NCBI RefSeq assembly: GCF_011044975.1
Contig: NZ_JAAKZV010000042.1
Location: 1-42,928 of the forward strand
Direction: 5' to 3'
Length of the DNA: 42,928 nt
DNA from: Streptomyces coryli
GTDB taxonomy: Bacteria; Actinomycetota; Actinomycetes; Streptomycetales; Streptomycetaceae
Part shown: one piece after another, positions 1-42,928 of the stretch
How the letters are laid out: each line of letters opens with the position of its first letter
Numbering within the stretch: the first letter of the stretch is position 1
Translations under genes and position numbers: made by a program
The notes under the pieces: model-generated
The model's input: the letters and a program-made list of their open reading frames with translations, nothing else
What the model was told of the DNA's origin: nothing
The model's database searches: none

Positions 1-584
1 GTCTCGGTGCGGGCCGGGTGGGGCGGCTCGCGCAACGTCCCGGGCCAGCCCGTCCCGCCTTGCGGGATGCCCTCCCCCGGAGGGGCCTGGACGACCCGCT
101 GCGCGGGTCGATCGTCCGGAGTTGCGGCCTCGGCGCCTGCGGTTCGCAGGACGTTCGCCAATGCCTCCGCCGCAGTCTTCGCTCGTACGTCCCCGGGTGT
201 CGGCCGCAGAACGAAGGTCTCGCCCGCCAGGGTCTTTGAGTCCGCGTACGCGCCGCCCTCGCGCAGGGCCGCTGCGACCGCTTCCGCGTGTGGGTTCGCC
301 GACAGGGTGAAGTTCAGGAAGCCGGGGCCTGTGATCTCGATCTTCGTGATGCCGGGTGTCTGTTCCAGGCGGTGCTGGAGGATCTCCGCCACTGCGCGTG
401 GGGGGCGGTGGGCCGGGCCGGAGAGTTGTAGTGCGACGTTTGTCGCGAGGTCGCCTGCGCCGCCGGGGCGTGGTGGGGCCACCAGGACGTGGTCCGGCAG
501 TGCGCCGGGAAGGGTGAGCTCGCCGTCCGCGATGGCTGCGCGCAGCGCGCAGCGCACGGTGCGGGAGAGCTCGGCGGGGGTCAC
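1..584 (-). CDS. nrtL: ArgS-related anticodon-binding protein NrtL, N-terminal part (3' end outside window)
   Basis: The minus-strand frame starts with GTG at 584 and stays open for about 194 codons to the window edge, so the C-terminus is missing. The first 100 or so residues resemble the additional N-terminal domain of arginyl-tRNA synthetase: the motif DLATNVALQL is followed by RPPRAVAEIL and then ITGPGFLNFTLS. After that domain I see no HIGH-type catalytic Rossmann core. The chain passes instead into a short segment rich in Ala, Thr and Glu. That architecture matches the actinobacterial family named NrtL, which keeps the ArgS N-terminal and anticodon-binding domains but lacks the catalytic site. 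It is therefore unlikely to charge tRNA; a role in tRNA or ribosome binding is inference. The gene lies codirectionally downstream of a receiver-domain gene. Confidence 0.75.
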   Translation of the reverse strand, partial: MTPAELSRTVRCALRAAIADGELTLPGALPDHVLVAPPRPGGAGDLATNVALQLSGPAHRPPRAVAEILQHRLEQTPGITKIEITGPGFLNFTLSANPHAEAVAAALREGGAYADSKTLAGETFVLRPTPGDVRAKTAAEALANVLRTAGAEAATPDDRPAQRVVQAPPGEGIPQGGTGWPGTLREPPHPARTE

Positions 585-641
585 GGGACAAGCGTATTTC
601 AGGGACCCGGGGGCGGGGCCAACCGGTTTCGGCAGGTGGGA

Positions 642-1091
642 TCAGCGGAGGGCGGTTCCGGCGGACTCCGCGTCGTCGGCCGCGGCGTCCTCCGCCGCTG
701 CGCCGCGGCCCTCGCCTGCCAGGACCGTCAGCCGGCGGACCACCCTGACCAGCTCCGCCGGTTCGAACGGCTTCGACAGGAAGGCGTCGACCCGCGCCGC
801 CCTGCCGACCTCGGCCTCGAGCTGGGTGCAGGCGCTGATGATCGCGATCGGCAGGTCCCGGGTGCGGGGGTCGGCGCGGAGCCGGGTGGCGGTGCAGAGG
901 CCGTCGAGGCGCGGCATCGCGATGTCGAGCGTGATCACATCGGGCCGTACGCGGTGCACGACCTCCAGGCATTCGGCACCGTCAGCCGCGGTCACGACCT
1001 CGAAGCCCTCCAGCTCGAGATTGACCCTGATCAACTGCCGGATGACCTTGTTGTCGTCCACAACAAGGACCCGACCGGACAAGCCAGGCAC
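642..1091 (-). CDS. Stand-alone response regulator (receiver domain only)
   Basis: A 149-residue protein made almost entirely of a CheY-like receiver domain. I chose the GTG at 1091 because the fold begins nine codons later (VLVVDDNK). The acidic pair is D12/D13, the phosphoacceptor is D56 in ITLDIAMP, and the conserved lysine is K107 in LSKPFEP. No DNA-binding output domain follows. The last 30 residues are an Ala/Glu/Asp-rich tail. A histidine kinase partner is not adjacent. It lies 57 bp upstream of nrtL in the same orientation, so the two may be cotranscribed. Single-domain regulators act by protein-protein contact or as phosphate relays; which applies here cannot be told from the sequence. 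Only a weak ribosome-binding site is visible upstream of the GTG, so a nearby alternative start is possible. Confidence 0.8.
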   Translation of the reverse strand: MPGLSGRVLVVDDNKVIRQLIRVNLELEGFEVVTAADGAECLEVVHRVRPDVITLDIAMPRLDGLCTATRLRADPRTRDLPIAIISACTQLEAEVGRAARVDAFLSKPFEPAELVRVVRRLTVLAGEGRGAAAEDAAADDAESAGTALR

Positions 1092-1180
1092 AGGGAAAAG
1101 GGTAGGCGCGGGAGAGCCGCCGCGTCCCGGCTTTGCGCACTTCCCCGCGCGCGGGGAAGCCGGCGTGGAACCGTTTACTG

Positions 1181-2086
1181 CTATGTCGCTTCTGTATCGG
1201 CTGCCGCGTCGACGGCCGCGTCCGCGACCCGCTCGACCGTCTCGATGCCGGCCCCCCGGGTCGCATGCCCGTCGGACAGCACCGCGACCAGGTAGGTGTG
1301 GCCGTCGCGTTGGGCGCGGCCGATGCTGTTGACGTCCCAGCGGCCGGTGGTGGTGCGCGGCAGCCAGCCGTTCTTGAGCGCTACGGAGCCGTCCGCAACT
1401 CCCGCGACCGCCGCGGAGATTCCCCAGCGCTGCTCGGAGACGACGCGGCACATGAGGTCGTCGAGGACGGCGCGCGAGTCGGCCGACAGCGGGGAGTCGG
1501 CGGTGAACACGGCCTTCAGCAGGCGGAGCTGGTCCGCCGCGGTGGTGCGGGTCAGGCCCCAGTGACCGCCGCTGCCCGGGTCCGTATCGGTCAGGCCCAG
1601 GCGCTTGTTGGCGGCGGCGAGGCCCGCGGCGCCGCTGATGGAGCGCCAGAGGGTGTCGGCGGACGCGTTGTCGCTGCGGGTGATCATCGCTTCCGCGAGC
1701 CGCTTCTCCGAGGCGGTGAGCTTGCGGTGGTCGTCCTGGGCCTTGAGCAGCAGCGCGGCCAGGATGTCGACCTTGGCGATGCTGGCGGTGTCGTACGTGC
1801 CGGTGCCATGCCCGGCCTGCTCGCCGGTGGTGAGGTCCGTAACGGCTATGGCGTATCGGCCTGATGGGTCGGGGAGGGCCGCGAGGGCGGCGTCCACGGC
1901 CGCGTCGAGGTCGGGTGTCGGAGTGGGGGTCGGGGTCGGCGTCGGAGTCGACGAGCGCGTGGGCGAGGTCGTCCGGGACGGCTCCGCCGCCTCGGCCGTG
2001 CGGCCCGGTGACTGGCATGCCGCACTCGCCGCGAGAGCCAGCAGGGCGGCGGTGGTCGCTATCGGGATACGAGGTGAGCGGGTCAC
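1181..2086 (-). CDS. Secreted lipoprotein serine hydrolase, class A beta-lactamase-like fold
   Basis: A 301-residue protein with a GTG start at 2086. A hydrophobic signal (about residues 9-23) ends at a lipobox-like cysteine, C24. A Thr-Pro repeat linker (residues 47-58) leads into a penicillin-binding/beta-lactamase-like domain. Motifs in order are S102-x-x-K105 (nucleophile and general base), S138-D139-N140, and K238-N-G in place of the usual KTG. The class A omega-loop ExxLN motif carrying the deacylating glutamate is not seen; the corresponding stretch is Gly/Asp-rich. True beta-lactamase activity is therefore doubtful, and a DD-peptidase-like, penicillin-binding or esterase role is more likely. 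It is divergent from the riboswitch-controlled LysM hydrolase, so both flanking genes may act on the cell wall. Confidence 0.8.
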   Translation of the reverse strand: MTRSPRIPIATTAALLALAASAACQSPGRTAEAAEPSRTTSPTRSSTPTPTPTPTPTPDLDAAVDAALAALPDPSGRYAIAVTDLTTGEQAGHGTGTYDTASIAKVDILAALLLKAQDDHRKLTASEKRLAEAMITRSDNASADTLWRSISGAAGLAAANKRLGLTDTDPGSGGHWGLTRTTAADQLRLLKAVFTADSPLSADSRAVLDDLMCRVVSEQRWGISAAVAGVADGSVALKNGWLPRTTTGRWDVNSIGRAQRDGHTYLVAVLSDGHATRGAGIETVERVADAAVDAAADTEAT

Positions 2087-2230
2087 GTCGCGAAGCTAGG
2101 CAGCGCACTTCACAGACTCATGGGAGCTACCTCAACATCGGCTTAAAAACGGAAAGTCGGGAACGTGGGGACGGATGCGTACCCGAGTAGCGACAGAGGG
2201 TCAAGGGTCTGATGTTTGTCCGTGATGTGC
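2087..2230. other. Intergenic region between divergent cell-wall genes
   Basis: This stretch separates the serine hydrolase start from the promoter of the LysM gene. It is less G/C-biased than the genes around it, as expected for non-coding sequence, and should contain the minus-strand promoter of the serine hydrolase. I could not identify a convincing -10/-35 pair for that gene, and no open frame here has coding character. Confidence 0.5.
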
Positions 2231-2260
2231 TTGTGATCTACCGTCGCGATCTCTTAGTGT
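2231..2260 (+). promoter_or_regulatory. Candidate housekeeping-type promoter for the riboswitch/LysM transcript
   Basis: A TTGTGA hexamer (2231-2236) and a TAGTGT hexamer (2255-2260) are separated by 18 bp, a plausible HrdB-type -35/-10 pair for a streptomycete. Transcription would start about 30 bp ahead of the c-di-AMP aptamer, which supports the placement. No experimental start site is known to me. Confidence 0.45.
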
Positions 2261-2297
2261 CGCGGCAGTTCGCACACGCGAGCACCGCGTCCCCCGA

Positions 2298-2468
2298 TCC
2301 GCCGAATCCTGCCCGTCGGGGGCCGGCACCGTCGTCTTGCCACCGCAGGGCAGGAGCGGGGGAACCAACGTTCTCCGTCGGGGACTTTCCCGACTAGGGG
2401 TGCAGCCGCACCGATTGGCGCGGCCGGGCAGCTCCAGCCCGAACCCGACAGCTCACCTCGCAGGCGCC
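2298..2468 (+). promoter_or_regulatory. c-di-AMP (ydaO/yuaA) riboswitch
   Basis: The leader carries the conserved blocks of the ydaO/yuaA aptamer in the right order: GAATCCTGCC near 2304, GGGGAACCA near 2360, GGGGTG near 2396, then GAACCCGACAGCT and ACCTCGCAGGCG closing at about 2467. The terminal helix can form between GCCG near 2301 and the AGGCG near 2463. In Streptomyces this class binds cyclic di-AMP and switches off genes for cell-wall hydrolases such as rpfA. The LysM/transglycosylase start codon follows 16 bp after the motif. I assign the class with high confidence; the exact ends and the expression platform are approximate. Confidence 0.88.
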
Positions 2469-2483
2469 GGAGAAAGTCCCAGC

Positions 2484-3386
2484 ATGGCCGGTACCGGCAC
2501 ACGCCGCGCTCCCAAACAGCACATCGCCGCCCGCCGCGTCGTCACCGTCGCGGGCATAGGCATCGCCCTCCCCGCCCTCGGCACGCTCGCGGCGTCGGCC
2601 GCCAACGCGTACACGGTGGAGAAGGGCGACACCCTCTCGGACATCGCGGCGGACCACGGGTACGGGTCCGACTGGCAGAAGTTGTACGAGGCCAATAAGA
2701 AGACGGTCGGCGACGATCCGGATCTGATCCTGCCCGGGCAGAACCTGGACATCGAGGGCCAGGCCAAGTCCGGCGCCGGTTCCGGCGGGACGGCCGATCA
2801 GACCGCGGACAAGGCCGCCGATTCCGACCAGCGTTACGTCACGCACACCGTCGCGGCCGGCGACTCGCTCGGGAAGATCGCGGAGAAGTACGACGTGCCG
2901 GGCGGCTGGCAGCGCGTCTACGCGGACAACAAGGACACGATCGGCTCGGATCCCGCCGCGCTGAAGGTGGGCACGAAGCTGAAGATCGACACCGAGGGCG
3001 GGAAGGTCGCGAACCCCGTTCAGCAGGCGTCGGATTCCTCGGGCTCGGACTCGGGCTCGGGCGGCTCCGGCTCCGGCTCCGGCTCGATCCCCACCACCGA
3101 AGCGGGCATCAAGGCCGCCGCGCAGAAGATGATGCCGGCGGATCAGTTCACCTGCTTCAGCAACATCGTGGAGCGCGAAAGCAGCTGGAACTACAAGGCG
3201 ACGAACCCGACCTCGGGCGCGTACGGCCTGGTGCAGGCGCTGCCCGGCTCCAAGATGGCGTCGGCGGGCGACGACTGGCGGACGAACCCGATCACGCAGA
3301 TCAAGTGGGGTCTGACCTACATGAACGAGCGCTACGACAGCCCGTGCGGCGCCTGGGAGTTCTGGCAGGCGAACCAGTGGTACTGA
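2484..3386 (+). CDS. Secreted LysM-domain lytic transglycosylase-like cell-wall hydrolase
   Basis: A 300-residue exported protein. The ATG at 2484 lies just after the c-di-AMP riboswitch; upstream in-frame codons overlap the aptamer and are non-coding. A signal sequence covers about residues 15-42. Two LysM peptidoglycan-binding domains follow (about 42-90 and 118-169), each with the YTVxxGDTL or HTVAAGDSL opening. A Gly/Ser linker (183-201) leads to a C-terminal lysozyme-like domain with E232 in the ERESSWN motif as probable catalytic acid and the AYGLVQALPGSKM block typical of SLT-type transglycosylases. The two cysteines C224 and C288 could form a disulfide. The likely role is peptidoglycan cleavage during growth, sporulation or germination, lowered when c-di-AMP is high. 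Confidence 0.9.
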   Translation: MAGTGTRRAPKQHIAARRVVTVAGIGIALPALGTLAASAANAYTVEKGDTLSDIAADHGYGSDWQKLYEANKKTVGDDPDLILPGQNLDIEGQAKSGAGSGGTADQTADKAADSDQRYVTHTVAAGDSLGKIAEKYDVPGGWQRVYADNKDTIGSDPAALKVGTKLKIDTEGGKVANPVQQASDSSGSDSGSGGSGSGSGSIPTTEAGIKAAAQKMMPADQFTCFSNIVERESSWNYKATNPTSGAYGLVQALPGSKMASAGDDWRTNPITQIKWGLTYMNERYDSPCGAWEFWQANQWY

Positions 3387-3411
3387 GTGAGCGCCTGACC
3401 CCTCGTACGCG

Positions 3412-4011
3412 CTACTCGTCGAGGTAGGCGTCCAGCGCCTCGTCCAGTGAGGTCGTCCACTCGTTGAGGGCGGCCTTGCTGGACGCGGTCACCTCGGCCG
3501 GGTATTCGCGCCGGCGGCGGGTGTGCACGGTGACGGTGAGCCGGCGGCCGAAACGCGCGGTGGCGTACTCGACGGCGCCGATCTCGTCCCAGCCGAAGTC
3601 CGCCTCGGTGTCGTCGAGGGTGAAGCGGACGCCGGTGGCGTCGATGGTGACGGAGCCGCGGCGGTCGGAGGCCTCGAAGACGGGACCGTCGCCGGGCTCG
3701 GCGTCGTCCTCGTCGTCCGTGGAGTCCTCGGCGTCCTCGCCCGCTTCGTCCTTCGCCTCGTCCGCGCCGCTGTCGTCCGCGCTCTCCGCGGCGGCATCGG
3801 CCTCGGCATCAGCCTCGGCATCAGCCTCGGCGCCGGTGTCCTCCGCGTCCGTGTCGACGTCCGTCTCCACGTCCGCGGCCCGCGCCTCGTCCGCCCCCTC
3901 GGGCCCGGCCTCCCGCTGTGCGGGCACGAGCCCCGGCACCGCGGCCGGGTCGGTGGCGGCGGCGTTCACGGTCGGTATGTTGGTGCCCTTCTTCGCGTCC
4001 ACGGGGCGCAT
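3412..4011 (-). CDS. Acidic low-complexity protein with a C-terminal PH-like domain, function unknown
   Basis: A 199-residue protein convergent with the LysM gene. Residues 40-110 are extremely rich in Asp, Glu and Ala, including a 12-bp tandem DNA repeat (3793-3828) that encodes Glu-Ala-Asp-Ala units. Residues 110-199 look globular, alternating beta-strand-like and basic segments (a GSVTIDATGVRF block, then TVTVHTRRRREYP) and ending in an amphipathic helix. That pattern resembles a small PH-like domain. No signal peptide or membrane segment is present. I do not recognise a named family. The acidic arm may be disordered and length-variable because of the DNA repeat. The ATG at 4011 is the only good start, though its ribosome-binding site is weak. 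Confidence 0.7.
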   Translation of the reverse strand: MRPVDAKKGTNIPTVNAAATDPAAVPGLVPAQREAGPEGADEARAADVETDVDTDAEDTGAEADAEADAEADAAAESADDSGADEAKDEAGEDAEDSTDDEDDAEPGDGPVFEASDRRGSVTIDATGVRFTLDDTEADFGWDEIGAVEYATARFGRRLTVTVHTRRRREYPAEVTASSKAALNEWTTSLDEALDAYLDE

Positions 4012-4093
4012 TATTGCGGATCACCCGCCCGTCCCGTCCAGCCCGGTCCGAATCGGGGACACCGCGCCTGGTCACGGAGGCGGGGACGCGGCG

Positions 4094-4468
4094 TCATCCC
4101 CAGAAGGACCGCGCCACCGCCACCCCGATAAACACCGCGCCGAGGCCCGCCACCACGCTCGCGACCGCGTTGGCCGCCGCGTAGAAGCGCGCCCCCTCCT
4201 CCGCCAGCCGCAGCGTCTCGTAGGAGAAGGTCGAATACGTGGTGAGGGCCCCGCACAGCCCGGTGCCGAGCAGCAGCTCCACCCGGTCCCCCGCCGCGCC
4301 GGCGACCGCCGCGCCCGTCAGCACGCCGAGGACGAGGCAGCCGGTCACGTTCACCGCCAGCGTGCCCCACGGGAAGACCGAGTCGTGGCGCAGCTGCACC
4401 GCGCGGTCGGTGACGTAGCGGAGGGGGGCGCCGACCATGGCGCCGGCGATGACGAGCAGCCAGTTCAA
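4094..4468 (-). CDS. crcB: CrcB/FluC fluoride channel subunit 2
   Basis: A 124-residue, four-helix membrane protein with the CrcB signatures: [15 protein letters not shown] in helix 2 and [15 protein letters not shown] in helix 3, the latter holding the Phe/Ser/Thr residues that line the fluoride pore. It starts at TTG 4468, which overlaps the TGA of the upstream DUF190 gene as TTGA, so translation is probably coupled. CrcB/FluC proteins assemble as antiparallel dual-topology dimers that let cytoplasmic fluoride escape. Two non-identical crcB genes in one operon indicate a heterodimer in which each subunit has a fixed orientation. This is the last gene of the three-gene operon. Confidence 0.92.
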
Positions 4469-4815
4469 CGGGAGTCCTCGCCGCGGCCGACGTAGCGGAC
4501 CACCTCGACCTCGTCGAGGATGACGAGGCCCTCCCCCACCAGCTCGTCGAGCTCGGGCAGGAAGGCCCGTACCCGCTCCTCGGCGTCCACGATGATGATC
4601 GCGACCGGCAGGTCCTCGCTGAGCGAGAGCAGCCGGGAGGTGTGTATCACCGAGGAGGCGCCGAAGCCCTCGATGCCGCGCATGACGCTGGCGCCGGCGA
4701 GGCCTGCGGTGTGGGCGCGGCGGACGATTTCGGTGTAGAGCGGCTTGTGCCGCCACGTGTCGCTCTCGCCGATGAAGATCGTCACCCGCAGGGCGGGGCC
4801 GGTGAGCCTGGTCAT
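4465..4815 (-). CDS. DUF190 (PII-like) protein of the fluoride operon
   Basis: A 116-residue soluble protein of the DUF190 family, with the characteristic start ([18 protein letters not shown]), a [29 protein letters not shown] block and the strand [17 protein letters not shown]190 adopts a PII-like ferredoxin fold and is often found beside crcB, suggesting that it gates or senses fluoride channels; no biochemical role is established to my knowledge. The ATG at 4815 overlaps the TGA of the upstream crcB (ATGA) and the stop overlaps the TTG of the downstream crcB. It is thus translated in lockstep with both channel subunits. Confidence 0.9.
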
Positions 4816-5315
4816 CGCGTGCTTCCTCGGGGTCGCTTCGCGCGCCAACGGACCGCCCGGCGGGTGCCCGTCGCCGCCAGCCACGCGGCGAGCAGCGCGG
4901 CCACCAGTGTGAGCCCGAGATACGCCAGGCCCAAGGCGGCGCGGCCGCCGTCCACGAGGCGCTCGATGTCCACGGCGTACGTCGAGAAGGTGGTGAAGCC
5001 GCCGAGGACGCCGGTGCCGAAGAACGGGCGGACGAGGCGGTGCGCCGCCCACACGTCGGTGATCACGACCATGAAGACGCCGATGACCGCGCAGCCGACG
5101 ACATTGACGGCGAGCGTGGTCCAGGGGAACGCGTCCGGCGGCGCCGTCGGCCACAGCAGCGAGGCCCCGTACCGGGCGGCGGCGCCGAGGCCGCCGCCGA
5201 GGGCGACCATGGCGATGACGGGACCCTGCCCGCGCCACGCGTGCCGGCGCGGGGCGGCCGGGGGCGTGTCGGGGTCGATGGGCTCCGCCAGATGCGGCCT
5301 CGGGGCGGCCGTCAT
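4812..5315 (-). CDS. crcB: CrcB/FluC fluoride channel subunit 1
   Basis: A 167-residue first gene of the fluoride operon, preceded by a good ribosome-binding site (GGAGGAG, about 9 bp before the ATG at 5315). Four membrane helices carry the family motifs: [11 protein letters not shown] in helix 1, [15 protein letters not shown] in helix 2 and [15 protein letters not shown] in helix 3. It is longer than its partner because of a 25-residue Pro/Ala/Arg-rich N-terminal extension and a basic C-terminal tail, which may set membrane orientation by the positive-inside rule. Together with the downstream crcB it should form the exporter that protects cells from fluoride. I looked for a fluoride riboswitch in the 66-bp leader and did not find its motifs. 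Confidence 0.92.
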
Positions 5316-5381
5316 GCGCTGTCTCCTCCTGCCCGCCGGTTGCCGTCGCGGCGATGCGGGGTGCGTCGGCAGGGCTTCAGG

Positions 5382-6836
5382 CTACGCAGCGCGGCGCGGG
5401 GCCACCAACCGCCGCTCGTCGTCCCGGGGCGCCCGCACCACGCGGGCGCCGTCGCGGCCGAAGGTCATCACCGGCCGGTCGCCGTTCCACCGGGCCCAGC
5501 CGGGGTCGCCGGTGGCCGCGAACGACACCCAGGCGGCGTGCATGGCGGCGGCCAGCTCCTGCGGGGCGTCGGGGCCCGCCAGCGCGTGCGCGTCCGGGGT
5601 GTCGAGGTTGTCGAAGACGAAGCCGATCTCCAGGGCGTGACAGGCGCCGAGCCCCTGGACGGGTGACGGCCAGGCGAACTCGTAGACGAAGGTGTGTCCT
5701 GGACCGGCGGACCGGGCGTCGGCCAGCCGATTGGCCGGGACGCGCAGCAGCAGGTCGGTGGCGAGGGCGCCGAGGATCTCCCCCGGCGAGGCGCCGGGCC
5801 GGGCGGCGCGGTAAATACGGGCGGCGCGCCACGGCACCCGGAACTTGACCATCGCCGCGCGCAGCGCGAGGCGGCCGATCCGCTCGACGTGGCCGCCGGG
5901 GACGAACCACAGCCGGTACTCCTCGGTGTTGCAGCCCACCAGCAGGTCGACGGCGTCGCCGGGGCCGCCCGGCGGTGCGGTCGCGGGGTCCCGCGGCAGC
6001 ACGTCGCCGTCGACGACGAGGTGGAATCCCGCCCGCCCGGTGAGCGGGTTGCCGCCGGCGGTGACGGCGGCCTGCGCCGCGAGGAGGGCGGCGCGGTCGG
6101 CGGCGGCGAAGGCCTCGGCGGTCGCGTCGATGCCGAGGCGGCGGGCGATGGCGGTGGTCGTGGTCCTGGCCTTCGCGGGCGGGACCGCCATCGGGGCGCC
6201 GCTCTGGATCACCGCGCGGTGGAAGAGCCCCTCCGCGTACGGGCTGGTGAGCAGGGCGGCGATGCAGATGGCGCCCGCGGACTCGCCGAAGACCGTGACC
6301 TGGTCCGGGTCGCCGCCGAAGGCGTGGATGTTCTCCCGGACCCAGGCGAGTGCGGCCAGCTGGTCGCGCAGGCCGAGGTTGGCGGGGGCGTCGGGGAAGA
6401 CGCCGAAGCCCTCGATGCCGAGGCGGTAGTTGAGGGAGACGAGGACGACGCCGTCGCGGGCGAAGGCGCGGCCGTCGTAGACCGGGAGGGAGGCGGAGCC
6501 GTTACGGAGGGAGCCGCCGTGGATCCAGACCATGACGGGCAGCGGGCTCGAACCGCCGCCGGGCGCCGGGGTCCAGACATTGAGGTTGAGGCAGTCGTCG
6601 CCGGGGATGTCCGGGTCGGGCAGCAGCGCGTCCATGGGCGGCCGGTACGGGTTCTTCGGCGCCGTCGGGCCGAAGGCGGTGGCGTCGCGGATCCCTTCCC
6701 ACGGGGTGACCGGCGCGGGCGGGCGGAAGCGGTGTTCGCCGACCGGGGCGGCCGCGTACGGGATGCCGCGGAAGACGGCGATGCCGTCCTCGTCGGTGCC
6801 GCGCACTTTGCCGTGCGCGGTGGCCACGACCGTCAT
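5382..6836 (-). CDS. Type-B carboxylesterase
   Basis: A 484-residue alpha/beta-hydrolase of the carboxylesterase/cholinesterase family. Recognisable elements are the FRGIPYAAAPVG opening, the DCLNLNVWTP block (79-90), the oxyanion-hole HGGSL (106-110), the nucleophile S186 in FGESAGA and a likely catalytic His in GACHALEIGF near residue 410. There is no signal peptide, so it is probably cytoplasmic. The ATG at 6836 overlaps the stop of the upstream acyl-CoA ligase gene as ATGA, and the two are certainly cotranscribed. The pairing suggests that the esterase frees a carboxylic acid that the ligase then activates. The substrate is unknown. Confidence 0.88.
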   Translation of the reverse strand: MTVVATAHGKVRGTDEDGIAVFRGIPYAAAPVGEHRFRPPAPVTPWEGIRDATAFGPTAPKNPYRPPMDALLPDPDIPGDDCLNLNVWTPAPGGGSSPLPVMVWIHGGSLRNGSASLPVYDGRAFARDGVVLVSLNYRLGIEGFGVFPDAPANLGLRDQLAALAWVRENIHAFGGDPDQVTVFGESAGAICIAALLTSPYAEGLFHRAVIQSGAPMAVPPAKARTTTTAIARRLGIDATAEAFAAADRAALLAAQAAVTAGGNPLTGRAGFHLVVDGDVLPRDPATAPPGGPGDAVDLLVGCNTEEYRLWFVPGGHVERIGRLALRAAMVKFRVPWRAARIYRAARPGASPGEILGALATDLLLRVPANRLADARSAGPGHTFVYEFAWPSPVQGLGACHALEIGFVFDNLDTPDAHALAGPDAPQELAAAMHAAWVSFAATGDPGWARWNGDRPVMTFGRDGARVVRAPRDDERRLVAPRRAA

Positions 6837-8317
6837 GCGCAGGCCTCCCTGAGTTCGCGCTTGAGGACCTTGCCGCTGGGGCCGAGCGGCAGATCGTCCA
6901 GGAGCCGCACGATACGCGGGTACTTGTGCTTTCCGAGCCGCTCGCGCGCCCAGTCGGCGAGATCGCCGGGGGTCGCCGCGGCACCCTGGCGCAGCACGAC
7001 GGCGGCGCAGATCTCCTCGCCCCTGGACTCGTCGGGCAGGCCGATGACGGAGACCTGGGCGATGGCGGGGTGCCGGGCGAGGACCTCCTCGACCTCGCGG
7101 GGGTAGACGTTGAAGCCGCCTCGGATGATGAGGTCCTTCTTGCGGTCCACGATGCGCAGGAAGCCGTCCGGGTCGCGGACGCCGAGGTCGCCCGTACGGA
7201 ACCAGCCGTCGACGACCGCGGCGGCGGTGGCGTCCGGGTCGTCGAGGTAGCCGGCGAAGATGTTGTGGCCGCGCAGCACCACCTCGCCGGTCGAGCCGTC
7301 GGGCAGCAGCGCGATCCGCTTGTCGTCGGCGGCGTCGGCGATGCCGGCCTCGACGCCCCAGACGGGGTGGCCGACGGTGCCGGGGCGGCGCCCGGTGGCG
7401 TGCTGGTTGAAGGTGGCGACCGGGGAGGTCTCGGTGAGGCCGTAGCCCTCCAGGATCACCGTGTCGAAGGCCGCCTCGAAGCGCTCCAGCAGCGCCACGG
7501 GCAGCGCCGCGCCGCCGGAGACGGCCACCCGGAGCGCCGCGGGCCTGCGCGGCTCCGCGGCCGCGGCCTCGGTGAGCGCGTGGTACATCGTGGGCACCCC
7601 CATGAAGACCGTGACCTCCTCCTCGGCCAGCAGCCGCAGGGCGCCGGGGCCGGTGAAGCGCGGGGTGAGGACGAGGGTGGCGGCGGCGCGCAGGGCGGCG
7701 TTCATGGCGCAGGACTGCCCGTAGCTGTGGAAGAGCGGGAGGCAGCCGAGGACGACGTCGTCGGGGGTGAGGCCGAGCAGGTCCTGGGCGCAGACGGCGG
7801 CGTTCATGGTCAGGTTGAGGTGGGTCAGCTGCGCGCCCTTCGGCCGCCCGGTGGTGCCGCTGGTGTAGAGGATCGCGGCGATGTCGTCGGGGCGGCGCGG
7901 CTCGGGCAGCGGGAGCGGCGCGCGGTCGGTCCTGACGTCGAGGACGTCGATGCCCACGGCCGCGGCGGCCTCCTCGGCGACCGGGCGCAGCGGCCCGCCG
8001 CTGACGACGGCCGCGCAGCCGCTGTGCCGGAGCACGTACGCCACCTCGTCGGCGACCAGCAGCGCGTGCACCGGGACGACCGTGCCGCCGGCGACCAGCA
8101 CGGCGTAATAAGCGCGCGGGAAGTCGGCGGTGTTGGGCAGCAGCACGGCGACCCGGTCCCCCGGCCGTACGCCCCGGGCCCGCAGCTCGGCGGCAAAGCC
8201 GAGCACCTCCTGCCACAGCTCGCGGTAGCTGATCCGGTCGCCGTCCTCGACGACCGCCGTGCGGTCGGGATGGCGGGTGGCGGAGTCCTGCAGGATGGTG
8301 GCGACGCTCAGCTGCAT
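6833..8317 (-). CDS. Acyl-CoA ligase (AMP-forming, fatty-acid/aromatic-acid type)
   Basis: A 494-residue member of the ANL adenylate-forming family. The P-loop YTSGTTGRPKG spans 151-161; further motifs are YGLTETSP, GWFRTGDLG, IRGGFNVYPREVEE and the C-terminal GPSGKVLKREL with the catalytic lysine K483. The length and motifs fit long-chain-fatty-acid-CoA or aryl-CoA ligases that turn a carboxylate, ATP and CoA into acyl-CoA. I place the start at ATG 8317 because GGGAG lies 7 bp upstream; an in-frame ATG at 8329 is an alternative. It is first in an operon with the downstream carboxylesterase and divergent from a PucR-type regulator, which is the obvious candidate controller. Confidence 0.9.
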   Translation of the reverse strand: MQLSVATILQDSATRHPDRTAVVEDGDRISYRELWQEVLGFAAELRARGVRPGDRVAVLLPNTADFPRAYYAVLVAGGTVVPVHALLVADEVAYVLRHSGCAAVVSGGPLRPVAEEAAAAVGIDVLDVRTDRAPLPLPEPRRPDDIAAILYTSGTTGRPKGAQLTHLNLTMNAAVCAQDLLGLTPDDVVLGCLPLFHSYGQSCAMNAALRAAATLVLTPRFTGPGALRLLAEEEVTVFMGVPTMYHALTEAAAAEPRRPAALRVAVSGGAALPVALLERFEAAFDTVILEGYGLTETSPVATFNQHATGRRPGTVGHPVWGVEAGIADAADDKRIALLPDGSTGEVVLRGHNIFAGYLDDPDATAAAVVDGWFRTGDLGVRDPDGFLRIVDRKKDLIIRGGFNVYPREVEEVLARHPAIAQVSVIGLPDESRGEEICAAVVLRQGAAATPGDLADWARERLGKHKYPRIVRLLDDLPLGPSGKVLKRELREACA

Positions 8318-8476
8318 GGCGGCTCCCATGGGCGGCGAGGGGGCGGTGGCTGCCGCCAGCATCAGCCATCCGGCCCGCCGCGGACCATGTGCAGATGCCC
8401 ATCCCGTACGGGCCCCACCTGGGCAGCAGCACGCGGAGCTTCCCCGGCCGCGGTGCAGCGGCCTAATCTGCGCCCC

Positions 8477-9679
8477 ATGACAGCGACAGGGACGGGCGCG
8501 CCGGCCGAAGCGGAGCGCGCGCTGCGCCGCCGCCTGGCGCAGACGCTGCTCGCGGACATCGACGCGCTCACCGGCCGGGTGGTCGCGGACATCCGCGCGC
8601 ACAGCCAGGCCTACGCCTCCGGGCGCCCGGTCTCGCTCAGCGACCTGCACGGCATCTGCCGGGAGAACCTGGTCCTCGCCCTGGAGGACTTCGGCGAACT
8701 ACCGGCCAGCGCCGGCGACATCACGGCCGCCGCCACCGAGACCGGCCGGCGGCGGGCCGAGCAGGGCATGCCGCTGGCCACCGTGCTGCTCGCGTACCGC
8801 CGCGGCGGCCGGGTGCTGTGGCAGGCCATGACCGAGCCGCTGCGCGGTCGGTCCGCGGCCGAGCAGGATCTGGGCCTGGAGGTGGCCGGGGCGCTCTGGG
8901 AGACCATCGACCGGTTCTCGACGGTGATGTCCGACGCGTACCGCCGCACCCAGCTGGAACTGCACCACCGCCAGGACTCCCGCCGCGGCGCCCTCTTCGA
9001 GGCGCTGCTGGAGGGCCGCGGCAGCGATCCCGCGGTGGCGGCGGACGCGGCCGCGGCCCTGGGCATCCCGCCGCGGGACCGGTACGCGGTGGTCGTCGTG
9101 GACCAGGACCCGGCGGCGCCACCGAATCCGGGTCCGGCGCTGCGCGATGCGGGCATGTGGTCGTTCTGGCGTCCGCGGGCGGAGCGGTATGCCGGTGTCG
9201 TACGGCTCGGCGGCCTGGAACCGGACGAGCTGGCGGCGGTGCTGCGCAAGGAGCTGGGCGGCACCGCGGGGGTCTCGCCGCCGTTCGAGGAGCTGGCGGA
9301 GGCGGATACGGCGCTGCGGCTGGCGGAGCGTGCGCTGCGCACGCTGCCGCCGGGCAGCGGACGGGTGGCGGCGCTGGACGAACGCCTCGTGGAGGCGGTG
9401 CTGACCCGCGACCCGGAGATCGCCGAGCGGCTGCTCTGCCGCTATCTCGACGGCGTGCTGCGCAGCGGCTCCGAGGGCCCGGTGCTGCTGGAGACGCTGC
9501 GGGTGTGGCTGGACGCCGGCTGCTCGGCGTCCCGCGCGGCCGAGCTGCTCTACTGCCACCGCAATACGGTGCTCAACCGGATCGCCAGGGTCGCCGAACT
9601 GACCGGCAGGCCGCAGGAGTCGGGCGAGGCCCGGCTCGGCTGGGCGCTGGCGCTGCGGGCGGCGGAGGTGCCGCGCTGA
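8477..9679 (+). CDS. PucR/CdaR-type transcriptional regulator
   Basis: A 400-residue protein with an N-terminal RsbT-coregulator-like helical region (about 15-165), a central GGDEF-like or ligand-sensing segment (about 195-300), and a C-terminal PucR helix-turn-helix (about 335-390; LLETLRVWLDAG, then ASRAAELLYCHRNTVLNRIARV). The order is typical of PucR family regulators, many of which activate catabolic genes when a substrate is present. It is transcribed away from the acyl-CoA ligase/esterase operon across a 159-bp gap, which suggests local control. The ATG at 8477 is the best start; no strong ribosome-binding site is visible, so the mRNA may be nearly leaderless. Confidence 0.85.
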   Translation: MTATGTGAPAEAERALRRRLAQTLLADIDALTGRVVADIRAHSQAYASGRPVSLSDLHGICRENLVLALEDFGELPASAGDITAAATETGRRRAEQGMPLATVLLAYRRGGRVLWQAMTEPLRGRSAAEQDLGLEVAGALWETIDRFSTVMSDAYRRTQLELHHRQDSRRGALFEALLEGRGSDPAVAADAAAALGIPPRDRYAVVVVDQDPAAPPNPGPALRDAGMWSFWRPRAERYAGVVRLGGLEPDELAAVLRKELGGTAGVSPPFEELAEADTALRLAERALRTLPPGSGRVAALDERLVEAVLTRDPEIAERLLCRYLDGVLRSGSEGPVLLETLRVWLDAGCSASRAAELLYCHRNTVLNRIARVAELTGRPQESGEARLGWALALRAAEVPR

Positions 9680-9699
9680 CGGTCGCGGCTTGGCCAACG

Positions 9700-9719
9700 G
9701 CTTGGGCCAACGCCCAAGC
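9700..9719 (+). terminator. Short hairpin, probable terminator of the PucR-type gene
   Basis: GCTTGGGC and GCCCAAGC form a perfect 8-bp stem around a CAAC loop, 21 bp after the stop codon. No U-run follows, as is common for streptomycete terminators. Confidence 0.5.
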
Positions 9720-9827
9720 GGGCCGGGGCGGTTCCTGTGCAGCTGCCGCCGGACGGCGCCGCGGGCTCGCTCCGGCGCGGGTGATCAGCCACATTCGGTG
9801 CGAGCCGCCTGACGCCTGGGAGCCCCG

Positions 9828-10691
9828 ATGCCAAGGACAACCCGCCGCACCCTCCACAGCCTCATCCTCGCCGCACTCCTCGCGGTCGGCGCCGTCCCCG
9901 GTACGGCGGGCGCCGCCGCCGAGACCGAGATCGCCTCGATCCCGTCGGTCGGTACGGCGTGGGGGCAGCCCGGCCCGTACGAGGTGAAGGTCGATATCGA
10001 GGTCGCGCACACCTTCTACTACCCGCGGACCATGGGGCAGTCGGGCGAGCGCCACCCGGTGATCATCTGGGGCAACGGCACCGGCGCGGTGCCGGGGATC
10101 TACAGCGACCTGCTGCGCCACTGGGCGAGCCACGGCTTCATCGTGGCCGCCGCCAACACCCCCACCTCCAACTTCGCGATCAGCATGCGCGCCGGCATCG
10201 ACGTCCTGGAGCGCCGCAACGCCGACGGCGCCAGCGCCTTCCACCAGAAGGTCGACCTCGAGCACATCGGCTCCGCCGGCCACTCCCAGGGCGGCGCCGC
10301 CGCCATCAACGCCGCCGCCGACCCGCGGGTGGACACGGCCGTCCCCATCCAGCCGGGGCCGCTCGCCGATCCCGACCGGATGGACGAGCCGGTCTTCTAC
10401 CTGGCCGGGGAGCGCGATCTGACCGTCCCACCGGTGCTGGTACGGGCGTTCCACGACGACTCGGACCATGTGCCGTCCGTCTACGGCGAGATCCGCGGTG
10501 CGGGGCATCTCGGCTCGATCGGGGACGGCGGGGCGTTCCGGGCGCCGGCCACGGCGTGGCTGCGCTTCTGGCTGATGGGCGACGCGAACGCCCGCGCCGC
10601 GTTCTTCGGGCCGCAGTGCGGCTACTGCACGGACACCACGCTGTGGTCGGACTGGCGGCGCAACGCCGGGGCGGAGGCGCTGCCGGGCTAG
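9828..10691 (+). CDS. Secreted alpha/beta hydrolase (lipase/cutinase/chlorophyllase-like)
   Basis: A 287-residue exported enzyme. A signal peptide (MPRTTRRTLH, then a hydrophobic stretch to about residue 30) precedes an alpha/beta-hydrolase core with the nucleophile elbow GHSQGG (S153), a likely Asp in AGERDLTV and the catalytic His in GAGHLGS. The preceding VIIWGNGTGA supplies the oxyanion region. Two cysteines near the C-terminus (CGYC) may form a disulfide. The fold and motifs place it among extracellular lipase/esterase or dienelactone-hydrolase-like enzymes; the substrate is not predictable. Its TAG stop overlaps the TAG stop of the opposing hydrolase gene within the palindrome CTAG, so the two are strictly tail-to-tail. 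Confidence 0.85.
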   Translation: MPRTTRRTLHSLILAALLAVGAVPGTAGAAAETEIASIPSVGTAWGQPGPYEVKVDIEVAHTFYYPRTMGQSGERHPVIIWGNGTGAVPGIYSDLLRHWASHGFIVAAANTPTSNFAISMRAGIDVLERRNADGASAFHQKVDLEHIGSAGHSQGGAAAINAAADPRVDTAVPIQPGPLADPDRMDEPVFYLAGERDLTVPPVLVRAFHDDSDHVPSVYGEIRGAGHLGSIGDGGAFRAPATAWLRFWLMGDANARAAFFGPQCGYCTDTTLWSDWRRNAGAEALPG

Positions 10692-11578
10692 GCCGCTCGC
10701 AGCAGGCCCCGCACCGTGGCCAGCGCCCGGCGCGCCTCCGGGGTGCGTACGGCGCCGGGGTAGACGTGGATGCCGGTCGGTGCGTAATGGAAGCTGCCTT
10801 TGTTCCCCGCCTCGGTCAGGCGGGCGGCGAAGGTGAAGGTGTCCGGGGCGAGGATGTCGCGGCCGCCCTGGAAGAGGTGGACCGGGGGCAGCCCGGCGGG
10901 GTCGGCGTGCAGAGGGCTGAGGCGGGGGTCGCGGAGGTCGTTGCCCGCCGCCCACAACGTGCCCGCGCCGACGAGGCGTTCGGCCTGCAGCATGACGTCG
11001 TGCGGCTGCACCGCGGCGATCCCGGGGTGGGTGAGGGAGAGGTCGAGCCACGGGGCGAGGGCCACCACCTGGCGGGGCGGCGGCAGGCCGCGGTCGCGGT
11101 AGGCGACCGCCTGGCCGACGGCGAGCCCGCCGCCGGCGGAGTCGCCGGCCAGGGTGACGCCGCGGTCGCCCGCCTCGGCGGCGGTCTTCTCGTAGACGGT
11201 CTGCAGGAAGTCGTACGCCTCGTCGACACTGCCCTCCGGCGCGAGCCGGTAGAGCGGGACGGTGACGGTGGCGCCGGTGTCCCGGGCGATGCCCTCCACG
11301 ATCCGCCAGTGGGCGGCCTGGAGCGCGAGGACGTAGCCGCCGCCGTGGGTGTAGATCATGTGGTGGCCGGTCGCGCGGGCGGCGCCGCGGGGCGTGAGGC
11401 GGAGGACCGGGCGGTCGGCGACGGTCGTCTCGGTGATGTCGTACTGGCGGCGCAGTGCGGGCGGGATGGGTGCGGGCTCGGGGTATTCCCGGTTGAAGAG
11501 GTCGACGGGCCCGCGGAGCTGCGCCCGCCAGGTCTTCAGCCGGATCAGCGCGCTGGTGGCCCCCATGGACAGACTCAT
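10688..11578 (-). CDS. HSL-family alpha/beta hydrolase (esterase)
   Basis: A 296-residue cytoplasmic esterase of the hormone-sensitive-lipase group. The oxyanion motif is HGGG at 78-81, the nucleophile is S147 in AGDSAGG, the acid is probably the Asp of GGRDILAP and the base is the His of GIHVYPG near the C-terminus. There is no signal peptide. Family members hydrolyse short-chain acyl esters, and some act on drugs or plant esters. It lies tail-to-tail with the secreted hydrolase and 83 bp from the end of the PrsW-type gene, so its promoter should be in 11579-11661. ATG 11578 is used; ATG 11566 is also in frame. Confidence 0.88.
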   Translation of the reverse strand: MSLSMGATSALIRLKTWRAQLRGPVDLFNREYPEPAPIPPALRRQYDITETTVADRPVLRLTPRGAARATGHHMIYTHGGGYVLALQAAHWRIVEGIARDTGATVTVPLYRLAPEGSVDEAYDFLQTVYEKTAAEAGDRGVTLAGDSAGGGLAVGQAVAYRDRGLPPPRQVVALAPWLDLSLTHPGIAAVQPHDVMLQAERLVGAGTLWAAGNDLRDPRLSPLHADPAGLPPVHLFQGGRDILAPDTFTFAARLTEAGNKGSFHYAPTGIHVYPGAVRTPEARRALATVRGLLRAA

Positions 11579-11661
11579 CCGTCGCTCCTGCTCTCTGTGT
11601 ACGGCACCGCTCGATCCTGCAGCCTTTTGATCGCTGTGACCAGGGGGGATGCCGGACTTGA

Positions 11662-13443
11662 TCAGTCCGCGGAGCGGTCCCGTACGCCGATGCCGTCCTT
11701 GGGGCGGGTCTCGTCCGGTACGGAGTCGGAGTACTCGAAGAAGAGCAGCATCCCGATCGCGGACAGCACCACGGCGGCGCCGCCGAGGCCGACGGCGGTG
11801 CGACTGACGCCGCGGGCCGTGGAACGTCCGGCGCGCACCCGGGCGATCGCACCGGCGCCGAAGCCGAGGGCGGCGGCGCCGAGCGGATAGGCGAGCCAGA
11901 AGAGCTGCATGGCGGCACCGGCGAGGACACCGGCGATGCCGAGGACGAGGGCGGTGGTGGCGAGCGCGTCACCACGACCGGCCGGCTTCGCGAGCGGCGG
12001 CTGAGTCGGCGGCTGCATCGGCGGCGCGGCCCCAGGCCCCGGACCGCCGACCGGCACCGGAACCCAGCGCCCGCGGCGGCTGGCCGCGTAGAGCAGCGCG
12101 GGCCGGATGAGATGGCGCCGCTGGTAGATGGCGTCGAGGTACTGCCGCTCCTGGCGGGCGAGCTCAGGCACCGCCACGGCGCCGTTGACAGCTACGGCGG
12201 GCACCCCTGCGGAGGTGGACTCCCCGCCGGAGGCGTCCGGGGCCGGAGCCGCCTCCCCGAAGTGCTGTGCTCCGCCGGCGTCCGCCCGTGGCACCGCCTC
12301 GCCGAAGGCCTCCGCATGTCCCGCCCGCAGTCGCGCCAGCCTGGTCGCCGCGCGGACGTACGCGTCGTACTCCTTGCCCGCCTGCTTGCCGTGCCAGCCC
12401 GTGATGAACTCGCGGCCCGTGCGGCGCGCCGCGCGGGAGCCCAGGGCGGCTATCTCCATCGGTTCGAGCCAGCCCGCTGCCGCGTAGCGCGGGAGTTGCT
12501 CGCGGACCGCCGCCAGCACCCGCTGCCGGTCCCAGACCGCGAGCCAGATCACGCCGCCCAGCGTCGGCGCGAAGAGCAGCGCGTACAGCAGCATGAAGGC
12601 GGCCTGGTGCACCATCGCGCCGGCGTTCCACAGCGCGTGCAGCAGCATCGCGCCGCCGAGGCCGGCCAGCGGCCACAGCACCCGGCCCGAGCGCCGCCGC
12701 GAGCGCACGGCCAGCGCGATGCCGATGCCGGTCATCGCGGTGAAGAGCGGATGCGCGAACGGCGACAGGGCCCCGCGCGCGAAGAAGATCAGCAGCGCGC
12801 CCGGCGCCTGGCCCTCCTCGTCCCCGGCCTCGTTCACGTCGTCGACGAAGCCGGAGCCGATGTAGAGGATGTTCTCCACGAAAGCGAATCCCGCCGCGGA
12901 CGCGCCCGCCAGCACGATGCCGTCCGTAATGCCGCGCAGCTCCCGCCGCCGGAACCACAGCACCAGCAGCACCACGACGGCCTTGCCGGTCTCCTCCACC
13001 ACCGGCGCCCCGACGATCGCGGTGAGCCGGTCCGCGTCATGCGCGGACACCGGCGACAGGTCCGCGATCTGCACCCGGAACCACGAGTTGAGCAGCATCG
13101 CGGTCAGCGTCGCCGCGCAGGCGCCCCAGGCGAAGGAGAGCACCACATTGCGTACGGGCCCGGGGTCAGGCCGGTCGAGCCACACCAGCCCCCACAGCAC
13201 CAGCGGCACCGGCACCGCGGCAAAAAGCATGCCGCCGATGAAGCCGCCGAGGCCGACCTCGCTCTGCAGCACGTAGAGCGTGGTGGCGCCGGTGGCACAC
13301 AGCACGACGATGAAGAGGACGAGCCAGACCTTGGGACGGCGCCACAAGGCGGGCCGCTTCGGCGGGGCGGCCGGGATGACGTGGTCCATGGGCGGCGCCT
13401 CTGCCTCTGCCTCTGCGGATGAGGGCTGATAGGCCGGGGTCAT
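11662..13443 (-). CDS. PrsW-type intramembrane protease with C-terminal DUF4190-like domain
   Basis: A 593-residue membrane protein. Residues 38-320 form a multi-helix PrsW domain with the family's catalytic-type motifs: EETGK at 150-154, FVEN at 188-191, a His in PFAHPLF near 231 and HALWN at 269. A soluble middle (about 330-490) holds an Ala/Pro-rich linker, and the last 100 residues contain two further helices resembling the small DUF4190 membrane domain. In Bacillus, PrsW cuts an anti-sigma factor; here the substrate is unknown, and no membrane anti-sigma gene lies beside it. The start ATG 13443 overlaps the stop of the upstream small membrane gene (ATGA), so the two are coupled. Confidence 0.85.
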   Translation of the reverse strand: MTPAYQPSSAEAEAEAPPMDHVIPAAPPKRPALWRRPKVWLVLFIVVLCATGATTLYVLQSEVGLGGFIGGMLFAAVPVPLVLWGLVWLDRPDPGPVRNVVLSFAWGACAATLTAMLLNSWFRVQIADLSPVSAHDADRLTAIVGAPVVEETGKAVVVLLVLWFRRRELRGITDGIVLAGASAAGFAFVENILYIGSGFVDDVNEAGDEEGQAPGALLIFFARGALSPFAHPLFTAMTGIGIALAVRSRRRSGRVLWPLAGLGGAMLLHALWNAGAMVHQAAFMLLYALLFAPTLGGVIWLAVWDRQRVLAAVREQLPRYAAAGWLEPMEIAALGSRAARRTGREFITGWHGKQAGKEYDAYVRAATRLARLRAGHAEAFGEAVPRADAGGAQHFGEAAPAPDASGGESTSAGVPAVAVNGAVAVPELARQERQYLDAIYQRRHLIRPALLYAASRRGRWVPVPVGGPGPGAAPPMQPPTQPPLAKPAGRGDALATTALVLGIAGVLAGAAMQLFWLAYPLGAAALGFGAGAIARVRAGRSTARGVSRTAVGLGGAAVVLSAIGMLLFFEYSDSVPDETRPKDGIGVRDRSAD

Positions 13444-13784
13444 CGGCTGCCGCCCGATTCGGCTTCGTTCAGCAGGTCGGGGTGGAGCACGAGGTAGATG
13501 ATGACCGCCAGCCAGATCGCGCTCACGAGCACGCCGATCGCCCCGACGATGATGGCGGCGAGGGCCATCCCGCCGTTGGTGGCCGTGCCCCGCCGCGCCT
13601 GCCGGCGGGCGACGGCGCCGCAGATCACGCCCGCGGCGGACAGCGGCAGCCCGGCGAAGGCGATCAGCCACAGCACCAGACCGGAGATGGAGAACACCAG
13701 CCCGGCGATCCCGAGCCCATTGCGCGCGGGCTCCCGCAGCTGCCAGCTCCAGGGCTGCGGCGGCACACCCCACGAGGCTGTCAT
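13440..13784 (-). CDS. Small DUF4190-like membrane protein, coupled to the PrsW-type gene
   Basis: A 114-residue protein with a short Pro/Trp-rich N-terminus followed by two long hydrophobic helices (about 22-50 and 68-100) separated by a basic loop (ARRQARRG). This is the DUF4190 pattern common in actinobacteria. The same type of two-helix domain appears at the C-terminus of the protease encoded immediately downstream, so the operon holds the domain twice, once alone and once fused. The start ATG 13784 has GGAAGG about 11 bp upstream. The stop overlaps the start of the protease gene. Function is unknown; assembly with the protease or presentation of a substrate is inference. Confidence 0.8.
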   Translation of the reverse strand: MTASWGVPPQPWSWQLREPARNGLGIAGLVFSISGLVLWLIAFAGLPLSAAGVICGAVARRQARRGTATNGGMALAAIIVGAIGVLVSAIWLAVIIYLVLHPDLLNEAESGGSR

Positions 13785-13915
13785 TGACCGCACCCCTTCC
13801 CTGCCTGGATCTACGTCGAACAATTATCCAATACCGGTCACCCACTCCACTCAGCGCTGTGCGCGACCAAGACATCACACTGCTCAGAATCCGAGTAGCA
13901 CCGCACGTGGACGTA

Positions 13916-13962
13916 AAAACGGGTCCCCCGGCGCACATCACACGCGCCGGGGGACCCGTTTT
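13916..13962. terminator. Strong intrinsic terminator (perfect 19-bp stem)
   Basis: The arms 13916-13934 and 13944-13962 are perfect reverse complements (AAAACGGGTCCCCCGGCGC and partner) around a 9-base loop. A-run and T-run edges make the stem an intrinsic terminator in either direction. Flanking ACGTA/TACGT can extend it. It lies 20 bp past the stop of the minus-strand MFS gene and separates that gene from the PrsW operon. Confidence 0.92.
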
Positions 13963-13982
13963 CCTACGTCATCCGCACCCCG

Positions 13983-15470
13983 TCACGGCTGGCCGGCCTT
14001 GACCGGCTCGTCGTCCTCGTCCGTGGTGTCGTGGCCAGGCCCCTCGGCCGGCGCGACGCGCTGCGGGAGGCGGGCCGCCAGGGCGACCGTCACCAGGGCC
14101 AGCGCCGCCGCCACGATGAAGGCCAGCCGCAGGCCGCTGACCTGCGCGGCCGCGGGGGCGGCGCCCGCCTCGATCTCGCTCGTGGTGCGCGCGGTCATCA
14201 CCGTCACCATCAGCGCGGTGCCGAAGGCCGCGGCGACCTGCTGCAGGGTGCCGAGCATCGAGCTGCCGTGGGAGTACAGCTGCGGGGGCAGCGCGCCCAT
14301 GCCGAGCGAGAAGAGCGGGGTGAACGTCGTCGCCAGGCTCACCATGAGCAGCACGTGCAGCCCCAGGATCTGCCAGTACGGCATGTCCATCGAGATCTGC
14401 GTGTAGCCGACCAGCGCGATCACGATGCCGATCGAGCCCGGCAGCACCAGCGGCCGACTGCCGACGCGGTCGAAGATCTTGCCGACCTGCGGCCCCAGCA
14501 CACCCATCGCCAGACCGCCCGGCATCACCAGCAGGCCGGTCTCCAGCGGGCTGAGCCCGCGCAGGTTCTGCAGGTAGAGCGGCAGCAGGATCATCGCGCC
14601 CATCATGGTCAGGAACCCGATGGACATGAGCGCCAGCGACAGCGCGTACGTGCCGTGCCGCAGGGTGCGCAGGTCCATCAGCGGCGTGCCGCCCCGCTGC
14701 AGCTTGAGCTGCCGCAGCACGAAGATCCCGATCATCAGCAGCCCGGCGACGCCGATGCCGATGCCGAGCGCGCGCTTGTCCTCGCCCTCGCCGAAGAGGC
14801 TCAGGCCGTAGACCAGACCGCCGAAGCCGAGCGCGGCCACGCCGACGCTGAACCAGTCGATCTCGCTGACCTGCGGCTCACCGATGTTCTCGACCTTGCG
14901 CAGACCGAAGTACGTGACCAGCGCCGCGATCGGCAGCACCACGACGAACAGCAGCCGCCAGGAACCCATCTGCAGGATCACGCCGGACACGGCGGGGCCG
15001 AGCGCGGGCGCCACCGAGATGGCGAGGGTGACGTTGCCCATCACGCGGCCGCGGTCCTGCTCCGGTACGACGACCATCAGCGTGGTCATCAGCAGCGGCA
15101 TCATCACCGCGGTGCCCGCGGCCTGGATCACGCGGCCGACCAGCAGCACGGAGAAGAGCGGCGCGACGGCGCACAGGACCGTACCGACGAGGAAGATCCC
15201 CATGGCTATGCCGTACGCCTGCTTGGTGGTCACCCGCTGCAGGAACCAGCCGGTGACCGGAATCACAGCGGCCATGGTGAGCATGAAGACGGTGGACACC
15301 CACTGCGCCGACTGCTCGGTGACGTCCAGCGACTCCATCAGCCGCGGGATGGCGTTGACCATGATGGTCTCGTTGAGGATCACCACGAACGTGGCCAGCA
15401 CCAGCAGCCGCACCACCAGCGGCGTGCGGCCCGGTTTCGCGAGCGTGGGTTCCGGGGTCGCAGCAGACAC
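13983..15470 (-). CDS. DHA2-family MFS multidrug transporter (14 helices)
   Basis: A 495-residue drug:proton antiporter with about 14 hydrophobic segments. DHA2 signatures include the helix-1 FVVILNETIMVNAIPRL block (motif D1-like), the loop GRVIQAAGTAVMMPLL (motif B) and the antiporter motif C-like SVAPALGPAVSG. Pumps of this group export antibiotics, dyes or disinfectants and resemble LfrA/LmrB-type exporters; the substrate is not predictable. The GTG at 15470 is preceded by GGAG with good spacing. The C-terminus is acidic. The 180-bp gap to the kinase gene should hold its promoter, and a perfect terminator follows the stop. No local regulator is adjacent. Confidence 0.9.
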   Translation of the reverse strand: MSAATPEPTLAKPGRTPLVVRLLVLATFVVILNETIMVNAIPRLMESLDVTEQSAQWVSTVFMLTMAAVIPVTGWFLQRVTTKQAYGIAMGIFLVGTVLCAVAPLFSVLLVGRVIQAAGTAVMMPLLMTTLMVVVPEQDRGRVMGNVTLAISVAPALGPAVSGVILQMGSWRLLFVVVLPIAALVTYFGLRKVENIGEPQVSEIDWFSVGVAALGFGGLVYGLSLFGEGEDKRALGIGIGVAGLLMIGIFVLRQLKLQRGGTPLMDLRTLRHGTYALSLALMSIGFLTMMGAMILLPLYLQNLRGLSPLETGLLVMPGGLAMGVLGPQVGKIFDRVGSRPLVLPGSIGIVIALVGYTQISMDMPYWQILGLHVLLMVSLATTFTPLFSLGMGALPPQLYSHGSSMLGTLQQVAAAFGTALMVTVMTARTTSEIEAGAAPAAAQVSGLRLAFIVAAALALVTVALAARLPQRVAPAEGPGHDTTDEDDEPVKAGQP

Positions 15471-15650
15471 GACAAGCTCCTAGCTGAGGTTTCTGGTCGC
15501 AGTCGCCTCACAGCCAGGGGGCCGCCGGCGCGGACGTCGGTTGGTTACACGAGTGCAGACCGACGCTTCTGCCATAACTCATCGGTCGGCCCGGATGCTT
15601 CCTTATCCGCGTTCGATTCTCCACGCATTTTCCGGCGGCACCGACCACTC

Positions 15651-17258
15651 TCAGTACAGCTTGAGGCCCTTCAGCACGTCGTCGTACAGCTCCTCCCCCT
15701 TGGGCCGCGCCCAGCCCTCGGCCGGCATCGACACCCGGATCCGCCAGTACTTGGAGCCGTCGGGCACCAGCAGCTCCTGCCAGCGATACCGGTACGTATC
15801 GTCCGAGGTGCTGCTGTAGGGGACGTAGTCGACGTTGGTCACCCAGCCCTCCCTGCCGTCGACGGTCGCCTTCTCCTGCGTCACCTTCGCGTCCTTGATC
15901 TCCGTACCGTTGCTCCCGCCCTTGCGGTAGTGGTCGGCCCACTCCGGACCCTTGGGCTTGAGCGCGTCGGTGTCTTCCGCGGTGTCGTACCGCTCGACCA
16001 TGACCGTGAAGACCGCGCTCGGGTCGCGGAAATTGATCAGGCCGTCGTGAGAGGTGCTCACCTCGCGTTTGTAGTCCTTCGGCACCGCCACCTCGGCCTG
16101 CAGCGCCTCCCGCTCGACGCGGACCTCCCAGCCCTCCGGCAGCCCGCCGCCGCCGAACGGGTTCGCGAAGATCAGCACCAGCGCGACCGCGACGGCGACG
16201 AGGCCGCCGAGGAACCCGTACTGCCGCTTGCGGCTGCCGGCCAGCACCGGCGGCACCCACTGGCTGCCGGCGACGGTGGGCGCCAGCCCGGGGTCGTACG
16301 CCATGGTGGGCGCGGGCGCCGCCAGCGACCGCAGCGTGCGGCGCACCTCGGCGGCGTCCGGGCGGGCCGCCGGGTCCTTGCGCAGCAGCTGCATGATCAC
16401 GCCGGCCAGCGGCCCGGCGGCCCTGGCCGGCGTCTGCGGCTCGGTGGAGAGCACGGACTGCAGGGTGGCCGGGGTGTTGGTGCGGCGGAACGGCGAGACG
16501 CCCTCGGTCGCGGCGTACAGCACCACGCCCAGCGACCACAGGTCGGACGCGGGCCCGGGGCGCTGCCCGAGCACCCGCTCGGGCGCGATGAACTCCGGCG
16601 ACCCGACGAACCCGCCGGTGTCGGTCAGCGACGTCTCGCCCTCGATCTGCGCGATCCCGAAGTCGGTGAGGATGACGCGGTCGTGCCGCCCGAGCATGAC
16701 GTTGTCCGGTTTTACGTCCCGGTGCAGGATGCCCGCCGCGTGCGCGGCCTCGAGCGCGCCCAGCACCTCGGCCCCGATCCGGGCGGCCTCGACCGCACTG
16801 ACCGTGCCCTCCCGCAATACGTCCCCGAGCGAGCGCCCCTGCACGAACTCCATGACGATCCAGGGCTGCCCGTCCTCGACGGCCACGTCATGGACGTTGA
16901 CCACCGCGGGATGGTCGAGCCGGGCCGCGGCGCGCGCCTCGCGCCGCATCCGCTCGAACATCTTCTCCCGCTCCCGCTCGGTGAGATGGTCCGGAACCCG
17001 CGGCTCCTTGACCGCCACCTCCCGGTCGACGGTCTCGTCCTGCGCCCGCCACACGGTCCCCATGCCCCCGTGCCCGAGCTTGGCGAGCAGCCGGTACCGC
17101 CCGGCGATCAGCCGCCCGGTGCCGGGCGCGGGCGGCTCCTGCGGCACGACCTGCGTCGGCACGTGCGCCGCCTGCTCGGTGGGCGCATCGGGCTCGTACG
17201 GAACCTGCCCTAACTCCCCGGGCTGCGGCGGCTGTTGCGGTCCCCCATGGTTCGTCAT
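15651..17258 (-). CDS. Membrane Ser/Thr protein kinase (PknB type)
   Basis: A 535-residue receptor-like Hanks kinase. The kinase domain spans about 50-312, with glycine loop LGHGGMGTVW (60-69), catalytic lysine K83 (AVKEP), HRDVKPDN (D180), DFG (D198) and the APE-type SPEFIAPE. A Pro-rich juxtamembrane stretch leads to one membrane helix (348-366), then an extracellular domain of about 165 residues without PASTA repeats. That domain has no match I recognise; it is Trp/Tyr-rich and may sense a ligand. ATG 17258 is preferred over the GTG at 17264 because AAGGA lies 7 bp before it. It is divergent from an esterase gene. Confidence 0.92.
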   Translation of the reverse strand: MTNHGGPQQPPQPGELGQVPYEPDAPTEQAAHVPTQVVPQEPPAPGTGRLIAGRYRLLAKLGHGGMGTVWRAQDETVDREVAVKEPRVPDHLTEREREKMFERMRREARAAARLDHPAVVNVHDVAVEDGQPWIVMEFVQGRSLGDVLREGTVSAVEAARIGAEVLGALEAAHAAGILHRDVKPDNVMLGRHDRVILTDFGIAQIEGETSLTDTGGFVGSPEFIAPERVLGQRPGPASDLWSLGVVLYAATEGVSPFRRTNTPATLQSVLSTEPQTPARAAGPLAGVIMQLLRKDPAARPDAAEVRRTLRSLAAPAPTMAYDPGLAPTVAGSQWVPPVLAGSRKRQYGFLGGLVAVAVALVLIFANPFGGGGLPEGWEVRVEREALQAEVAVPKDYKREVSTSHDGLINFRDPSAVFTVMVERYDTAEDTDALKPKGPEWADHYRKGGSNGTEIKDAKVTQEKATVDGREGWVTNVDYVPYSSTSDDTYRYRWQELLVPDGSKYWRIRVSMPAEGWARPKGEELYDDVLKGLKLY

Positions 17259-17360
17259 GCGCACATCCTTACGCAGCCTTCACCGGTGGCCGCAGGTGGA
17301 ATACGGGAGCGATACACCTCCGTGACACGGTCGCCGCAGGGGGATTAAGGTCCGGGATCC

Positions 17361-18494
17361 ATGACAGTCCAGGGCACGGTGGCGGCCGGTTTCGAAGCGG
17401 TGCGGGACGAGCTCGCCGCCTTCCTCGCGGGCGCGGAGCACGCGCCGGGCGCGCAGCTGGTGGTGCACCGCGGCGGCGAGCGGGTGGTGGATCTGTGGTC
17501 GGACGGGGTGAGCGGGGAGTCGCTGCTCGGGGTCTTCTCGTCGACCAAGGGCGCGGCGTATCTGGTGACCGCGCTCCTCGTCCAGGACGGCGTGCTGGAT
17601 CTGGACCGGACCGTAGCCTCGTACTGGCCGGAGTTCGCCGCCGAGGGCAAGGGTGGGGTCACGCTGCGCGAGCTGCTCGCGCACCGGGCCGGGGTGGTCG
17701 GCCTTGACGCCGGCTTCTCCCAGGAGGAGCTGGCCGACGACCGGGCGATCGCGGCGCTGCTGGCCGGGCAGCGGCCGTTCTGGCAGCCGGGGCGGTTCTT
17801 CGGCTATCACGGGTACGTGATCGGGGCGCTGGTCGGCGAGGTGGTGTTCCGGGCCACCGGGCGCACGCTGCAGGAGTGGTACGAGGAGCGGATCCGCGCC
17901 CCGTATGGCCTCGATCTGTGGCTCGGCCTCCCGGAGTCGGAGGAGCCGCGCTTCCTCTCCACGCTGCCGATGCTGCCGACGCCGGAGCAGCGGGCCGAGA
18001 TCAAGGCAGCGGCGTACACCCCGTACAGCCTGACCGGTATCGCCTACAACGAGCACGCGCCCGGCAGCGTAGCCCTGGAGGACTTCCCCAACTCCCGTAC
18101 GGTGCGGGCGAACGGCCAGGCGTCGGTGGGCGGCATCGGCTCCGCGCGCGGGCTGTCCGGCATGTACGCGGCGGCCGTCTTCGGGCTGGATGGCCGGGAC
18201 CCCTTCCTGAAGCCGGACACCGCCGCCGAGTTCGCCCGCATCCACTCCGAGGGCAAGGACCTGGTGAGCGGCACCCCGAAGGCCTTCGGCCTCGGCTTCC
18301 ACAGCTTCGCCACCCACTTCTCCTCCATCGCCGCCGACGCCTTCGGCCACAGCGGCGCCTCAGGCTCCCTCGCCTTCGCCGACCCGCGCCAGGGCTTCAC
18401 CTACGCCTATACGCGCCGCCGTTACGCCTATCCGGGCGGCGCGGCACCGGAGAACGAGCGTCTGTTGTGGGCGGTGGTGAGGTCGCTCGGCTGA
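17361..18494 (+). CDS. Serine beta-lactamase-like esterase (family VIII, EstB-like)
   Basis: A 377-residue protein of the beta-lactamase/class C-like superfamily. The nucleophile motif is S60-S-T-K63, the tyrosine motif lies in GRFFGYHGYVIG (where class C enzymes have YxN), and the third motif is HSGASGS near residue 330. No signal peptide is present. Cytoplasmic members with this pattern are usually family VIII carboxylesterases rather than beta-lactamases, and some hydrolyse drug esters. The ATG at 17361 has no strong ribosome-binding site. It is divergent from the kinase gene across 102 bp and convergent with the SDR gene, 16 bp apart. Confidence 0.85.
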   Translation: MTVQGTVAAGFEAVRDELAAFLAGAEHAPGAQLVVHRGGERVVDLWSDGVSGESLLGVFSSTKGAAYLVTALLVQDGVLDLDRTVASYWPEFAAEGKGGVTLRELLAHRAGVVGLDAGFSQEELADDRAIAALLAGQRPFWQPGRFFGYHGYVIGALVGEVVFRATGRTLQEWYEERIRAPYGLDLWLGLPESEEPRFLSTLPMLPTPEQRAEIKAAAYTPYSLTGIAYNEHAPGSVALEDFPNSRTVRANGQASVGGIGSARGLSGMYAAAVFGLDGRDPFLKPDTAAEFARIHSEGKDLVSGTPKAFGLGFHSFATHFSSIAADAFGHSGASGSLAFADPRQGFTYAYTRRRYAYPGGAAPENERLLWAVVRSLG

Positions 18495-18510
18495 CGAAAG
18501 CGGGCGTGCC

Positions 18511-19197
18511 TCACGCCGCGTTCGACCCGGCGGACAGCGTCTGCTTGACGTACCGCGTCGTCTCGTCGGCGAGGATCTCGCCCAGGCCCGTCTCCAGGCC
18601 GCGCAGGGCCTGGGCCGCGACCTCGGCGGGGTCGGCCTTCTGGTCGGCGGGGACGGCCGCGGCCATGTCGGTGTCCATGTAACCGACGTGCAGCGCCGAG
18701 ATGTTGATGCCGCGGGGTGCCAGTTCCTCGCGGGTGGCGTTGGTCAGCGCCCAGGCCGCGGCCTTCGCGGCGGCGTAGGAGCCGAGGCCTGCCGGGTGCA
18801 GCCAGGACAGGACGGAGAGGACGTTGAGTACGTCGCCGCCGCCGTTGCGCTCGATGACGGGGGCGAAGGCGCGGGTCACGGCGAGCGGGCCGAAGAAGTT
18901 CGTCTCCATCTCCAGCCGGACCGCGGCCGGGTCGCCCGCGATGAGCGGCGTGGCGGTGGAGATGCCCGCGTTGTTCACCAGCAGCGTCGCGTCGGCGGCG
19001 GTACGGGCCGCGGCCAGGATCGACTCCTCGTCGGTCACGTCCAGCCGCAGCGGCGTGACGCCCGGCAGGTCCACTGTCCCGGGACGGCGGGCCGCCGCGT
19101 AGACCTTCGCGCCGCGCTCCACGAGCTGGGCGGACAGGTGCCGGCCAAGCCCCCGGTTGGCGCCGGTGACCACCGCTACCGCGTTCTTGAGCTCCAT
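18511..19197 (-). CDS. Short-chain dehydrogenase/reductase (SDR)
   Basis: A 228-residue classical SDR: TGANRGLG nucleotide-binding motif (11-18), NNAG (75-78), and the active site with Ser near 128-131, Y141 and K145 (YAAAK). The family reduces or oxidises carbonyl/alcohol groups with NAD(P)H. The Arg in the glycine motif region and an AARRPG stretch after strand 2 favour NADP. I chose ATG 19197 because GGAG lies 10 bp upstream; ATG 19212 is an in-frame alternative. It is divergent from a TetR gene with a perfect palindrome between the two, so the SDR is very likely the repressed target. Confidence 0.88.
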   Translation of the reverse strand: MELKNAVAVVTGANRGLGRHLSAQLVERGAKVYAAARRPGTVDLPGVTPLRLDVTDEESILAAARTAADATLLVNNAGISTATPLIAGDPAAVRLEMETNFFGPLAVTRAFAPVIERNGGGDVLNVLSVLSWLHPAGLGSYAAAKAAAWALTNATREELAPRGINISALHVGYMDTDMAAAVPADQKADPAEVAAQALRGLETGLGEILADETTRYVKQTLSAGSNAA

Positions 19198-19216
19198 GAT
19201 CACGTGCTCCATTCAC

Positions 19217-19242
19217 TTTTAGATGATGGACACCATCTAAAA
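19217..19242. promoter_or_regulatory. TetR-type operator between SDR and TetR genes
   Basis: TTTTAGATG (19217-19225) and CATCTAAAA (19234-19242) form a perfect 9-bp inverted repeat with an 8-bp spacer. It is centred 33 bp from the SDR start and about 66 bp from the TetR start, and it is much more A/T-rich than its surroundings. A TAGAAT hexamer at 19250-19255 could be the -10 of the TetR gene. Confidence 0.75.
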
Positions 19243-19294
19243 CCCGGTCTAGAATAGATGTCAAGTGACATCCAATCGAGAGGTGGCCGGGCTC

Positions 19295-19861
19295 ATGGGA
19301 CGCGTATCGCAGGCGCAGGCGGAGGAGAACCGCCGACGGGTGGTGGAGACCGCGTCGCGGCTGTTCCGCGAGCAGGGCACCCACGTCAGCGTCGCCGACC
19401 TGATGAAGGCGGCCGGGCTGACCCACGGCGGCTTCTACAAGCAGTTCCCCTCCAAGGAAGCGCTCGTCGACGAGGCCACCACCCACGCCTTCGACGAGCT
19501 CACCCGGCTCCATCAGGACGGGCTCGAACGGCACGCCGGACGGCGCGACACCGCCCAGCGGGCGCTGATCGACGCCTACCTCTCCACCGAGCACCGCGAC
19601 AGCGTGGCGGACGGGTGCCCCGTCGCCGCGCTCGCCACCGACATGGCGCGCGACGGCGGAGACCGCGCGGCCCGCCGCGTATACACCGAGGGGGTGGGCG
19701 ACTTCGCCGAGCTGCTCGCCACCGACGACGAGGACGGCATCACGCGGCTGTGCACCATGCTCGGCGCCCTGGTCCTGTCCCGCGCCACCAAGGGCTCCCC
19801 GCTCTCCGAGGAGATCCTCACCGCCGCGCACGCGGCGCTGACCGCACAGAAAGCCGGCTGA
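19295..19861 (+). CDS. TetR/AcrR-family repressor
   Basis: A 188-residue regulator with an N-terminal helix-turn-helix (about 10-55; the recognition region reads THGGFYKQFPSKEALV) and a C-terminal ligand-binding domain. I place the start at ATG 19295 after GAGAGG; GTG 19265 is in frame but lacks a ribosome-binding site. The HTH type GLTHGGFYKQFPSK is seen in repressors that control neighbouring oxidoreductases. Its operator is probably the palindrome at 19217-19242, allowing repression of both the SDR gene and its own operon. One base separates its stop from the next start, so the oxidoreductase downstream is coexpressed. Confidence 0.9.
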   Translation: MGRVSQAQAEENRRRVVETASRLFREQGTHVSVADLMKAAGLTHGGFYKQFPSKEALVDEATTHAFDELTRLHQDGLERHAGRRDTAQRALIDAYLSTEHRDSVADGCPVAALATDMARDGGDRAARRVYTEGVGDFAELLATDDEDGITRLCTMLGALVLSRATKGSPLSEEILTAAHAALTAQKAG

Positions 19862-19862
19862 C

Positions 19863-20864
19863 ATGAAGGCATTCGTCGTCGACTCGTACGGCAAGGACGG
19901 CCTGCACGCCGCCGACGTACCCGAACCCGCGGTCGGGGCCGGGGACGTCCTGGTCCGGGTACGGGCGGCCGGCATCAACCCGCTGGACAAGATGGTCCGC
20001 GACGGCGAGTTCAAGCAGCTGCTGAAGTACCGCACCCCGTTCGTGCTCGGCCACGACGTCGCCGGCGTCGTGACCCGAGTCGGCGCCGATGTCCGGGACT
20101 TCAAGGCAGGTGACGAGGTCTACGCCCGCCCCCGCGATCTGCGCATCGGCACCTTCGCCGAGTACATCGCCATCGACCGGGCCGACGTCGCCCTCAAGCC
20201 GAGCTCACTCACCATGGAAGAAGCCGCCGCCGTCCCGCTGGTCGCGCTCGCCGCCTGGCAGGCACTGGTCGATGTCGCGCAGATCAAGCCCGGCCGGCAG
20301 GTCCTCGTCCACGCCGGCGCGGGCGGCCTGGGCTCGACCGTGATCCAGCTCGCCAAGCACCTCGGCGCCTCGGTCACCACCACCGTGAACGGCAAGGACG
20401 CGGACAAGGCCCGCACCCTCGGCGCGGACCACGTCATCGACTACACGACGACCGACTTCGCCGAGCAGCCCGCCGCGTACGACCTTGTGCTCGACTCCCT
20501 CGGCGGCGAGAACCTGACGAAGTCCCTGACGGTCCTCAAGCCGGGCGGCCTGGCGATCAGCGTCGTCGGCCCGCCGGACCCCGCCTTCGCCGCGCAGGTC
20601 GGCAAGCCGCTGCTGAAGCCGGTCATGGGACTGCTGAGCCGCAAGGTCCGGGCGCGGGCCAGGAAGCTCGGGGTCCGCTACGCGTTCTTCTTCATGCGCG
20701 CCGACGGCGCTCAACTGAAGGCGCTCGCCGCGCTGTACGACGCGGGGACCCTGGTCCCGGTACTCGACCGCACCTTCCCCTTCGACGAGACCCTCGACGC
20801 CATGGCGTACGTCGAGAACGGCCGCGCCAAGGGCAAGATCGTCGTCACCCTCCCCACCAGCTGA
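19863..20864 (+). CDS. NADP-dependent quinone-oxidoreductase-like protein (MDR superfamily)
   Basis: A 333-residue zinc-independent medium-chain dehydrogenase/reductase. It has the GroES-like N-terminal half (FVLGHDVAGVV; GDEVYARP) and a Rossmann half with VLVHAGAGGLGSTVIQLAKHLGA. The cysteines that bind structural or catalytic zinc in alcohol dehydrogenases are absent, as in quinone reductases of the QOR/zeta-crystallin group. It should reduce quinones or alpha,beta-unsaturated carbonyls with NADPH. It begins 1 bp after the TetR stop and so belongs to the TetR operon; with the divergent SDR this makes a small redox module, perhaps for electrophile detoxification. The gene ends 6 bp before a convergent TetR gene. 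Confidence 0.9.
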   Translation: MKAFVVDSYGKDGLHAADVPEPAVGAGDVLVRVRAAGINPLDKMVRDGEFKQLLKYRTPFVLGHDVAGVVTRVGADVRDFKAGDEVYARPRDLRIGTFAEYIAIDRADVALKPSSLTMEEAAAVPLVALAAWQALVDVAQIKPGRQVLVHAGAGGLGSTVIQLAKHLGASVTTTVNGKDADKARTLGADHVIDYTTTDFAEQPAAYDLVLDSLGGENLTKSLTVLKPGGLAISVVGPPDPAFAAQVGKPLLKPVMGLLSRKVRARARKLGVRYAFFFMRADGAQLKALAALYDAGTLVPVLDRTFPFDETLDAMAYVENGRAKGKIVVTLPTS

Positions 20865-20870
20865 CGGTCT

Positions 20871-21503
20871 CTACGCGCTCCGGTACGCCCGCAGAAAGGT
20901 GTGCACGCCCGCGACGATGAGCGGCCGGACGCGGGCGTCCTCCGCGGCGTTCGCGGAGCCGAGCCGGTCCAGCGCGACGCCGAAGGTCAGCGCGATGAAC
21001 TGGTCGGCCGCGAGCCGGGGGTCGGGCACCTCGAGCAGCCCGGCCGCGGCAAAGGCGGCGAACCGCTCGGCGAGCGCCTCGTCGGGGGCGTCGGCCATCG
21101 AGCTGTAGCCCTGCCGCTGCAGCCGGCCGGACTCCGCCCGGACCAGCCGCTGCAGCGTCGCGTACTCCGCCGAGCCGAGCATGTCGGTCGCGATCCGCAT
21201 CGCGAACGTGACCAGGGCGTCCTCGAGACCCGCGGCCCGGGTGCGGTCGGTCAGGGTGTCGTCGAGGGTGCGCCGGATCGTGGTGATCAGCGACTGGCCG
21301 ACGTCGTCGACGACCGCTTTGAGCAGCGTCCGCTTGTCGCCGAAGTAGTCGTAGACGGTCCGCTTGGACACCCCGGCCTTGGCGGCGACCGCGTCGACGC
21401 TGGTCCGGTCGAAGCCGTCGGCGAGAAACAGGTCCCGGGCCGCGGAGAGGATGGCGGCCCGTTTCCGCGTGGACCCCTCGCGCAGTGTCTTCGTGGCCGG
21501 CAT
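20871..21503 (-). CDS. TetR-family regulator, divergent from the two-component system
   Basis: A 210-residue TetR protein. The helix-turn-helix (about 15-60) has the SVDAVAAKAGVSKRTVYDYFGDKRTLL signature split over two helices, and the C-terminal half is a generic ligand-binding domain with an AefR-like look. I use ATG 21503; GTG 21509 is possible. Its start lies 51 bp from that of the histidine kinase, and a palindrome sits between the two, so it probably represses itself and the kinase/response-regulator/ABC exporter genes. The effector could be a drug exported by that system; this is inference. Confidence 0.88.
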   Translation of the reverse strand: MPATKTLREGSTRKRAAILSAARDLFLADGFDRTSVDAVAAKAGVSKRTVYDYFGDKRTLLKAVVDDVGQSLITTIRRTLDDTLTDRTRAAGLEDALVTFAMRIATDMLGSAEYATLQRLVRAESGRLQRQGYSSMADAPDEALAERFAAFAAAGLLEVPDPRLAADQFIALTFGVALDRLGSANAAEDARVRPLIVAGVHTFLRAYRSA

Positions 21504-21520
21504 GGTCACATCGTAACCGA

Positions 21521-21543
21521 ACTACACTGCACGGTGTAGTGTA
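21521..21543. promoter_or_regulatory. Overlapping dyads, probable TetR operator
   Basis: ACTACAC (21521-21527) and GTGTAGT (21534-21540) form a perfect inverted repeat with a 6-bp spacer. A second dyad, TACACT (21523-21528) and AGTGTA (21538-21543), overlaps it. The element lies 18 bp from the TetR start and 12 bp from the histidine-kinase start, so it covers the promoter or start region of both. Confidence 0.7.
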
Positions 21544-21554
21544 ATCTGGAAGTC

Positions 21555-22790
21555 ATGACGTCACTGGAGAAGGAGGCTCCGCGGGCGCTGCTCGCGGGGG
21601 CTTCGCGCCGGTGGATACGTCTGCTGCCGTGGGGCCTGGCCTTCGTGCTGTGCGTCGCGCTGCTGCCCACCACCATCCAGGTGCTCAGCGTCGATTACGG
21701 CCTGAACGGCGGCCTCGCGAGCGCCCTGGCGGTGGCGCAGGCGGCGCCGCTGCTGCTCGCCGTCGTCCGCCCGCTGCAGGCCTGGTACGTGATCTTCGCC
21801 GCGGATGTGGCCGGGGCGCTGGCCCTGCTCACCGTCGATCTGGCGGCACCTCAGGTGTGGCCGTTCCCGCCGATGGAGATCGTCGGGTACGTCGGCCTCT
21901 GCCTCGCCCTCGGTCTGCGCGAGCCGCGCCGGCGGCTGGTGCTGGTGTGGCTGGCGACGGCGGGCGCGGGCGTCGGCCTGGAGTTCGTCGCGCCCGACGG
22001 CACGCGGGGCAACGGCACGCTGCTCACCATCCTCAGCGGCGTCGCCCTCGTGCTGGCGGCCGCGCTCCGCGAGCGCTACGAGGCGCAGCGCAGGCTGGCC
22101 GAGCAGGAAACGATCAGCGAGGCCGAGCGCGGCCGGCGGACGCTGCTGGAGGAGCGCGCCCGTATCGCGCGCGAGCTGCACGACGTGGTGGCGCACCACA
22201 TGTCCGTCATCACGGTGCAGGCGGACACCGCCGCGTACCGCCACGACCTCGGCGGCCTGCCGCCGGACGTGCGGGCGGAGTTCACCTCGATCGCGGCGAC
22301 CGCGCGCGAGTCGCTCGGCGAGATGCGGCGGCTCCTCGGCGTCCTGCGCAACGAGGAGACGCGCGGCGAGCTCGCGCCCCAGCCGGGCCTGCCGCAGATC
22401 GCGCAGCTGGTGGAGGCGACCGCGAGGGCCGGCGGGTCCGTGGAGTTCACCCCCTGCGACGCCGACGTGCCCGAGGCGGTGGGCCTCTCCGCGTACCGCA
22501 TCGTCCAGGAGGCGCTCGCGAACGTCGTCCGGCACGCGCCGGGCGCCCCGACCCACGTGTCAGTGGCGGCGGACGGCGAGCGGCTCACCGTCCGCGTCGT
22601 CAACGGGCCGCCACCGAAGCCGCCCGCCGCGCCGCTCGAGGAGCGCGGCACCGGGCACGGCCTGGTCGGCATGCGCGAGCGGGTGCGGCTGGTGGGCGGC
22701 GAGCTGGACACCGGGCCGCTGCCGGACGGCGGCTTCCGGGTGGCGGCGCGGCTGCCGGTGACAGCGAACGACAACGAGGGGACGCCATGA
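21555..22790 (+). CDS. NarL-type sensor histidine kinase
   Basis: A 411-residue membrane kinase of the HPK7 (HisKA_3) class. About five hydrophobic segments occupy residues 20-170, with no large extracellular domain, so it probably senses at or within the membrane. The dimerisation/phosphoacceptor helix begins at ARIARELHDVVAHHM with H209, and the ATPase domain has the YRIVQEALANVVRHA N-box and GHGLVGMRERV G-box. Its stop overlaps the start of the response-regulator gene as ATGA. Streptomycete kinases of this type next to MacB-like exporters often respond to cell-envelope stress or antibiotics. The TetR operator just upstream adds a second control layer. Confidence 0.93.
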   Translation: MTSLEKEAPRALLAGASRRWIRLLPWGLAFVLCVALLPTTIQVLSVDYGLNGGLASALAVAQAAPLLLAVVRPLQAWYVIFAADVAGALALLTVDLAAPQVWPFPPMEIVGYVGLCLALGLREPRRRLVLVWLATAGAGVGLEFVAPDGTRGNGTLLTILSGVALVLAAALRERYEAQRRLAEQETISEAERGRRTLLEERARIARELHDVVAHHMSVITVQADTAAYRHDLGGLPPDVRAEFTSIAATARESLGEMRRLLGVLRNEETRGELAPQPGLPQIAQLVEATARAGGSVEFTPCDADVPEAVGLSAYRIVQEALANVVRHAPGAPTHVSVAADGERLTVRVVNGPPPKPPAAPLEERGTGHGLVGMRERVRLVGGELDTGPLPDGGFRVAARLPVTANDNEGTP

Positions 22791-23461
22791 CGATCCGGGT
22801 GATCATCGTCGACGACCAGGCCATGGTGCGGGCCGGCTTCGCCGCGCTGCTGGCCGCGCAGAGCGACATCGACGTGGTGGGCGAGGCCCCCGACGGCGTG
22901 CGGGGCGTCGAGCTGAGCCGGCGGACGCATCCCGACATCGTGCTGATGGACGTCCGTATGCCGGAGATGGACGGCCTGGAGGCCGCGCGCCGCCTGCTTA
23001 CGCCACCGGCGGGCGTGACGCACCGGCCGCGGGTCCTGATGCTCACCACCTTCGACGTCGACGACTACGTCTACGAGGCGCTGCGGGCGGGCGCCAGCGG
23101 CTTCCTGCTCAAGGACGCGCCCCCGGACGATCTCATCGCGGCGGTCCGCGTCGTGGCCTCGGGCGACGCGCTGCTCGCCCCCTCGGTGACCCGCCGCCTC
23201 ATCGCGGACTTCGCCCGGCAGACCCCGGCCGCCCGGGGCAAGCCCACGCTGCGGCTCAAGGCCCTGACGCAGCGCGAGACCGAGGTCCTCACCCTGGTGG
23301 CCCGCGGCCGGTCCAATACGGAGATCGCGGAGAGCCTGGTGCTGGCCGAGCAGACAGTGAAAACGCACGTCAGCCGCGTCCTCACCAAGCTCGGCCTGCG
23401 CGACCGCGCCCAGGCGGTGGTCTTCGCGTACGAGTCGGGGCTGGTGGCCGCGGGCGAGTAG
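22787..23461 (+). CDS. NarL/LuxR-family response regulator
   Basis: A 224-residue regulator with an N-terminal receiver (D10, phosphoacceptor D55 in IVLMDVRMPE, K109) and a C-terminal LuxR helix-turn-helix (about 160-215; LTQRETEVLTLVARGRSNTEIAESL and TVKTHVSRVLTKLGL). Coupled to the histidine kinase by a 4-bp ATGA overlap. The probable target is the ABC exporter operon that starts 133 bp downstream, because no terminator is evident between them and the pairing is recurrent in actinobacteria. Direct binding sites could not be recognised. Confidence 0.94.
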   Translation: MTIRVIIVDDQAMVRAGFAALLAAQSDIDVVGEAPDGVRGVELSRRTHPDIVLMDVRMPEMDGLEAARRLLTPPAGVTHRPRVLMLTTFDVDDYVYEALRAGASGFLLKDAPPDDLIAAVRVVASGDALLAPSVTRRLIADFARQTPAARGKPTLRLKALTQRETEVLTLVARGRSNTEIAESLVLAEQTVKTHVSRVLTKLGLRDRAQAVVFAYESGLVAAGE

Positions 23462-23594
23462 GGGTGGGGCCTGCCCCTCCTCCGCCCCCTACCCCGGTAG
23501 CACGTCCACATCGGCTCCCCCGTATGACGACTGGCGTACAGCCGTCCTCGCACACTCCATCCCATCAGCAGGAGAGATCGCGAAAGGGCGGATC

Positions 23595-24413
23595 ATGAGG
23601 CTACGCAGCGGCAGGCGACAGAAGGCGGACCAGGGGCCGGAGGTCGTGGGTGACCCCGGTTTCGCCGTCGAGCTGCGGGGTGTCCGGCGGCAGTACGGGC
23701 GGGGCGCGGGCGTCGTGCACGCCTTGGCGGGTGTTGACCTGGCGCTGCCGCGAGGCACCTTTACGGCCGTGATGGGTCCTTCGGGGTCGGGCAAGTCCAC
23801 GTTCCTGCAGTGCGCGGCCGGGCTGGACCGGCCGACTGCCGGGTCGGTGCGGCTGGGTGGCACGGAGATCACCGGGATGAGCGAGAACGAGCTCACTGAA
23901 CTCCGGCGCAGCCGACTCGGGTTCGTCTTCCAGGCTTTCAATCTGCTGCCGTCGCTGACAGTTGAGCAGAATGTGCTGCTGCCGATGCGGCTGGCCGGGC
24001 AACGGCAGGACCACCGCCGGGCGGCGGAGGTGCTGGGCCGGGTCGGGCTCGCCGACAAGGCGCGGCGGCGTCCCGGCGAGCTGTCCGGTGGTCAGCAGCA
24101 GCGCGTCGCCATTGCCCGCGCGCTGGTGACCAGCCCCGATGTGGTCTTCGCCGACGAGCCGACGGGTGCCCTCGACACCGGCACCGCCGCCGAGGTCCTC
24201 GGCCTGCTGCGGCACGCCGTCGACCAGCTCGGCGCCACCGTGGTGATGGTGACGCACGACCCGGCCGCCGCGGCCTGGGCGGACCGCGTGCTCTTTCTCG
24301 CCGACGGCACCTTCGCCGGCGGTCTGGAGCGCGGCTCCGCGGAGCGGATCGCGGCCCGGATGACGGCACTGACCGCCCGTAACACGCACGCCATGGCAGG
24401 GGTGGCGGCATGA
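23595..24413 (+). CDS. ABC transporter ATP-binding protein (MacB/LolD type)
   Basis: A 272-residue ATPase. Walker A is GPSGSGKST (61-69), the signature LSGGQ lies at 162-166, Walker B is VVFADE (182-187) and the H-loop is MVTHD near 226. The insertion pattern FVFQAFNLLPSLTVEQN is typical of the MacB/LolD/FtsE-like group, which work as mechanotransmitters with FtsX-type permeases instead of moving substrates through a classic channel. Its stop overlaps the start of the permease gene (ATGA), so the two make one exporter. It follows the two-component system in the same direction. Substrates in the family include peptides, macrolides and lipoproteins. Confidence 0.93.
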   Translation: MRLRSGRRQKADQGPEVVGDPGFAVELRGVRRQYGRGAGVVHALAGVDLALPRGTFTAVMGPSGSGKSTFLQCAAGLDRPTAGSVRLGGTEITGMSENELTELRRSRLGFVFQAFNLLPSLTVEQNVLLPMRLAGQRQDHRRAAEVLGRVGLADKARRRPGELSGGQQQRVAIARALVTSPDVVFADEPTGALDTGTAAEVLGLLRHAVDQLGATVVMVTHDPAAAAWADRVLFLADGTFAGGLERGSAERIAARMTALTARNTHAMAGVAA

Positions 24414-26896
24414 AGCTCAAGCCCAATGGACTCGCCCGCGCGGCGGTCCGCTTCAAGCCCGCGTCCTTCGCGGGGACCTTCATCGCGCTGATGATGTCCG
24501 CGCTGATCGTCACGGCCTGCGGCATTCTCCTCGAGACCGGCCTGCGCGCCTCGGTGCCCGCGGAGCGGTACGCCAAGGCGCCGGTCGTCGCGGCGGCCGA
24601 CCAGTACAAGTACGTCGTCACGGGCAGCGGCGAGGACCGCGAGAAGGAAGCGGTGCCGCTGCCGGACACCGCCCGGGTCGACGCCGGGCTGGCCGCGAAG
24701 GCCGCCCAGGCGCCGGGCGCGAAGGCGGCGGTGGCCGACTTCACCTTCCCGGTACGGACCGGGGACGGCTCGCTCACCGCGCACGGCTGGGGCTCGCACG
24801 CCTTCACCGGCAGCGCGCTGACCAACGGCTCCGCGCCGGGCGCGGGCGAGGTCGTGCTCGACGCCGACGCGGCGCGCTCCGCGAAGGCGGCAGTCGGCGA
24901 CACCGTCGCACTGCAAACCGCCGCCGGGCAGCGGGACTTCCGCGTCGCGGGCATCGCCAAGGCCGGACCCGGGGACACCGCCCGGGATGCCGGCCCCACC
25001 GCCTGGTTCGCCGACGCCCAGGCCCCCGCCCTCGCCGGACACCCCGGCAAGGCGGACGCCATCGCCGTGCTGCCCAAGGACGGCACGAAGACCGACGCCC
25101 TTTCCGACTCCGTGCAGAAGGCCCTGTCCGGCTCCGGCGCCCAGGTGCACACCGGCACCGACCGCGGCGCCGTCGAGGACCCAGGTCTCGCCTACGCCAA
25201 GGACACGCTCTTCGGGATCGGCGGCCCCTTCGGCGGCATCGCCGCCATCGTGGCGGTCTTCACCGCGGCCGGCACCGTGGCCCTGTCGGTATCCCAACGG
25301 GCCCGCGAATACGCGCTGCTGCGCGCCATCGGCGCCACCCCGCGGCAGATCCGCCGCGCCGTCGCCTCCGAAGCCCTGCTCGTCGCGCCGCTCGCCGGCA
25401 TCCTCGGCACCCTGCCCGGCATCGGGCTCGCGCACTGGTGGTTCGGGCAGCTGCAGGACCGCGGCGCCATCCCCGACGCCGTCCAGGTGCACGTCTCAGG
25501 TATCCCCCTGCTCATCGCCGTCGGTGCCGGACTGCTCACCGCGCTCGGTGCCGGCTGGATCGCCGGACGGCGGCCCGCGAAGATCAAGCCCGGGCAGGCG
25601 CTGTCGGAAGCGTCGGTGGAGCGGCTGCGGCCGGGCATCATCCGTACCGGACTCGGCCTGCTGGCCCTCGTCGGCGGCGCGACGCTCACCGGCGTCGCGG
25701 CCGGCTCGACCGGTGACAATGCCGCCGGTGCCGCCCTCGGCGTCGTCATGTGCTTCATGCTCGCCGTCGGGCTGCTCGGTCCGCTGGTGGCCAGGCTGTG
25801 CGCGGGCCTCTTCGGCCTGCCGCTGCGCGGCGCGGGGCCTGCCGCCTCACTCGCGGCGGCCAACTCCCGTACCAACGCCCGCCGTCTCGCCTCCGCGATC
25901 ACCCCGATCGTCCTCGCGACCGCCTTCGCCTCGACGTTGGTCTTCATGAATACGAGCGAGCGCCACGTCGCCGACAAGCAGCTGCGGGCGGGCATCACCG
26001 CGGACCATGTCATCACCGACCCGGCCGGGGACGCGGCGGAGCGCGCCGCCCGGGCACCGGGTGTGGACACGGCCGTCGGCGTGCTGAATGCGCAGGTGCT
26101 CGTGCCGACCGGCTCCGGCGAGTTCAAGGCGCTGCAGGGCGCGGCGGCCCAGGGGGTCAGCGGCTCGGCCGCCGAGCTCGCCGAGGTGCAGGACCTGGAC
26201 GTGACGGAAGGCAGCCTGGACCGGCTCGGCAGCGGCCGTATCGCCGTCGACAAGACGCTGGCGGCCTCGGCGGACGTCGGCGTCGGTGACCGGATGCCGC
26301 TCTACCTCCCCGACGGCACCAAGGAGAGCCCCGAGGTCGTCGCGGTCTACGGCCGCGGGCTCGGCCTCGGCACGGTGACCATGGACCGCGCGTCGCTGGC
26401 CGGGCACGTCACCTCGGAATTCGACAGCACGCTGCTGGTGAGCGGCGGCTCGGACAAGTCGCTGGCCGCCCTCGGCCAGGTCACCGACGCCTCCGGCTAC
26501 GCCACCGAGCAGAGCCTCGACGCCAAGACCGGCGCGTGGATGAACAACACCATGGCCGCGGTCCTCGGCGGCTTCGCCGCCGTCGCCGCGCTCAACACCC
26601 TGGTGATGACCGTCCTCGACCGCCGCCGCGAGCTGGGCACGCTGCGCCTCGTCGGCTCCACCCGGCGCCAGGTCATGCAAATGCTCCGCTGGGAAGGCCT
26701 GCTGGTCTCCGCCGCGGGCGTCATCCTCGGCACCGCGATCGCCGCCGCCACGCTCATCCCGATGATGCACGGCATGACCGGCGAGGCGCCGTACGTGCCC
26801 CCGCTGCTCTACGGCTCCTTCGCGGCCGCCGCCGGCGGGCTGACGCTGCTGGCGATCACGCTGCCGGCGCGCGGAGCGCTGCGCCGCTGGTCCTAG
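24410..26896 (+). CDS. FtsX-like ABC permease with two FtsX domains
   Basis: An 828-residue membrane protein with the layout helix (about 20-42), a large extracytoplasmic domain (about 45-260), three helices (about 268-390), a further helix group (about 410-510), a second extracytoplasmic domain (about 520-700) and three final helices (about 710-825). Each helix triplet carries the FtsX motif of a basic loop such as REYALLRAIGATPRQIRR or RRELGTLRLVGSTRRQVMQ. This is the common actinobacterial full-length permease that pairs with one MacB-type ATPase. It is coupled to the ATPase gene and is the last gene before a strong hairpin. Function is export of, or resistance to, a membrane-active compound, by family analogy. 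Confidence 0.93.
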   Translation: MKLKPNGLARAAVRFKPASFAGTFIALMMSALIVTACGILLETGLRASVPAERYAKAPVVAAADQYKYVVTGSGEDREKEAVPLPDTARVDAGLAAKAAQAPGAKAAVADFTFPVRTGDGSLTAHGWGSHAFTGSALTNGSAPGAGEVVLDADAARSAKAAVGDTVALQTAAGQRDFRVAGIAKAGPGDTARDAGPTAWFADAQAPALAGHPGKADAIAVLPKDGTKTDALSDSVQKALSGSGAQVHTGTDRGAVEDPGLAYAKDTLFGIGGPFGGIAAIVAVFTAAGTVALSVSQRAREYALLRAIGATPRQIRRAVASEALLVAPLAGILGTLPGIGLAHWWFGQLQDRGAIPDAVQVHVSGIPLLIAVGAGLLTALGAGWIAGRRPAKIKPGQALSEASVERLRPGIIRTGLGLLALVGGATLTGVAAGSTGDNAAGAALGVVMCFMLAVGLLGPLVARLCAGLFGLPLRGAGPAASLAAANSRTNARRLASAITPIVLATAFASTLVFMNTSERHVADKQLRAGITADHVITDPAGDAAERAARAPGVDTAVGVLNAQVLVPTGSGEFKALQGAAAQGVSGSAAELAEVQDLDVTEGSLDRLGSGRIAVDKTLAASADVGVGDRMPLYLPDGTKESPEVVAVYGRGLGLGTVTMDRASLAGHVTSEFDSTLLVSGGSDKSLAALGQVTDASGYATEQSLDAKTGAWMNNTMAAVLGGFAAVAALNTLVMTVLDRRRELGTLRLVGSTRRQVMQMLRWEGLLVSAAGVILGTAIAAATLIPMMHGMTGEAPYVPPLLYGSFAAAAGGLTLLAITLPARGALRRWS

Positions 26897-26903
26897 CGCA
26901 CCG

Positions 26904-26948
26904 GTACGGGGCGGCGAGTCCGGCATCGCGCCGGCCCCCGCCCCGTAC
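26904..26948 (+). terminator. Terminator after the ABC exporter operon
   Basis: GTACGGGGCGG (26904-26914) pairs perfectly with CCGCCCCGTAC (26938-26948). The loop can form an inner CCGG/CCGG hairpin. It starts 8 bp after the permease stop and separates that operon from the MFS gene. Confidence 0.75.
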
Positions 26949-26985
26949 GACCCCCAACTCGCCCGGAAACGACGGAAGGACGTCC

Positions 26986-28383
26986 ATGACCACCACCCTG
27001 GCTCCCCCGGCCCGTATCGGGAGAGCCGCTGTCGGGGCCCTCGGCCTGCTGGCGGTCGCCACCGGTGCCCTGGAGTCGGTGGTGACGCCGACGCTGCCGC
27101 TCCTGCAGCGCGAGCTGGACCTGAGTCCGGCCGAAGGGGCGCTGCTCAGCATCGTGCTCCTCATCACCGGGGCGCTCATCACGCCGGTCGCGGGCAAGTT
27201 CGGCGACCGCTACGGCGGGAAGCGGGTCCTGATCCGGCTGATGGCGGTGGTCTCGGCCGGCGGACTGGTGTCCGCCCTGGCGCCGAATCTGCCGGTGCTG
27301 CTGCTCGGCCAGGTGCTGCAAGGGGCGATGGTGGGCGCGCTGCCCCTGTCGTTCATCCTGGTGCGCAAGCACCTCCCCGCGGGCGATTCCAAAGTGGCCA
27401 TCGGGGTGGTCAGCGGTCTGTTCGTGGGCGGCGGGATGGCGGGCACGCTCGCGGCCGGGCCGGTGGCGGAAGGGCTGTCCCGGCACTGGATGTTCGCGCT
27501 GCCGACGATCGCGGTCATCGGCTCCACCCTGCTGGTGAACCGGCTGATGCCGGACGATCCGCCGGGCCGGGCGGACGGTTCCGGGATCGACTGGCCCGGG
27601 CTGGTGCTGCTGAGCGGGACGCTGGTCACGCTCATGCTGGTGCTCGCGCTGGCGCCCGACATCGCCTCGCAGCCGCTCGTGCTCGGTGGCCTCGTGGTGG
27701 TGCTGGCCGCCTTCGTGACCGGATGGATAGCCGTCGAGCGGCGGGCGGCCGCGCCGATGGTCGATCTGCGCATGCTGGCACGGCCGGCGATCTGGAAGGC
27801 GTGCGTGCTGACCTTCGTGATCTGCGTCGGTACGTCGATGGCGGTCTATCTCGTCCCGCAGCTGTTCGCGGTGCCCACCGGCGCGTACGGCTTCGGGGCC
27901 GGTGCCACCGAGATCGGCTTCTTCCTGCTGCCCGGCGCCGTGGCCGCGTCGCTGGCCGGGCCGATCGGGGGGCTCGGGGCGCGGCGCTTCGGCTCGCGCG
28001 CCGTGGTCACCGCCGGGGTCCTCATGATGGCCGGCGCCCTGCTCGTACTGGCGGCAGTGCACTCCGAGGTCTGGCACCTGATCGTCGGCAAGGCGCTGAT
28101 CGCGCTGGCCAACGGCCTGTGCGTCACGGCGATGATGACCAGCACCGCCACCTCCGTAGACCAAGGCGACACCGGCATCGCCACCAGCCTGGTCCTGGTC
28201 ACGCGCGTGGTCGGCTACGCCGTGGGCGCGCAGGCCGGTGGCGCGCTCCTCACCGCCGGGACCCCCTCCGGGTCGGATGTCCCGGCCCCATCGGCCTTCG
28301 TCACCGGCTTTATCGTCGCCGGCGCCGTCACGGCGCTGTCCCTGCTGGTCACGCGCACCATGAGCAAAGGAGTCAAGGAATGA
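26986..28383 (+). CDS. MFS drug transporter (DHA2-like)
   Basis: A 465-residue transporter with about 14 hydrophobic helices. Helix 1 and its loop (ATGALESVVTPTLPLLQREL) and the loop GKFGDRYGGKRVL (motif A) fit MFS drug-efflux proteins. The ATG at 26986 has a strong GGAAGGA ribosome-binding site. The stop overlaps the start of the FAD monooxygenase gene as ATGA, so pump and enzyme are made together. This pairing is typical either of self-resistance to a small molecule or of export of an oxidised product. It is distinct from the DHA2 pump at 14-15.5 kb, with little obvious similarity beyond the family motifs. Confidence 0.9.
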   Translation: MTTTLAPPARIGRAAVGALGLLAVATGALESVVTPTLPLLQRELDLSPAEGALLSIVLLITGALITPVAGKFGDRYGGKRVLIRLMAVVSAGGLVSALAPNLPVLLLGQVLQGAMVGALPLSFILVRKHLPAGDSKVAIGVVSGLFVGGGMAGTLAAGPVAEGLSRHWMFALPTIAVIGSTLLVNRLMPDDPPGRADGSGIDWPGLVLLSGTLVTLMLVLALAPDIASQPLVLGGLVVVLAAFVTGWIAVERRAAAPMVDLRMLARPAIWKACVLTFVICVGTSMAVYLVPQLFAVPTGAYGFGAGATEIGFFLLPGAVAASLAGPIGGLGARRFGSRAVVTAGVLMMAGALLVLAAVHSEVWHLIVGKALIALANGLCVTAMMTSTATSVDQGDTGIATSLVLVTRVVGYAVGAQAGGALLTAGTPSGSDVPAPSAFVTGFIVAGAVTALSLLVTRTMSKGVKE

Positions 28384-29591
28384 ACCGCACCACGCCGCGG
28401 CGCACGGTCCTGATATCCGGGGCCGGCGTCGCCGGGCCGGCCCTCGCGTACTGGCTGAACCGCCACGGATTCGCCGTCACGGTGGTCGAGAAGACGGCCG
28501 CCTTGCGCAGCGGTGGTTACCCCATCGACGTGCGCGGCACCGCGCTCGAGGTCATCCGGCGGATGGGAATCCTGCCGCGGCTGCGGGACGCGCACATCGA
28601 CTCGCGCCGCCTGACCTTCCTCGACGGGGACGGCAGCGAGATCGCCGCGCTCAACCCGCACACCGTGGCCGGCAGTGTCGCGGGACAGGATCTCGAGGTG
28701 CGACGCGGGGATCTGACCGACGCTCTGCACACGGCGGTCCGGGACGACGTGGAGTTCTTGTTCAACGACTCCATCGACACCCTCGATCAGTCCGGGCACG
28801 GGGCCGACGTCACCTTCCGCGGGGGCGGCCGGCGGACGTTCGACATCGTGATCGGCGCGGACGGGATGCACTCCCGCACCCGCGAGCTGCTGTTCGGCGC
28901 AGAAAAGCAGTTCCACCGGTACCTCGGCTACTGCTTCGCCGTGTTCACCATGCCCAACACCTTCGGGCTCTCCCACGAGGTCACGATGTGGAACACCCCC
29001 GGCAGGGCCGCGGCCCTCTACGCCGTCGGGGACAGCGACGACGTGCACGCCTTCCTGAACTTCGCCCGGCCGGCGCCGCCCCTCGACACCTTCCGGGACC
29101 CCGGCGCTCAACGGGACCTGGTCGCCAAGGTCTTCGCCGACGCGGGGTGGGAAGTCCCCGGCATGCTCGACGCGATGCACACGGCGGACGACCTGTTCTT
29201 CGACGCCGTCGGCCAGATCCGCATGCCGCGCTGGTCCAGCGGGAGGGTCGCGCTGGTGGGCGACGCCGCGTACGCGCCCTCGTTCCTCACCGGCCAGGGC
29301 ACCAGCCTCGCGCTCGTCGGCGCCTACATGCTCGCCGGTGCGCTGGCCGACCACGACGGCGATCACACCGCGGCCTTCGCGGCCTACGAGCACACCACCC
29401 GCGAGTTCGTGACCATGAACCAGGACCTGGTCGGCGAGGGCGGCGCCGCCCTCTTCCCCACCACCGCCCGGGCCCTGGAACAGCGCAACGCCAGGCTGCG
29501 CGGCCTCAGCACCATGCCGCCCGCGGAAGGCAAACCGGCGCACTCCGCCCTCACCCTGCCCGACTTCACGTCAGGCCCCCGCCAGCGGTGA
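28380..29591 (+). CDS. FAD-dependent monooxygenase (aromatic hydroxylase/TetX-like)
   Basis: A 403-residue group A flavoprotein monooxygenase. The FAD-binding GAGVAG lies at 14-19, the DG motif at 161-162 (VIGADGMHSRTRE), and the GD motif at 294-295 (VALVGDAAYAPSFLTGQG). The order matches para-hydroxybenzoate-hydroxylase-fold enzymes, including drug-inactivating TetX-type and natural-product-tailoring oxygenases. Such enzymes use NADPH and O2 to hydroxylate a substrate. It is coupled to the MFS gene by ATGA. A 62-bp gap follows before the PEP-synthase-like gene. Whether it modifies a toxin or a metabolite cannot be read from the sequence. Confidence 0.88.
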   Translation: MNRTTPRRTVLISGAGVAGPALAYWLNRHGFAVTVVEKTAALRSGGYPIDVRGTALEVIRRMGILPRLRDAHIDSRRLTFLDGDGSEIAALNPHTVAGSVAGQDLEVRRGDLTDALHTAVRDDVEFLFNDSIDTLDQSGHGADVTFRGGGRRTFDIVIGADGMHSRTRELLFGAEKQFHRYLGYCFAVFTMPNTFGLSHEVTMWNTPGRAAALYAVGDSDDVHAFLNFARPAPPLDTFRDPGAQRDLVAKVFADAGWEVPGMLDAMHTADDLFFDAVGQIRMPRWSSGRVALVGDAAYAPSFLTGQGTSLALVGAYMLAGALADHDGDHTAAFAAYEHTTREFVTMNQDLVGEGGAALFPTTARALEQRNARLRGLSTMPPAEGKPAHSALTLPDFTSGPRQR

Positions 29592-29602
29592 CGTTCCTTC
29601 GT

Positions 29603-29627
29603 CCGGGCGTCCTCGCAAGGCGCCCGG
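29603..29627 (+). repeat. Inverted repeat between the monooxygenase and PEP-synthase-like genes
   Basis: CCGGGCG (29603-29609) and CGCCCGG (29621-29627) form a 7-bp stem around an 11-base loop. It could be an attenuating hairpin for the upstream operon or an operator for the downstream gene; neither can be chosen from the sequence. Confidence 0.4.
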
Positions 29628-29653
29628 GCCCGGCGCGCCGGATGATCACAGCT

Positions 29654-32299
29654 ATGGGAAATGCGCTGGTGCTCCCCTTTGCCGAGATCACCGATGACAT
29701 GCTGCCGCTGGTCGGCGGCAAGGGTCTCAATCTCGGGCTGATGACCCGGGCCGGGCTGCCGGTCCCGGACGGCGTCTGCGTCACCACCGAGGCCTACCGG
29801 CGGGTGGCGGAGAACGCCGGCCTCGGGCCCGTACTCGACGAGCTGGCGGCGGCCGGGCCCGACGATCTGGCGCCGCTTGCCGAGCGGGCCAGGGACCTCG
29901 TCCGTAAGGCCGAGGTGCCGGCGGACATCGCGGCCGCGGTCCGGGAGACGGCCGGGCACGGGCCGGTGGCGGTACGCTCCTCCGCCACCGCCGAGGACCT
30001 GCCCACCGCCAGCTTCGCCGGCCAGCAGGACACCTACCTCAACGTCCTCGGGCCCGACGCGGTGCTGCGGGCGGTGCGCGACTGCTGGGCGTCGCTGTGG
30101 ACCGACCGGGCCGTGGCCTACCGCGCCGCGAACGGCATCGACCACGCCGCGGTGCGGCTGTGCGTCGTGGTGCAGCAGATGGTGCCGGCCGAGGTCGCCG
30201 GGGTGATGTTCACCGCGAACCCGGTCACCGGGCGCCGGCACGAGACCGTCATCGACGCCGCACCGGGACTCGGCGAATCGGTGGTCTCCGGCGCGGTCAA
30301 CCCCGATCACTTCGTGGTGGACACCGCCACCGGCCGGATCACCGAGCGGCGGGTCGCCGACCGCACCACCCTGATCCGCGGCCTGCCCGAGGGCGGCACC
30401 GAGCAGATCGCCGCGGACGCGGGCGGCGGTGCCTGCCTCACCGACGAGCAGCTGGTGGCGCTGGCCGGACTCGGCGCCCGGGTGGAGGAGCACTACGGCG
30501 CGCCGCAGGACACCGAGTGGGCGATCGACGCGGACGGCGGCCTCTGGCTGACCCAGGCCCGGCCCATCACCACGCTCTACCCGGTCCCGGCGAGCGACCT
30601 GCCGGGCCTGCGGGTGTATCTCTCGGTCAACGTCGCGCAGGGCATGTACCGGCCGTTCACCCCTATGGGCATCGAGGCCTTCGGCTTCCTGACCCGCCAG
30701 GGCAGCGGCGCCGGCGCGACCCAGAACCTGGCCGGGGCCCTGCGCGCCCCCGGCCTCGCCGTCGCCGGCCGCCGGGTCTTCGTCGACGTCACCGGGGCGG
30801 TGCGCAGCGGCGTCGGCCGCCGCGTGCTGCCGCGGCTGCTCGACGTCGGCGAAGCCCGCTCCGCCACCGTCATCCGCGGCCTGCTCGACGACCCCAGGCT
30901 GCGCCCGCAGCCCGTCTCACCGCGGGCGATCCTGCGCGCGCTGGCCCAGTCGGCGGCCGGCGGCCACCGGGTGCCGCTGCAGATCGCGCAGACGATCGCC
31001 GACCCCGCCGCCGCGCTGCGCCGGGCCCAGCGCCTCCGCGACCAGCTCGGCCGGCTGCTGCCGCTGCCCGCGGACGCCACCGCGCAGACCCGCCTCGACC
31101 ACGTCGAGCGGGTCCTCGGCCGCGAGACCTTCCCGATCGTCTACGCCACCGTGCCGGACTTCATCGCCGGTTACCTGATGCTGGGGCTGGCCCGGCTGCT
31201 GCTGCCCGACCCGGCCGACCGGGCCCGGCTGCAGAACGTGCTGCGCAGCCTGCCGCACAACCCCACCACCGAGATGGACCTCGCCCTCTGGCAGGCGGCG
31301 ACCCGGATCAAGGCGGACCCGGAGGCCGCCCGGCTCCTCCGCGACACCCCCGCGGACAACCTCGCCCGCTCGCCCCTGCCGGCGACCGTCCAGGCCGAAC
31401 TGAACGCGTTCCTCGCCGAGTACGGCCACCGCGCGGTCGCCGAGATCGACATCGGCATGCCCCGCTGGTCCGACGGCCCCGCCCACATCCTCGGCGTGCT
31501 CGCGAACTACCTGCGGCTGGACGACCCCGCCCTCGCCCCCGCCGCGCTCTTCGCGAAGGGCGCCGAGGAAGCGGACCGTACGATCGCCGAACTCGCCGCC
31601 GGGGCGGGCGGCGTGCGCGGCTCGGTGATCGGCTTCGCCCTCGGCCGCACCCGGCAGCTGGCCGGGCTGCGCGAGCTGCCGAAATTCAACCTGGTCCGGA
31701 TCTTCGCCGGACTGCGCGTCCACCTGACCGCCGTCGGCGCCGAACTCACCGGCCGCGGGGTCCTGGACCGGCCCGACGACATCTACTTCACCACCCTCGC
31801 CGAAGCCCGCGACGGACTGCGCGGCACCGATCTGAAGCCGCTGGTGGCAGAGCGCCGCGCCGATTACGAGCGCGAGCTGGGGCGTCGGCACATCCCGCGC
31901 GTGCTCCTCTCGGACGGCACCGAGCCGGAGGCGGTGGGCCTGCCCGCGGGCCCGCCGTCCGCCGCGACCGCCCCCGGAACCCTCACCGGCACGCCCGCCT
32001 CGGCCGGTACGGTCACCGGCACGGCCCGCGTCATCCACGATCCGACGGGCGCCCACCTCAACCCGGGCGAGATCCTGGTCTGCCCCTCCACCGACCCCGG
32101 CTGGACCCCGCTGTTCCTCACCGCGGGCGGCCTGGTCATGGAGATGGGCGGCGCGATCTCGCACGGCGCGGTGGTGGCCCGCGAGTACGGCATCCCCGCG
32201 GTGGTGGGAGTCGCGGGCGCGACCGAGCGCATCGAGGACGGCGCCCGCATCTCGGTGGACGGCGCGGCGGGGACGGTCACGGCTGAGCCCGGCGACTGA
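29654..32299 (+). CDS. PEP synthase / rifampin phosphotransferase-like dikinase
   Basis: An 881-residue protein with the three-part architecture of PEP synthase and rifampin phosphotransferase (Rph). An ATP-grasp PPDK N-terminal domain covers about 1-315 (LVGGKGLNLGLM; VAVRSSATAEDLP; GVMFTANPVTGRR; TEWAIDADGGLWLTQARPI). A central substrate domain covers about 320-760. The swivelling phosphohistidine domain covers about 780-881, with the GGAISHGAVVAREYGIPAV motif and catalytic H837. It moves a phosphate from ATP through His to an acceptor. It lacks the C-terminal TIM-barrel of true PEP synthase, so Rph-like drug or metabolite phosphorylation is more likely. I use ATG 29654; ATG 29642 is in frame. 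Confidence 0.82.
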   Translation: MGNALVLPFAEITDDMLPLVGGKGLNLGLMTRAGLPVPDGVCVTTEAYRRVAENAGLGPVLDELAAAGPDDLAPLAERARDLVRKAEVPADIAAAVRETAGHGPVAVRSSATAEDLPTASFAGQQDTYLNVLGPDAVLRAVRDCWASLWTDRAVAYRAANGIDHAAVRLCVVVQQMVPAEVAGVMFTANPVTGRRHETVIDAAPGLGESVVSGAVNPDHFVVDTATGRITERRVADRTTLIRGLPEGGTEQIAADAGGGACLTDEQLVALAGLGARVEEHYGAPQDTEWAIDADGGLWLTQARPITTLYPVPASDLPGLRVYLSVNVAQGMYRPFTPMGIEAFGFLTRQGSGAGATQNLAGALRAPGLAVAGRRVFVDVTGAVRSGVGRRVLPRLLDVGEARSATVIRGLLDDPRLRPQPVSPRAILRALAQSAAGGHRVPLQIAQTIADPAAALRRAQRLRDQLGRLLPLPADATAQTRLDHVERVLGRETFPIVYATVPDFIAGYLMLGLARLLLPDPADRARLQNVLRSLPHNPTTEMDLALWQAATRIKADPEAARLLRDTPADNLARSPLPATVQAELNAFLAEYGHRAVAEIDIGMPRWSDGPAHILGVLANYLRLDDPALAPAALFAKGAEEADRTIAELAAGAGGVRGSVIGFALGRTRQLAGLRELPKFNLVRIFAGLRVHLTAVGAELTGRGVLDRPDDIYFTTLAEARDGLRGTDLKPLVAERRADYERELGRRHIPRVLLSDGTEPEAVGLPAGPPSAATAPGTLTGTPASAGTVTGTARVIHDPTGAHLNPGEILVCPSTDPGWTPLFLTAGGLVMEMGGAISHGAVVAREYGIPAVVGVAGATERIEDGARISVDGAAGTVTAEPGD

Positions 32300-32345
32300 T
32301 CCGCATCCCTAATTCCGATAAAGTCGGGCACATTACGCAAACCGC

Positions 32346-32366
32346 CCGAAGGATTTCGGATCGAAA
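32346..32366 (+). promoter_or_regulatory. Two mutually exclusive hairpins in the leader of the Cys-rich gene
   Basis: CCGAA (32346-32350) pairs with TTCGG (32355-32359), while TTTCG (32354-32358) pairs with CGAAA (32362-32366). The two stems share bases and cannot coexist. The second one buries the start of the AAAGG ribosome-binding site 8-12 bp ahead of the ATG. This could be an operator dyad or a small RNA switch; the evidence is base pairing only. Confidence 0.4.
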
Positions 32367-32375
32367 GGCTCCACC

Positions 32376-32576
32376 ATGACCACCGCCACGGCCACCTGCG
32401 CCTGTGCCGACTGCGCCGGCGACGTCTGCGCCAACTGCACCTGTACGAACTGCGCCTGCGCCTCGTGCGCCCACAAGGCGACCGAACTGGCCACCTGCTC
32501 GTGCACCGACTGCGGCGGCGACCTGTGCGCCACCTGCACCTGCTCCTCCTGCTCGTGCCGGACCTGCCACCACTGA
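32376..32576 (+). CDS. Duplicated Cys-rich, metallothionein-like protein (18 Cys in 66 residues)
   Basis: A 66-residue protein with cysteines at 8, 10, 13, 18, 21, 23, 26, 28 and 31, and again at 41, 43, 46, 51, 54, 56, 59, 61 and 64. Every position in the second set is exactly 33 higher, so the protein is a tandem duplication of a nine-Cys module (CxCx2Cx4Cx2CxCx2CxCx2C). Histidines at 33, 65 and 66 add ligands. There are no aromatic residues, and Ala, Thr, Ser, Asp fill the gaps, all features of metallothioneins. The chain is cytoplasmic (no signal). It does not look like mycobacterial MymT or cyanobacterial SmtA. The ribosome-binding site AAAGG and start ATG 32376 are good. Copper or zinc buffering is the likely role; which metal is unknown. 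Confidence 0.85.
   Translation: MTTATATCACADCAGDVCANCTCTNCACASCAHKATELATCSCTDCGGDLCATCTCSSCSCRTCHH
32397..32567 (+). repeat. 99-nt-period internal duplication inside the Cys-rich gene
   Basis: The nine-cysteine module is encoded at 32397-32468 and again at 32496-32567, offset by exactly 99 nt. The DNA copies have diverged more than the Cys spacing, which is fully conserved, so the cysteine framework has been kept by selection. Confidence 0.8.
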
Positions 32577-32604
32577 CGCGCGAGCACAGCGTTCCGACGC
32601 ACCT

Positions 32605-32650
32605 CGGCCCGCCCCGGGCAGTCCCGTATCCGGGCACCTGGAGCGGGCCG
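32605..32650. terminator. Hairpin between the convergent Cys-rich and ECF sigma genes
   Basis: CGGCCCGC (32605-32612) pairs with GCGGGCCG (32643-32650), and an inner CCCGG/CCGGG stem sits in the loop. It lies between two stop codons and can terminate transcription from both sides. Confidence 0.6.
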
Positions 32651-32658
32651 CGTCGCGC

Positions 32659-33279
32659 CTACGCGGACGGCGCCGTACCGCCGCCGGCGGACTCCGCCTC
32701 CCGCAGCAGCGCCGTCAGGTCCGCCCGCGCCCTGGCCACCCGGGAGCGCACGGTGCCCAGCGGGCAGCCGAGCACCGCGGCGGCCCGCTCGTACGGCAGC
32801 CCGGCCAGCTGCGTGAGGACGAAGGCCTCGCGGCGCGAGGCGTTCAGCGCCCGCAGCAGTTCCAGCAGCGCCACCCGCTCCTCGAAGCCGGGCAGTCCGC
32901 ACGGCTGGGACCGCTCGGCGGCCGTCTGCCAGTCGCAGGCGGAGGCGATCCGCGGGCGCGCCGCCGTGTGCCGGTAGCGGTCCACCACCACCCGGCGGGC
33001 GATCGACAGCAGCCAGGTGCGGGCGCACGAGCGGCCCGCGAACCGCGGCAGCCCGGTGAGCGCCCGCAGATACGTCTCCTGGGTCAGGTCGTCGGCACCG
33101 TGCAGGTCGGCGCTGAGGTGGGCGACGAACCGCCACACATCGCGCTGGGTGGCGCGGACGAACCGGTCCACCGCCTCCGGGTCGCCGCTCCGGGCGGCCA
33201 GCGCCCAGGCGGTCACTTCGGTGTCGTTATGTCGTCTTGCCGATGGGCCGCGCGGGGCCTGGGTCAGGGCAGGAGTCAT
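32659..33279 (-). CDS. ECF-family RNA polymerase sigma factor
   Basis: A 206-residue extracytoplasmic-function sigma factor with region 2 (about 28-100; DLHGADDLTQETYLRAL then RTWLLSIARRVVVDRYR) and region 4 (about 140-195; LAGLPYERAAAVLGCPLGTVRSRVARAR). ATG 33279 has AAGGA 9 bp upstream; the frame is open further upstream, but that stretch lacks coding character. Several cysteines are present, including ones in the inter-domain linker (ASACDW, QPCGLPG) and in region 4. No anti-sigma gene lies next to it. It is convergent with the Cys-rich gene and codirectional with a His-rich membrane gene 287 bp upstream, consistent with a role in metal or redox stress; that is inference. Confidence 0.9.
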   Translation of the reverse strand: MTPALTQAPRGPSARRHNDTEVTAWALAARSGDPEAVDRFVRATQRDVWRFVAHLSADLHGADDLTQETYLRALTGLPRFAGRSCARTWLLSIARRVVVDRYRHTAARPRIASACDWQTAAERSQPCGLPGFEERVALLELLRALNASRREAFVLTQLAGLPYERAAAVLGCPLGTVRSRVARARADLTALLREAESAGGGTAPSA

Positions 33280-33566
33280 CGTGTCGTGTCCTTCGCACGC
33301 GGGCAGACCGCGCCGCAGCGGACGCGGGCCTGCCGGGGAAGCGGCGTCGCGGGCGCGCCGGGCCCGTAGGGGCGTCGACGGCATCGCGGGCCGCGAGTTG
33401 GTGGGGGCGGCGCGCGGACGAGCGCGCCGGACCGCGGCGCCGCCGCCGGGTGCCAGACCCGGGTGCGGCGCCGTACTGGCACTGCCGGCTCCCACGAAGT
33501 GCGGGCAAGCCGGGCCGCCGCCGGTCGCAGCGACGCGATAGGCGGTCGCCGGACAGCGGTCGGTGG

Positions 33567-34199
33567 TCAGTGCAGAGCGAAGAACGCGGCAGGCGGGCCG
33601 CGGCGGGAGACGACGTACTGCAGCAGCGGCTCGCGCGGCCGCGCCGGCGGCTCGGCGCCGACGGCCGGCGACGGCCGCGACGGAGCGGATACGACCCCGG
33701 CGAGCACCCGGCGGGCCAGCCGCAGCGGCACGAAGACGAAGGCGGCCAGCGCCCGGCCGGTGCGGTACGCCGCCGCCTCACCGCGCCACAGCCACAGCCC
33801 GCACACCAGGGCGGCGAGCGCGTGCGCCGCGACCATGCCGGGCGAACTGCCGTGCCCGGCATGGGCCATGGCGCCCTCGGCCGCGGCGTGCCCGGCGTGT
33901 GGGGGCAGCTGTCCGGCGGGCTCCGGCGGCGTCGCCAGCCACTGCGCCCCGGTGAACACCCCGTGCAGCGCCAGCTGCGCCACCACCGTGGCGCCGGTGA
34001 CCGCGACCGCCCCGCGCTCGCGGCCGGTCAGCCACCACGCGGCGGCGGTGGTCGCCGCGAACGCGTACGCCACGCCCCACGCGGGCAGCGGACGCCCGGA
34101 CATGAGCGCGTGGCCCAGACCCGTGGCCACTACACACACGGCCGCGAAGACCGCGGCGCGCGCGATGCGGAAGGCGGGCCCCGAGGTCATGGCGGTCAT
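33567..34199 (-). CDS. His-rich integral membrane protein, possible metal-related
   Basis: A 210-residue protein with four hydrophobic segments (about 12-33, 41-58, 63-84, 121-140) and perhaps a fifth near 150-170. The loop between helices 3 and 4 contains a His/Met-rich stretch with histidines at 101, 104, 113 and 116 in HAGH-type pairs, a pattern used for copper or other metal binding. I do not recognise a named family. It is divergent from the PepSY protein gene, which carries a very similar HxxH-rich loop, so the two probably act together at the membrane. ATG 34199 is used; ATG 34190 is also in frame. Confidence 0.75.
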   Translation of the reverse strand: MTAMTSGPAFRIARAAVFAAVCVVATGLGHALMSGRPLPAWGVAYAFAATTAAAWWLTGRERGAVAVTGATVVAQLALHGVFTGAQWLATPPEPAGQLPPHAGHAAAEGAMAHAGHGSSPGMVAAHALAALVCGLWLWRGEAAAYRTGRALAAFVFVPLRLARRVLAGVVSAPSRPSPAVGAEPPARPREPLLQYVVSRRGPPAAFFALH

Positions 34200-34384
34200 G
34201 GTGCCAGCCGGCTCCCGTTCCGACGAGGGTGGGTGATCGATGCCTCATGAACACTTCCCGCGCGTGTGCTCCGGCTCACCCGCAGATCCCGGGAACTCGC
34301 ACGGCCCTTCGCCCGACTCCCTGAATGCCGCGGTCGCCGCGCCCGCGGCAGGTCCCTTCCGTCCCCGCCCCAGGAGAGCCGCCG
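34200..34384. promoter_or_regulatory. Divergent promoter region of the His-rich and PepSY genes
   Basis: The 185-bp gap must hold both promoters. A GGGAAC at 34291-34296 resembles the -35 of ECF sigma promoters, with a CGACTC 17 bp downstream as a poor -10. I give this only low weight; no other element stands out. Confidence 0.3.
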
Positions 34385-35839
34385 ATGTCCGTCGAACCAC
34401 CGCCGCCCGCCGCGCCGGAGGCCCCGCCCGCCGCTGCCGCACCTCCGTCACCGGCCCGCCGGGCCACCTGGTCCGCGCTGCGCCCGCTGGTGCTCCGGCT
34501 GCACTTCTACGCCGGGCTGATCGTCGCTCCGTTCCTGCTCATTGCCGCCGTGACCGGGCTGCTGTACGCCGCGTCGTACCAGATCGAGAAGGTCGTCTAC
34601 GACCACGAGCTGCGGGTGCCGGCCGGCGAGCGCGAGCTGCCGCTGGCCGTGCAGATCGCGGCCGCCCGCGAGGCGTATCCGGACGGCGAGGTCAGCGGGG
34701 TGCGCCCGGCCCCGGAGCCGGGCGACACCACCCGGGTGCTGCTCGCCGGCGCCCCGGGGGTGCCCGAGGACCGCAGCCTCGCGGTGTTCGTGAACCCGCA
34801 CGACGGCGAGGTGCGCGGCGCGCTCGAGCAGTACGGCTCCACCGGCGCCCTGCCCGTACGCGCCTGGATCTCCGAGCTGCACCGCAGCCTGCACCTCGGC
34901 GAGACCGGCCGGCTCTACAGCGAGCTGGCCGCCAGCTGGCTGTGGGTGATCACCGGGGCCGGCCTGGTGCTCTGGCTGGCCCGCCGCCGGGGACGCGGGA
35001 AGCTGCGCTCCGCCACGCTGCCCGACCGCAGTGCCACCGGCCGGAAGCGCACCATGAGCCTGCACGCCTCGGTCGGCGTGTGGGCGGCGGCCGGCTTGTT
35101 CTTCCTGTCCGCGACGGGCCTGACCTGGTCCACGTACGCAGGTGAATCCGTAACGAAACTGCGCGAATCCCTCGGCCAGCTGACGCCGGAGGTCAACGCC
35201 GCCGTCGCCGGCGGCGCCCAGGCCCCCGCCGGCGACCACGCGGAACACGGCGGCCACGGCTCGCACGGCGCGAACGCGCAGCACGCGGTCGGCGCCGCCG
35301 AAGCGCTGCGCATCGCCCGCGCCCACGGCATCGGCGACCCGGCCGAGGTGACGCTGCCCGCGGACGCCTCCTCCGGCTACGTCGTCAAGGAGGTCCAGCG
35401 GGCCTGGCCGGTGAAGCAGGACGCCGTCACCATCCACCCGGAGTCCGGCAAGGTCACCAGCAGCCTGCCCTTCGCCGACTACCCGATGCTCGCAAAGCTC
35501 ACCAACTGGGGCATCGCCCTGCACATGGGCATCCTCTTCGGCCTCGTCAACCAAATCGCCCTGGCGGCCCTGATGGTCGCCCTGATCCTGCTCATCGTCT
35601 GGGGCTATCGCATGTGGTGGCAGCGCGGCCGCGACACCGCCTTCGGCCGCCCGATGCCGCGCGGGGCGTGGCAGGCGGTGCCGTGGTACGTACTGGCACC
35701 GCTGGCGGGCGCGACCGCCATGCTCGGCTGGTATCTCCCGCTCCTCGGCATCCCGCTCCTCGCCTTCCTGGCCGCGGACGCCGCCTACGGGGTGTACGCC
35801 CGCCGGCGCCGCGACACCCGGGAGGCGGCGGCAGGGTGA
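34385..35839 (+). CDS. PepSY-associated membrane protein with a His-rich loop
   Basis: A 484-residue PepSY_TM protein. Helix 1 (about 36-62) has the family LHFYAGLIVAPF motif, and a PepSY domain lies in the first extracytoplasmic loop. ISELHRSLHLGETGR (162-176) and helices near 180-200 and 228-250 follow. A second loop is His-rich, with histidines at 285, 288, 291, 294 and 300. A second PepSY segment and three C-terminal helices end the chain. The Pro/Ala-rich N-terminus is cytoplasmic. ATG 34385 has AGGAGAG upstream. Family members are linked to siderophore reduction and copper handling. Conserved intramembrane His residues suggest heme binding. Confidence 0.88.
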   Translation: MSVEPPPPAAPEAPPAAAAPPSPARRATWSALRPLVLRLHFYAGLIVAPFLLIAAVTGLLYAASYQIEKVVYDHELRVPAGERELPLAVQIAAAREAYPDGEVSGVRPAPEPGDTTRVLLAGAPGVPEDRSLAVFVNPHDGEVRGALEQYGSTGALPVRAWISELHRSLHLGETGRLYSELAASWLWVITGAGLVLWLARRRGRGKLRSATLPDRSATGRKRTMSLHASVGVWAAAGLFFLSATGLTWSTYAGESVTKLRESLGQLTPEVNAAVAGGAQAPAGDHAEHGGHGSHGANAQHAVGAAEALRIARAHGIGDPAEVTLPADASSGYVVKEVQRAWPVKQDAVTIHPESGKVTSSLPFADYPMLAKLTNWGIALHMGILFGLVNQIALAALMVALILLIVWGYRMWWQRGRDTAFGRPMPRGAWQAVPWYVLAPLAGATAMLGWYLPLLGIPLLAFLAADAAYGVYARRRRDTREAAAG

Positions 35840-35988
35840 GCTGACGGGTGTACCACTCGGCCGCGGCCGGCATCCCGAACTCCCCGACCCCGTCTCGCGC
35901 TCGCTCGTCCGCGGCACCGGAGCATCGTGTACGGCCGGGGCAGCCCGGTGCCCCCGCCCGCAACTCGACACCACCGGTGTGAAGGAAC

Positions 35989-36900
35989 TCAGACCGAGCC
36001 GCCGGACCGCTGCCGCTTCGCCTTGGCGATTTCGGCGTTGAACTGCGCCCCGGTGAGCAGCGCGAAGTTGGACAGCCAGAGCCAGATCAGGAAGACGACG
36101 GCACCGGCCAGCGACCCGTAAAGGCGGCTGACGGTGTGGAAGGCGCCCAGATAGAGCGCGAAGCCGGCCGACACGGCCAGCCACAGCACGATGGCGAGCA
36201 GCCCGCCGGGCGCGGTGCGGCGCACGGTGCGTGCGGCGGGAGGCCCCGAGTGGAAGAGGATCAGGACGAGCAGCCCGGCCAGGACCAGCAGCAACGGCCA
36301 GCGCAACACACTCCATACCGCCGTGGCTTGATCGGCCAGCCCCAGCGCCTGCCCGAGCGAGCGGGCCAGCGGCCCGGAGACGATGAGGGCGAACGCCGTC
36401 GCGAGCAGCAGGGCCAGGAGAATCAGGGCGGTCCCCAGGATGCGGGGTGCCTTGCGCCAGGCGGGCCGGTTGTCGTGGATGCCGTACATGGCGTGCAGCG
36501 CCCGGCGGAACACCGCCAGATAGCTGCACGAGGACCACAGCGCGCTGACCACGCCCACGACGGTCAGCAGCCACGCCGCGGAGCGATGCCGGGTGATGGC
36601 TGTCAGGGTCCGTTCCAGCGCGTTCCCGGACTCGCCGGGAGCGACCTCGATGAGGTAGCCCGCGAGGCGGGACAGCCCGGCGGGGTCGGCCAGGCTGACG
36701 GCCGAGACGGTGACGAGCATGGCGGGCAGCAGGGCGAGCATCGCGTAATAGGTCAGCGCGGCGGCCCAGTCGGAGATGTCGTCATTCCACAGCGACAGCG
36801 GGGTGCGCCGCAGCGCCTGCCGGTACGAAGCCCACGGAGCCGTGCGCAGCCGGCCGAGCGGTTGCCATGTCCGCGGGTCGACGAGCTGCGATCGTGTCAT
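35989..36900 (-). CDS. YihY/BrkB-family inner-membrane protein
   Basis: A 303-residue, six-helix protein of the YihY/virulence factor BrkB family. The N-terminal DISDWAAALTYYAMLALLPAML block, the WSSCSYLAVFRRALHAMYGI segment and the final FLIWLWLSNFALLTGAQFNAE block are diagnostic. The family was once described as ribonuclease BN, wrongly; the true function is not known and may be transport. GGAAGGAG precedes the ATG at 36900. A strong hairpin separates it from the upstream DUF2267 gene, so it has its own promoter or depends on read-through. It is convergent with the PepSY gene, 149 bp apart. Confidence 0.9.
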   Translation of the reverse strand: MTRSQLVDPRTWQPLGRLRTAPWASYRQALRRTPLSLWNDDISDWAAALTYYAMLALLPAMLVTVSAVSLADPAGLSRLAGYLIEVAPGESGNALERTLTAITRHRSAAWLLTVVGVVSALWSSCSYLAVFRRALHAMYGIHDNRPAWRKAPRILGTALILLALLLATAFALIVSGPLARSLGQALGLADQATAVWSVLRWPLLLVLAGLLVLILFHSGPPAARTVRRTAPGGLLAIVLWLAVSAGFALYLGAFHTVSRLYGSLAGAVVFLIWLWLSNFALLTGAQFNAEIAKAKRQRSGGSV

Positions 36901-36922
36901 GGCCGCTCTCCTTCCGCCGCCG

Positions 36923-36959
36923 GCTCCCGGGGCCCGGGTCGGGGGCGGGCCCCGGGAGC
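36923..36959 (-). terminator. Terminator between the DUF2267 and BrkB genes
   Basis: A 14-bp perfect stem (GCTCCCGGGGCCCG and partner) around a 9-base loop lies 35 bp beyond the DUF2267 stop on the minus strand. No U-run is present. Confidence 0.75.
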
Positions 36960-36993
36960 GGCCGCGCTGTGGATTGTCCTCTCGGTGCCGCCG

Positions 36994-37407
36994 CTACGCC
37001 CTGCCGCTGCCCGCGATCGCCGGCTCCGCTTTCGGCAGCGAGAACAGCTCGCGGTAGCCGGGCGGCAGTTGCGTGATCAGGCGGCGTACGAGCGTGGGCT
37101 CGGCCACGGTGGCGATGGCGCCGAGGACCGCGCCGGTATGCCGGCGTCCGGTCAGCGGATCACTGCGGGTGAGCATGGCCACCGCGGCGACGAAACCGTC
37201 CGGCGTCAGCGGCACGCTCGCGGGCGCGGTGCCCACCAGGACGGGCGTGCACTGGGCGGGCAGCAGATTGGCCAGGTCGGTGAGGTCGTCGCCGACCAGA
37301 TGGGAGCCGAGCACCTCGAGGACCGCCTGGGTGGCCTGGGCGGCACTCGCGGGAGTGTCGTAACCGCCGCGGAAGTGCACCAGGTCGAGAAACTCCTCTA
37401 CGCGCAT
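36994..37407 (-). CDS. DUF2267 protein
   Basis: A 137-residue soluble protein of the DUF2267 family, with the MRVEEFLDLVHFRGGYDTPASAAQATQAVLEVLGSHL opening split over two helices, and a LANLLPAQ motif with a central Ala-rich helix bundle. C-terminal LITQLPPGYRELF repeats the LPxxYxxLF pattern usual at the end of each DUF2267 repeat. Function is unknown. It lies 50 bp after the SigB-type sigma gene in the same direction and is probably cotranscribed; DUF2267 proteins often accompany stress-response genes. A terminator follows. Confidence 0.85.
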   Translation of the reverse strand: MRVEEFLDLVHFRGGYDTPASAAQATQAVLEVLGSHLVGDDLTDLANLLPAQCTPVLVGTAPASVPLTPDGFVAAVAMLTRSDPLTGRRHTGAVLGAIATVAEPTLVRRLITQLPPGYRELFSLPKAEPAIAGSGRA

Positions 37408-37457
37408 GTCAGTTGACCTCCGGGTCGGGGTGGGGGGGCCGTTCGTTTCGAAGCCGC

Positions 37458-38333
37458 TCAGCGTCCGGGGCGGACGCGCAGCCGCGTGCGCAGCCGGTTC
37501 AGGATCCGGGCGAGCAGGCGCGAGACGTGCATCTGGGAGAGGCCGAGCTCTGCGCCGATCTCGCTCTGCGTCATCTCGGCACCGAACCGCATCGCGAGGA
37601 TCCTCCGGTCCCGGGCCGGGAGTTCGGCGAGTACGGGCTGCAGCATCTGCCGCTCCTCGACCTTGACCAGGTCCTCGTCCTCGTAACCGAGCCGCTCGGT
37701 GAGCGCACTGTCGGGATCCTCGTCCGCAAGGCGGGAGTCCAGCGAGGCGGCGGTGTAGGCGTTCGCCGCGGCGAGGCCCTCGGCGACGGCCTGCGGAGTG
37801 CGGCCGAGGCGGACGGCGAGCTCATCCGTGCTCGGCGGCCGCCCGAGGTCCTGCTCGAGCTCCTCGGCGGCGGCGGCGAGCTCGCCGCGCAACTCCTGCA
37901 GCCGGCGCGGGACATGCACGTCCCAGGAGGTGTCGCGGAAGTGGCGCTTGATCTCGCCGTTGATGGTCGGCAGCGCGAAGGTGTTGAAGGCGAGGCCGCG
38001 GGCCACCTCGTAGCGGTTGATGGCCTTGATCAGGCCGATGGCGCCGACCTGGATGACGTCGTCGGCCGATTCGGTACGGGCGCGGAAGCGGCGGGCGGCG
38101 AAGCGCACCAGGGGCATGTTCAGTTCGACGAGGGTGTTGCGCACGTAGGAGTAGTCGGCGGTGCCTTCCTCCAGGCTTGCCAGGCGGGTGAAGAGCACCT
38201 GGGAGAGCGCGCGGGCGTCGTCGGTGGTGGCGGTGCCGGCGGTGGTCGGGGCGGGGTCCTGCCCCGCGGTATGTCGGTGGACCACCGGGTGGGTGTCGAT
38301 GCCGCTCGGGGTGACCAGTTCGGTGATCGTCAT
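37458..38333 (-). CDS. SigB/SigF/SigG-family RNA polymerase sigma factor
   Basis: A 291-residue group 3 sigma factor. Region 2 contains DDVIQVGAIGLIKAINRYE and the -10 recognition helix INGEIKRHFRDTSW. Region 3 follows (about 145-200), and region 4 ends in the HTH AEMTQSEIGAELGLSQMHVSRLLARILNRLR. This fits the streptomycete SigB/F paralogues used for osmotic, oxidative and developmental stress. A matching SigB-like promoter lies upstream on the same strand, so the gene may be autoregulated or controlled by its paralogue. No anti-sigma or RsbV-like gene is adjacent. ATG 38333 has a ribosome-binding site (AAAGGA). Confidence 0.93.
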   Translation of the reverse strand: MTITELVTPSGIDTHPVVHRHTAGQDPAPTTAGTATTDDARALSQVLFTRLASLEEGTADYSYVRNTLVELNMPLVRFAARRFRARTESADDVIQVGAIGLIKAINRYEVARGLAFNTFALPTINGEIKRHFRDTSWDVHVPRRLQELRGELAAAAEELEQDLGRPPSTDELAVRLGRTPQAVAEGLAAANAYTAASLDSRLADEDPDSALTERLGYEDEDLVKVEERQMLQPVLAELPARDRRILAMRFGAEMTQSEIGAELGLSQMHVSRLLARILNRLRTRLRVRPGR

Positions 38334-38394
38334 CGTCTTCGTCCTTTCCGTTTGTGGCGTCCCGGACGATCAGACGCTCGGTGTGAACAGGCAG

Positions 38395-38419
38395 TTACCC
38401 CGCGCCTCCGGGGGCAATC
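38395..38419 (-). promoter_or_regulatory. SigB-like promoter of the minus-strand sigma gene
   Basis: On the minus strand GATT, a 15-bp spacer and GGGTAA match the GNNTN14-16GGGTAY pattern recognised by SigB/F-type sigma factors. It lies about 62 bp before the ATG at 38333. No start site is known. Confidence 0.6.
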
Positions 38420-38524
38420 AAAGTGCCCCCCGTTGAGCCATCACCGCAGGTGAGAGCAGCTGTCACAGTTGGTCCGATCGAGTGCCCGGCTGATCTTCCG
38501 AACACCACCCGGCAGATCACGGAT

Positions 38525-38549
38525 GTATAACGGGCCGCCCTCCGGGTAA
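38525..38549 (+). promoter_or_regulatory. SigB-like promoter of the plus-strand sigma gene
   Basis: GTAT, a 15-bp spacer and GGGTAA, the same layout and spacing as the promoter of the opposing sigma gene. It lies about 70 bp ahead of the ATG at 38618. Confidence 0.6.
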
Positions 38550-38617
38550 CAGGGGGACACGACGCGCTCCCGGCCGGTCGAAGCCCTCCGGGGGCGCCTG
38601 ATCGCAGGGGTGAGACG

Positions 38618-39520
38618 ATGCACAGCGCACGAGCAGCCCGTACGGACACCGCGTCCTCCGAGCGAGATACGCCGGGGCAGCACCCCGCCCCGCCCCCCAC
38701 GCCGAGCGCGGCACCCGCAGACCTGCGGGCGCTGCTGCAGTCCGAGCACCTCACGCCCGCCGACGCGCGCGCCGTATCCAAGCCGCTCTTCGTCCGCCTG
38801 AACGAGGTGGAGGAAGGCACCGCCGAGTACTCGTACGTCCGCAACACCCTGGTCGAGCTGAACCTGCCCCTGGTCCGCTACGCCGCCCGGCGCTACTTCT
38901 CGCGCCCGGAGCCGAGCGAGGACGTGATTCAGGTCGGCATCATCGGCCTGATCAAGGCGATCAACCGCTTCGATCCCGAACGCGGCGTCGAATTCCCCAC
39001 GTTCGCGCTGCCCACCATCTTCGGCGAGATCAAACGCCACTTCCGCGACGGCTCATGGGCCGTACGCGTCCCGCGCGCCCTGCAGGAGCGCCGCCTGCTC
39101 CTCGCGTCCGCGACCAGCACCCTGGAACAGCGCCTCGGCCGCCGCCCGACCACCCCGGAACTCGCCGACCACCTCGACCTCACCCCCGACGAGGTGGCCG
39201 AGGGCCTACGCGCCGGCAACGGCTATACCGCCACCTCCCTCGACGCCCCCGGAGAACACGGCAGAACCGACGACACCCTGGCCGACCACCTCGGCCGCGA
39301 GGACCCCGACCTGGAAAAGGTCGAAAACCTGGTCGCCCTGCAACCGGCCCTCGACGAACTACCGGAACAGGACCGCCGAATCCTCTCCATGCATTACGGC
39401 CAGGAGATGACCCAGGCCGAAATCGGCGCGGAACTAGGCATCTCACAAACCCACGTATCCCGCGTACTGACCCGAATCCTCAACCGGCTCCGCCGACGGC
39501 TGAATGTCCCCGAACGCTGA
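38618..39520 (+). CDS. SigB/SigF/SigG-family RNA polymerase sigma factor, second copy
   Basis: A 300-residue group 3 sigma factor. After a variable Pro/Ala-rich N-terminus (about 1-45) it shows the same blocks as its divergent neighbour: NTLVELNLPLVRYAARR, DVIQVGIIGLIKAINRF, GEIKRHFRDGSW, and region 4 QEMTQAEIGAELGISQTHVSR. The two are clearly paralogues, probably an inverted duplication. The -10 helix ends in FRDGSW where the neighbour has FRDTSW, and region 2 differs little, so promoter specificity may be close. Downstream codons become AT-richer near the end. The FhaA-like gene follows 27 bp after its stop. Confidence 0.93.
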   Translation: MHSARAARTDTASSERDTPGQHPAPPPTPSAAPADLRALLQSEHLTPADARAVSKPLFVRLNEVEEGTAEYSYVRNTLVELNLPLVRYAARRYFSRPEPSEDVIQVGIIGLIKAINRFDPERGVEFPTFALPTIFGEIKRHFRDGSWAVRVPRALQERRLLLASATSTLEQRLGRRPTTPELADHLDLTPDEVAEGLRAGNGYTATSLDAPGEHGRTDDTLADHLGREDPDLEKVENLVALQPALDELPEQDRRILSMHYGQEMTQAEIGAELGISQTHVSRVLTRILNRLRRRLNVPER

Positions 39521-39547
39521 GACGGCAGCCCACCCCATTGAGGGAAC

Positions 39548-39964
39548 ATGCTTCCGGCACCGCCGGGGCACGCGCCCCTCATGGGTTTCGTAGGCACTAT
39601 CGAAGGAACCGTCGAACGCTGGACCTCACATTTCTGGACCGCGATGACGCGCCCGGACAAAGAATCCGTAGAAATCGTCGCGGTGCTGCGCCGGGAATGC
39701 GACGCACATCTCATGATCATCGGCCCCGGGCGGACGCTCGTACCGAATCACTTCACGGTGGAACTCCCCGAGGACTGCTTTCACGCCTTGACCCAGCAGC
39801 AAGCCGAAGTGGAACGCCACCTGGCCCTGCTCATCCGACGCCACGCGGCGGAACAGCACTACAGCTTCGCCGGCCCGGTAACGGTGAACCTGCAACCCAC
39901 CCCGACTCCCGACACACGCCGCTACCGCGTCCTCAGCCGCATCCTGCCGGTCGGCCTGATGTGA
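39548..39964 (+). CDS. Stand-alone DUF3662 (FhaA N-terminal) domain protein
   Basis: A 138-residue protein matching the N-terminal DUF3662 domain of FhaA: GTIEGTVERWTS, VEIVAVLRRECDAHLMIIGPGRTLVPNHFTVEL, the HAAEQHYSFAGPVTVNL strand pair, and a TRRYRVLSRIL end. Full FhaA proteins add a long linker and a phosphothreonine-binding FHA domain; here the frame stops right after DUF3662. In mycobacteria FhaA links Ser/Thr-kinase signalling to cell-wall synthesis. ATG 39548 follows GAGGG closely; ATG 39581 would give the exact FhaA-like start but has no ribosome-binding site. It lies behind the sigma gene and may be cotranscribed with it. Codon use is noticeably less GC-rich than that of its neighbours. 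Confidence 0.8.
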   Translation: MLPAPPGHAPLMGFVGTIEGTVERWTSHFWTAMTRPDKESVEIVAVLRRECDAHLMIIGPGRTLVPNHFTVELPEDCFHALTQQQAEVERHLALLIRRHAAEQHYSFAGPVTVNLQPTPTPDTRRYRVLSRILPVGLM

Positions 39965-40172
39965 TCTCCGATGCATGGTTTCCGCGGCGACGGGTTAAAC
40001 GCGGATCATGACAAAACAGCAGGAGCCGAACCCCCCACCCTCCAAGGCCGCACCCCCTGGCACCCACTCTCCTCCCCCAGCGGCAAACGGCCCGACGCGA
40101 ACGGTGCGGGGAACGGCCGCAGTGAGCCCGGGCCGCATCGCGGGACGCGGCTAGCACGGGGCATTCCCGCAC

Positions 40173-40207
40173 GGAGGCCGCACCGGAGCTGCACCGGCGC
40201 GGCCTCC
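40173..40207. terminator. Terminator hairpin between convergent genes
   Basis: GGAGGCCGC (40173-40181) and GCGGCCTCC (40199-40207) form a perfect 9-bp stem around a 17-base loop, in the 269-bp gap between the DUF3662 and phosphotransferase genes. The rest of the gap shows no coding character. Confidence 0.65.
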
Positions 40208-40233
40208 GCTGCGCAGCGCTCACCTCGCGTCGC

Positions 40234-41226
40234 TCAACCCAGCGCATCCATCAGGGCGGTGACATAGTCGTCCAACCGCTCCTCAACAGCTCGCGCCGTA
40301 AGCTCCGCCCTCCCCGCTTCCCGCCATGGCTGCGCCACCAAGTGCACTTCTTCCGAAAACGCCAGCGCGTCCCGCACCTGCCAGTACAGCCGCTCACTCG
40401 CGACCGCGGCCAGCACCCCGCCGGCCTCCTCATACGCCGCAACGAACCGCAGACCCCACACCGGCCCGTGCAGCAGCGCGAGATTGGTGGAGCAGTGCGC
40501 CACATCGAGATCCGCCGGCCCCCAGGAGGCCCCGGCCCAGTCGACGACGCCGGTTACCCGGGGCGCCGCGTCGAACAGCACATTTCCGGGGTGGAAGTCC
40601 CGGTGCAGGAAGCGCCCTTCGTAGGCCGGCGCAGGCTTGCGGATCACGTCGATCGCCGCGGCCCATGCCACCGCGTCGGCGCGCTTCGGAACCACGACGG
40701 TGTCGGCGGTAGTCAAGGCCACATACTCCCGGGGCCGCTCGGCGGGCCGCACCGCGTGGATCGCCACGAGCTGACGGGCCAACAGCGGAACGCGCGCCTC
40801 CAGTCCCTCGTCACCAAGGACCGTCCGCCCCGGCACATGCGACATCAGGAGCGACGGATACTCGCAATGCGCGGCGGTCGGATCAACGGCGACCAGTGCA
40901 GGAGCCGGCACACCGGCGGCCCCCGGAAGCAGCGTCAGAGCGCCGGCCTCCCGGTCCAGCAAGTCCTCGGCGCGCTCCACGAAGAACGGGTCGACGTAGG
41001 TCCGTAGCACCAGGTCACGGGTACTTCCGTCCCGCGCACCGATGGTCAGCCGCCGCATTTCGGCAGTGACACCACCACGCAGCACCTGGAATCCGACGAT
41101 CCGCTCCCCGACCTCCAGATGCCGCCTCACCCACTCCAGGGTCAACGGTCGGACAGCCGCCGCCTCATCGCGATTTACCACCAGGCCACCCCACCATCCG
41201 GACGACGGCCCGCGCAGAAGATCCAT
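40234..41226 (-). CDS. Aminoglycoside-phosphotransferase-fold kinase (APH family)
   Basis: A 330-residue APH/choline-kinase-like enzyme. The catalytic loop HRDFHPGNVLFD supplies the base Asp, and VVDWAGASWGPADLDVAH is the Mg-binding DFG-like segment. The N-terminal lobe (about 20-110) holds LRGGVTAEMRRLTI, which is the nucleotide-binding strand region. The family phosphorylates hydroxyl groups of aminoglycosides, sugars, choline or small metabolites; the substrate here is unknown, and true antibiotic resistance cannot be claimed. ATG 41226 is used, though a GTG about 15 codons later (before VNRDEAAA) is possible. Divergent from the VanZ-like gene. Confidence 0.85.
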   Translation of the reverse strand: MDLLRGPSSGWWGGLVVNRDEAAAVRPLTLEWVRRHLEVGERIVGFQVLRGGVTAEMRRLTIGARDGSTRDLVLRTYVDPFFVERAEDLLDREAGALTLLPGAAGVPAPALVAVDPTAAHCEYPSLLMSHVPGRTVLGDEGLEARVPLLARQLVAIHAVRPAERPREYVALTTADTVVVPKRADAVAWAAAIDVIRKPAPAYEGRFLHRDFHPGNVLFDAAPRVTGVVDWAGASWGPADLDVAHCSTNLALLHGPVWGLRFVAAYEEAGGVLAAVASERLYWQVRDALAFSEEVHLVAQPWREAGRAELTARAVEERLDDYVTALMDALG

Positions 41227-41307
41227 GGGATCACCGATTCATACGCCGCCGATATGTGGCGCCGGTGAGACTGCTGACGACAACAAGCTGGAAGCGGGGG
41301 TGGAAGG

Positions 41308-41871
41308 GTGCGCCTCGAAGGGTGGCACGGCTGGCTCGGCACGTTCACCGGGGTAGCGCTCCTCACGGTGACCGCGCTGCCGGTGGCAGCGCTCGCGGCC
41401 TGGGCTCTGACCCGCCGACGAAGACTCGCCGGCGCCCCGGCGCCGAGGGCACGGCGCATATCGCTCGCCGAGGTCGGCATCGTCTACGGGACGGTGCCGG
41501 TGGTCTGGTTGATCCTGCTGCCGGGCGACGAGGGTGGGGCGGTCGTAAATCTGGTGCCGCTACGGGACCTGCTCACGATGAACACGGGCCAGATCGTCGG
41601 CAATCTGCTGGTCTTCGCGGCGCTGGGCTCCCTCGCCCCACTGCGGTTCGCGGCGCTGGCATCGGTACGGCGAGTGCTGGCGCTCGGAGCCGGCTGCTCG
41701 ATCCTGGTCGAATCAGCGCAGTACGCCCTCCACCTGGACCGAGTGTCGTCCGTAGACGACGTACTGCTCAACACCGCCGGCGCCGGCCTCGCCGCCCTGA
41801 CGTCCCGCCACTGGTGGCGCGCCGCCAGCAGTCCGCTACCCGCGGCGTGCTGTCCGACCGCCACGCAGTGA
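41308..41871 (+). CDS. VanZ-like membrane protein
   Basis: A 187-residue protein of the VanZ family. Four hydrophobic helices (about 10-36, 52-72, 90-122, 125-170) and the motifs NLVPLRDLL, GQIVGNLLVFAALGSLAPL, SCSILVESAQY-like and SVDDVLLNTAGAGLAAL are typical. VanZ is known from teicoplanin resistance, but most homologues are housekeeping membrane proteins of unknown role, so resistance should not be inferred. The GTG start at 41308 lies right after GGAAGG. No van operon is present. It ends 86 bp before the convergent M23 gene, with a hairpin between. Confidence 0.85.
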   Translation: MRLEGWHGWLGTFTGVALLTVTALPVAALAAWALTRRRRLAGAPAPRARRISLAEVGIVYGTVPVVWLILLPGDEGGAVVNLVPLRDLLTMNTGQIVGNLLVFAALGSLAPLRFAALASVRRVLALGAGCSILVESAQYALHLDRVSSVDDVLLNTAGAGLAALTSRHWWRAASSPLPAACCPTATQ

Positions 41872-41915
41872 GGCGAGGGCGCCCCGGGAGCTCGGCGCAC
41901 CTTCATGACAGTGGC

Positions 41916-41941
41916 CCCGCTGCCCGGATATCGGCAGCGGG
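41916..41941. terminator. Terminator between the VanZ-like and M23 genes
   Basis: CCCGCTGCC (41916-41924) and GGCAGCGGG (41933-41941) form a perfect 9-bp stem with an 8-base loop, between two convergent stops. Serves either direction. Confidence 0.75.
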
Positions 41942-41957
41942 ACCAATGCTGCATTCC

Positions 41958-42091
41958 TCAGCAGTCGGGGATGACGGTGCCGTTGTTGTCGCGCGCTTCG
42001 TCGTTGCCCCAGCGGGACAGGTAGTACGCCGATACGTACTGATTGGCCGGGCCCACATCCGGGTCGGTCTTCAGCCACCAGTGGTTGTAGT
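41958..42091 (-). repeat. 134-bp direct repeat, copy 1 (3' end of M23 gene)
   Basis: Identical to 42790-42923, offset by exactly 832 bp. It covers the stop codon and the last 43-44 codons. Identity ends abruptly at the same codon in both copies within the visible sequence. Confidence 0.95.
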
Positions 42092-42770
42092 TGCCCGCAC
42101 CGTCACGGATCTCGCGGCCCCACGCCTTGCAATAGACGTAGTTGGTGGCCTTGTAGAGCGTGCCGGTCTGCGACGTCGACGTCGGCGAGGCGAACACCGG
42201 CGCATCAGCGAAGGTATCCACCCAGTATTTGCCGTCGCCACCGCAGCCGTTGTCGCTGGTGATCGACCGCTGCCCGTACGAGCCCGGGTAGGGGGCGAGG
42301 GACTGGCCGTTGATGTGGATGGTCTGCCCGGCGCCGTTGTAGAGCTGCTCGTAGTGGATGTGCGCACCGGAGCTGTTGCCGGTGGAGCCCGTGTAGCCGA
42401 TGGTCTGGCCCTGGCTCACCGATTGGCCGTGGCTGATCGCGAACGACGACAGGTGGAAGTAGTACGTCTTCCAGCCGCCGCCGTGGTCGATGACGACATA
42501 GTTGCCGGCGCCGTTCGCCTCGTAGTAGCGGTATGCGGTGCCGGCGGCGGAGGCCAGGTTCGGCTGGCCGGCGGTGCCTCCGCCGTTCTTGATGAAGTCC
42601 AGCGCCAGCCGGACCTCCTGCGAATGATGGCTGTACGTCCAGGACTGGCCGCACGGGAACGGCGCCTTGAAGTTCGGCGCCGCATGCGCCGAGGGTGCCG
42701 TGAGGAGCCCGGCGAGAAGGGCGGCAATGGTCGCCGTCACCGCCACCAAGGCATTGCGCAGATGACGCAT
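41958..42770 (-). CDS. Secreted M23 metallopeptidase with C-terminal SH3-like domain
   Basis: A 270-residue exported protein. A signal peptide ends at AHA-30. The M23 (LasA/lysostaphin-like) catalytic domain spans about 32-165, with zinc-ligand candidates in HHSQEVRLALD (H48/H49 and D58), H106 in YYFHLSS and H137/H139 in GAHIHYE. Residues 185-270 resemble a small SH3-like domain, ending in a cysteine (C40, C176, C214 and C270 may pair). Such enzymes cut peptide bridges in peptidoglycan, either remodelling the own wall or lysing rivals. ATG 42770 has GGAGG 5 bp upstream; ATG 42782 is in frame. It lies 19 bp behind the stop of a near-copy that continues off the window. Confidence 0.9.
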   Translation of the reverse strand: MRHLRNALVAVTATIAALLAGLLTAPSAHAAPNFKAPFPCGQSWTYSHHSQEVRLALDFIKNGGGTAGQPNLASAAGTAYRYYEANGAGNYVVIDHGGGWKTYYFHLSSFAISHGQSVSQGQTIGYTGSTGNSSGAHIHYEQLYNGAGQTIHINGQSLAPYPGSYGQRSITSDNGCGGDGKYWVDTFADAPVFASPTSTSQTGTLYKATNYVYCKAWGREIRDGAGNYNHWWLKTDPDVGPANQYVSAYYLSRWGNDEARDNNGTVIPDC

Positions 42771-42789
42771 GAGAACCTCCATGGGGATG

Positions 42790-42923
42790 TCAGCAGTCGG
42801 GGATGACGGTGCCGTTGTTGTCGCGCGCTTCGTCGTTGCCCCAGCGGGACAGGTAGTACGCCGATACGTACTGATTGGCCGGGCCCACATCCGGGTCGGT
42901 CTTCAGCCACCAGTGGTTGTAGT
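42790..42923 (-). repeat. 134-bp direct repeat, copy 2
   Basis: Identical to 41958-42091. Only five further bases are visible before the window ends, and these already differ from copy 1. Confidence 0.95.
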
Positions 42924-42928
42924 AGTGG
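42790..42928 (-). CDS. C-terminal end of a second, paralogous M23 metallopeptidase gene (partial)
   Basis: The last 46 codons of a minus-strand gene whose 5' part lies outside the window. It encodes the same C-terminal SH3-like end and TGA stop as the M23 gene just downstream, ending in the identical NGTVIPDC. Just before the shared part it reads YYNHWW where the neighbour has NYNHWW, so the genes are related but not identical. The spacing of 19 bp from this stop to the next start points to a tandem duplication transcribed as one unit. Confidence 0.85.
   Translation of the reverse strand, partial: HYYNHWWLKTDPDVGPANQYVSAYYLSRWGNDEARDNNGTVIPDC

Follow-up and report, generated by a model that had tools for sequence, protein, structure and literature searches.

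A candidate two-module metallothionein of Streptomyces coryli resembles an actinobacterial family linked to zinc by gene context

Does a short, cysteine-rich open reading frame in Streptomyces coryli encode a metallothionein and, if so, which metal would it handle? The frame lies at 32376-32576 (+) of the 42,928-nucleotide stretch analysed here (the window), and the original prediction read it as a candidate new metallothionein made of two nine-cysteine modules. Its translation, MTTATATCACADCAGDVCANCTCTNCACASCAHKATELATCSCTDCGGDLCATCTCSSCSCRTCHH, bears out the description behind that reading: there are 66 residues with 18 Cys, arranged as CxCx2Cx4Cx2CxCx2CxCx2C twice with an exact offset of +33 (Cys 8, 10, 13, 18, 21, 23, 26, 28 and 31, then Cys 41, 43, 46, 51, 54, 56, 59, 61 and 64), together with His33, His65 and His66 and not one F, W or Y. 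Small size, 18 of 66 residues as Cys in CxC and CxxC spacings and the lack of F, W and Y are the sequence characters of the metallothionein class. The features of the frame are as follows.

32376..32576, + strand: metallothionein-like two-module protein, 66 aa, 18 Cys, resembling the Cys domains of relatives in 20 genomes
32397..32474, + strand: module 1, C8-C31 plus CxH (H33), CACADCAGDVCANCTCTNCACASCAH
32475..32495, + strand: linker KATELAT, five residues longer than in the aligned relatives (13-row alignment)
32496..32573, + strand: module 2, C41-C64 plus CxH (H66), CSCTDCGGDLCATCTCSSCSCRTCHH

The duplicated nine-Cys framework is real and not a matter of chance. A DNA pattern of nine TGY codons matched the window twice, both times inside this frame, and had no match in 100 dinucleotide shuffles used as a control for the window; permuting the residues of the protein 300,000 times did not produce even a single copy of the framework. 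Over the compared non-Cys positions the two modules are 31% identical to each other and 24-40% identical to the modules of relatives, so the duplication does not look recent, and a recent duplication was rejected as its origin.

The frame also carries coding signals. GC3 is 0.98 over the 48 non-Cys codons, similar to that of likely genes in this GC-rich window, and TGC serves as 16 of the 18 Cys codons. The frame occupies a gap between an upstream gene that ends at 32299 (+) and a next gene that ends at 32659 (-), and two features precede it.

32363..32368, + strand: ribosome-binding-site-like GAAAGG, seven bases 5' of the ATG (from the sequence)
32300..32375, + strand: upstream intergenic stretch, with no match to the one sigma-70-type consensus scanned, nor a good fit to the motif found 5' of the relatives

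That scan, with its lack of a promoter-like match, is what speaks for an untranslated or decaying frame, or for a thiol redox buffer that has no part in metal handling. The intact frame, its strong codon bias and its conservation in relatives weigh against this explanation, which we consider highly improbable.

Library searches placed the protein in no known family. Pfam-A and NCBIfam returned no family for it at E values up to 10, and no match for two relatives tested at E up to 1; PHROGs and PADLOC gave none at E up to 1, and plasmid and phage collections none at E up to 10. Against PDB sequences a profile search gave four hits, the best at E 0.24 and none of them a metallothionein, and a single-sequence search gave nothing significant (best E 0.77). 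An AlphaFold model from a two-row alignment (mean pLDDT 49, pTM 0.33) has a like strand pattern in both halves and is uninformative beyond both halves being predicted alike. No description of a family with nine Cys and a terminal CxH turned up in the literature searched, as judged on titles and abstract openings.

Relatives were found in genome collections. A scan of 84,980 species with six short query peptides, which detects close relatives only, gave a single one, in a metagenome-assembled Actinomycetota genome (L001): in its 107-aa frame two Cys modules come after a His-rich stretch (HTHGPSCGH...DYIHDGHSHREHEGHYDEC), and the start codon of the frame overlaps the stop codon of a gene of the ArsR family. 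A two-row profile picked out 6 of 396 genomes from the phylum; inspection left two as real (G001 and G215), and the other four were rejected as loci without a Cys module. Better profiles matched 12 of 149 genomes from the family of G215, 6 of 49 from its genus (all six already counted) and, in a sample drawn across the class, 13 of 394, which added 7 new genomes. Altogether the relatives come from 20 distinct actinobacterial genomes, with two modules in 19 and a single module in one (L164).

Every relative's module, in 20 of 20, follows CxCx2Cx3-5Cx2CxCx2CxCx2CxH, the loop being of three to five residues, and the window protein fits this pattern twice, with His33 and His66 as its CxH histidines. 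A 13-row alignment of the Cys domains, the window protein included, shows no variation at any of the 18 Cys or at either CxH His (L133, a near-repeat of L132, was left out). The relatives thus resemble it in their Cys modules, their CxH ends and the size of the Cys part. They differ in having a His-rich N-terminal module of about 50 aa (HTHGPxCGH...GHYDE), present in 20 of 20 and absent from the window protein, and in a shorter linker; the window locus in turn lacks the upstream motif of the relatives and, among the frames scanned, an adjacent SmtB-type gene. Of the 21 proteins seen, the window protein alone has no His module.

A conserved metallothionein-like family without a model in Pfam or NCBIfam is real, and the search for homologues with the nine-Cys module, whose failure would have told against the original prediction, found the same Cys spacing in 20 genomes. 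The predicted unit needs amending: the nine-Cys spacing recurs in the relatives, but what is conserved is nine Cys plus CxH. Nor does the protein stand alone: it is probably a member, lacking the His module, of a wider family.

How far does this kinship reach beyond the spacing itself? Against a leave-one-out profile built from 12 relatives, the window protein excluded, it scores 38.6 bits, whereas the best of 1000 full shuffles reached -0.3 bits. When only the Cys were held in place the best of 2000 shuffles rose to 30.7 bits, and when Cys and His were both held the best of 2000 came to 37.4 bits. Because shuffles with these positions fixed nearly match the window score, most of the profile signal is the Cys/His framework itself. 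This bears on a different explanation, that the frame encodes an unrelated Cys-rich protein whose similar spacing arose by local repeat expansion and whose metal role would be shared by convergence only. CxC and CxxC spacings can recur, as in viral contigs that hold single modules with the same spacing, of which the four scored reach no more than 5-10 bits against the family profile. The shuffles with Cys and His fixed come close, and switching off the null2 composition correction lets 17 of the 2000 shuffles with Cys fixed and 12 of the 2000 with Cys and His fixed reach the window score. Yet the standard score exceeds those of all 2000 shuffles of either kind, and the CxH ends, CSC and DxCA are common to the window protein and the three-row family set. 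We regard convergence as unlikely, and homology to the family beyond the Cys and His positions as likely, though not certain, from these sequence comparisons.

The viral modules came from a pattern search of IMG/VR that returned at least 120 loci; most of the translated matches listed were rejected because they read simple repeats as poly-Cys, and viral contigs scanned with the three-row alignment gave no match. In four contigs (L025:6281-7096, L040:1259-2524, L047:8268-9566 and L125:6805-8031) a metallothionein-like module, CxCxCx2Cx4Cx2CxCx2CxCx2CxC, sits 3-25 residues past a matched head maturation protease domain, for which the best PHROGs are phrog_94, phrog_80 and, twice, phrog_53. Such a module might perhaps serve metal loading or disulfide control in capsid assembly; phage records searched for it gave no match. 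Small viral-contig frames of 42-71 codons from stop to stop (L080, L101, L107, L108 and L111) carry the same 11-Cys module, and PHROGs gave no match for those of L101, L107, L108 and L111.

Gene context links the family of the relatives to zinc. In 16 of their 20 loci a gene encoding the SmtB alpha5 zinc-site motif DxHx10HxxE directly adjoins upstream, its end falling anywhere from 119 bases before the metallothionein start to 17 bases inside it, and in ten of these 16 the two genes share a 4-base ATGA overlap. Two products of such genes tested in Pfam are HTH_5 ArsR-family proteins, and one tested in NCBIfam falls above cut-off in an ArsR/SmtB metalloregulator subfamily. In 4 of 20 loci (L155, L167, L169 and L170) ABC-3 permease genes occur upstream at a distance of up to about 3.5 kb, with ZnuA confirmed in three of the four; CobW-type GTPase genes, confirmed beside two loci, lie downstream in L127/L144 and in L145. 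An upstream motif, TTGACATGCA...CATATAA, made by eye and without a control, is found in 14 of 20 loci when up to 7 of 20 mismatches are allowed. It was rejected as an operator of the window gene, where its best match has 10 of 20 mismatches.

According to PMC8790569, SmtB-type repressors with the motif DxHx10Hx2E control cyanobacterial metallothioneins, and PMC9337993 places a marine Synechococcus metallothionein under Zur together with znuABC, in zinc storage. SmtB-type control of the relatives is likely, and the link of the family to zinc is supported by context, with sensors that could answer other metals too. The metallothionein reading of the window protein, which stays a candidate, gains strength from twenty relatives that share its modules and in most cases neighbour an SmtB-type regulator.

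The window itself has a different neighbourhood. Among the 19 of its frames scanned in Pfam, a subset, no ArsR, Znu or CobW protein was found, nor was a copper gene identified. Upstream, 28988-32299 encodes a PEP-utilising enzyme with PPDK_N and mobile domains, whose best NCBIfam matches, PEP synthase and rifamycin-inactivating phosphotransferase, are both below cut-off; a FAD monooxygenase gene and an MFS gene precede it. Downstream, 32659-35839 holds an ECF sigma gene, a gene for a 210-aa protein that matches no family and contains a His-rich stretch, and one for a PepSY_TM protein. Farther away, a c-di-AMP riboswitch (ydaO/yuaA leader, 62.9 bits) at 2328-2481 overlaps the start of the frame 2337-3386.

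These surroundings leave room for a copper(I) metallothionein, in which the form with two Cys modules would handle Cu(I), the ECF sigma factor and PepSY membrane protein encoded nearby perhaps taking part. The window gene is without every zinc-linked feature of its relatives, and 18 Cys in 66 residues would suit Cu(I). The two best NCBIfam matches of the sigma gene, both below cut-off, are PRK12535 and SigC, and mycobacterial SigC is linked to copper supply in the abstract of PMC7924339. Against this, the sigma gene lies on the opposite strand and is convergent with the metallothionein-like gene, the scanned frames yielded no copper gene, and similar Cys modules in the relatives are tied to zinc by context. 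We hold a copper role to be doubtful, if a real possibility; it overlaps in part with the zinc reading, and the likelihoods given to the two do not sum to one.

Returning to that zinc reading, the product of the gene is probably a small metallothionein of the cytosol, in which two Cys9His clusters would buffer or store zinc, or bind Cd or Cu(I). Nine-Cys clusters of known metallothioneins hold about three divalent ions. The nine Cys and single His of a module fit a thiolate cluster of three metals, and two clusters would thus take up about six divalent ions. By this analogy each half, with its nine Cys and terminal CxH, would fold around one metal-thiolate cluster of some three divalent ions, giving six per protein, or more if the metal were Cu(I). 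Its task would be to buffer or store zinc, with Cd or Cu(I) bound when these intrude. We infer zinc as the native metal, the number of clusters, the storage role and the cytosolic location; the window protein would also keep the role of its relatives despite lacking their His module and adjacent regulator.

Cys-form relatives were absent from two draws of probable Streptomycetaceae genomes (0 of 150 and 0 of 394), which may overlap and have no positive control within that family. The family label is probable from matches of two of its genomes to Streptomyces and Embleya records. The His module, by contrast with the Cys form, matched 41 of 150 probable Streptomycetaceae genomes, none of the 41 having fewer than two matches. 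Together these counts suggest a modular His/Cys family. In ten fetched loci the His-module copies are in tandem: nine loci have both in a single frame, and L177 splits them between two. These loci (L172-L181, probable Streptomycetaceae) thus encode two tandem His-rich modules, about 100 aa where they are in one frame, and roughly 3 kb fetched around them contained no gene with the alpha5 motif.

The module also occurs by itself, on Citricoccus and Rhodococcus plasmids (L182:2504-2659, 51 codons, and L183:2492-2641, 49 codons), in both cases with a recombinase gene as the upstream neighbour. Both genes are annotated 'zinc transporter permease', a name found on 4 of 12 matched plasmid records. 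A soluble-looking, His-rich peptide of 49 or 51 codons is unlikely to be a permease, and the label is apparently a misannotation.

The arrangements seen are the His module by itself in two plasmid records (49 and 51 aa), His-His in probable Streptomycetaceae, His-Cys, His-Cys-Cys, in most cases with an SmtB-type gene in front, and Cys-Cys in the window. We lean slightly towards the view that actinobacterial metal-binding proteins are built from interchangeable His-rich and Cys9-CxH cassettes, the choice of which would tune metal preference and affinity. If so, the cassette series would offer a natural comparison of Cys and His metal storage within one family.

To our knowledge few bacterial metallothionein families have been described. 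The one considered here has no Pfam or NCBIfam model, is connected to zinc sensing through its gene context and, outside the window, joins repeated modules to a His-rich cassette; it could provide a simple system for testing how metal choice depends on Cys and His cassettes, and recognizing it would correct the doubtful 'zinc transporter permease' annotation. Among known systems, MymT of Mycobacterium tuberculosis is likewise actinobacterial and Cys-rich, and according to the original prediction has a different, shorter Cys pattern. SmtA, BmtA and NmtA make up a cyanobacterial and Pseudomonas grouping of metallothioneins. They too are small and Cys-rich with His, and the SmtB-type control documented there is likely for the relatives; the window protein differs from them in its two repeated modules and in having no Pfam or NCBIfam match. 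The bacterial metallothioneins studied in PMC10612145 are said there to contain a GATA-type zinc-finger fold, and the paper also mentions a copper metallothionein with a motif of its own. Two older papers, known by title through their citation in PMC4531530, concern predicted actinobacterial 'metallothioneins and metallohistins' (Schmidt et al. 2010) and a Streptomyces gene with a 'metallothionein-like domain' (Taguchi et al. 1998). The proteins of both may include ones of the present kind, in which case the family would already be partly in print. Finally, a passage of PMC4531530 describes a possible Frankia metallothionein in which 3 or 4 CXXC motifs go together with multiple histidines: it shares with the window protein an actinobacterial origin and a mixture of Cys and His, and is set apart, by that description, through its fewer Cys motifs.
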